Part shown: positions 1-36,878 of the stretch, piece by piece
How the letters are laid out: every line of letters starts with the position of its first letter
Position numbering within the stretch: the stretch's first letter is position 1
DNA from: Minisyncoccota bacterium
GTDB lineage: Bacteria > Patescibacteriota > Minisyncoccia > Phycocordibacterales > UBA9973
Length of the DNA stretch: 36,878 nucleotides
Reading direction: 5' to 3'
Assembly: GCA_017991895.1 (NCBI GenBank)
Contig: JAGOPR010000008.1
Span: 1 to 36,878, forward strand
Notes under the pieces: generated by a model
The model's input: the letters and a program-made list of their open reading frames with translations, nothing else
What the model was told of the DNA's origin: nothing
Databases searched by the model: none
Program-made: the position numbers and the translations under genes

Positions 1-2
1 AA

Positions 3-2411
3 GAAGGGAGACTTAAAGTAAGTGGCAAGCTAAATAAAAGTTCGACAACCGGTCTAACTCTTCGCTACAACAAATTAGAAAAATTGCCTGGTCCAGGAGG
101 GGTTGGAACTTTTATGTACGTAAACCTCGAAAACCAAGGTCCATCAACCGGACCTGGTGGGGGAGAAATAACAGGGACTGGAGTTGAGGGTGGATATAAA
201 TCTATTTCTATAGATTTAGTAAAAGCCTCTGACGGTACTTCGACTTTTTCTGTTGAGACCGGAGAAATAACAGAAGGGGGAGGATATGTCTTTGCGCTAG
301 CGTCTGTCGGTGGAATTGGTGGTAGTGGGTTTTTTTATACTAAATGGGCTTCAAATTTTTATGAATTTGTTGTTGAAACACCGACCCCTACTCAAATACA
401 ACTCATACACCCCATAAAAATTGATGGAACTACACCAGAAGACACCGCCGTAACAATAAGAATTGCAACAAATAAGAAAGATCCAGAATTAGGACAGATC
501 CAGCTTGGTTACGTAAACATAAAAGGTAAATCTGGCTCGTGTGTTCTAGACCCCTCTTTTACTTCGCCAGAAAGTAAGTCCGTTTCTACCTCTGGCGGAG
601 ACGCAGTCCTTGAGTATACTTTTTCGAAAGACAAAGGATATACGTTCACCCCCGGTGTTTACTGTATTTCTGCCAGATCAGGGGATATGCAGGAATTCCT
701 AAAATTCACTGGGAAAGATGACTGGTTTAAATTATTCGGAGCGATAGTCCCAGATGATTTTACGATCGACCCTGCAGCAAACGCAAATGGCTGCGTTGAG
801 GGAGAGGGGGGATACTGTCTACTTGCCCCGCTCCCTGGAGTTGGAGATGAGACTGGAAGAGTTGATATAAAACAAGGTATCGGCAATTATTTCAATAGCA
901 TCATTCGTCTTATAATAGGCTTGATCGGTGTTCTTTCCGTACTAATGATTGTAGTTGGAGGAATCCAATATATGTCTACTGTTGCGATGGAAGAAAAAAA
1001 TAATGCGAAGCGCCGAATAACCCACGCAATATTTGGTCTTATAGTCGCTCTCGGTTCGTATTCAATCTTAAACACGATAAACCCAAAACTTGTAAACGTT
1101 GTTATTCATGTCCCGGGGTCTGGGCCTGAACAGAGCGACATGGGGGAGGAACCAGATGCTTCAATTACTGATATTTCTCCAGATACCGTCACCCCAGCAG
1201 AAGATATTGTTCTCCCTGCAGGAGATATAGCGGGGTTAGCAAAACAAATCTTAGAAAGCCCTAAAATATCACTAAACATACTAAATGTTGCTGATGCCAA
1301 TGGAACAATAACACTAAAAGGGAAAAAGAACTTAAAACTTAACGAAGCATACTCTGGGCCAAAACAACAAATACAAGATACTGCCGACGGGAAAAAAGCT
1401 CGTCTAAGTTCATGGGCAGAGAATGGGGCACTAAAAGACAAAACGACAGCTCTGTCTGCCAGAATGCTCGCAGGGATACTTGCAGTGGCAAACCAGTTTC
1501 AAATTACTGTAACAGCAGTAGCTGGAGGAGACCACTCGGCAGGGTCTGTGCATTATTCAGGGCTTGCTTTTGACATACAGTCCGCACCTTCAGAAGTTTC
1601 TCAAACAAAAAGTATTCTAAAAATCTGTAAGGCCGCTGGTGCCCAAGTTCTTCTAGGACCGTGCGGTAGCAATTTCCCATACCCCTCAAATGGTTCAACT
1701 GTTTCATGCGCAGAAACTGGTGGTTTAACAAATTCAGGCCACAAAACTCATATTCATTGTCAGTGGGGAAAAAAATCTTCACCAGAAGCAGATTCCGATT
1801 CTGCAGAATCTCTCGCTGGTATTTGTAAATCACCAAACCCTGGACCATCATGCGGAGAGCCAAAAATCTGTGCTCCGCTTGCGGCCAAAATCGACAAGGT
1901 TGTCTCTGATGATCCTGCAATGGCAAAATTCCTGAAAGGAATTTTGCTTGCCGAATCATCTTGCGGAATAAACATAATTGGACCGATGACAAAAGATGGT
2001 CAGGCGTTTGGACCATTCCAGCAACTCGTTGGAACGGCTCAAACTTATGCCAAGGCTTGCAATATCAAAGAGCCTATAACTGCTGGGTGGCTCAAGAACC
2101 CTGCAAATTTTGAGAAAGATGTGTGCATCACAAGAAAGTACGTAGAGGCTCTACGGAGTGGCGGATGTGGCTCTGATTGGCGTAATATTGCTGCGGGATA
2201 CAACGGGGGAGATGCTGGAGCATGCAACCCAAGTATAATATGCGAACCAGACAAAAGCTGCATTAATGGAAGTACTGTTATGCGCTGGGAATGCCCGTGG
2301 GATAGCAAAGAAGCACCTAGAAAAGCAAATGTTGGATATAGAGGTACGCGTGAATACTCATCTAAAATCCAATACTGTACTGTTACAAACCCACCAAGTT
2401 GGATGAAATAG
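3..2411 (+). CDS. Pilin-like / M15 peptidase / lytic transglycosylase fusion (5' partial)
   Basis: The frame is open to the left edge, so the gene starts outside the window; the in-frame TTG at 84 is not a believable start. The N-terminal part is Gly/Ser/Thr-rich, like an extracellular beta domain. At about 890-1090 there are two hydrophobic helices separated by a charged Glu-Glu-Lys/Lys-Arg-Arg loop, as in VirB2/TrbC-type pilins of type IV secretion systems. At about 1530-1765 an HxxGxAxD-like segment followed by His-x-His resembles the zinc site of M15 D,D-carboxypeptidases. The C-terminus (about 1890-2260) resembles a transglycosylase SLT fold: Ala-Glu-Ser with the likely catalytic Glu near 1952, then a GPFQQ segment and an AAGYNGG segment. 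Many Cys suggest an exported, disulphide-bonded protein. Inference: a membrane-anchored cell-wall hydrolase tied to a secretion or pilus machine. The domain calls come from motifs only. Confidence 0.75.
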   Translation, partial: EGRLKVSGKLNKSSTTGLTLRYNKLEKLPGPGGVGTFMYVNLENQGPSTGPGGGEITGTGVEGGYKSISIDLVKASDGTSTFSVETGEITEGGGYVFALASVGGIGGSGFFYTKWASNFYEFVVETPTPTQIQLIHPIKIDGTTPEDTAVTIRIATNKKDPELGQIQLGYVNIKGKSGSCVLDPSFTSPESKSVSTSGGDAVLEYTFSKDKGYTFTPGVYCISARSGDMQEFLKFTGKDDWFKLFGAIVPDDFTIDPAANANGCVEGEGGYCLLAPLPGVGDETGRVDIKQGIGNYFNSIIRLIIGLIGVLSVLMIVVGGIQYMSTVAMEEKNNAKRRITHAIFGLIVALGSYSILNTINPKLVNVVIHVPGSGPEQSDMGEEPDASITDISPDTVTPAEDIVLPAGDIAGLAKQILESPKISLNILNVADANGTITLKGKKNLKLNEAYSGPKQQIQDTADGKKARLSSWAENGALKDKTTALSARMLAGILAVANQFQITVTAVAGGDHSAGSVHYSGLAFDIQSAPSEVSQTKSILKICKAAGAQVLLGPCGSNFPYPSNGSTVSCAETGGLTNSGHKTHIHCQWGKKSSPEADSDSAESLAGICKSPNPGPSCGEPKICAPLAAKIDKVVSDDPAMAKFLKGILLAESSCGINIIGPMTKDGQAFGPFQQLVGTAQTYAKACNIKEPITAGWLKNPANFEKDVCITRKYVEALRSGGCGSDWRNIAAGYNGGDAGACNPSIICEPDKSCINGSTVMRWECPWDSKEAPRKANVGYRGTREYSSKIQYCTVTNPPSWMK

Positions 2412-2438
2412 GGTAGAGCAAAAGTGTATAGAATACTG

Positions 2439-2444
2439 TACAAT
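2439..2444 (+). promoter_or_regulatory. -10 box of the 2453 gene
   Basis: TACAAT lies 8 nt before the ATG at 2453, so transcription would begin at or next to the start codon. No good -35 box is seen. Confidence 0.4.
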
Positions 2445-2452
2445 TGAAGCAC

Positions 2453-3784
2453 ATGTCGAAAAGACTGGTTGTCACAATTTTTGTTGTCATAATTATTGTC
2501 ATAGGGGCAGTATGGATTTCGGTGCGCCCGAAATCTGTCCCGACAGATACAAAAACCGAAGGCGGTATAAAAAACACTAGTGGTCTTTCTTCTCTATTCC
2601 CGTTCTCAAATAAAACAGCCCCAACGCTCGAGCAACAAAACAATGCCACTTCCCAAACAGTGGCTCTACCACCTGCTGAAAAAGCTCCTGCAAGAATCAC
2701 ATCTGGCCCCCTCGTCCAAGTTACAAATCGCCTTGTCGCAGGACTAACCACTCGGGAATCTCGTTTGGTTGCGTCAGGAGTAACATCTCGTAGTGTAAAA
2801 GATTTCGGAGCGCCAGTTCTCGCAACGTCAAATTTCCCAACTGTTCGCTTTGTAGAACGGGGGACAGGGTACGTATACGACATAGACGCCAACGGTAAAA
2901 ATGAAAATAAAATAAGTGGAACCGCTATCATTCGGGCTTCTCAAGCTTTGTTTGCCGATTCTGGCAACACGGTTCTTATTCGTTATATAAAAAACGATAA
3001 CTCGTCTACCGCAACTTTCTTAGGGCGGATAACAACGATAGGTGGAGGCACAGCAGGAACACTTTCTGGTGATTTTTTACCAGACAATCTTTACGATGTC
3101 AGTGTTTCCCCAGATGGTAAAAATATTACTTATCTTTTGCCAATCGATAGCGGAACGGCAGGCATTACGATGAAAACTGATCTAACTGCAAAAAAACAAA
3201 TTTTCATTTCGCCGTTTACAGAGTGGCTCCTTGATGTAACAAAGTCTGGGACATTTGTCACGACAAAATCTGCGGGGGATCACAAAGGATATGCGTACAA
3301 AATAACACCAAGTGGCAACCTACAAAAAATAATCGGGGGTATAAACGGTCTCACAACAAAAGTAAGCCCTAACGGCACCCACGCGCTCTACAGCATAGGA
3401 GAAGGGACGACACTACGTCTACATATACTACGTTTATCAGACAACTCTGACACCGACACAGGACTCCAGACTCTTCCTGAAAAATGCGTGTGGGGGAAAG
3501 ATTCTATAACAGCATATTGTGGGGCTCCAGACGAGCTACCCTCTGGCAAATACCCCGATGATTGGTACCAAGGAGTATTCCATTTCAATGATTCAATCTG
3601 GAAACTTAATATAAAAGAGGGGACAACGATCCAAATAAATTCCGGTGGCGACAACAATCTCGACATGACATATCTAAATCTAGACCCGTCAGAAAAATAT
3701 CTGATCTTCATTAACAAAAATGATGGTTCCCTTTGGTCTCTAGATATCCCGCTTTCAATACAAAGAAACGAATCTGTAAATTAA
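2453..3784 (+). CDS. Membrane-anchored beta-propeller-like protein
   Basis: The chosen ATG gives 443 aa; a TTG three codons upstream is less likely. Residues 5-25 are a strong hydrophobic helix after Lys-Arg, so this is a signal anchor with the bulk outside the cell. A Pro/Thr/Gln-rich linker follows. The rest has repeated blades such as SPDGKNITYLL, SPNGTHALYSI and DPSEKYLIFIN, typical of WD40/TolB/DPP-IV-like propellers. There is no catalytic triad that I can see. It directly follows the pilin-like hydrolase gene and shares its terminator, so the two may act together at the envelope. The molecular function is unknown. Confidence 0.75.
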   Translation: MSKRLVVTIFVVIIIVIGAVWISVRPKSVPTDTKTEGGIKNTSGLSSLFPFSNKTAPTLEQQNNATSQTVALPPAEKAPARITSGPLVQVTNRLVAGLTTRESRLVASGVTSRSVKDFGAPVLATSNFPTVRFVERGTGYVYDIDANGKNENKISGTAIIRASQALFADSGNTVLIRYIKNDNSSTATFLGRITTIGGGTAGTLSGDFLPDNLYDVSVSPDGKNITYLLPIDSGTAGITMKTDLTAKKQIFISPFTEWLLDVTKSGTFVTTKSAGDHKGYAYKITPSGNLQKIIGGINGLTTKVSPNGTHALYSIGEGTTLRLHILRLSDNSDTDTGLQTLPEKCVWGKDSITAYCGAPDELPSGKYPDDWYQGVFHFNDSIWKLNIKEGTTIQINSGGDNNLDMTYLNLDPSEKYLIFINKNDGSLWSLDIPLSIQRNESVN

Positions 3785-3827
3785 ACTAAACCCCTCCCAA
3801 AGCATAGCTTTGGGAGGGGTTTAGTTT
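3783..3827 (+). terminator. Bidirectional intrinsic terminator
   Basis: A perfect 21-bp inverted repeat (3783-3803 with 3807-3827) has a 3-nt loop, a GC-rich core and A/T flanks. It begins inside the stop codon of the 2453 gene and lies between that gene and the convergent jag-like gene, so it can serve both. Confidence 0.9.
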
Positions 3828-3842
3828 TAGTGTTTGGTGTTT

Positions 3843-4316
3843 TTAAATCTTTGGGTCTACATACTTTATTACAACATGTCTGTTCTTTCCTTCCCCGACA
3901 GATTCTGTCTTCATGTCTGGCATCGCAGAAATAAACTCGTGCATTATTCTCCTTTCATGCGGAGACATCGGCTCAACATCAATACTTGATTTAAAATATC
4001 GCGCTCGCTCAGCCATCATATGAGCTATTGTTTTAAGATTGTCTATTTTCTTTTTCTCGAAATCGTTGGCATCGATCACAACTCTCATTCGGTTATCTGT
4101 GCCAGACAAGACCTTCTCTGCAATTTTTGTCGCGATGTGATTGATGGCGCCAAGTGCCTCTGCTTCTTTTGCAACCAAAAAACGCGTATCACTAGATGTA
4201 AGAGCAAACCACAAAGAATTTGTATTCTCATCGTAGGTTACTGAAATAGCCTCAGGTTTAAACCCAAGCTTTAAAATCATTTCCGTCACACTTTGTTGTA
4301 CTTTTTCTTTGGTCAT
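3843..4316 (-). CDS. jag: Jag/KhpB-like R3H-domain RNA-binding protein
   Basis: The ATG at 4316 gives 157 aa; a TTG four codons upstream is possible. Residues about 1-80 resemble the KH-like part of Jag (SpoIIIJ-associated), with a GAINHIA turn near residue 56. Residues about 85-157 form an R3H domain, shown by the Ser-Pro-His-Glu-Arg-Arg segment at 118-123 and the closing HVVIKYVDP strand. It follows yidC on the same strand, the usual order rpmH-rnpA-yidD-yidC-jag beside the origin. The family binds RNA and affects cell elongation and division in Firmicutes; here the role is inferred. It lacks the long N-terminal Jag-N domain. Confidence 0.85.
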   Translation of the reverse strand: MTKEKVQQSVTEMILKLGFKPEAISVTYDENTNSLWFALTSSDTRFLVAKEAEALGAINHIATKIAEKVLSGTDNRMRVVIDANDFEKKKIDNLKTIAHMMAERARYFKSSIDVEPMSPHERRIMHEFISAMPDMKTESVGEGKNRHVVIKYVDPKI

Positions 4317-4352
4317 AGGCCCGCCCAACCATATCCTAGCGGGGCTATACGA

Positions 4353-5072
4353 TTATTTAACAGCTTGCTTACGGATTTTTCGTATAGTGTAGAACTCTTG
4401 GGCGATAGTAAAGATATTACTCGCAATCCAGTAAAGCGCAACTGCTGCAGAAATTCGGTAGGCGATAACTGTAATCATAATTGGGAGGATGTAAATCATC
4501 TGGGTCTGCATAGTTTTTGCAAACTGACCACTCATGCCTTCTCCTGATGGCTTACCTTGCCTTCCTTGAGCGAGTTTTCCTTGAACGAATTGAGAAATAC
4601 CAGCGAGAAGGGCTAGAACAATGCTCTTTTGGCCCAAATCTAGGAACCCGAGAAACTTAAGGTTGAACGACTCTGGAGCAGAAATAAAGGAATACAACGC
4701 AGTTGGTGCTTCCTCAAAACCGTGTAAAAAGACGAGGTAAAGTGCGATTATTACAGGTAACTGAAGAAGGATAAGTAGACATCCCGAGAAAGGGTTAACT
4801 TTCCGTTCCTTATATAAAGCAAAAACCTGCTTATTTTGTTCAGTTTTATCTGTAACAGTCTCTTTTATCTTGGCGATATCAGGTTCAAGCGCCTTCATCG
4901 CAATCTGACTATCGATTGACCGCTGAGCAAGAGGGAAAAGTATTAATTTTACAACGATAGTAAGGAGGATAATAGCGAGTCCAACATCACCCCCCGGCAT
5001 AATTGAGATTGCAAAAATAAGCGCATTATATAGCGGTTGGTAAAAAATTGTGTCCCAAAGATTATTTAACAT
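4353..5072 (-). CDS. yidC: YidC/Oxa1-family membrane insertase
   Basis: The 239-aa product fits the short Gram-positive/CPR form of YidC without the periplasmic domain of E. coli YidC. Helix 1 spans about residues 28-48. A charged coiled cytoplasmic loop (about 50-90) is followed by the NPFSGCLLILLQLPVIIALY helix typical of the family. Two or three further helices come after it, ending with YWIASNIFTIAQE. The conserved membrane Arg corresponds to the Arg of LAQRSID near residue 51. It inserts small membrane proteins, alone or with SecYEG. It lies 23 nt after yidD. Confidence 0.95.
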   Translation of the reverse strand: MLNNLWDTIFYQPLYNALIFAISIMPGGDVGLAIILLTIVVKLILFPLAQRSIDSQIAMKALEPDIAKIKETVTDKTEQNKQVFALYKERKVNPFSGCLLILLQLPVIIALYLVFLHGFEEAPTALYSFISAPESFNLKFLGFLDLGQKSIVLALLAGISQFVQGKLAQGRQGKPSGEGMSGQFAKTMQTQMIYILPIMITVIAYRISAAVALYWIASNIFTIAQEFYTIRKIRKQAVK

Positions 5073-5095
5073 AGGCGTATTCTAACAAGGAAACA

Positions 5096-5383
5096 CTAAA
5101 CCTCAAACTTGTTCTCAGGATCTTTCTTGGACGGAACTGGGTCTAGACTCATTTCCTTAAATGGCTGGCACCGAAGAACCCTATGGATTGTTAAATATAA
5201 CCCTTTTAAACTCCCGTGGACTAAAAAAGCCTCTTTCCCATACTCCGAACAAGAAGGATAAAAAATGCATGTTTCTCTTGTGCGTCCCAAAGCACGGGGG
5301 ATAAACCCACGCGCGGGAGACAAAACCTTTTGATAGAAGTTTAGGATACTAATAAATACATATCGAAATTGTGGGGTTTTCAT
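5096..5383 (-). CDS. yidD: YidD, membrane protein insertion efficiency factor
   Basis: The 95-aa product has the family hallmarks: an N-terminal amphipathic YQKVLSPARGF segment, then CIFYPSCSEYGKEAF, then LKGLYLTIHRVLRCQPF. The paired Cys and the RCxPF motif are diagnostic. YidD sits at the membrane and helps YidC/Sec insertion. Its ATG overlaps the TGA of rnpA (ATGA, 5380-5383), which implies translational coupling. The C-terminal tail is short and charged. Confidence 0.95.
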   Translation of the reverse strand: MKTPQFRYVFISILNFYQKVLSPARGFIPRALGRTRETCIFYPSCSEYGKEAFLVHGSLKGLYLTIHRVLRCQPFKEMSLDPVPSKKDPENKFEV

Positions 5384-5724
5384 TTTTTGAGTATTTTTAA
5401 CCCTTCGAAAGCTTTCTTAAACTCGTTGGTAAGATCTGAGATAGGTTTTTGGGTATCGGTTGAAGAGTAGGTGACCAATCCAAGAGTACCTTCATTTAAA
5501 CACGGAATAAGCGGTTTAAGAGCACTATAAGCTCTCCTCCGGAGCTTGTTACGCACAACGGCCTTGCTTGCGACCTTTTTAGACACAGAAACCGATATTT
5601 TAGGGCCATTTGAATTGGGTAAAATTAAATATGAAAAGGTAAAAAGAGGGGTTTTGGTTCTTTTTGCTCTAAGCAAATGCTCTTCTATTTCTTTTTTTGT
5701 TAACCTTAGTTTCTTTGGGAGCAT
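5380..5724 (-). CDS. rnpA: Ribonuclease P protein component
   Basis: The 114-aa product has the RnpA fold: the VSVSKKVASKAVVRNKLRRRAY segment (residues about 46-67) contains the conserved RNR box that contacts RNase P RNA. It assists 5' processing of tRNA precursors. It sits between rpmH and yidD, the standard order. It is the only gene seen here that stops in TGA, within an ATGA overlap with yidD, so TGA is read as stop. Confidence 0.95.
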   Translation of the reverse strand: MLPKKLRLTKKEIEEHLLRAKRTKTPLFTFSYLILPNSNGPKISVSVSKKVASKAVVRNKLRRRAYSALKPLIPCLNEGTLGLVTYSSTDTQKPISDLTNEFKKAFEGLKILKK

Positions 5725-5733
5725 ATAAATAAA

Positions 5734-5763
5734 TAATCCCCAGTCCTAGAAAGGTGGGGATTA
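5734..5763 (-). terminator. Hairpin between rpmH and rnpA
   Basis: A 9-bp stem (5734-5742 with 5755-5763) lies between the rpmH stop and the rnpA start. On the minus strand it is followed by an imperfect T-rich stretch. It could attenuate read-through so that rpmH is made in excess over rnpA, or mark a processing site. Confidence 0.5.
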
Positions 5764-5766
5764 ATT

Positions 5767-5901
5767 TTAGACAGTGAGTTTAGCTCGACCTTTCTGGCGG
5801 CGGCGTTTGATGACCTTACGCCCAGAAGTAGATTTTGCTCGAACGAGAAAACCGTGTGTTTTTGCTCGCTTTCGCTTTTTTGGCTTATAGGTAAATGACA
5901 T
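5767..5901 (-). CDS. rpmH: Ribosomal protein bL34
   Basis: The product is 44 aa starting [18 protein letters not shown], with the Lys/Arg-rich body and the [18 protein letters not shown] end of bL34. The ATG at 5901 is chosen because longer in-frame starts add non-family residues. It is the first gene of the leftward rpmH-rnpA-yidD-yidC-jag group beside dnaA, and it has its own -10 box 6 nt upstream. Confidence 0.97.
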
Positions 5902-5907
5902 GGAGCT

Positions 5908-5913
5908 AATATA
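5908..5913 (-). promoter_or_regulatory. -10 box of rpmH
   Basis: TATATT on the minus strand ends 6 nt before the rpmH ATG. A weak TTGTGT 16 nt further upstream may be the -35. It predicts a leaderless rpmH transcript. Confidence 0.5.
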
Positions 5914-5994
5914 GCACAAGAACATAAAAACACAAGAACATAAAAACAAGGAACACTAAATCATATCGGCGAACGTATTAGTTAGACAAAATGT

Positions 5995-6047
5995 TTCTCC
6001 ACAGGTTTTCAACAGAGATATTAAGAACCAATACTCGCTGTGGATAG
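5995..6047. promoter_or_regulatory. DnaA boxes and dnaA promoter region
   Basis: Two DnaA-box-like 9-mers flank this stretch: TTCTCCACA at 5995-6003 and CTATCCACA (minus strand) at 6039-6047. The second lies in the spacer just upstream of the dnaA -10 box, as expected for DnaA autorepression. Confidence 0.6.
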
Positions 6048-6057
6048 AGCAAACATA

Positions 6058-6063
6058 TATAAT
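6058..6063 (+). promoter_or_regulatory. -10 box of dnaA
   Basis: A consensus TATAAT lies 8 nt before the dnaA ATG. It predicts a transcript with no or almost no leader. Confidence 0.6.
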
Positions 6064-6071
6064 CGAATCCT

Positions 6072-7436
6072 ATGGATACAAAAGACTTGTGGAATCACTG
6101 TTTAGTTGAAATCGAAGCTGAAGTCTCTAAGGCAAACTTTAGCACATGGTTCCGTAACACCTCTGTTGTCAAAGAAGATAATGGGACTGTATATGTTGGG
6201 GTGCCTAACGAGTTTGTTAAAGACTGGCTTTCAAACAAGTTCCACAAGCTAATAATGCGTGTTTTAAGGAATGCTTGGGACCACACAAGAAGCGTGGAAT
6301 ATTTGGTAATAAAAAATGACCCTAAGGTCCAAAAGATCGACGTCGCGCCCCAAATAAAGCCCGGTTTCGCAGTGAATGCCGAACTCCCCCTCAAAGACCT
6401 CTATATAAACAAAGATGACAACTTAAACCCGCGTTATACTTTCGACACATTTATCGTAGGTCCTTTCAATGAACTTGCTTACGCAGCTGCTCAAGCAGCT
6501 GTCGCGCGCCCAGGAAAACAATACAACCCTCTTTTTATTTATGGGTCAACAGGGCTTGGTAAAACACACCTTACGCAAGCTATAGGAAACGCTATCAAAG
6601 AAAAATACCCTGAAAAGAAAGTTTTTTACATTACTCAGGAAAAATTTGTTGTTGATTTTATAAACTCCGTACAGGCGAATAGGGGGGCGGGAGGGAACGC
6701 GTTTAAAGAAAAATATCGAAAATACGACGCAATCATCATTGACGATGTGCAATTGATAGGTAAAACCGAAAAAACACAAGAGGAATTATTCCACCTATTT
6801 AATAATTTCTATGAAAACAGTAAGCAAATTGTTTTCTCATCAGATAAGCACCCTAATTTTATCCCAGGTCTTGAAGACCGAATGCGGTCTCGTTTCGCCC
6901 AAGGAATGATTGTCGACATAACCGAGCCAGAATATGAATCAAGGCTCGCAATTCTCCGAGCTAAAACAAGAGAAGTGGGAGCTAATCTACCTGATGAGAT
7001 TATCGAATATACAGCTAGTGTTATATCGGGTAATGTTAGAGAACTTGAAGGTAGTTTAAATGTTATTGTCTGCCAAGCCCAACTAAAAGGCAGGTTCCCA
7101 ACATTACTGGAAACAAAAAATTTATTAAAGAATAGTATTAAACAGAAGAAAACTGCTTCAGTTAAAGAGGTTGTTAAATCTATAGCAGATTTTTACAACA
7201 TTGAAGAGGAATCTGTTTATGAAAAAACAAGAAGAAAAGAGATTGTGAAGGTTAGGCAGATCGTTATGTATATTCTCCGAGAGGATTTTAATGTTTCTTA
7301 CCCTCTTATTGGGCAAAAACTTGGTGGTAAAGACCATACAACCGTGATCCACTCGTGTTTAAAAATAAAAGAGGATATTAAAAACAATATGTTATTAGCA
7401 CAAGAGATAGACCAGATTAGGATTTTGTTTAAATAG
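6072..7436 (+). CDS. dnaA: Chromosomal replication initiator DnaA
   Basis: The 454-aa product has all four DnaA domains. Domain I covers about residues 1-80, with WFRNTS and VPNEFVKDWL. The AAA+ core has Walker A GSTGLGKTHL (158-167), Walker B IIIDDVQ (about 221-227), sensor 1 and the RMRSRF arginine-finger segment (270-275). Domain IV has the DNA-binding signature GGKDHTTVIHS (418-428). It opens the origin and loads the helicase. The genes before it read away to the left and dnaN follows to the right, the classical origin layout. A DnaA box in its promoter suggests autoregulation. Confidence 0.98.
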   Translation: MDTKDLWNHCLVEIEAEVSKANFSTWFRNTSVVKEDNGTVYVGVPNEFVKDWLSNKFHKLIMRVLRNAWDHTRSVEYLVIKNDPKVQKIDVAPQIKPGFAVNAELPLKDLYINKDDNLNPRYTFDTFIVGPFNELAYAAAQAAVARPGKQYNPLFIYGSTGLGKTHLTQAIGNAIKEKYPEKKVFYITQEKFVVDFINSVQANRGAGGNAFKEKYRKYDAIIIDDVQLIGKTEKTQEELFHLFNNFYENSKQIVFSSDKHPNFIPGLEDRMRSRFAQGMIVDITEPEYESRLAILRAKTREVGANLPDEIIEYTASVISGNVRELEGSLNVIVCQAQLKGRFPTLLETKNLLKNSIKQKKTASVKEVVKSIADFYNIEEESVYEKTRRKEIVKVRQIVMYILREDFNVSYPLIGQKLGGKDHTTVIHSCLKIKEDIKNNMLLAQEIDQIRILFK

Positions 7437-7638
7437 GGTGTGGAAAAATATGTTTTTGTTGTGGATTAAAAATGAATAACTTTTGTTTTTAAAATTTTCT
7501 TTTGTTTTTGTTTTGTTTTATTAGTTGTTTATAACTTTTATACACAACAAAAAAACTGTTTTAAATGTTTAGGAATAAGGGTAAAAATTAGATATCCACT
7601 TTTCCACAGGATTAATAGTAGTAATAGGTATTAAATAT
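7437..7638. other. Probable replication origin (dnaA-dnaN spacer)
   Basis: The 202-nt gap is very AT-rich. It has DnaA-box-like 9-mers at 7439-7447 (TTTTCCACA, minus), 7460-7468 (TAATCCACA, minus), 7592-7600 (ATATCCACT, plus) and 7600-7608 (TTTTCCACA, plus). They lie at both ends of a T-rich stretch (about 7468-7560) that could be the unwinding element. No exact TTATCCACA is present here. The call rests on position, box clustering and the divergent gene layout. Confidence 0.7.
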
Positions 7639-8736
7639 ATGATATTTGAAACAACTGTTGAAAAAATTTTGAATGCATTAGAGAATGCAAACAGAATAAC
7701 AAATAAAAATAGTTCACTTCCAATATTGGGGAATATTTTATTCTTAGTATCAAAAAATATTCTTAAGATAAGAGCGACCAACCTAAGTATAGGAGTTGAA
7801 TTTGAGGTAGGGGTGAAAGGGGAAGCTGATGGAGTTTTGGCGATAGATGGAAAAACAATATCAACATTTCTAAACACTATTAAAAAAACAGAGAAGATTA
7901 AATTCTCTCAGCAAAACACCAACCTTCAAATAACAACACAAAATAATAAAACAACATTAAAAACATTCCCATACGAAGATTTCCCAACCTTGCCTATTAT
8001 AACTGGGCCGGAATTCAAAATTCCTAAAAAAAGTTTTATCCAAGGGGTTCACTCAACAATATTCGCATCAGCTGTTTCTGATATAAAACCAGAGATTGCG
8101 AGTGTTTGTTTAATATCAGAAGGGAACACAATAAATTTTGTAGCAACAGATTCTTTTAGGCTTGCTGAAAAAAAAGAGAACTTGCAAAAAAATATAAACT
8201 TCCCGACAGTTGTGATACCAAACAAAAATATTTTAGAAATAGCTAAAATAATAGAAGGTTATGAAGATGATATAAAAGTTATAGTAAATGATAACCAGAT
8301 AACTTTTAATATCCCGGGAGTTTATATAACATCAAGAATTATATCCGGAGCTTTTCCTGACTATAAACAAATCTTACCTAAAGAATTTACAACCGAGGTT
8401 ATTGTTTTAAAACAAGACTTACTAAACTCCTTAAAATCTGCGAATATATTTTCTGATAAATTTAACCAAATTACTATTTCTATAAGTAAAAATAAAAAGA
8501 AATTTGAATGTATATCTAAAAATAATGATGTTGGGGAATTTAATGGTGAAATAGATTCTACAATTAAAGGCGAGGATGTGTCTGTTTCACTAAACCATAA
8601 ATATTTACTAGATTCACTACAAGTTATTCCGCAAGACAGTATTTTTATAGGTTTAAACGGCCCAACAAAAGCTATTGTTATAAAAGGTATTTCTGATAAC
8701 TCATTCTTGTATCTACTCCAGCCAATGAACCGTTAA
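7639..8736 (+). CDS. dnaN: DNA polymerase III beta sliding clamp
   Basis: The 365-aa product is the usual length of the beta clamp, with three similar domains. Visible family features are the start MIFETTVEKILNALENANR, the ATDSFRLAEKK segment in domain 2, SRIISGAFPDY in the middle, and the YLLDSLQVIP...YLLQPMNR end, where the conserved Pro-Met-Arg-type C-terminus is PMNR. It tethers the replicative polymerase to DNA and is a docking hub for other enzymes. The gene is rich in AAA/AAT codons, more AT-rich than most of the window. Confidence 0.96.
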   Translation: MIFETTVEKILNALENANRITNKNSSLPILGNILFLVSKNILKIRATNLSIGVEFEVGVKGEADGVLAIDGKTISTFLNTIKKTEKIKFSQQNTNLQITTQNNKTTLKTFPYEDFPTLPIITGPEFKIPKKSFIQGVHSTIFASAVSDIKPEIASVCLISEGNTINFVATDSFRLAEKKENLQKNINFPTVVIPNKNILEIAKIIEGYEDDIKVIVNDNQITFNIPGVYITSRIISGAFPDYKQILPKEFTTEVIVLKQDLLNSLKSANIFSDKFNQITISISKNKKKFECISKNNDVGEFNGEIDSTIKGEDVSVSLNHKYLLDSLQVIPQDSIFIGLNGPTKAIVIKGISDNSFLYLLQPMNR

Positions 8737-8742
8737 TTTTTT

Positions 8743-9003
8743 ATGAAAAAAGTCTCTGATTTATTAGCGAGGTTTTCCGAGTTGTCTAAAAAAAGCGACA
8801 CAACAAAAGACCTTATTATTTCCTTGATTAAGGAGGCGGGTATTAATTTTATAGATAAAAAGACTCAGATTGTAATTAAGGGAGATAATATTTTTTTAAA
8901 AATATCCCCAATAAAAAAAAACGAAGTTTTTTTAAAAAAAGAAAAAATAATTTCGCTTTTAAAAAGCAATAAAGCTACATCTCACCTAAGTAATATCTTA
9001 TAA
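8743..9003 (+). CDS. Small protein, possibly DciA-like (DUF721)
   Basis: The 86-aa basic product starts 6 nt after dnaN, so it is in the same operon. The N-terminal half is helical. The C-terminal half (KGDNIFLKISPIKKNEVFLKK... then a Leu-rich helix) resembles the short beta-alpha core of DUF721/DciA-type proteins, which load replicative helicase in bacteria lacking DnaC and often sit near dnaA/dnaN. The resemblance is weak and inferred from pattern and neighbourhood. Its stop directly abuts the stop of the convergent PBP1A gene. Confidence 0.55.
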   Translation: MKKVSDLLARFSELSKKSDTTKDLIISLIKEAGINFIDKKTQIVIKGDNIFLKISPIKKNEVFLKKEKIISLLKSNKATSHLSNIL

Positions 9004-9010
9004 AGATATT
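8992..9010. terminator. Small hairpin over two convergent stop codons
   Basis: An 8-bp stem (8992-8999 with 9003-9010) with a 3-nt loop covers the adjacent stops of the small dnaN-operon gene and of PBP1A. It is AT-only apart from two G-C pairs, so it is a weak terminator at best. Confidence 0.35.
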
Positions 9011-11532
9011 GATATAAACATTGTCGCACTTGCTGTGTTGCCGATACTATCAGTTGCTACCACCATTAGTGTATTAGAGCCGTGTAGCGCGCTAGGGAGG
9101 CTGTTTACAGAGAAGTTAAATGAAGAACTCCATTGTTTACTTGTACCAACATAAACCCCATTTAAAAATACATCAATTTTTTTTATAGGCTGTGTGTTTT
9201 TTGTTGAAATAATCGACACAGGGATACTGTCATTTATTGAGAAAACAGTTTCAGGCGTTGGTGTTGAAAACATTATTTCTGGCATTTTTTCGATGGTGTG
9301 GACATCATCGAATTCTGTAGGTTTTTGGCTGTCTGTCACGATTGGGTAATAGTGGCTATTGTTTGCCCACCAATTTCGTACAGCCGTTTCCCAATTATTA
9401 TAAAGTGAGTCTTTACTTGGGTTTTCAGGTTTTCCAGAAAAAGGATCATCTTTTGAAATCCAGTATAAGATATCGTGTACATTAGTAAGGACAATTTCCT
9501 TCCTTGTTTCTTTGGGGGTAAGTTCGGTAGCGAGTTTTCCTGAAACTGTGTCTATTACAAAAGATTCGTTACCCTGCCAATACCCCCTGAACAATGGAGG
9601 GAGTTTCTCATAATCTTCTCTTTGTGTTGGTTTTTCAAAAACTTCAGCTGGGTAGCTTGGTAGTATCTCTGCCATATAGGTGTGCCAAATTGGGGCAGCT
9701 TGTACCGCTTGTGGTGTAGGGGTGTTGTCGTTTTTACCTATCCAAATTCCTGTTGCTATTGAAGGAGTATAACCAATAGTCCAAGAATCTTTGTGGTTGT
9801 TTGTAGTTCCGGTTTTTACTGCAATCTGGCGGTCGGGGAATTCTGGGAAAAATAATTGAGAACGCGCCCCGAACGTAGGTGTTCGTGCCTCGTTGTCTGA
9901 AAGAATGTCAGATATTTCAAGTGTTGGGTTTTTGGGTAAAACTATAGAAGAGCTATCCTTCCATTCTTCTAACAAAACACCGTTTTTGTCCTCAACTGTG
10001 AGTATCCCTGAATAAGAGTGGCGTGTACCACCTGTCGCAAAAACTCCATACGCACTAACCATATCAAGTAGTTTTACTTCACCTCCTCCGAGCACGAGAG
10101 GTAGCCCGTAGTTGTCTGGGTCCGTTAAGGTTGTTACCCCCATATCTTGAGCGGTTTTGATAGCGTTTTTTATCCCTACAATATAAAGCATCTTAACGGC
10201 GGGGATGTTTATGGAGCGCGCTAAAGCCGAGCGGATACTCATAGGGCCGTGGTATGTTTCGTCGAAGTTGCTAGGCATATAACAATCTGTTTTAGGACGC
10301 TTACCGTATGGCCTTCCGTAAGGGTCGCAACTACTACTAAATTCAGTTGGCACGTCGAACAACATTGTTTCAGGCGTGAATCCTTTTTCAAAAGCAGTCA
10401 CGTACATAAAAGGCTTAAATGAAGATCCTGGTTGTCGTTTTGCAGTTGCGACATTAAAATTTCCATCAATTTTTTTATCAAAATAATTTCTAGAACCTAC
10501 CATAGCAAGAATTTGTCCTGTTTTAGGGTCGATTGAAACAAGTGCCGCATTACTATCTTCGATTTTTTTGTTTGCCCCAGTAGTGTAAAGAGCTATCGCT
10601 TTTTCTGCAGATTGTTGCAAATCATAATTTAACGTCGTTGTTACCTTTAAACCACCAGATTCAACAGTATCAGCTCCATATTTTTGTTCTAGGTAATCCT
10701 TTATAAAAAATACAAAGTGCGGGGCCTTGAGTAAGCTGTTTCCTTGGGATGGGGGGAGGAAATTTATACTTTCGGAAAGGGCGTTCTTGTATTCATCTTC
10801 AGTTATAAAACCGAGCAATTTCATTCGCGAAAGTACGAGTCTTTTTCGTGTGTCCAATTCATCCTTATGGCTTCCGTATGGAGAATAACGGGTCGGGGCA
10901 TTTGGTATAGAAGCCATCACTGCAGATTCTGCGATTGTTAGGTCAGCAGGTTTTTTACCAAGAAAAGCAAGAGAGGCTTCTTCTATACCATAAATATTCC
11001 CCCCGTAAGGAATTTCATTTAGATATACACCAAGAATTTCGTCTTTAGTGTAGGCTTTATCAAGTTTGAGTGATAGAACAATCTCTTTTAATTTTCTTAT
11101 GATAGTTTTTTCGTCCGATAGCAAACTTTTCTTTATGACTTGCTGGGTTATTGTCGAACCACCTTGGAATACTCCTGTGCCAGTAATATCTCTATATAGG
11201 GCTCGAACCAACGCTTTCGGCTCTATCCCAATATTGCCGTAGAAGTTACCATCTTCGATCGCTACAGTAGCGTTTTTTATATTTGCACCCATCTCTGTAT
11301 AAGGGATGCTCGTACGACGGACATTACTCCCTAGGTTGTAAAGGACAACAGTTCCTGTTCTGTCATATATTTTTGTTGAGTTTATTTCCTTGCGGTTAGT
11401 GAAAGAGGAAAAATCTGGAAGATTGATAGTGCTTATCCAAATAAGGATAATTCCACCAATAACTACAAAAATACCCGCGAATGCGAAGAAAGTATTACGA
11501 AATATAATTTTTGCACGATGTGTAAAGGCCAT
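8998..11532 (-). CDS. Class A penicillin-binding protein (PBP1A-like)
   Basis: The ATG at 11532 gives 844 aa; a TTG 13 codons upstream is less likely. A signal-anchor helix covers about residues 10-34. The GT51 transglycosylase domain has the catalytic Glu in AIEDGNFY (residue 93) and the GGSTITQQ motif. The transpeptidase domain has SSFK (370-373), SIN (440-442) and KTG (573-575). The last ~90 residues form an Ig-like domain, as in some PBP1C proteins. The enzyme polymerises and crosslinks peptidoglycan outside the membrane. An extended -10 box ends 6 nt before the ATG. It stands alone, back to back with tyrS. Confidence 0.95.
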   Translation of the reverse strand: MAFTHRAKIIFRNTFFAFAGIFVVIGGIILIWISTINLPDFSSFTNRKEINSTKIYDRTGTVVLYNLGSNVRRTSIPYTEMGANIKNATVAIEDGNFYGNIGIEPKALVRALYRDITGTGVFQGGSTITQQVIKKSLLSDEKTIIRKLKEIVLSLKLDKAYTKDEILGVYLNEIPYGGNIYGIEEASLAFLGKKPADLTIAESAVMASIPNAPTRYSPYGSHKDELDTRKRLVLSRMKLLGFITEDEYKNALSESINFLPPSQGNSLLKAPHFVFFIKDYLEQKYGADTVESGGLKVTTTLNYDLQQSAEKAIALYTTGANKKIEDSNAALVSIDPKTGQILAMVGSRNYFDKKIDGNFNVATAKRQPGSSFKPFMYVTAFEKGFTPETMLFDVPTEFSSSCDPYGRPYGKRPKTDCYMPSNFDETYHGPMSIRSALARSINIPAVKMLYIVGIKNAIKTAQDMGVTTLTDPDNYGLPLVLGGGEVKLLDMVSAYGVFATGGTRHSYSGILTVEDKNGVLLEEWKDSSSIVLPKNPTLEISDILSDNEARTPTFGARSQLFFPEFPDRQIAVKTGTTNNHKDSWTIGYTPSIATGIWIGKNDNTPTPQAVQAAPIWHTYMAEILPSYPAEVFEKPTQREDYEKLPPLFRGYWQGNESFVIDTVSGKLATELTPKETRKEIVLTNVHDILYWISKDDPFSGKPENPSKDSLYNNWETAVRNWWANNSHYYPIVTDSQKPTEFDDVHTIEKMPEIMFSTPTPETVFSINDSIPVSIISTKNTQPIKKIDVFLNGVYVGTSKQWSSSFNFSVNSLPSALHGSNTLMVVATDSIGNTASATMFISISL

Positions 11533-11538
11533 ACGGAA

Positions 11539-11547
11539 ATCATACCA
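11539..11547 (-). promoter_or_regulatory. Extended -10 promoter of the PBP gene
   Basis: TGG-TATGAT on the minus strand is an extended -10 element that ends 6 nt before the ATG at 11532. It supports both that start and a leaderless transcript. Confidence 0.5.
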
Positions 11548-11623
11548 CAATAGAAAAACGCCAAACACCAAATATTAAATTTCAAACTGCATAGTTCAAT
11601 TTTTTATGCTATCGTGTTCTTAT

Positions 11624-13003
11624 ATGGAAATGGCAAAATTGGACGAACTTTTTTCCCGAGGGGTCAGCACATTCGTTGACCCAAACGGAGTTTTCCGGAA
11701 ATCCGTGGAGGCGAAAGCTCGAGGAGAAAACCCTAACGAAATAATAATTAAATTTGGCGTAGACCCAACACGACCAGATTTACATTTGGGGCACGCTGTA
11801 ATTTTAAGAAAACTGAGAGCTTTCCAAGATATTGGTTGTAAAATCGTTTTTTTGGTTGGTGACTACACTTCAATGATCGGCGACCCTACTGGCAAAAGCA
11901 AGGTACGGCCAGAAGTCAGTCAGGCCGAAATTGAGGTAAATATGAAAACTTACCTCGCCCAAGTCGGGAAGATACTAAAAACAGATCCGGCGGTTTTTTC
12001 TTGGGTACGTAATTCCGATTGGTTCCTAAACGTCACAGACATTGCTCCTTCGAATCCAGACGCGTCAATACGTATCGGAACTGGGCTTGGTTTTGTGAAA
12101 GCGGGTTCATTTCTTGGTAAGGCAAAACTTTTTGACGATACTCGAATGCAAACAAAACAGTTGAAAAGACCTGTTGCTGTGACTGTGAGCTTTTCGAACG
12201 TTCTTTTTACGTTACGCCATCTCACTCACGCAAGACTTATCGAGCGTGATATGTTTCAAGATAGATTAAAGAACGGAGGCGAACTCTACATGCATGAGAT
12301 GCTTTACCCTGTTCTCCAAGGAATTGATTCTTTTGCACTTGCCAATATATATGGCTCCTGTGCTCTTGAAATAGGTGGGACTGACCAAACATTCAATATG
12401 CTTATCGGGCGCGATGTCATGAAAATGAATAAGCAGCCTGAGCAGGCTGTGCTTTCTATGGATATAATCGAAGGGCTCGACGGGAAAGAAAAAATGAGCA
12501 AGTCCTTGGACAATTACGTAGGAATAGCTGATGAGCCAAATGATATGTATGGCAAGATAATGTCCATTCCAGATTCTATCATTGCGAAATATTTTCTTCT
12601 GGCGACATATACTCCAAGCAATGAGGTCGTAGAGATTGAGAAAAATATCAAGGAAGGTCTTCTTCATCCGAAAGAAGCAAAAATGAGACTCGCTAGAGAG
12701 ATTGTCGCAATTTACCACGGAGATAAACTTGCGAACGATGCAGAAAAAGCCTTTTCTGAAACTTTTCGCGAAGGGAAAATTCCAGAAGACGTTTCCGAGA
12801 TTAGCAACGAATCGAAATCAAATATTATCGCGGTTTTGGTTGAATCAAAATGCGTGGAGTCAAAGTCGGAAGCACGACGTTTGGTAGAAAGTGGAGCAGT
12901 AACGTTTTTAGAGAAGGATATGAAGGTGCGAGATGTTGATTTTATTCCGGAAGAAGGGACGTACCGAGTAGGCAAGCATAGATTTTTCAGAATAAAAAAA
13001 TAA
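11624..13003 (+). CDS. tyrS: Tyrosyl-tRNA synthetase
   Basis: The ATG at 11624 gives 459 aa; an ATG 18 nt upstream overlaps a -10-like TATGCT (11605-11610) and is less likely. The class I signatures are HLGH (about residues 54-57) and KMSKS (about 291-295), with GGTDQTFNMLIGRD between them in the tyrosine/ATP pocket. An S4-type RNA-binding domain forms the C-terminus (about 395-459). It charges tRNA-Tyr. The gene ends in a strong terminator whose stem contains its stop codon. Confidence 0.95.
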   Translation: MEMAKLDELFSRGVSTFVDPNGVFRKSVEAKARGENPNEIIIKFGVDPTRPDLHLGHAVILRKLRAFQDIGCKIVFLVGDYTSMIGDPTGKSKVRPEVSQAEIEVNMKTYLAQVGKILKTDPAVFSWVRNSDWFLNVTDIAPSNPDASIRIGTGLGFVKAGSFLGKAKLFDDTRMQTKQLKRPVAVTVSFSNVLFTLRHLTHARLIERDMFQDRLKNGGELYMHEMLYPVLQGIDSFALANIYGSCALEIGGTDQTFNMLIGRDVMKMNKQPEQAVLSMDIIEGLDGKEKMSKSLDNYVGIADEPNDMYGKIMSIPDSIIAKYFLLATYTPSNEVVEIEKNIKEGLLHPKEAKMRLAREIVAIYHGDKLANDAEKAFSETFREGKIPEDVSEISNESKSNIIAVLVESKCVESKSEARRLVESGAVTFLEKDMKVRDVDFIPEEGTYRVGKHRFFRIKK

Positions 13004-13029
13004 ACCCGCGTTCGCGGGTTTATTTTTTT
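12994..13029. terminator. Bidirectional terminator after tyrS
   Basis: A GC-rich stem centred on CCCGCG-TT-CGCGGG is extended by A-tract/T-tract pairing (12994-13010 with 13013-13029). It gives a U-tract in both directions, serving tyrS and the convergent small acidic gene. The tyrS stop lies inside the left arm. Confidence 0.92.
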
Positions 13030-13030
13030 A

Positions 13031-13198
13031 TTAAAGTTCTTCCTCAGGAGTTTCTTCTTCGGCTACAGCGCCTATAAGGTCAGGCTCTATAATATCAGCG
13101 TCGTCCTCGAAAAGTTCGTCATCAAGGCCTTCATCAAGAACGGCGCTTGATAATTCTACCTCATCTGGGTCTTTAAATTCATCTTCTTCAAAATTCAT
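13031..13198 (-). CDS. Very acidic 55-aa protein
   Basis: The ORF runs from ATG at 13198 to TAA at 13031 and encodes 55 aa, nearly half of them Asp/Glu (for example MNFEEDEFKDPDEVE and AEEETPEEEL), with no Cys or Trp. The last codon ends directly at the tyrS terminator and ruvC lies upstream on the same strand, so it has a defined transcription unit. A TACAAA box sits 6 nt before the ATG, as at other starts here. Acidic tails of this kind occur in DNA mimics and RNA polymerase accessory proteins, but I do not recognise a family. The length and clean boundaries favour a real gene. Confidence 0.65.
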   Translation of the reverse strand: MNFEEDEFKDPDEVELSSAVLDEGLDDELFEDDADIIEPDLIGAVAEEETPEEEL

Positions 13199-13277
13199 AG
13201 GTAATTTGTAACAGATGAAGTTTTTGTTGGCAATATCCTAAAACATAAAAAGTGGGGAAAACTTTGCGAGCAATACG

Positions 13278-13754
13278 CTAGCTCATCTTTTCATAAGCGA
13301 AGCATGTGAGTGCGACAGCAATAGCATCTACCTCATCATCAATCATTTTTCTGACTGGGAGCTTTAGTAGCTTGGGGACCATGTTCATAATCGCTTGCTT
13401 ATCACTCTTCCCGTACCCAGTAACAGCTACTTTTATCTCGAGTGGAGTGTATTCGAAAATTGAGAGGCCAGCACTTGATGCCTCATACAATAAGACGCCA
13501 CGTGCTTCTGCCACAGACATTGCTGTCTTGGTGTTTGTCTCGAAAAATAATTTTTCAATCGAAAGAGCCGTGGGGTTCCATTCTGAGATTATTTTTTTTG
13601 TTTCTTCGCCAATTAACAAAAGGCGTTCGGCATGGGAAAGTTTTGGAGAAGTTTTAAAACACTCAGAAAATATAAAATTTTCCTTGCCGTTTATTTTTTC
13701 GACAACTGCAATCCCGACACGTTCGATCCCTGGGTCTATCCCTAGTATTCTCAT
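13278..13754 (-). CDS. ruvC: Holliday junction resolvase RuvC
   Basis: The ATG at 13754 gives 158 aa, close to the family length; the ATG at 13760 adds only Met-Pro. The RNase H-like active site is visible: Asp in MRILGIDPG (residue 7), Glu in LSIEKLFFETN, and the C-terminal acidic pair in IDDEVDAIAVA. RuvC cuts four-way junctions as a dimer with RuvAB. yebC lies upstream on the same strand, the common yebC-ruvC pairing. No ruvA is seen in the window. Confidence 0.95.
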   Translation of the reverse strand: MRILGIDPGIERVGIAVVEKINGKENFIFSECFKTSPKLSHAERLLLIGEETKKIISEWNPTALSIEKLFFETNTKTAMSVAEARGVLLYEASSAGLSIFEYTPLEIKVAVTGYGKSDKQAIMNMVPKLLKLPVRKMIDDEVDAIAVALTCFAYEKMS

Positions 13755-13839
13755 AGGCATAGAGTAAAGATAAAAGAGCAAAGTGTAAAGAGCGGAACTC
13801 GAGATTCTCTTTTCACTTTTTAATCAAAACAGACGCCGA

Positions 13840-14364
13840 CTACTCAGCATTTGTTATTACTTCTTGTACTTCGTTGTTTTCTTCAAGTTCGTCGATTAGG
13901 TTCTCTAGAAGTTTCGAATCCTCATTTGAAAGCGCGACCGTTGTTTTAGGCTGTAGTTCACCGTCTACTTTTTGGAAATTCCACATTACAGACCCAATCC
14001 CTCCGAGCGCGAAACCATTTTTATCAAGAATATGACGGATCTCCTGAGCGGCGCGGTTTCGACTGTCAGTGAATGCTTCAATAATTATCCCGACACCTGC
14101 TGGGCCGTAGGCTTCGTACACAATCGTTTCTAAATCTTTTTGTTCAGTAGCTTTTGAAATTGCGCGTTCAATAGTATCAACTGGCATATCAGCGGAGCGG
14201 GCTTTCTCAATAGCGCTTCTGACGAGCACTGCATTTCGGTCGCCACCAGCAACTTTCACCTGCGCTGAAATCATGCGCGCAAGTTTGCCGAAAACTTGGC
14301 TTTTTTTAGCATCGCTCGCACCCTTCGTGCGTTTTATTTGACTCCACTTATTGTGACCAGACAT
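13840..14364 (-). CDS. yebC: YebC/TACO1-family protein, internally shortened
   Basis: The 174-aa product starts with the classical MSGHNKWSQIKRTKG and has the VRSAIEKARSADMPVDTIERAI and YEAYGPAGVGIIIEAFTDSRNR segments. Family members are usually about 240 aa. Here the middle lobe with the GAED segment is missing: the chain goes from GSVMWNFQK straight to the closing ...LIDELEENNEVQEVITNAE helix. YebC proteins act in transcriptional control (PmpR) or in translation of proline stretches; which applies here is unknown. A -10 box (TATAAG, 14373-14378, minus) lies 8 nt before the ATG. Confidence 0.92.
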   Translation of the reverse strand: MSGHNKWSQIKRTKGASDAKKSQVFGKLARMISAQVKVAGGDRNAVLVRSAIEKARSADMPVDTIERAISKATEQKDLETIVYEAYGPAGVGIIIEAFTDSRNRAAQEIRHILDKNGFALGGIGSVMWNFQKVDGELQPKTTVALSNEDSKLLENLIDELEENNEVQEVITNAE

Positions 14365-14421
14365 ACGGGTAGCTTATAGCTAAAAGCCTTTATTTTCAAC
14401 CTTTAAAAGGGGTAGAGCAGA

Positions 14422-14450
14422 TTGACTTTTAGACCAAGATATGATATAAT
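14422..14450 (+). promoter_or_regulatory. Near-consensus sigma-70 promoter
   Basis: TTGACT (14422-14427), a 17-nt spacer and TGATATAAT (extended -10, hexamer 14445-14450) form the best promoter in the window. It faces the 134-aa gene at 14529 and leaves a leader of about 70 nt with two short potential hairpins (14461-14465 with 14503-14507, and one nested inside). Confidence 0.88.
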
Positions 14451-14528
14451 ATAAATAAGCTAGGGGTATTCTCTACAACGTATTCGAGGGGTCGTTAACC
14501 CTCCCTAAATTCTTTAAATTGTTGTTTT

Positions 14529-14933
14529 ATGACAGACAACCTAAAGTACCTGCTTCCTGCGGAAGCAATGGATTTAAACAAAGGTCCAAGGGCCGGCGTA
14601 ATGAAAGAAATTTTGTGTGGGCGCATTATAGATTTGCGTACATTCAAAGTAAAATTGCCTGGCGAAGAAAACGCAGGAAAAAATTTCTTAGCCTACATAA
14701 AGTTGGCATCCAGCCAATATGATGAAGGCTCAACTGTTTACTATGGGAATATTGTTATTCCCCCAGCAAATGGCTGCAAAGGCGAGACCCGCGCATTCTT
14801 ATGGGATGCGTACAACCAAAAAGGGCTTATTGCAAAAAGAGGAGTGGCATACCAACTAATTGGAATGCCTGACGGAACTGCAGTTGAAGAAGGCCTTTTC
14901 ACAATCGCCGACTTCAAAAAAATTGCGATGTAA
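14529..14933 (+). CDS. Conserved-looking 134-aa protein of unknown function
   Basis: The product is soluble, with no signal peptide, membrane helix or known motif. It looks like a compact mixed alpha/beta domain (RIIDLRTFKVKLPG, NFLAYIKLASSQY, VYYGNIVIPPANG strands). It is a single-gene unit between a near-consensus promoter and its own terminator, so it is probably highly expressed. An alternative start at the next in-frame ATG would remove only a few residues. I do not recognise the family. Its position among recombination genes says little about function. Confidence 0.7.
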   Translation: MTDNLKYLLPAEAMDLNKGPRAGVMKEILCGRIIDLRTFKVKLPGEENAGKNFLAYIKLASSQYDEGSTVYYGNIVIPPANGCKGETRAFLWDAYNQKGLIAKRGVAYQLIGMPDGTAVEEGLFTIADFKKIAM

Positions 14934-14958
14934 TAATATTCGCGAATAAATGTAGAAG

Positions 14959-14987
14959 AGCGCCACATTATCGTGGCGCTTCTTTTT
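14959..14987. terminator. Terminator between the 134-aa gene and ruvB
   Basis: An AGCGCCAC / GTGGCGCT 8-bp stem (14959-14966 with 14973-14980) is followed by TCTTTTT on the plus strand. It ends at the stop codon of the convergent ruvB and ends the 14529 transcript. Confidence 0.85.
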
Positions 14988-16017
14988 ATATCAACTTGTC
15001 CTGAGTAGAAGCAGGAGCATCAAAACCGAGATGTTCGTATGCTTTCTTTGTAACCGTACGTCCTCGAGGCGTTCGTTCAAGTAACCCGCGCTGGATAAGG
15101 TATGGCTCAGTCACTTCTTCGATAGTTGCTTCTTCTTCGCTTGTTGCAGCGGCAATAGTGTTGAGACCCACTGGCCCGCCGTTAAACTTTTCAATAATAA
15201 CTTGTAGTACTTGTCTGTCAGATTCAGAAAGCCCTAGCTCGTCGATACCCAAAAGCGAAAGCGCGAGAAATACAGTTTTCTTATCTAAATCTTTTTTATG
15301 TACCTGTGCGTAGTCGCGACAACGTTTGAGGAAATAGTTTGCGGTACGAGGGGTAAAGCGTGAGCGCTTTGAAATTTCCGAAATTGCTTCATCATCAATA
15401 TTTACACCGAGCACTTTTGCAGAACGACGAATAATTTTCGCGATCTCTTCTTCAGAGTAAAATTCTAGCCGATATGTTCCTCCAGAAAAGCGCGAGCGGA
15501 GAGGGGATGAAAGAAGAGCAATACGAGTGGTCGCGGCAATAAGTGTGAAGGAGGGGAGGTCTAATTGTATTGTGCGAGCTGACGGACCCTTGCCGATAAT
15601 AATATCGAGCACTCCACTTTCCATCGCAGGATAGAGAACTTCTTCAATTGTTTTGTTGAGACGATGAATCTCGTCAACAAAAAGAATATCGTTGGGTTGG
15701 AGATTTGTAAGTATCGATGCGAGGTCGCCAACTTTTTCAATTGCAGGCCCGGATGTTGCTTTAAGCGAGCGTCCGGTTTCTTTTGCGATAAGATGTGCGA
15801 GAGTTGTCTTCCCGAGACCCGGAGGTCCATAGAAAAGAATATGTTCTGCAGGATGATTGCGCTCACTCGCAGCTTGGAGCAAAATTTTTAGATTTTGTTT
15901 GATAGATTCTTGGCCAATGTACTCGTCGAAAGTGCTCGGGCGCAGAGTTTGGTCCAAATATGAGTCATTTTCCTTCTTTGGGGTGTCTTCAGACATTGGG
16001 GATATGGGGGTTGACAT
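14986..16017 (-). CDS. ruvB: Holliday junction branch-migration ATPase RuvB
   Basis: The 343-aa product has the RuvB AAA+ core: RPSTFDEYIGQE, Walker A GPPGLGKTT (about 65-73), Walker B FVDEIHRL, ATTR sensor segment, SPLRSRF arginine finger and SRFTPRTANYFLKR. The C-terminal winged helix ends in EPYLIQRGLLERTPRGR. It is the hexameric motor that drives branch migration with RuvA. The start at 16017 is used; the Met at residue 8 is an alternative that still keeps the whole domain. A TATACA box lies 7 nt before the first ATG. Confidence 0.97.
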   Translation of the reverse strand: MSTPISPMSEDTPKKENDSYLDQTLRPSTFDEYIGQESIKQNLKILLQAASERNHPAEHILFYGPPGLGKTTLAHLIAKETGRSLKATSGPAIEKVGDLASILTNLQPNDILFVDEIHRLNKTIEEVLYPAMESGVLDIIIGKGPSARTIQLDLPSFTLIAATTRIALLSSPLRSRFSGGTYRLEFYSEEEIAKIIRRSAKVLGVNIDDEAISEISKRSRFTPRTANYFLKRCRDYAQVHKKDLDKKTVFLALSLLGIDELGLSESDRQVLQVIIEKFNGGPVGLNTIAAATSEEEATIEEVTEPYLIQRGLLERTPRGRTVTKKAYEHLGFDAPASTQDKLI

Positions 16018-16126
16018 TTAATTTTGTATATGCTACACTACAAGTAAGTTAGTGAATACCCGCGTAATCCACAGGGTATGAACACAGTATACCATTATCG
16101 CCTTATATGCGATTTTTTATTTGGGA

Positions 16127-16132
16127 TACTAT
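16127..16132 (+). promoter_or_regulatory. Possible -10 of the structured RNA
   Basis: TACTAT about 10 nt before the first paired bases of the RNA candidate is the best -10 match. No clear -35 accompanies it. The stretch 16018-16126 also holds a weak hairpin with T-run (about 16096-16119) and nothing else I can name. Confidence 0.3.
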
Positions 16133-16139
16133 ATATGGG

Positions 16140-16366
16140 AGTTAGATTGTTTAAGAAAAGAAGGCATAAATCTCTAAGTGATCAGGTTCTCGGACCGTAT
16201 AGGATCATGTAAAGGGCGTTTTGGCCCCCGTGCTTGTTCGCGGGACCGCTGCAGCCACCCTCCGCAGGTTCCTTACTTCTTCCACCTGGTTGAAAGAAGG
16301 ATTATTTAGAGATTTCTGCTTTTTTCTCAATAAAAAAAATCCATGCAAGAGCATGGATTTTTTTTA
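16140..16366 (+). ncRNA. ssrS: Structured RNA, 6S RNA candidate
   Basis: No ORF covers this stretch, but it folds as a rod. A 16-bp closing stem with one mismatch pairs 16161-16177 with 16306-16322. An inner stem pairs ATCAGGT (about 16181-16187) with ACCTGGT (about 16284-16290). A large open bubble follows, and a GC-rich apical hairpin (CCCGTG / CGCGGG, about 16227-16244). The body is about 180 nt and ends in a terminator with eight T. Length, closing stem, central bubble and apical arm match 6S RNA, which binds RNA polymerase. I cannot confirm the family. It is not tmRNA, RNase P RNA or SRP RNA by their known signature sequences. Confidence 0.55.
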
Positions 16367-16382
16367 TTGAGAAAAAAGCAGA
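16315..16382. terminator. Long perfect inverted repeat acting as bidirectional terminator
   Basis: The 32-bp arms (16315-16346 and 16351-16382) are fully complementary with a 4-nt loop. The core CCATGC-AAGA-GCATGG is flanked by an A8 and a T8 tract, so either strand yields an intrinsic terminator. It lies between the RNA candidate and the convergent four-helix-bundle gene. The left arm overlaps the 3' side of the RNA closing stem. Confidence 0.9.
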
Positions 16383-16427
16383 GAGAAAAGAGAAAAAAGA
16401 AAAATTAAAAGAAAATTCAGCTTCGGG

Positions 16428-16784
16428 CTAGCTCTTTCTGGTTCCTCGAATGGTTGAAATACTAGCTCCAAGTATTTTTGAAAGACCCATTGCTTCGTCT
16501 CTTAATTTTAATATTTCAGCTGAGTGTGCGTTTGTGTCCTCTAGTAGGGCAAGCCAGTATTTTGATTCATTGGCTGACTTAAGAGCATGAGTTAAAAAGT
16601 TAGCAAAATCTTTTTTGGTTGTGCCAGCTTGTGCCTCAACAATATTTGCGCCCACACTTGTTGCGCATCGTATAAGTTGTCGTCCTAAAACCTCGTTACT
16701 ATATATTTTCCTATCAAGACCGTTCACAAATCTAATTATGGCAAGTGAGAAGGAATATGATTTTTCTTGAGCTGTTGTCTGCAT
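16428..16784 (-). CDS. Four-helix bundle protein (23S rRNA intervening-sequence type)
   Basis: The 118-aa product is all-helical with the family signatures SFSLAIIRFVNGL, LGRQLIRCATSVGANIVEAQAG, KKDFANFLTHALKSANESKYWLALL and a closing helix. The family was first found as ORFs in 23S rRNA intervening sequences and is now known as widespread stand-alone bundles that form pentamers. Its function is unsettled. It lies between the pilus ATPase gene and the RNA candidate. No SD site is visible. Confidence 0.9.
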   Translation of the reverse strand: MQTTAQEKSYSFSLAIIRFVNGLDRKIYSNEVLGRQLIRCATSVGANIVEAQAGTTKKDFANFLTHALKSANESKYWLALLEDTNAHSAEILKLRDEAMGLSKILGASISTIRGTRKS

Positions 16785-16822
16785 GGCCTTTTCTTTTAAT
16801 TTTTCTCTTTGCTCTTTTATTT

Positions 16823-16870
16823 CAATCTGTAGTTGATTTAATCCTCTTCTGTTAAATCAACTACAGATTG
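16823..16870 (-). repeat. 18-bp inverted repeat over the pilB stop codon
   Basis: The arms 16823-16840 and 16853-16870 are perfectly complementary with a 12-nt loop. On the minus strand the first arm is the last coding part of the ATPase gene (encoding Gln-Ser-Val-Val-Asp-Leu), and the second starts with the TAA stop. No T-run follows, so it is better read as an mRNA 3' stabilising hairpin than as a terminator. Confidence 0.7.
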
Positions 16871-18535
16871 CACTTCTTCAATAGATGTAATTCCTGACAG
16901 AATCTTTACCACGCCATCTTCTTTCATATTGAAAATTCCTTGTTTGTTTGCGATACGTTTTATTTCTCGCTCACTTGGGTTTGATGGGATTATCTTTTCA
17001 ATTTCTTCATCAGTCATGATCGCTTCGAAAATTCCCATGCGTCCCTTAAATCCAGTCATGCTACAAGCGTGGCACCCCGGAGCCGTGTAGAGTTTTATTG
17101 GCTGGTCTACTTTTAGATTGTAAGCGCCAATATTTTTTCCAGCGTCTCCTGCCCCTTTCAAAATTTTTCGGAGGAGCGTTTCTTCTTCTGGTTTTACAGG
17201 GCGCTCGACTCGGCATTCTTTACAAAGCACACGCACTAGACGCTGAGCAATTGAAAGAGAAAGTGCTGAGACCAAAATTTTTGCGTTTACATCAAGATCG
17301 ATAAGGCGGGGGATCACACCAGCGGCGTTGTTGGTGTGAAGTGTTGAGAACACGATGTGCCCAGTAAGCGCAGATTCCACAGCAATCTTTGCAGTTTCTG
17401 GGTCACGGATTTCTCCCACCATTATCACATCCGGATCTTGTCGAAGAGCCGCACGAAGTCCATCGAGGAAAGAAAAGCCTTTGTCTATTTGTGTTTGAGT
17501 AATTCCTGCAAGATGATATTCGACAGGGTCTTCAATCGTAATCATTTTTAATTCAGGAGAATATATTTTTCGAAGGAATGCGTAGAGTGTAGTTGTCTTA
17601 CCGGAACCTGTCGGACCAGTAATGAGTATAAGCCCATTAGGCTTTTGGATTTCTGCATTGATGATTGAGAAAAGTTTTGGTTCGATTCCCATACTTTCTA
17701 GCTCAACTTGGATAGATTTTGGATCAAGAATACGCATAACGATAGATTCGCCGTACGAGCCGGGGACTGTGGAAGTACGCATGGAGATTTCTACGCCATC
17801 AATAAACACACTAAAGCGCCCATCCTGAGCCTTTGTTGTAATCGTGAGTTTCATTCCTGCGACAAGTTTGATGCGAGAATTTAAAAGGTGGTATACCTTC
17901 ATGTCGAGGAACAAAATATCGCGAAGTACTCCATCGAGACGGTAGCGAACACGCATTCTTTTTTCTTCAGGTTCAATGTGCACATCTGAACATTTGAGAG
18001 ATATCGCACCAGCGAGTACTACTTCAAGAAGACGAGATGTTGCGTGGATGTCATGAGCAGTTGTAATCTCTTCTGCAATTTTTTTTACATCATCGAGCGT
18101 TTTGATTTTATCTTTTAGTTCGGCGAGTGTTTCGCTTGATACATCAAGACCCCCGCGCTTGGATTCTTGAGCGAAGGAGATTTCTTTATATCGAGCCCAT
18201 GCTTTTTCTAGAGAGGCATGAGAAGACATGAAAAGGGTAGGCTTGAAACCTCGTCGAACGAAGTCTTCGGCGAGTACTTTTACTTCTCCGTCTTCTGGGG
18301 AGATCACCGCTATGTGAACTTCTTTCCCAAAAACTTTAAAAGATGCTGCTTTTACTCGGCGGGCCTCTTCTTCAGGAATAAGTCGGAGAGCTTCGTTTTG
18401 AATCGTGGTTGTAGATAGGTCTACATAAGAAACCCCGTATCTTGCCCCAGCGAGGGTCTCTGCAAGTACCTCCTCTTCTTGGGCGCGGAATTCGTCCAGA
18501 TTTCGGTCAATTTTATCATCGTATTCTTGGGGCAT
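16838..18535 (-). CDS. pilB: Type IV pilus/type II secretion ATPase (PilB/GspE)
   Basis: The 565-aa product has an N-terminal MshEN-like domain (about 30-130). The secretion ATPase core follows: Walker A GPTGSGKTTT near residue 310, an Asp box, Walker B MVGEIRDPETA, and a His box in GHIVFSTLHTNNA. A four-Cys zinc site (CKEC near 440, CHAC near 491) is typical of GspE/PilB. It powers pilin polymerisation at the inner membrane. The other pilus genes are not in this window. A TATAAT box lies 14 nt upstream of the ATG. Confidence 0.95.
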   Translation of the reverse strand: MPQEYDDKIDRNLDEFRAQEEEVLAETLAGARYGVSYVDLSTTTIQNEALRLIPEEEARRVKAASFKVFGKEVHIAVISPEDGEVKVLAEDFVRRGFKPTLFMSSHASLEKAWARYKEISFAQESKRGGLDVSSETLAELKDKIKTLDDVKKIAEEITTAHDIHATSRLLEVVLAGAISLKCSDVHIEPEEKRMRVRYRLDGVLRDILFLDMKVYHLLNSRIKLVAGMKLTITTKAQDGRFSVFIDGVEISMRTSTVPGSYGESIVMRILDPKSIQVELESMGIEPKLFSIINAEIQKPNGLILITGPTGSGKTTTLYAFLRKIYSPELKMITIEDPVEYHLAGITQTQIDKGFSFLDGLRAALRQDPDVIMVGEIRDPETAKIAVESALTGHIVFSTLHTNNAAGVIPRLIDLDVNAKILVSALSLSIAQRLVRVLCKECRVERPVKPEEETLLRKILKGAGDAGKNIGAYNLKVDQPIKLYTAPGCHACSMTGFKGRMGIFEAIMTDEEIEKIIPSNPSEREIKRIANKQGIFNMKEDGVVKILSGITSIEEVQSVVDLTEED

Positions 18536-18585
18536 AATTTCTAATTTATATTATATCGCATAAGGAAATCTAAAGCGACGGGGTA

Positions 18586-18623
18586 TTGACTTATCTCCCA
18601 AAAAGTGCTAAAGTATGCATAAT
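18586..18623 (+). promoter_or_regulatory. Possible promoter of the 18662 gene
   Basis: TTGACT at 18586-18591 is followed after 17 nt by TAAAGT (18609-18614); an alternative -10 lies within the TATGCATAAT stretch just downstream. It faces the secreted-protein gene. Confidence 0.45.
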
Positions 18624-18661
18624 ATCTAAAATCGTATTCCTTAACTAAAATATATATAAAA

Positions 18662-19771
18662 GTGAAAAAAACAGCTAAGTTTTGCCTGTTTGTCATCGGG
18701 ATGATGGCACCAGCAATCGTAATGGCTCAAGACGAGCCAAAAATTGACACGAAAAAGTATGATGTAGTATCCGACAAAACAACGGAGGTCAACACTCATA
18801 GTTCTTCGGACAATGGGAACACGCAGTCATTGCAAAGCAGTAAGTACAAGCAAACACAAGGACCGCCCAAAAAGAAAGTTGTGCCAAAAGCAAATGTAAA
18901 AAAAGCACCACCTAAACGTGCGACAAATGCAAAAAGCACAAGGACTTCTACTCGTACAAGAAGTACGGCTAGTAGCAAGGAAAAAGTGAGGACAATTATC
19001 CTTCGCGAGAAGGACGTACCAAAACCAGCTCCGGTCCAAGTACCGCCGGTCATTTATAATGACCACAGGTCATGGGTCACCAACCATAATTATTTTGGTG
19101 ATACATCGGCGACGTATGAAGGTAAGCCCGATACTCTTAAGTATGATTTGCTACGTGACGGGACACTAGTTCCACACACAGAAGATTCAATTGTTGCTTT
19201 GGCTCCAATTGATACATGCCATCGGGATGATTCAACTTGGAAACACAAGGAGAATCTTCACTGCAAAGGGCATCGTGACTGGGTGCTTTGGCACTGGAAG
19301 GACAAGCAAAAATTTAAGTTGCGTCATTGTGCGGAAACGTACAACCGCGATTCGGTACTTCGCGTAAGGTTATGGCTTGTTCTCGGGACAGCAGCACTTA
19401 TTGCATTTGAGGACTATGCTTGTACTCAAAATTATTGGTTGCCACGTAAGCCTTCAAGTAACGGCAATTCAGGCAACAACAATAATAACAATGGGAACGA
19501 CCCAGCTGTTATCGATACCGGTGATACCAATCACCACGGTACTGGTAACAAGCCAGCAAGAACTGATGTTATTTCACGCGATGAAACAAAATCGCAAAAA
19601 ACAAATTCCAATCCTGTTCAATTGTACAAAGTTCAGCCGATAACCTTTGGGTATTCGGTAAAAGCAACTTTTACATTTTCTATCGGAAGCGGGTTACCTT
19701 TTTCAAAAGTTTTAATGAATGGATTTTTACATCCAAGAATCCAACCATTAGTCTTTATAAAAAGGCAGTAA
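18662..19771 (+). CDS. Secreted basic protein of unknown function with Cys/His cluster
   Basis: The start is GTG. A signal peptide covers about residues 1-22, with a likely cut after VMA. Residues about 60-110 are a Lys/Arg/Pro/Thr-rich stretch. The middle holds a His/Cys/Trp cluster (DTCHRDDSTWKH, HCKGHRDWVLWHW, LRHCAETYN) that could bind metal or form disulphides. One hydrophobic helix follows (about 235-252), then an Asn-rich low-complexity linker with six Asn in a row and a beta-like end. I recognise no family. It lies between the pilus ATPase and the Ig-repeat surface protein, so an envelope role is likely. Confidence 0.65.
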   Translation: MKKTAKFCLFVIGMMAPAIVMAQDEPKIDTKKYDVVSDKTTEVNTHSSSDNGNTQSLQSSKYKQTQGPPKKKVVPKANVKKAPPKRATNAKSTRTSTRTRSTASSKEKVRTIILREKDVPKPAPVQVPPVIYNDHRSWVTNHNYFGDTSATYEGKPDTLKYDLLRDGTLVPHTEDSIVALAPIDTCHRDDSTWKHKENLHCKGHRDWVLWHWKDKQKFKLRHCAETYNRDSVLRVRLWLVLGTAALIAFEDYACTQNYWLPRKPSSNGNSGNNNNNNGNDPAVIDTGDTNHHGTGNKPARTDVISRDETKSQKTNSNPVQLYKVQPITFGYSVKATFTFSIGSGLPFSKVLMNGFLHPRIQPLVFIKRQ

Positions 19772-19792
19772 AAAATTTCTAAACCTATAACC

Positions 19793-19821
19793 GGAACAAT
19801 TTGCACTAAGCGAATTGTTCC
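19793..19821 (+). terminator. Weak hairpin after the 18662 gene
   Basis: A 9-bp stem GGAACAATT / AATTGTTCC with an 11-nt loop has no T-run after it. It may be a 3'-end structure rather than a true terminator. Confidence 0.4.
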
Positions 19822-19908
19822 AAACCCTTCAGTTCTTAATCACTTAGAGAGCGATTGAGGCCTGAAAGATTTGAGTCAATTATTAGTTACAAGAGTCGCA
19901 TTATTATT

Positions 19909-22900
19909 ATGAAGAAAATCAGTATGAATAAAAATAAAAAGTATATTTTTGGAGCAATTATGGCTCTAGCCTTTTTCTCTGCGTTGCCGATAGTCGCCGA
20001 TGCTGCCATCGTAACGTGGAATAATTTTAGTAATGACTGTCGAAATACAACTATCGTTGCAAACGATACAACGCAAGAAAATGCCGGAGCAAAATGCTGG
20101 GGTAATTCTGTTTCTGCTAAAGGCGGAGACATCGTTGTAGTTGGAGTTTCGTATCACAACACTAGTTCTGTTGATGCGCTAAACACAATAACTCAAATCA
20201 ATCAGCCAAACGGCACACAAAATTCATTCACGTTTAATGGATTTGTTGCTTCAGGTGGAACACAAGCAACTGGTACAGTTGCGGTGAACTTTACTGACGG
20301 TGCTCATTCGCTCTCTCTCATTGGTGTAGTCTGGGAACCAGAAAATGGTCTTGTACGAACTACAATGCCAAATTTGTATACTCAAAGCCTCGGGACAATA
20401 AAATCTGCGTCATCTTGTCCAACAGGTGGTGCTACTGGCACATACTGTCACGCAGGTCTCATGAAATACCGCTTCCAAGTAAGCGGTAGTGCCACACCTA
20501 CATCTACTTGTGCAATAAATGTTTTCCGAGTAAACCCAATAACAATTTCTGCTGGGCAGAAGTCAAATGTTGTTTGGCACACATCAGGTTGTGCGAATGT
20601 TACGGTAAGTGGGCTCGGGGTAAATGGTAGTGGAGCAATTGGCTCGCTACAAACTCCAGCACTTTCAGGAAATACAACATATACAATAACTGTAAATCCA
20701 AATGGACGCGGTACGCCCATCGTTCAGTCAGCAACAGTTTCAGTTACTGGTGTGGTAACAGCAGCTTGTCAGATAGATTCATTCACTGGCCCAACAGGGA
20801 CGATACCAAACGGTAGTACCGCCACTCTTTCATGGGCAACACGAAACTGTAATAGCGTTTCGATTTCTGGTCTAAGTATTCCAAGCAACCAAACAAATGG
20901 CACAGCGACAACACCAGCGCTCACAAGCTCAACATCATATCGTCTTACTGCAAGCGGGAATAGTGGCACAGTCACACGCGATGTTTTTGTAAATGTAAAT
21001 TCTGGGGTTGTTGTTACACAGCGATGTCAGATTTTAAATTTTGATGGTCCAACTTCTGCAATTCCTTACAATGGAAGTGCAACTCTCGTATGGAATACAC
21101 AAAATTGTTCAAACGTTTCGATTTCAGGACTTAGTATTACACCATCACAAACTTCTGGTTCAGCTACTACTTCAAACCTAACAAGTACAACAAGCTATAC
21201 ACTTAGTGCATATGGAAGTGTCGGAAGTGATAGCCGTACAGTTTCTGTGAGCGTGCTTCCATATAGCAATCCAAACCCAAATCCAGTTTGTACAATTACA
21301 CAATTTACACCTTCGGCACTCTCAGTCCCAGTGGGAAGTACAGCAACTTTGTATTGGTCTACAAACGGATGTTCGAATGTTTCGATAACGGGTCATGGTA
21401 TTTATGGAACTCAGGCATTGTCTGGACAAGTAAATACTGGAGCACTTTCTGGTACTGAAACATTTACACTTACTGCATACGGAAGCTCTGCATGGAATCC
21501 TGTTCGACAAACAGTGACTGTCTCTACATATCAGATTCCAAATCCAATTCCTACACCAACTCCGTACCCATACCCTTATCCATATCCAGTGCCTCAACAA
21601 AATTGTAATATCTCGTCTTTCTACGCATCACCTAGTCAGGTTGTAAACGGAGAAAGCGCGACACTTATCTGGAATACATACGGATGTTCAAGCGTTACAG
21701 TTTCTGGTGGGAATATTTACAACTACGGCTCACAGCCAACTTCTGGGCAGATAAGTACTGGAGCTGTTTACAATAGTACGACATATACTCTTACAGCCTA
21801 TGGAGCAAATACTGTAAATCAGTCTGCGACAGTGTCTGTTTACCAATCAAACCCTTATCCAAACCAGACTACTCCAAGTGTTTCAACATATTCAGCAAGT
21901 AATGTGTCTACATATTCAGGAACACTAAACGGATATATTTCAAACTCCAACTACTACGGAGGAAATTATTCTTCATATTATTTCCAATACGGGACATCTT
22001 CAGGTTCGTTGAATAACTCCACCCCGATGCAGACTCTAAGTGCATACTCTGGAAATATTTCAGCGTATGTTTCAAATCTTGCTCCAAATACTACATATTA
22101 CTTCCGCGCAGTTGCACAAAATAGCTATGGGACAAATTATGGCTCAATCTTGTCGTTTGTTACAGGCGGTTCACAGCAACCAACTTCTGCGAGTGTTGTA
22201 ACAAGTGTACCAACAAGCGTGTTTTCAACTTCTGCTCGTTTGAACGGAATAGTTATTGCTCCATCATCATACGGAATTGCCAATGCCTACTTTGAATATG
22301 GTACAGATTTGAACCTTGGACAAACAACAAATCAGCAATCTGTTTCAACTGCAAACAATTTGATGAATTACTACGACACTGTTTCTACAACACCAAACAC
22401 AACGTACTATTTCCGAGCCGTCGGTGTAATAAATGGACAGACATATCGTGGTGTTACAAATTCGTTTACGACTCGTGGCACGAATGTGGTTACAAATGTG
22501 GTTACAAATACAGTGATTTCTGGCACAGGTACAGGATCACGATATGTGATGCTTTCCATCGATAATAAATTCCAGAATATTACAGAAGGGGAAACGATTA
22601 CTTACGAAGTTATATACAAAAACATTTCATCAACAACACTTACTGATGCTGTTCTAGAAGTAATGCTTCCATCTGGAGTTACATTCAAACGTTCGACTCT
22701 TGGAGTGCTCACAACAAACAATACTGTTGCCGTAACTCTCGGAACCCTTCCGAAAGATGCTTCAGGAAGTATCACGATAGAAGGAATCGCTGATGGTGTT
22801 AGAAATGGCGACTCACTCATTGCTACAGCGACTCTTTCATTTACTTTGCCATCAACAGCTCAAGATACTGTAGTCGCGTACGCACTCAATACAGTGACAA

Positions 22901-23109
22901 GCAATGGGAATGGAAGCTTCCTAACAGGTCTTGCACTATTTGGAGTCGATTTCTTCCCTCGAACATTCTTGGGTTGGATTTTCCTCATTGGACTTATCAT
23001 CCTTGTGGTAGCTCTTGCTCGACGTCTTAATGAAAAGAAGCAACAGCCAGTATACGCAGGAACTCATAACCATGCTCCATCAGGTCATCCTGAGAATTTG
23101 CCACACTAA
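19909..23109 (+). CDS. Large surface protein with Ig-like, Fn3-like and DUF11-like domains
   Basis: The ATG at 19909 gives 1066 aa and a clean signal peptide ending near ADA; longer starts place extra residues before it. After an N-terminal domain come about five repeats of roughly 80-110 aa. Each starts Cys-x-Ile and contains a second Cys in a W-x-T-x-x-C-x-x-V segment, so each can form one disulphide. A Pro/Tyr-rich hinge lies between repeats 4 and 5. Then come two Fn3-like domains sharing the NTTYYFRAV strand, a DUF11-like domain (about 22540-22860), and a C-terminal membrane helix with a basic tail. Inference: a cell-surface stalk or adhesin anchored by its C-terminus. Confidence 0.85.
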   Translation: MKKISMNKNKKYIFGAIMALAFFSALPIVADAAIVTWNNFSNDCRNTTIVANDTTQENAGAKCWGNSVSAKGGDIVVVGVSYHNTSSVDALNTITQINQPNGTQNSFTFNGFVASGGTQATGTVAVNFTDGAHSLSLIGVVWEPENGLVRTTMPNLYTQSLGTIKSASSCPTGGATGTYCHAGLMKYRFQVSGSATPTSTCAINVFRVNPITISAGQKSNVVWHTSGCANVTVSGLGVNGSGAIGSLQTPALSGNTTYTITVNPNGRGTPIVQSATVSVTGVVTAACQIDSFTGPTGTIPNGSTATLSWATRNCNSVSISGLSIPSNQTNGTATTPALTSSTSYRLTASGNSGTVTRDVFVNVNSGVVVTQRCQILNFDGPTSAIPYNGSATLVWNTQNCSNVSISGLSITPSQTSGSATTSNLTSTTSYTLSAYGSVGSDSRTVSVSVLPYSNPNPNPVCTITQFTPSALSVPVGSTATLYWSTNGCSNVSITGHGIYGTQALSGQVNTGALSGTETFTLTAYGSSAWNPVRQTVTVSTYQIPNPIPTPTPYPYPYPYPVPQQNCNISSFYASPSQVVNGESATLIWNTYGCSSVTVSGGNIYNYGSQPTSGQISTGAVYNSTTYTLTAYGANTVNQSATVSVYQSNPYPNQTTPSVSTYSASNVSTYSGTLNGYISNSNYYGGNYSSYYFQYGTSSGSLNNSTPMQTLSAYSGNISAYVSNLAPNTTYYFRAVAQNSYGTNYGSILSFVTGGSQQPTSASVVTSVPTSVFSTSARLNGIVIAPSSYGIANAYFEYGTDLNLGQTTNQQSVSTANNLMNYYDTVSTTPNTTYYFRAVGVINGQTYRGVTNSFTTRGTNVVTNVVTNTVISGTGTGSRYVMLSIDNKFQNITEGETITYEVIYKNISSTTLTDAVLEVMLPSGVTFKRSTLGVLTTNNTVAVTLGTLPKDASGSITIEGIADGVRNGDSLIATATLSFTLPSTAQDTVVAYALNTVTSNGNGSFLTGLALFGVDFFPRTFLGWIFLIGLIILVVALARRLNEKKQQPVYAGTHNHAPSGHPENLPH

Positions 23110-23148
23110 TATAACTAGTAAGTAGATAGTAGCTAGTAATTAGTAGAG

Positions 23149-23185
23149 AACATGCCCGACTTTCTTTTAGAAAGTCGGGCATGTT
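23149..23185 (+). terminator. Hairpin between the surface-protein gene and tsaE
   Basis: A perfect 17-bp stem (23149-23165 with 23169-23185) has a 3-nt loop and a GC-rich core. There is no T-run after it on the plus strand. A TAGTAT -10-like box overlaps its 3' edge (23185-23190) and may start tsaE transcription. Confidence 0.7.
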
Positions 23186-23200
23186 AGTATCAAAACACAG

Positions 23201-23647
23201 ATGAAAAAGACTTTTTCGAAAAATGAAATTCCAGCAATTGCCAGAGAAGTATTGAGCTTCCTGAAAGCTGACAGCTCTAATCTGCAAGCTACCGTCATCG
23301 CGCTCTCGGGCGATCTCGGAGCAGGGAAGACGACACTTACTCAAGCAATCGCCCGCGAACTCGGCATTACGGAAAATGTAATCTCTCCTACATTCATAAT
23401 TATGAAACGTTACCCAGTTGTTTCTACTAGCTACTCACTACTAACTACTAACTTGGTTCATATCGATGCATATCGTCTCGATTCCCACAAAGAACTAGAA
23501 AAACTCGGCTGGGCAGAAATAATTTCTAATCCAGAAAATCTTGTTCTTATAGAATGGCCAGAACGTGTCTCAGAAATAATCCCAAAATCCGCGCACAAAA
23601 TTTCTCTCATTCACAAAAACGACGAGGAGCGAGAAATGGAATACTAA
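23201..23647 (+). CDS. tsaE: tRNA threonylcarbamoyladenosine ATPase TsaE
   Basis: The 148-aa product has Walker A GDLGAGKTT (37-45), the SPTF motif (62-65), HIDAYRL (87-93) and VLIEWPER near the end, all typical of TsaE. It works with TsaB and TsaD to make the t6A37 modification of tRNAs reading ANN codons. Between SPTF and HIDAYRL there are about 13 extra residues (PVVSTSYSLLTTN, 72-84) encoded by a repetitive ACTA-rich stretch (23422-23451). No tsaB or tsaD is visible nearby. Confidence 0.93.
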   Translation: MKKTFSKNEIPAIAREVLSFLKADSSNLQATVIALSGDLGAGKTTLTQAIARELGITENVISPTFIIMKRYPVVSTSYSLLTTNLVHIDAYRLDSHKELEKLGWAEIISNPENLVLIEWPERVSEIIPKSAHKISLIHKNDEEREMEY

Positions 23648-23665
23648 GACTCAAAAAGTATATTT

Positions 23666-23693
23666 TTGACATAGCTCAAAAATATTGTAGTAT
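23666..23693 (+). promoter_or_regulatory. Promoter of the 23720 gene
   Basis: TTGACA (23666-23671), a 16-nt spacer and TAGTAT (23688-23693) lie 26 nt before the ATG. Confidence 0.65.
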
Positions 23694-23719
23694 CAAAAAG
23701 AACCAAAAAAATTCTTTTT

Positions 23720-24901
23720 ATGACTAGATTAATAAAGGCGCTTATACCAAGGCCGTTCTCCCAAAAGGAGTTTTACATTGCGGTAGTGGTTATTGTGCTA
23801 TTAGTTAGCGTCATACCCTACCTTGAAATTTCCGGAGCAAGCTATGTTTTCTACAAGCTTACCAATGAACATGCGATGGCACAGTCTATCGTATACCCAA
23901 TAAGGAGGTTCGTATTAATATCGATAGGTTTAGTTTGCCTACTCAATCACATGAAAGTCTGGTTGTTTTCTCACCAGATAATCAAAAACAAGATAATTGA
24001 GGGTATTTACGACCGGTTGATGTTTTTTCCGACTTGGGGAGCGTTCATCGCATTTTTAGTTTTAAGTATTAATGCGATTTTTTCAATGCAGTTGCTGGAA
24101 TTTTTTGCGCCACGTTGGCAGTACACATTAATTTTTAGCGACATGGTAATTTATGTTTTGTCAGTAGCTTCAATCTGGATATTTGGGGCAGTTGTTCACA
24201 CAGTAGGGAAACTCGATAAAGAAGCCGACATGTGGCTTTCCACCCATTTCAGTTCACTCGAATATTTTTTGTGGCCGTACTTATTAGGAATAATTCTAGC
24301 TAAAATCTTGCTAGGGAAAAATCTAATGAAGTATAAATTGCTATCATGGTATTTCGACAAAAAGGGAATCGTTGTAGATAGAACAACTAAAAAAGGTAGA
24401 GCTCAAGCAATTCTCGACATGAGAGAAGCACGAGCAAATGGCTATGGACTTCTCGCTGGCTCAGACGGACGCTCGTACGACGACACACCCAAGCCGTTCA
24501 CGGCAGGTCTCGTTAAGGATATCGAAGTCGGAATGAGCGTTGGCCTTATTGTTATTGTAAATAGTGGTCAGTTTAAACGCCCACTGAAGGGATCAATATC
24601 AAAGAAGCCAGGGAAGAATGTAAGAATTTTGGTAAAGAGCTGGTGGAATCCAGTTTGGCTTTTTAAAGCATTGCTATTACCTTGGGCAAACTCACCACGA
24701 ATAATAAATGTGGTATTTACCAAAAAGATTGTAAGAACAGAAGAAGAAACGACTGAAGAGTATTGTGAACGTTTGAACCGTATTGTTTTAGAAACAAAGG
24801 CGAAGGAAGAATCCCGTTTATTGCATCGTCCAAGAAAGATAAAATTTTTTCTTTGGACAAGATGGAATTACCGTAGATTTGTGAACTTTTGCTTTAATTA
24901 G
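23720..24901 (+). CDS. Multi-span membrane protein with divergent PlsC-like acyltransferase domain
   Basis: The 393-aa product has four or so membrane helices in residues 18-160. The rest lines up with lysophosphatidate acyltransferases: H176-FSSL-E181 in place of HX4D, then an aliphatic AKILLGK stretch, then KGIVVDR with the conserved Arg. A helix follows, ending in GYGLLAGSDGRS (about 242-252) where PlsC has FPEGTRS. A Lys-Pro-Phe..Gly and IVIVNSGQF strand complete the pattern. The spacing (about 70 residues from His to the GSDGRS block) also matches. Family knowledge: these enzymes move acyl chains to lipids. The Glu for Asp and the missing FPEG make the substrate, and even activity, uncertain. 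The C-terminal tail is strongly basic. Confidence 0.6.
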   Translation: MTRLIKALIPRPFSQKEFYIAVVVIVLLVSVIPYLEISGASYVFYKLTNEHAMAQSIVYPIRRFVLISIGLVCLLNHMKVWLFSHQIIKNKIIEGIYDRLMFFPTWGAFIAFLVLSINAIFSMQLLEFFAPRWQYTLIFSDMVIYVLSVASIWIFGAVVHTVGKLDKEADMWLSTHFSSLEYFLWPYLLGIILAKILLGKNLMKYKLLSWYFDKKGIVVDRTTKKGRAQAILDMREARANGYGLLAGSDGRSYDDTPKPFTAGLVKDIEVGMSVGLIVIVNSGQFKRPLKGSISKKPGKNVRILVKSWWNPVWLFKALLLPWANSPRIINVVFTKKIVRTEEETTEEYCERLNRIVLETKAKEESRLLHRPRKIKFFLWTRWNYRRFVNFCFN

Positions 24902-24912
24902 GAATTGAAATT

Positions 24913-24943
24913 GTACCCGCGACTATGTTGCGGGTACCTTTTT
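24913..24943 (+). terminator. Terminator before polA
   Basis: An 8-bp GTACCCGC / GCGGGTAC stem (24913-24920 with 24930-24937) is followed by five T. It ends the membrane acyltransferase transcript just before the polA -10 box. Confidence 0.85.
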
Positions 24944-24946
24944 GTA

Positions 24947-24952
24947 TATACT
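24947..24952 (+). promoter_or_regulatory. -10 box of polA
   Basis: TATACT ends 6 nt before the polA ATG. With a terminator directly upstream this must be where polA transcription begins, and the mRNA would be leaderless. Confidence 0.55.
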
Positions 24953-24958
24953 CTAACT

Positions 24959-27355
24959 ATGCCAAAAAAGACCGCGAAGTCTCCTAAAGAATCCAAAAAA
25001 CGCCTTGTTTTGCTTGATGCGCACGCCATAATTCACCGTGCCTACCATGCAATGCCCGAGTTTTCCAACAGCAAGGGCGAGCCTACAGGGGCCTTGTACG
25101 GCATCTCAGCCATGCTTATGAAGATAGTATCTGACCTTAAGCCAGACTATATCGTAGCTTGTTATGACCTTCCACAAAAGACATTCCGCCATGAGGCTTA
25201 TGAAGCCTATAAAGGTACTCGCACAAAAGCTGATGACAATCTCGTTGCTCAGATAATTAGTTCAAGAAAAATCTTTCAAGCTTTTGGCATTCCAATGTAT
25301 GACGCCGCTGGATTTGAAGCCGATGATATTTTGGGAACCATCGTTGAGAAAATGAGTAAGGACAAAAATGTTGATGTGGTAATCGCTTCCGGCGATATGG
25401 ATACACTCCAATTAGTAGATGAAAAGCGAGTGCGAGTTTTTACTTTAAAAAAAGGTATCAACGATACCATCATGTATGACGAAGAAGGAGTTATCGCGCG
25501 TTTTGGTTTTATTCCAAAACTTTTGCCAGACTACAAAGGACTTCGTGGTGACCCATCGGATAATATTATTGGGATTGCCGGTATTGGAGAAAAGACGGCG
25601 ACAGATTTGATAAAAAGTTTTGGCTCAATCGAAGATATTTACAAAAAATTAAAAAAGGATGAAGCTTCGGTTCTTGCGGTTGTGAAGCCACGCATTGTTG
25701 AACTACTAAAAAATGGGGAAGAGGAAGCGCTTTTTTCCAAAACGCTTGCCACTATCCGTCGTGATGCGCCGATAGAGTTTCATTTGCCGGAAAAGTTTTT
25801 TATTGACTCTGTAGAACTCACACGCATCGAAGAGCTTTTCCGCGAGCTTGAGTTTCGTAGTCTTGTGCCACGCGTTCAAACACTATTCAAAAAAAATGGA
25901 ATCGAAATACAAGAGGATAGAACTCCTGTTTCGGTGGAGGACGCGGATGAGGTAAAAAAAATCGCTCTTGGACTGTGGCTTTTAAATTCTGATCTTACAA
26001 ATATTACAGCAGATGATATTTCGCATTACGCTGGGGCGAAAAATTTTGCAGAAGGGAAGGAGAAAATACTCGCCGATATAAAGGCAAAAGAGCTTACGTA
26101 TGTCTATGAAGATATTGAGCTTCCTATTTCTCCTGTAGTAGACGCGATGGAAAAATACGGCATAACCCTCGATACGAAACTCATGAAATCCCTTGCAATA
26201 GAAGGACATAAGGAACTTGAGAAAATAGAAAAAAATATATTTAAACATGCGGGGCGTGAGTTTAATGTTGCTTCTCCAAAACAGCTCGGCGAGATTTTGT
26301 TTGACGAGCTCAAAGTAGGAGAAGGAACAGGAACAAAATTAAAAAAGACAGAAGGCGGAGCGCGCTCTACCCGCGAATCCGAGCTTCAGAAGTTGAAAGG
26401 CATGCACCCTATTATCGATGAAATTCTTCGCTACCGTGAGTTGGCGAAACTTCTCTCTACGTATATAGATACATTGCCAGAGCTTGTGGGCAAAGACGGA
26501 AGAATTCATGCCACATTCAACCAGATGGGCACAACAACGGGGCGATTTAATTCTGTAAATCCAAACTTGCAGAATATTCCGGCGGGCGACGGGTTACCAA
26601 AAAAGATTCGCGGATCATTTATTGCGCCAAAAGGAAAAGTTTTTATCGCTTTCGACTATTCTCAAATCGAGCTTCGTGTCGCCGCGCTCATGTCTGGCGA
26701 TGATTACCTTATCGATACTTTCGAAGCAGGGAAGGACGTTCACTCTGCTGTCGCGAGTCGTGTGTTTGGTGTAGACGAAAAAGATGTCACCCACGAGCAA
26801 CGTCGTGCAGCAAAAGTAATTAACTTTGGAATTCTCTACGGCATGGGCGTAACTGCGCTCCAGCAAAATTTGGGAACAGACAGAAAAGAGGCGCAGAAAT
26901 TCCACGATGCATATTTTGCGAGTTTCCCACGCATCGCCGAGTACACAGAAGAAACAAAAGAATTTGCAAAAAAGAATGGCTACACGGAAACGCTTTTTGG
27001 AAGACGAAGATATTTCCCCGCACTCAAATCTCCGCTTCCATTTATTCGAGCAAGTGCCGAACGCCAAGCAGGGAATGCTCCGCTTCAGGGTACGGCCGCG
27101 GACCTTATAAAAATAGCTATTCGTGAGGCCGACCAAGCCCTCCGAGCTGGAAAGCTTATAGACAATGCGCATTTGGTGCTCCAAGTGCACGACGAGCTCG
27201 TGTATGAAGTGGATGAGGGCGCAGTCAAAGAGGTGTCTGTACTGGTGGAAAATGTCATGAAAAACGTCATGCCGAATGACTTTCTAAAGGGGCGACGGGC
27301 TGTGCCGCTGGAGGTGCATGTAGCTGTGGGCAAGAATTGGGGCGACCTAAAATAA
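24959..27355 (+). CDS. polA: DNA polymerase I
   Basis: The ATG at 24959 gives 798 aa; the longer in-frame start at 24905 reads through the terminator and is rejected. The N-terminal 5' nuclease has DAHAIIHRAYHAM, GFEADDILGT, SGDMDTLQLV and GDPSDNIIGIAGIGEKTA. The middle region (about 320-410) lacks the acidic residues of a 3'-5' proofreading exonuclease. The polymerase has TTTGRFNSVNPNLQNIP, motif A DYSQIELR, motif B RRAAKVINFGILYG and motif C QVHDEL. It removes primers and fills gaps in replication and repair. The stop codon is the first base-paired triplet of a structured element. Confidence 0.97.
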   Translation: MPKKTAKSPKESKKRLVLLDAHAIIHRAYHAMPEFSNSKGEPTGALYGISAMLMKIVSDLKPDYIVACYDLPQKTFRHEAYEAYKGTRTKADDNLVAQIISSRKIFQAFGIPMYDAAGFEADDILGTIVEKMSKDKNVDVVIASGDMDTLQLVDEKRVRVFTLKKGINDTIMYDEEGVIARFGFIPKLLPDYKGLRGDPSDNIIGIAGIGEKTATDLIKSFGSIEDIYKKLKKDEASVLAVVKPRIVELLKNGEEEALFSKTLATIRRDAPIEFHLPEKFFIDSVELTRIEELFRELEFRSLVPRVQTLFKKNGIEIQEDRTPVSVEDADEVKKIALGLWLLNSDLTNITADDISHYAGAKNFAEGKEKILADIKAKELTYVYEDIELPISPVVDAMEKYGITLDTKLMKSLAIEGHKELEKIEKNIFKHAGREFNVASPKQLGEILFDELKVGEGTGTKLKKTEGGARSTRESELQKLKGMHPIIDEILRYRELAKLLSTYIDTLPELVGKDGRIHATFNQMGTTTGRFNSVNPNLQNIPAGDGLPKKIRGSFIAPKGKVFIAFDYSQIELRVAALMSGDDYLIDTFEAGKDVHSAVASRVFGVDEKDVTHEQRRAAKVINFGILYGMGVTALQQNLGTDRKEAQKFHDAYFASFPRIAEYTEETKEFAKKNGYTETLFGRRRYFPALKSPLPFIRASAERQAGNAPLQGTAADLIKIAIREADQALRAGKLIDNAHLVLQVHDELVYEVDEGAVKEVSVLVENVMKNVMPNDFLKGRRAVPLEVHVAVGKNWGDLK

Positions 27356-27477
27356 ACTTCCACAAACGGCGCATTTCTGTGTTGCCGCGCTCGGTTCGCT
27401 CCCGCAACGTACGTTTTAGTACGTCTTGGTCGCGAACCTCGCTTGCGCCTTGAACTGCATCCATTTTTGGAAGTTTA
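27353..27477 (+). repeat. Structured 125-nt element, copy A
   Basis: A terminal stem (27353-27361 with 27469-27477) starts on the polA stop codon. Box 1 (27366-27385) and box 2 (27445-27462) nearly match copy B at 36438-36563 (18/20 and 17/18). Between them lie a GGTTCGC / GCGAACC stem (27393-27399 with 27432-27438) and an apical ACGTAC / GTACGT hairpin (27407-27412 with 27419-27424). No ORF is present. The rest of the gap to 27547 is plain AT-rich sequence. Confidence 0.8.
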
Positions 27478-27547
27478 TGTATGGGAAAGTTTGTTTATAT
27501 CTATCTATTAAAAGTAAATAAACTAGCCACATTTTCTTACTTTACGA

Positions 27548-28489
27548 TCACTTATCAAACTTTTTTAAATCTTTCAGCAATGCTGCTCTATTTTGGTAAT
27601 TTGAGAGTAGACTCTTACTTGCCTTATTTTTCCTGAATTCAGAAACGGTATCTATAAAATTATCCTTAATTTCAATTTTTGCTTTCAGGAAACCGGCAAA
27701 GTAATTTCCGATATTATTTTTGAGAGTGGTTTCAAAAAATATCTTCAAGAGTCCATTTCCTGTTTTTTCACTATCCTTAAGTCCTGGATTGATAAATAGA
27801 AATTGATTATTGTATTTAATTTCGTCTGGAAATGAGCTGGTGGTGCTAGCGTTCAAAATAACACTCTCAAATTCCTTTGGAAGATATACTTTGTAAAGAT
27901 TTACTCCTAATACAAAAAGTTCTTTGAAAACGGGGAATAATATCCCGGATATCTTCTTAGTAATGATTATTGGGAACCTCTTATTTTTCTGACATTGCAT
28001 TAAGAACATAAATAGATCCTTGTTGGGAAGTACCCAACTCCCATTTTTAATCAAACATGCAACTGGAACGTTCTCAAATACGCCTTCAACAATAAACGGC
28101 TCAGTAGAAACAATCTTTGCGTCAGTTAAGTATATTTGGAAAAGCTCAAAGAAATATTGCTGAGTTTTCTTTGAATTGATATTTTCATTTGTACACACCT
28201 CAGCTAGTCGCTTTCTCTCTATAATATTTTTAGTCTCAGGAACACTTTGAAGACGTGGGTACACAAAAGCTTCGCCTTTTATTAGGTAGCTAAGGAGCTC
28301 TGGATCAATTCGCCTATTTCCTGGTCCAGTCTCGCTCAAAAGGTATTCGAGTTCGTTTCGAACAAGGAAACTCTTCTTAAGAAGAATACTTTCAAGCCTA
28401 TGTCCAAAATAAAGCGCCAGATCCTCTCCTGTTAGGGAAGTGAGTGGAGCCCCATCCAATTTCTTTTTGATTTCATCAATTTTCTTCAT
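27548..28489 (-). CDS. Unknown 313-aa protein divergent from the AbiE operon
   Basis: The product is Lys/Phe/Leu-rich and soluble, mostly helical at both ends with a central beta-rich part (EPFIVEGVFENVPVACLIKNG, then FPIIITKKISGILFPVFKELF). It has no signal peptide or membrane helix. I recognise no family; the central segment might be a nuclease-like core, but no convincing catalytic triad is seen. It is transcribed away from abiEi, and the first AT palindrome lies 9 nt upstream of its ATG, so it probably shares regulation with the AbiE operon. Context suggests a defence-related or regulatory role. Confidence 0.75.
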   Translation of the reverse strand: MKKIDEIKKKLDGAPLTSLTGEDLALYFGHRLESILLKKSFLVRNELEYLLSETGPGNRRIDPELLSYLIKGEAFVYPRLQSVPETKNIIERKRLAEVCTNENINSKKTQQYFFELFQIYLTDAKIVSTEPFIVEGVFENVPVACLIKNGSWVLPNKDLFMFLMQCQKNKRFPIIITKKISGILFPVFKELFVLGVNLYKVYLPKEFESVILNASTTSSFPDEIKYNNQFLFINPGLKDSEKTGNGLLKIFFETTLKNNIGNYFAGFLKAKIEIKDNFIDTVSEFRKNKASKSLLSNYQNRAALLKDLKKFDK

Positions 28490-28498
28490 AAGTGTATG

Positions 28499-28520
28499 AT
28501 TCTTATAATATTATAAGAAT
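28499..28520. promoter_or_regulatory. Operator palindrome 1
   Basis: A perfect 22-bp palindrome shares the 16-bp core CTTATAATATTATAAG with palindrome 2. It contains TATAAT on both strands and starts 9 nt from the start codon of the leftward 313-aa gene. It is a likely binding site for the AbiEi repressor. Confidence 0.8.
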
Positions 28521-28555
28521 AGTCCAAATAGCAAATTTTTATAAGAGTTAGTGCA

Positions 28556-28575
28556 AGCTTATAATATTATAAGCT
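28556..28575. promoter_or_regulatory. Operator palindrome 2
   Basis: A perfect 20-bp palindrome has the same 16-bp core as palindrome 1, with centres 56 bp apart. A half-site TTATAAG lies between them (28539-28545). Two inverted repeats before abiEi match the known cooperative autorepression by AbiEi. Confidence 0.8.
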
Positions 28576-28605
28576 ATGTTAATTATTAAACAAATCACTA
28601 TTTAC

Positions 28606-28634
28606 TTGTATTTAAAGGCTAAATAGTTTACTAT
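28606..28634 (+). promoter_or_regulatory. Possible abiEi promoter
   Basis: TTGTAT (28606-28611), a 17-nt spacer and TACTAT (28629-28634) precede the abiEi hairpin. The -35 is weak. Confidence 0.4.
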
Positions 28635-28676
28635 TTGTACTGGAGGCCAGGTTAAACCTGGGTTCCAGTACAAATA
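28632..28676 (+). promoter_or_regulatory. Hairpin reaching the abiEi start codon
   Basis: A 13-bp outer stem (28632-28644 with 28664-28676) and a 6-bp inner stem (28647-28652 with 28656-28661) form one long hairpin. The last paired base is the A of the abiEi ATG. It could hide the start codon in mRNA or act as another operator in DNA. Confidence 0.65.
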
Positions 28677-29272
28677 TGGATAAAAAGCCAAAAAAAGGCG
28701 ATTATTTAGATATCTTACTTAGATCAAAAAGTACTGTCTTTTCAACGAAAGATATTGCTTTACTTTGGCGTGACTCAAATACAACTGCTGCGCAAGAGAG
28801 ATTGAACTATTATGTAAAGATAGGGAAACTCTTTCGAATCCGCCGAGGTATTTATGTTAAGGATAAAAATTACGATAAATATGAGTTTGCTACTAAGATT
28901 CTCAGACCCTCATATATAAGCTTTGAAAGTGTTCTTGGTTCAGTCGGCATGACATTCCAGTATTACAGCCAGATTTTTGTAGCATCCTATGTCAAAAGAG
29001 AGCTCACTTCTGACGGACAAGCTTACTCTTTCAAAAAAATTAAGGACACAATTTTAAACAATCCGTCTGGCATTGATCAAAGAGGAGAATACGCCATTGC
29101 CTCAAAGGAGAGAGCTTTCCTGGACACAGTCTATCGAAGTAAAAATTATTACATCGATAACCTCTCACCTCTTGATTGGGACAAGGTGTTTACGTTATTG
29201 CCAATTTACAATAATAAGAAAATGATTAAAAAGGTGAAAGAATATCACGAGCGTTATAAAGCAAATAAATAA
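28676..29272 (+). CDS. abiEi: AbiEi-family antitoxin / transcriptional autoregulator
   Basis: The 198-aa product has an N-terminal winged helix-turn-helix (about 10-60: LRSKSTVFSTKDIALLW...ERLNYYVKIGKLFRIRRGIYV). An AbiEi-type C-terminal domain follows, with LRPSYISFESVLGSVGM and ASKERAFLDTVY. AbiEi represses its own operon and counteracts AbiEii in the type IV toxin-antitoxin system AbiE, which acts as abortive phage defence. The toxin gene follows after 2 nt. Two palindromes and a start-codon hairpin lie upstream. Confidence 0.9.
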   Translation: MDKKPKKGDYLDILLRSKSTVFSTKDIALLWRDSNTTAAQERLNYYVKIGKLFRIRRGIYVKDKNYDKYEFATKILRPSYISFESVLGSVGMTFQYYSQIFVASYVKRELTSDGQAYSFKKIKDTILNNPSGIDQRGEYAIASKERAFLDTVYRSKNYYIDNLSPLDWDKVFTLLPIYNNKKMIKKVKEYHERYKANK

Positions 29273-29274
29273 AT

Positions 29275-29979
29275 ATGACTTTAAATTCAGCAATACATAA
29301 AAATATACTTGTTCAGATACTTATCGACATCTATTCTGATACTACGATCAGCCCGTATTTGGGTTTTAAAGGAGGGACCGCTGCCTACCTTCTTTATGGT
29401 CTCGAGCGTTTTTCTGTAGACCTAGATTTTGATCTTCTTGACGAATCTCAAGAGAACCATGTCTTTGATAAAGTTGAGAAGATTGTAAAAAAGTATGGGA
29501 CCATTAAAGATGCTCGCAAAAAGAGATTCAATCTGTTCTTTTTGCTCTCTTACGATAACAAAGAAGAAAACGCGCAAAATATAAAAGTGGAGATTAATTT
29601 GAGATCGCTTGGCTCAAAGTATGAGGTTAAAGCCTTTAATGGTGTTTCGATGCTTGTAATGATCCAGACAGATATGTTTGCTCATAAGTTGGTTGCCATG
29701 CATGAGCGATTGGGTCAGACAAATAGAGACATCTTCGATGTCTGGTTCTTCTCAAAAAGTAACTGGGAGATAAATAAAGAAATCGTAGAAAAACGAACAG
29801 AGATGACCTATAAAGCATTTCTTGAAAAATGTATCTCTGAGTTAGAAGAGATGAGTAATCACAACATTCTTGATGGTATCGGAGAACTTTTGACTGAAAA
29901 ACAGAAGGACTGGGTGCGATCAAACTTAAAGCTCGAAACGATTCTACAGCTCAAGTTAAGATTAGAGTCCGAGAAGTAA
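29275..29979 (+). CDS. abiEii: AbiEii-family nucleotidyltransferase toxin
   Basis: The 234-aa product has the DUF1814/AbiEii nucleotidyltransferase signature FKGGTAAYLLYGLERFSVDLDFDLL: Gly-Gly motif near residue 27, then a D-x-D pair near 45-47. A later segment, TDMFAHKLVAMHERLGQTNRDIFDVWFF, holds the conserved Lys and Asp residues of the family. AbiEii transfers nucleotides to a cellular target and blocks growth; some relatives modify tRNA acceptor ends. The active-site residues look intact. It lies 2 nt after abiEi, the usual order. Confidence 0.92.
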   Translation: MTLNSAIHKNILVQILIDIYSDTTISPYLGFKGGTAAYLLYGLERFSVDLDFDLLDESQENHVFDKVEKIVKKYGTIKDARKKRFNLFFLLSYDNKEENAQNIKVEINLRSLGSKYEVKAFNGVSMLVMIQTDMFAHKLVAMHERLGQTNRDIFDVWFFSKSNWEINKEIVEKRTEMTYKAFLEKCISELEEMSNHNILDGIGELLTEKQKDWVRSNLKLETILQLKLRLESEK

Positions 29980-29998
29980 GCTTTATAGTGAGGTTACT

Positions 29999-30187
29999 AT
30001 GACAATCGATACCCAAGAAAACAAAAAAGAACTATACATCAAATGCCTCAAATGTGGCGATGAGATTTTTTGGAATACACACAAGCAACTGACTTATTGT
30101 AAGTGTAAGGCTATTTATGTTTATGGTTGCGAGGGATATATCCGGATCGGTGGAAATAAAGAGGATCATATTGAGATTCAAAAATAA
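29999..30187 (+). CDS. Zinc-ribbon mini-protein (DUF7695-like)
   Basis: The 62-aa product has Cys-x2-Cys near residues 16-19 and Cys-x-Cys near 34-36, then a strand-rich tail (AIYVYGCEGYIRIGGN). The overall pattern resembles small single-zinc-ribbon proteins of the DUF7695 type. This gene has one of the few SD-like sites in the window (TGAGGT, 29989-29994, 4 nt before the ATG). It lies 19 nt after abiEii and 4 nt before the methyltransferase gene, so it belongs to the same operon. Its role may be nucleic-acid binding or as an accessory to its neighbours; this is inference. Confidence 0.75.
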   Translation: MTIDTQENKKELYIKCLKCGDEIFWNTHKQLTYCKCKAIYVYGCEGYIRIGGNKEDHIEIQK

Positions 30188-30191
30188 TTAT

Positions 30192-31382
30192 ATGGCAAAT
30201 AAAAATCTTACAAATGCAAAAAAGGCGAAAAATGATGAGTTCTATACTCAATTTTCAGATATTCAAAAAGAAGTCGAGTCCTATCTTGAATATAATCCGA
30301 AAACTTTTAAAGGTAAGGTTGTTTACAGCAATTGCGACGACCCGTTTGAAAGCAATTTCTTTCGTTACTTTGTCTTGAATTTTAATCGTCTAGGGCTGAA
30401 AAGACTTATCTCAACTAGTTACAAACCCTCCCCAGTCGCAAACACTCAAATAACACTATTCGGCGATGATGTTACCCTTAAACCAGTCAAGGGGCGACCA
30501 AAAATCGTTGCTAATAAATTTATTATCAACGAGGTTGGTGACGTAGACGGAGACGGTTCGTTCACACTTGAAGATATTGCCAAGCAGTTAAGAGCCAACA
30601 AGAACAATGAGTGGACACCACTTGAAGGTGATGGTGACTTTAGAAGTGATGAGTGTGTCGAGTTACTCAAACAATCCGACATCGTAGTCACAAATCCTCC
30701 ATTTAGTTTATTTCGTGAATATATTACGCAACTTTTTGAGTATAAAAAGCAATTTCTAATAATTGGTAATCTCAACGCAATAACCTACAAGGAAATTTTT
30801 CCAATGATCAAAGAGAATAAGGTATGGCTCGGAAATAACGCAAGAGTTAATGGTGGTGCAATGTTCTACGAGATTCCAGAAGCTGTTGCAAACCTAGATC
30901 AAGTTCGTGAAATTAAGACTGACGAAAAAGGTAAAAAAATATACATAACAAGAGTTCAAGGTGTACGTTGGTTTACAAACCTTGACCACGGACGACTACA
31001 TCAACCGATTCCTTTGATGTCAGGCGCAGATGTAATCAAGTTCTCAACAAATAAAGATTTTGAAAAATATGAAAACTACGATGCGATTGAAGTGTCTCTA
31101 GTAAAAAACATACCAAGTGATTACAAAGGCATCATGGGTGTGCCAATTAGTTTTCTTGATAAGTATTCTCCTGAACAGTTTAAGATTGTAGGAATGTGTG
31201 AAAATGAAGATCTTTATAGTTTAAAAACCAAATTTTATACATCAGTGGAATGTAAGCAGGCATACTTAGATAAGTTTGGGAAAAAAGGAGTCTATGATTT
31301 AAATGCGAGCGGTGTTGTTATCCGTGATGGATTAAGAGAAAAAGTTTATCAGAGAGTTCTAATTAAGCATAAGAAAAAATAA
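30192..31382 (+). CDS. EcoRI-family adenine-specific DNA methyltransferase
   Basis: The ATG at 30192 gives 396 aa; an earlier frame start inside the zinc-ribbon gene is rejected. The start [20 protein letters not shown] and the [13 protein letters not shown] segment (AdoMet region) are typical of the EcoRI-type methylase family. The catalytic motif IV is TNPPFSLF (near residue 167). It should methylate adenine in a defined DNA site. No EcoRI-like endonuclease follows; instead the next gene, 2 nt on, encodes a DUF262-HNH protein, which may be its nuclease partner. Confidence 0.92.
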
Positions 31383-31384
31383 TT

Positions 31385-32548
31385 ATGAAAACAACCTTAA
31401 AAAACGACATTACAATTAGAGAAGTTTGCGATGGTTTCGTCTACAACGAACTCGAAGGAAAAGGGTTGTTTGGTCTATCTGGAAAATTAACTATTCAGCC
31501 AGAGTATCAGCGTAATTATATTTATGCTGACGGCAAAAGAGATGTCGCCGTTATCGACTCAATCTTAAAGGGATATCCAATCGGTCTAATCTATTTCAAT
31601 CAAGCCGGAAAAGATGATTTTGAGGTGTTAGATGGTCAGCAGCGTATCACAAGTATTGGACGTTTTGTAACAGGTAAATTTGCTGTCAAAGATAGGAATG
31701 GTCATGAGCAGTATTACAGCGGTATGGCGGAAAGCCAACGAGAGCAAATTATGAATACCAAGCTGTTGGTATATGTATGTGAAGGTGATGAACCAGAGAT
31801 CAAGGACTGGTTCAAGACCATCAACATTGCTGGAGTGCCGCTAACCGAACAAGAGATTCTTAATGCGGTATATTCTGGACCATTCGTTACTCGAGCACGT
31901 GAAGAGTTTAGTAATAGTCAAAATGCCAACGTTCAAAAATGGAGTGCCTACATTGCAGGTGATATTAAACGCCAAGCATATTTAGAACGAGCTCTAGATT
32001 GGGTTTCTGGTGGTGATATTGATAGTTACATGAGTAAGCATCGTAATGACAAAAATATTACTGAGCTAAAAAAGCATTTCGAAACTATTATTGATTGGGT
32101 CTCAACTACATTTACAGAAGTTGAAGGTGAGATGAAAGGCTTAGAATGGAATAGACTTTATGAAACTTATCATAAGAAAAAATACAATCCGACTACTGTT
32201 TCTGCCTCAGTTCAAAAACTCTATGCAGACGGTTTCGTAAAAAATCGTAAAGGTATTTTTGAGTATGTTTTAGGTGGAGAGACTGAAACAAAATTACTGG
32301 AAGTACGAGTGTTTGAGGATTCAACTAAACGTTCTGTATACGAAGCACAAACCTCTATCGCAAAGAAAAAAGGTATTTCAAACTGCTCGCACTGTGCGAT
32401 TGGACACGATGCAAACAAAGGCAAGATTTGGAGTATTGCAGATATGGATGCAGATCATGTATCAGCTTGGAGTAAGGGTGGCAAAACAATGCTCAATAAT
32501 TGTGAGATGTTGTGCAAGACGCACAATCGAGCAAAAGGGAATCGATAG
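31385..32548 (+). CDS. DUF262-HNH nuclease
   Basis: The 387-aa product has a DUF262 (ParB-like NTPase) N-terminus: [10 protein letters not shown] near residue 37, [13 protein letters not shown], and the hallmark DGQQRITSI near residue 80. The C-terminus is an HNH domain with [23 protein letters not shown] and [12 protein letters not shown], carrying the expected His-Asn-His residues and two Cys pairs for zinc. DUF262-HNH proteins include GmrSD and SspE, where the NTPase domain senses modified or foreign DNA and the HNH domain cuts. Paired with the upstream methyltransferase, it is a candidate restriction partner. Both domains look intact. Confidence 0.9.
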
Positions 32549-32602
32549 TATTTTATATGCGCTTATCCAGCCGCTTGACCCCAGCCCACGCTAGTTCATG
32601 AA

Positions 32603-32623
32603 TAGCAAGGACAATCCTTGCTA
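32603..32623 (+). terminator. Hairpin after the defence operon
   Basis: A 9-bp stem TAGCAAGGA / TCCTTGCTA with a 3-nt loop has no T-run after it. It is the only stem in the 118-nt gap after the DUF262-HNH gene and could be a weak 3' end. Confidence 0.4.
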
Positions 32624-32654
32624 CAGGGAAGAACCGGACAGGGGATAAAAGGAG

Positions 32655-32660
32655 TACAAT
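32655..32660 (+). promoter_or_regulatory. -10 box of the 32667 gene
   Basis: TACAAT ends 6 nt before the ATG. The GGGGG between them is too close to the start for an SD site. Confidence 0.45.
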
Positions 32661-32666
32661 GGGGGT

Positions 32667-33008
32667 ATGAAAAAGATTCTACTTATTGTTCTAGCCCTGG
32701 GCGTTATTGGAGGGATTGTCTTTCTTGTTCGAAACAAGGAATTCGTAGTTCCTGTTGTTTCGGTGCCTCTGCCTAGTAGCGAAGTCATCTTGCTTGATAA
32801 CGTTGAAGGGTATTTGCGAGCAAATATTGCCACTCTCTCTCCAGTCAAAGCGGTGCTTGGGGGCACTTGGTATGTCACCGACGTAACAATAGATTTGAGT
32901 AAAAAATCCGGAGAGGTTACATATGAAGACGGACATATCGAGGAGAAAAGGGATTTCACATACACTAATGATTCTAAAAACGAAATCACTAATTTAACTA
33001 TAAAATAG
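32667..33008 (+). CDS. Small membrane-anchored protein of unknown function
   Basis: The 113-aa product has an N-terminal signal anchor (MKKILLIVLALGVIGGIVFLV) and a compact outside domain. The YLRANIATLSPVKAVLGGTWYVTDV and VTYEDGHIEEKRDFTYT pattern is, from memory, common in small anchored proteins of Parcubacteria. It has no Cys and no catalytic motif. It faces the convergent TrmB-type regulator across a weak hairpin. Its function is unknown. Confidence 0.75.
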   Translation: MKKILLIVLALGVIGGIVFLVRNKEFVVPVVSVPLPSSEVILLDNVEGYLRANIATLSPVKAVLGGTWYVTDVTIDLSKKSGEVTYEDGHIEEKRDFTYTNDSKNEITNLTIK

Positions 33009-33033
33009 CAACACCGTTTTGTGCGAGTCTGGG

Positions 33034-33056
33034 ACGTATATCCAAAAGCTATACGT
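33034..33056. terminator. Hairpin between convergent genes
   Basis: A 7-bp ACGTATA / TATACGT stem with a 9-nt loop and an outer CGAGT / ACTCG pair ends next to the stop of the TrmB-type gene. It lacks a long T-run, so it is a weak terminator candidate. Confidence 0.4.
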
Positions 33057-33839
33057 TTACTCGACCTTATCCAATCGTTTGGCTTCTGCCCAAGCTAACT
33101 CGTAGATTTTTTTCATTGCGTCGGCTATTTCTTCACTCTCTATTATGATGCCGAGTTTTTCGCGCCATGAGGCTATCATGACTTTGTTGTCGTAGATGTT
33201 TATTTCTGGGTGAAAATAAAATGTATCTGGGGGAACAAGTGCTGTCTCGCGCATTTCTTTTGCGTCTTGTGATTTTCTATCTTTTCCAATATCTGTTGCC
33301 GGCACAATCGCTCGAATATTAATACCAGCTTTGGCGCGACGTTTATAATATTCTGGGAAATAGTTTAGTAGACCTTTGTGCATGTCGTCCACTGTTGCGT
33401 ACGCGCGGATTGGCTCGCAAGAGGTGAGTGTGTCTTCGTACACTTGTTTGAGTCCGTCAGTCCCTTCGTAGAAACGAACGCGTGGGCGACTGCCGATGTT
33501 GTGGAGCGTTGTGAGCTCAGGCACAATTTTTTCAACTTCTTTCAAAGCATTGCGCTTATTTTCAATTTCACGCGCCATGTATTTTTTTATTTCCTCTGGC
33601 GATTCCGCAACATATTCTTGTTTTGGTTCTTTGCCTGAAATTGAAACGAGCCCCATCCCTACAAGATTGTCGAGAATGTCATAACCTGTCGTACGATTGA
33701 TACCCGCCTTGCGCGCAATTTGCGATACAGTGCCTCGCCCGAGCTCAAGCAGGGAAATATATACACCTATTTCTTTTGGTGAAAATCCCGCAGAGAGGAG
33801 AATGGCTTCGAGTTTTGTATTTTGAGGGGTTTTTGTCAT
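33057..33839 (-). CDS. TrmB-family transcriptional regulator
   Basis: The 260-aa product has an N-terminal winged helix (about 8-75: LLSAGFSPKEIGVYISLLELGRGTVSQIARKAGINRTTGYDILDNLVGMGLV), as in TrmB/MarR-like regulators. A coiled segment follows (about 80-115: PEEIKKYMAREIENKRNALKEVEKIVPEL). The C-terminal sensor-like domain starts around RVRFYEGTDGLKQVYEDTL. TrmB proteins control sugar uptake in archaea; the CPR versions have no known ligand. Its upstream region has a perfect DnaA-box sequence only 5 nt from the ATG. Confidence 0.88.
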   Translation of the reverse strand: MTKTPQNTKLEAILLSAGFSPKEIGVYISLLELGRGTVSQIARKAGINRTTGYDILDNLVGMGLVSISGKEPKQEYVAESPEEIKKYMAREIENKRNALKEVEKIVPELTTLHNIGSRPRVRFYEGTDGLKQVYEDTLTSCEPIRAYATVDDMHKGLLNYFPEYYKRRAKAGINIRAIVPATDIGKDRKSQDAKEMRETALVPPDTFYFHPEINIYDNKVMIASWREKLGIIIESEEIADAMKKIYELAWAEAKRLDKVE

Positions 33840-33844
33840 AGGGC

Positions 33845-33853
33845 TGTGGATAA
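33845..33853 (-). promoter_or_regulatory. Perfect DnaA-box sequence
   Basis: TTATCCACA on the minus strand lies 5 nt upstream of the TrmB-type gene. It is the only exact consensus match I saw in the window, stronger than the boxes at the proposed origin. The rest of 33840-34024 is AT-rich with nothing else I can name. Confidence 0.55.
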
Positions 33854-34024
33854 CTTTTTAGTGTATTAAATAAGCTTGATTCTTGATTCCTAAATCTTGC
33901 CTCTAATCAGAAATTCATTGTAATCAAAAGAGGTAACTGTGTCAATATTTTTCCACGAAAAAAGAATAGCTCTTAAAATATCCTTTAAAATCAAGCTAAA
34001 AATGAAAATAAATGACGAAAATTG

Positions 34025-34052
34025 TTGACATAATAAATATGATTGCTATTCT
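34025..34052 (+). promoter_or_regulatory. Promoter of the micropeptide/Cys-rich protein unit
   Basis: TTGACA (34025-34030), a 16-nt spacer and TATTCT (34047-34052). A GGGAGG stretch follows at 34056-34061, 15 nt before the first ATG, rather far for an SD site. Confidence 0.7.
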
Positions 34053-34076
34053 TCAGGGAGGGAAAGTAATAAATAT

Positions 34077-34166
34077 ATGGCACTACTTATCATTATCGTG
34101 TTCGTCGTATTACTCATAACCGCGGTGGATTTCCCAAGTAATGGGACTCGCCCTGATATACACTAA
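34077..34166 (+). CDS. 29-aa membrane micropeptide
   Basis: ATG to TAA encodes 29 aa: MALLIIIVFVVLLITAV, a single hydrophobic helix, then a short polar tail. It follows a good promoter, and its stop is 4 nt before the ATG of the Cys-rich protein gene, so the two are probably translationally coupled. It could be a real small membrane protein or a leader peptide. Its size makes it uncertain. Confidence 0.45.
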   Translation: MALLIIIVFVVLLITAVDFPSNGTRPDIH

Positions 34167-34170
34167 ATCT

Positions 34171-35844
34171 ATGGATTCTATCTGTAAGGCTTGCTCGAAA
34201 AATTTCATAATTCGTCCTGAAGATCAGATTTTTTACAAGCAGGTAAACGATGTACTACCGCTCTATTGTCCTGATTGTCGCGCTTCGCGCAGACTCGCAT
34301 TTCGCAACGAGCGCACGCTTTATCGACGAGCATGTGATTTGTGTAAAAAAGAAGGCATATCTCTTTATCCAAAAAGCACACCGTACCCTATCTACTGTCA
34401 TACATGCTGGTGGAGCGATGACTGGGATCCAAAATCTTTTGCGAAAGAATATGACCCAACGCGCTCGTTTCTCGAACAGTTTGCAGAAATGCGTCTGACT
34501 GTTCCGCGCATTCAACTTCTCGTAATCAATAGCGTTCGAAGTGACTACACAAACAATGCAGGCGACAACAAGGATTGCTACCTTATATTTGCGGCAGAAG
34601 AAAATGAGGACTCCGCTTACTCGCGTCTTATTATGAAATGTAAGAGCGTCATAGACTGCGCGTTCACATTTGATTCTGAGAAATGTTACGAATGTATCGA
34701 CGGACGCAAACTTTACAACTGCATGTTTACTGAACAGTGCCAAAGTTCGACTGATTTGTATTTTTCGTACAATTGTCGCGACTCGACTAACGCAATTTTT
34801 TGCACAAACGGCCGACATGTTTCATATCAGATTGAAAACAAACCGTGCACTAAAGAAGAATTTGAAGCAAAGAAGGCAGAAATTTTTTCTTCGCACGAAT
34901 CACTCGAGGAAGCAAAAAAACATTTCGAAGAATTAAAGAGTGAACTTCTGGTGAAATATACCGTCCAGACAAAGTGCCACAATGTAACCGGAGGGTATTT
35001 ATACAATTGCTACGATGGCATAAGGCTTTTTGACGCGTCTGATACAAAAAATGCATCCTACATGGCTGATGCGACTGAGGCGATAGATTGCATGGACTGC
35101 AACAACACATACTACAAACCCGAGCTCTGCTACAACGGAATGGGATTCCTACAATCAAATCGTAGTAAGCACTGCACGTACATTATTTATTCAAATGATG
35201 TTGAGTATTCGGATTCTTGTTACAACTCACAAAGTATTTTTGGCTGTGCGGGAATTCGAAAGGGGAATTATATGATTCTAAACAAAGAATATGAAAAGGA
35301 GGAATACGAGGCACTCAAAGAAAAAATAATTGCTGACATGAAAGCTCGAGGTGAGTACGGGCAGTTTTTCCCACCTGAGATGTCGCCGTTTGGCTACAAC
35401 GAAACTCTTGCGAATGAATATTATCCGCTGACACGAGAAGAAGCACTAGCGCGCGGGTACAAGTGGCAGGACGAGACTACGGGGACATTTGGAAAGGGAA
35501 CACTTCTTTCCGAAAATATTCCGCAGACCGCTCTTGCTGATGATTCAATTTTAAAAGAAGCCTTGGAATGTGAGCTCTGTCAGAAAAATTATCGTCTAAC
35601 AAAACAGGAACTCGATTTTTACAAGCAAATTAATATTCCGATTCCGCGCCAAGACTTTGAATGCCGACATCAGGCGCGCATGGGGAAGCGTACACCACGA
35701 AAGCTTTGGAGTCGCTCATGTATGTGTGATTTGATAGGGCATGACCATGCAAGCACATGCGGTAAAGGGTTCGAGACGCCCTACTCGCCAGAACGAGAAG
35801 AAATTATCTATTGCGAGGATTGTTTTAACAAGGAGGTTGCTTAG
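34171..35844 (+). CDS. Large Cys-rich zinc-ribbon protein
   Basis: The ATG at 34171 gives 557 aa. The ATG at 34141 is less likely because it lies inside the micropeptide in another frame and adds residues before the first zinc ribbon. Ribbons are seen at the N-terminus (CKAC..CPDC, then CDLC..CHTC) and the C-terminus (CELC..CRHQ, then a CEDC pair at the end). The centre (about 130-370) repeats short Cys/Tyr/Asn units such as NKDCYLIF, CYECIDGRKLYNC and TYYKPELCYNG at a fairly regular interval, like a beta-solenoid. No catalytic motif is visible. From memory, similar proteins recur in Parcubacteria. Function unknown. Confidence 0.8.
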   Translation: MDSICKACSKNFIIRPEDQIFYKQVNDVLPLYCPDCRASRRLAFRNERTLYRRACDLCKKEGISLYPKSTPYPIYCHTCWWSDDWDPKSFAKEYDPTRSFLEQFAEMRLTVPRIQLLVINSVRSDYTNNAGDNKDCYLIFAAEENEDSAYSRLIMKCKSVIDCAFTFDSEKCYECIDGRKLYNCMFTEQCQSSTDLYFSYNCRDSTNAIFCTNGRHVSYQIENKPCTKEEFEAKKAEIFSSHESLEEAKKHFEELKSELLVKYTVQTKCHNVTGGYLYNCYDGIRLFDASDTKNASYMADATEAIDCMDCNNTYYKPELCYNGMGFLQSNRSKHCTYIIYSNDVEYSDSCYNSQSIFGCAGIRKGNYMILNKEYEKEEYEALKEKIIADMKARGEYGQFFPPEMSPFGYNETLANEYYPLTREEALARGYKWQDETTGTFGKGTLLSENIPQTALADDSILKEALECELCQKNYRLTKQELDFYKQINIPIPRQDFECRHQARMGKRTPRKLWSRSCMCDLIGHDHASTCGKGFETPYSPEREEIIYCEDCFNKEVA

Positions 35845-35863
35845 GCTTTTGCAAAAGCCTAAG
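35840..35863. terminator. 24-bp palindrome over a stop codon
   Basis: CTTAGGCTTTT joined to its exact reverse complement covers the TAG of the Cys-rich protein gene. As RNA it forms a 10-bp hairpin with a 4-nt loop. No T-run follows. Confidence 0.6.
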
Positions 35864-35872
35864 AGAGGGGTA

Positions 35873-35946
35873 TACCCGCACACCAAATTTAATGATGCAC
35901 CTACGGTGCGGAACAGGGTTCTTTCATTAAAATTGGTGTTCGGGTA
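35873..35946. repeat. Imperfect inverted repeat containing a promoter edge
   Basis: The 23-nt arms (35873-35895 and 35924-35946) match at 20 of 23 positions. The loop holds a small GCACC / GGTGC hairpin. The right arm ends in the TATAAT box (35945-35950) of the next gene. It has no ORF and looks like a small mobile or regulatory element. Confidence 0.6.
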
Positions 35947-35950
35947 TAAT
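35945..35950 (+). promoter_or_regulatory. -10 box of the 35959 gene
   Basis: A consensus TATAAT lies 8 nt before the ATG, the same spacing as at dnaA. Confidence 0.6.
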
Positions 35951-35958
35951 CCGCTTAT

Positions 35959-36444
35959 ATGGTAGAACAGATGGCTCGCGCAGAAAGTGGACGACTTGTA
36001 CACCAAGTTATTGCTCACTCGTATCTCCTTTACCTAGGGGCTATTGTTTTGGGCTTTATACTAGACCTCTTATATCCTATCTCCTTTGGATCTACCGAGC
36101 TTGAGGCACTTGGGATGCTTCTTATTGTGCTTGGAACTGTGGTTATATTTTGGGCGCAACATTCAGCCAGAAAGAGTTCACATTTACGAAATCTTGATTC
36201 CCATAAAGTCTGCCGAGATCATTTTTGTGTAGGCCCATATGTATTTACAAGATTGCCGACGCAATATGGACTATCAGCAATGGCACTAGGACTTTCATTC
36301 TTAGAGGGCTCACTCTTTATGGTTTTGTGTACACTAATTGCTTTTCTTATCGGAAGATTTTTCTACATTCCAAAACAGGAACGACATCTTGCTTTGAAAT
36401 ATGGCGAGGCTTACCTCGAATACAAGCGCCACGTGAAGTTCTAG
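35959..36444 (+). CDS. Isoprenylcysteine carboxyl methyltransferase-like membrane protein
   Basis: The 161-aa product has four to five membrane helices and the ICMT/PEMT-type signatures: GPYVFTRLPTQYGLSAMALGLSF (about 93-115; the usual GPY-x-x-x-RxP-x-Y block) and the closing KQERHLALKYGEAYLEYKRHV. Family members methylate lipids, isoprenoid-linked Cys or small molecules using AdoMet at the membrane. The substrate here is unknown. Its stop codon lies inside the terminal stem of structured element copy B. Confidence 0.85.
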   Translation: MVEQMARAESGRLVHQVIAHSYLLYLGAIVLGFILDLLYPISFGSTELEALGMLLIVLGTVVIFWAQHSARKSSHLRNLDSHKVCRDHFCVGPYVFTRLPTQYGLSAMALGLSFLEGSLFMVLCTLIAFLIGRFFYIPKQERHLALKYGEAYLEYKRHVKF

Positions 36445-36563
36445 CATTCCCATACGGCGCATTTCGTTGTTGCTTGTTCATTTGTTCCAGCGGAGTATAG
36501 TAATACACCTTAGTCACAAATGAACGTCGCGCCTAGAACTGCATCCGTCTGCGAAGCTAGAAC
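36438..36563 (+). repeat. Structured 126-nt element, copy B
   Basis: A terminal stem (36438-36445 with 36556-36563) includes the stop codon of the 35959 gene. Box 1 (36454-36473) and box 2 (36529-36546) match copy A. The middle stem (36476-36485 with 36516-36525) has a sequence unlike copy A but pairs over 10 bp. A small GTAT / ATAC apical hairpin lies at 36495-36506. Confidence 0.8.
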
Positions 36564-36598
36564 AATAGCCACTATCACTTTTGAAACAATTTTAAATC

Positions 36599-36878
36599 AT
36601 GTTAACTGTATTAGTTGGTCCAAATACTTCCCGCCGAAATGAGAGATTGCAGTCTCTACTTTCTCCGCACAAAAAAAATGGTGCGGATATTGTTTTTTAT
36701 AATGACGTGAATTTTAATGCTGATTTATTGAAAGCTACGGCCGAGAGCTCCTCACTTTTTGGAAACGCTTCTATTGTTGTAGTTTCTGGTGTTGCTGATA
36801 ATTCAGCTCTTCGAGACGAACTTGAAAATATTGTTCCGCAAATCGCAAGTTCACAACAACATTTTTTTATATCAGAAA
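36599..36878 (+). CDS. holA: DNA polymerase III delta-subunit-like protein (3' partial)
   Basis: The ORF starts at ATG 36599 and runs off the right edge. The 93 residues seen match the start of HolA-type clamp-loader delta subunits: MLTVLVGPNTSRRNERLQSL, then DVNFNADLLKATAESSSLFGNASIVVVSG with the conserved Ser-Leu-Phe-Gly, then a helix leading to the HFFISE strand. It would open the beta clamp (dnaN, above) for loading. Only the first part of the AAA+-like domain is visible, so the call is moderate. Confidence 0.65.
   Translation, partial: MLTVLVGPNTSRRNERLQSLLSPHKKNGADIVFYNDVNFNADLLKATAESSSLFGNASIVVVSGVADNSALRDELENIVPQIASSQQHFFISE

Follow-up and report, generated by a model that had tools for sequence, protein, structure and literature searches.

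A mobile MITE-class element with a hairpin core spanning phyla, found at gene stop codons in a patescibacterial genome

Two copies of a structured repeat, designated copies A and B, lie on the plus strand of the window, that is, the whole stretch of 36,878 nucleotides analysed in this study, the one at the end of polA and the other at the end of a gene for a protein of 161 amino acids. The features are as follows.

24905..27355, + strand: polA (DNA polymerase I), its end coinciding with the start of copy A; site empty in three congeners
27353..27477, + strand: copy A of the element (a MITE), TIR to TIR, TAAAC...GTTTA (fold; covariance-model match 27348-27479, 134.7 bits)
27353..27363, + strand: left terminal arm of copy A, TAAACTTCCAC, its initial three bases being the polA stop TAA (sequence, fold)
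27366..27385, + strand: left core box of copy A, ACGGCGCATTTCTGTGTTGC (box search)
27395..27436, + strand: middle stem and apical hairpin of copy A, variable in sequence and paired (fold, alignment of copies)
27445..27462, + strand: right core box of copy A, GCGCCTTGAACTGCATCC (box search)
27467..27477, + strand: right terminal arm of copy A, TTGGAAGTTTA (sequence, fold)
35959..36444, + strand: gene 5' of copy B, 161 aa, its TAG stop lying within the left arm of the element; site empty in G005
36438..36563, + strand: copy B of the element (fold; covariance-model match 36436-36562, 112.8 bits)
36442-36559, + strand: TIR-like part of copy B, TAG...CTA, with an outer GTTC/GAAC pair as well
36454..36473, + strand: left core box of copy B, ACGGCGCATTTCGTTGTTGC (box search)
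36529..36546, + strand: right core box of copy B, GCGCCTAGAACTGCATCC (box search)

The preliminary description had proposed structured repeats at these two places, and this was confirmed: the window contains exactly two occurrences of each outer box (0.03 and 0.05 expected by chance), and on either strand both copies fold far better than dinucleotide shuffles (z of -6.5/-7.2 for copy A and -4.2/-5.0 for copy B). The arms of the two copies are unlike in sequence, and both are paired. A start exactly at a stop codon holds for copy A, which begins at the polA TAA (27353-27355); it does not hold for copy B, of which the left arm contains the TAG stop (36442-36444), with pairing that reaches 4 nt into the coding sequence. 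The 161-aa gene has a likeness, judged by eye only, to isoprenylcysteine methyltransferases, and its NCBIfam scan gave no match. Empty sites, looked for as had been suggested, were found at orthologous positions in congeners: in G002, G004 and G005 the 3' end of polA carries no copy A, and in G005 there is no copy B either, its upstream gene being again followed by the window's next gene. Since the C-termini of the proteins are preserved, both copies are insertions at the stop codon.

The two copies of the window are by no means the only ones. In the source genome (751 kb) the left box gave 17 matches against none for a reversed control, and a covariance model built from 13 copies identified 21 places, dispersed on both strands. 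Three congeners carry no copy and two carry 11 and 14, and the family was found in 37 of 148 relatives, with a patchy distribution. A second model detected it, in both orientations, in 157 of the 397 genomes of the order, the copy numbers of this survey being minima because up to 8 candidates were scored per genome. Among GTDB representatives, the exact two-box pattern was matched in Kaiser-, Taylor-, Nomura-, Yonath- and Lloydbacteria, and also in the isolate Neisseria dentiae, several Myxococcales MAGs and one Opitutales MAG; the TIRs and middle stems in these are unrelated in sequence, yet they are paired. Of 46 genomes in the genus of N. dentiae, 16 carry the element, with up to 61 matches, and the N. 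dentiae isolate itself gave 60 model matches. A literature search with the core sequence found nothing relevant, the plasmid and phage collections searched with an N. dentiae copy gave no match, and no gene common to the surroundings of the element across phyla was convincing. Inside the core, a segment of about 80 bp from a second repeat, TACAG.AGCTGTACACCTT...CTCAAGGTCTTGCGAAGCTCC, was observed in two copies of the source genome (L005:1584-1644 and L015:1538-1595) and one of G130 (L190:5092-5112), and parts of it elsewhere in G119 loci (L144, L146).

The ends of the element were best seen in young copies. In the patescibacterial relative G111 these begin and end with TAGGACTTACGCA...TGCGTAAGTCCTA as TIRs, and exact 5-bp direct repeats of varied sequence flank 8 of 17 copies (chance p about 2e-17), with 4 of 5 bases matching in five more. 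In N. dentiae, where the ends are GAGACCTTTGCAAAA (342 such ends genome-wide at no more than one mismatch), an exact 5-bp target duplication (TSD) is present at 13 of 22 copies with the same core (chance p about 4e-34). The copies of the source genome have kept no exact 5-bp TSD and are probably older. The reconstructed 5-bp targets are AT-rich and roughly symmetric, of the form T...A. From its TSDs, empty sites and patchy distribution the element is mobile, as had been supposed. The view that the arms are pre-existing terminator stems with an insertion in the loop was discarded; the arms are part of the element, since young copies carry constant arms plus TSD. At L204:1501-1524 of G111 we observed a 24-bp palindrome, TAGGACTTACGCACGTAAGTCCTA, in which two TIRs abut each other with nothing else present; it may be what a deletion left behind, or a footprint.

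Together with the TIRs, the dispersed copies and the empty sites, the length of 118-160 bp and the lack of coding capacity for a transposase place the element in the MITE class, so that the earlier statement that it resembles no known class was wrong. The ends GAGACCTTTGCAAAA are identical to the published TIR of ISNme1, a member of the IS5 family (PMC4596501). An N. dentiae element of 1.3 kb with these ends (L348:1262-2594) encodes a transposase, of which the second half exceeded the NCBIfam IS5 cut-off (NF033581) when the gene, being interrupted by another MITE, was scanned as two separate pieces. This insert (L348, 1800-1920) is a CGTC-core MITE with TSD AGGCT, lying in the transposase gene of the only N. 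dentiae copy of this IS5-type element that was examined. A TIR common to the element and an autonomous IS5-family element of the same genome was found in N. dentiae only. In Patescibacteria, a transposase with TAGGACTTACGCA ends was looked for and not found: PF01609 has no match in the source genome, the PF01609 matches of G111 are without the TIR (one examined was closest to IS982), and no half-elements flanking a gene, as an autonomous copy should show, were present in 1.38 Mb around copies. The TIRs and 5-bp target duplications of young copies indicate a DDE transposase; mobilisation of the IS5 type is supported in Neisseria by the ends and is inferred for Patescibacteria. The preliminary description had instead suggested a single-strand transposase, that is, an ssDNA-hairpin element moved by a Y1/HUH enzyme (RAYT/IS200-like). 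The long imperfect hairpin with conserved bulges and the frequency of Y1_Tnp genes in the order fit such an origin, but the source genome has no Y1_Tnp, Y1 genes are about as frequent in carriers of the element (26 of 37) as in the whole set (97 of 148), the Neisseria TIR is that of an IS5 element, and Y1 transposition makes no target duplications such as those present here. This reading is largely refuted and hardly credible.

Between the TIRs, the core is a long imperfect palindrome with two conserved asymmetric boxes, GGCGCATTTC..CGTTGC and GCGCCT.GAACTGCATCC, which persist as the stems change in sequence under strict Watson-Crick compensation. The proposal of a conserved fold with compensatory changes was borne out by independent copies: in an alignment of 89 matches from several phyla, which was fitted to the model and in which some rows repeat an element in the reading of the opposite strand, the covariation score was 0.506 against 0.150 (sd 0.006) for shuffled and no more than 0.088 for slid alignments, and 37 of 39 pairs had changed on both sides. 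Between genomes, conservation is highest in the boxes and among the lowest in the TIRs, opposite to the expectation for a neutral MITE interior; the near-perfect boxes of the cross-phylum set partly reflect the exact-match search, and the between-genome comparison is the unconditioned one. The paired arms might also have arisen by quasi-palindrome correction or template switching in an otherwise unremarkable core, with the boxes inherited from one horizontally spread MITE, as the arms of any MITE have to match and the double changes are purely Watson-Crick with few intermediates. We consider this unlikely: correction would erase the internal mismatches that are conserved in four phyla, and middle stems and TIRs wholly different between phyla indicate that the sharing of boxes is not due to recent transfer.

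When only unique places were counted and pairs with T-G as the commonest state were left out, G-T and A-C were equally rare in the stems (64:62 in A5 and 84:129 in A4), whereas the control, tRNA acceptor stems from the same DNA, gave 15:0. Since G·U is no commoner than A·C despite the strong covariation, the fold looks to be kept at the level of DNA and not as RNA. With no excess of G-U and no Rfam family matching the element, the suggestion of an RNA gene was not upheld, and a riboswitch was rejected on the same grounds.

A preference for stop codons had been suspected, and it is strong: in Patescibacteria, 86 copies have their left end no more than about 45 nt from the stop of a same-strand gene, against 23 with the right end close to an opposite-strand stop (p 1e-9). 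At the commonest offset the initial three bases of the TIR, TAG or TAA, are the stop codon itself. In N. dentiae the ratio is 11:7, not significantly different from that in Patescibacteria (p 0.13). In the source genome 17 of 20 copies are sense-oriented behind a gene stop, the upstream genes including guaB, polA, a pfkB-type kinase gene, purH, ribBA, gyrB, folD, glyA, ppc, proA, ychF, glmS and those for a class II tRNA synthetase and an aminotransferase. Many copies of this genome (G000) follow genes for enzymes of purine/one-carbon or amino-acid metabolism (guaB, purH, folD, glyA, proA, glmS). Relatives carry copies behind ribosomal-protein and secY genes, named by reading the sequences. Sense copies located exactly at stops in these clusters were observed at L148:6275, L148:9863, L178:1369, L178:4282, L149:9844 and L188:9883. 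The same gene is used in different families, secY in G119 and G133 and rpsG in G119 and G130, which may reflect either common descent or repeated insertion.

Two explanations of the orientation were tried and rejected. The target sequence does not explain the bias, since the 5-bp targets are AT-rich and roughly symmetric. Purely post-insertion selection was rejected because recent (11:5) and older (75:18) copies show no significant difference. The element was also considered as an intrinsic terminator, and this was rejected because no T-run follows the right arm, terminator-like hairpins being located further downstream in several copies. It could also be argued that the element is a structured 3'-UTR RNA (mRNA stabiliser, RNase III substrate or attenuator), once mobile and retained for the effect of its sense-strand hairpin on the upstream gene. 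The bias at stops, the positions behind polA, gyrB, guaB, purH, glmS and others, the recurrence behind secY and rpsG and the strong covariation would all agree with this. Such a role is nevertheless quite improbable, because the stems show the G-U frequency described above, the same genes of congeners are without the element, N. dentiae is without orientation bias, Rfam lacks the element, and other phyla have the same boxes with unrelated ends. Some regulatory influence of the element at 3' ends may nonetheless exist.

Among known systems, the closest are the IS5-family MITEs with ISNme1-type ends, ATR of N. meningitidis and BrickBuilt and MITE464 of Porphyromonas gingivalis (PMC4596501). These likewise are intergenic, multi-copy and without coding capacity and have TIRs of IS5-family IS; their interiors differ, the patescibacterial TIR of the present element is TAGGACTTACGCA, and its core spans phyla with compensated stems. 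Correia/NEMIS, ERIC, RUP and Rickettsia RPE, described as clade-restricted sequence families of which RPEs enter reading frames (PMC2229807), share with it size, hairpin transcript, gene-adjacent sites and mobilisation in trans, but its core is present in four phyla and, unlike RPEs, it abuts stop codons. REP/RAYT systems (GTAG REPs) and integron attC sites also have structure conserved above sequence and bulged imperfect hairpins, whereas the element has TIRs with 5-bp TSD and no Y1 association. Integron attC sites also follow stop codons; the element was judged by eye for R boxes (RYYYAAC/GTTRRRY), and its TSDs argue against attC.

CGTC-tagged REPs, such as dRS3 of Neisseria, are repeats of 20-40 bp with a CGTC tag, reported without a dedicated transposase (PMC3733652). 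They too are palindromic DNA repeats across phyla; the core of the element measures about 90 bp, lacks the tag and has different boxes, and neither the terminal tag nor the 20-40 bp stem-loop of CGTC and GTAG REPs is seen in the alignments. A second core, GTCATTCCCGCG..GCGGGAATCCAG, is found between the TIRs of the element in G111 as well as in N. dentiae, with exact TSDs in 11 of 16 N. dentiae cases and in three of the G111 elements looked at; this core corresponds to the CGTC-tagged/dRS3 palindrome. Such palindromes inside MITEs with the TIRs of the element and 5-bp TSDs were observed in two phyla, at L192, L211, L216, L219 and L220 of G111 and at L335, L336, L347, L352 and others of N. dentiae, and represent a possible mobilisation route for CGTC repeats. 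A third core, GCGTCATGCTCGGGCTTGACCCGAGCATCT..., was observed between GAGACCTTTGCAAAA ends (N. dentiae L326, L338).

The element is a MITE by the defining tests and of the IS5 type where this is testable, what is unusual being the hairpin core that spans phyla. Very probably it is mobilised in trans by IS5-type DDE transposases and combines a conserved DNA hairpin core with lineage-specific ends, in agreement with the presence of the same TIRs on other gene-less elements with different cores in G111 and N. dentiae. The patescibacterial transposase would likewise be of the IS5 type. The core may be maintained in folded form, as a DNA hairpin or cruciform (for example extruded or single-stranded in replication), and may be recognised by a widespread factor or help to pair both ends, while the TIRs would be exchanged or drift to fit the resident transposase. 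Copies at stop codons would survive because the TIR starts with TAG or TAA and so supplies or restores the stop. Points against this scheme are that the search of Patescibacteria gave no transposase with TAGGACTTACGCA ends and that copies of the source genome have no exact 5-bp TSD, which would be expected only of old copies. Moreover, neither a conserved interior nor the 86:23 bias follows from a plain MITE, and one transposase could hardly bind the TIRs of many older copies, which are too diverged. A bolder proposal, which we hold tentatively and would sooner doubt than accept, is that the core represents a structural DNA module in its own right, forming another bacterial palindrome superfamily beside GTAG and CGTC REPs, recognised folded by a cross-phylum factor and repeatedly taking resident IS5-type TIRs ('TIR swapping'). 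If this is true, MITEs would be chimeric, an old hairpin module having received new ends, and the movement of CGTC palindromes without a transposase would also be accounted for.

The element is more than an ordinary repeat, as its core motif recurs, between completely different transposon ends, in candidate-phylum bacteria, Neisseria, Myxococcota and Verrucomicrobiota. The interiors of MITEs are usually treated as neutral filler; here it is the interior that is conserved, its stems being compensated and its asymmetric boxes fixed in four phyla, and the ends, expected to be constrained, differ completely between lineages of the element. Whether hairpin cores have a function in transposition or are captured modules can therefore be tested. 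The same ends around a CGTC/dRS3 palindrome in Neisseria and a patescibacterium offer a mobilisation route for a class of repeats reported without a dedicated transposase (PMC3733652), and the N. dentiae isolate provides an experimental system for an element first seen in an uncultured patescibacterial genome.
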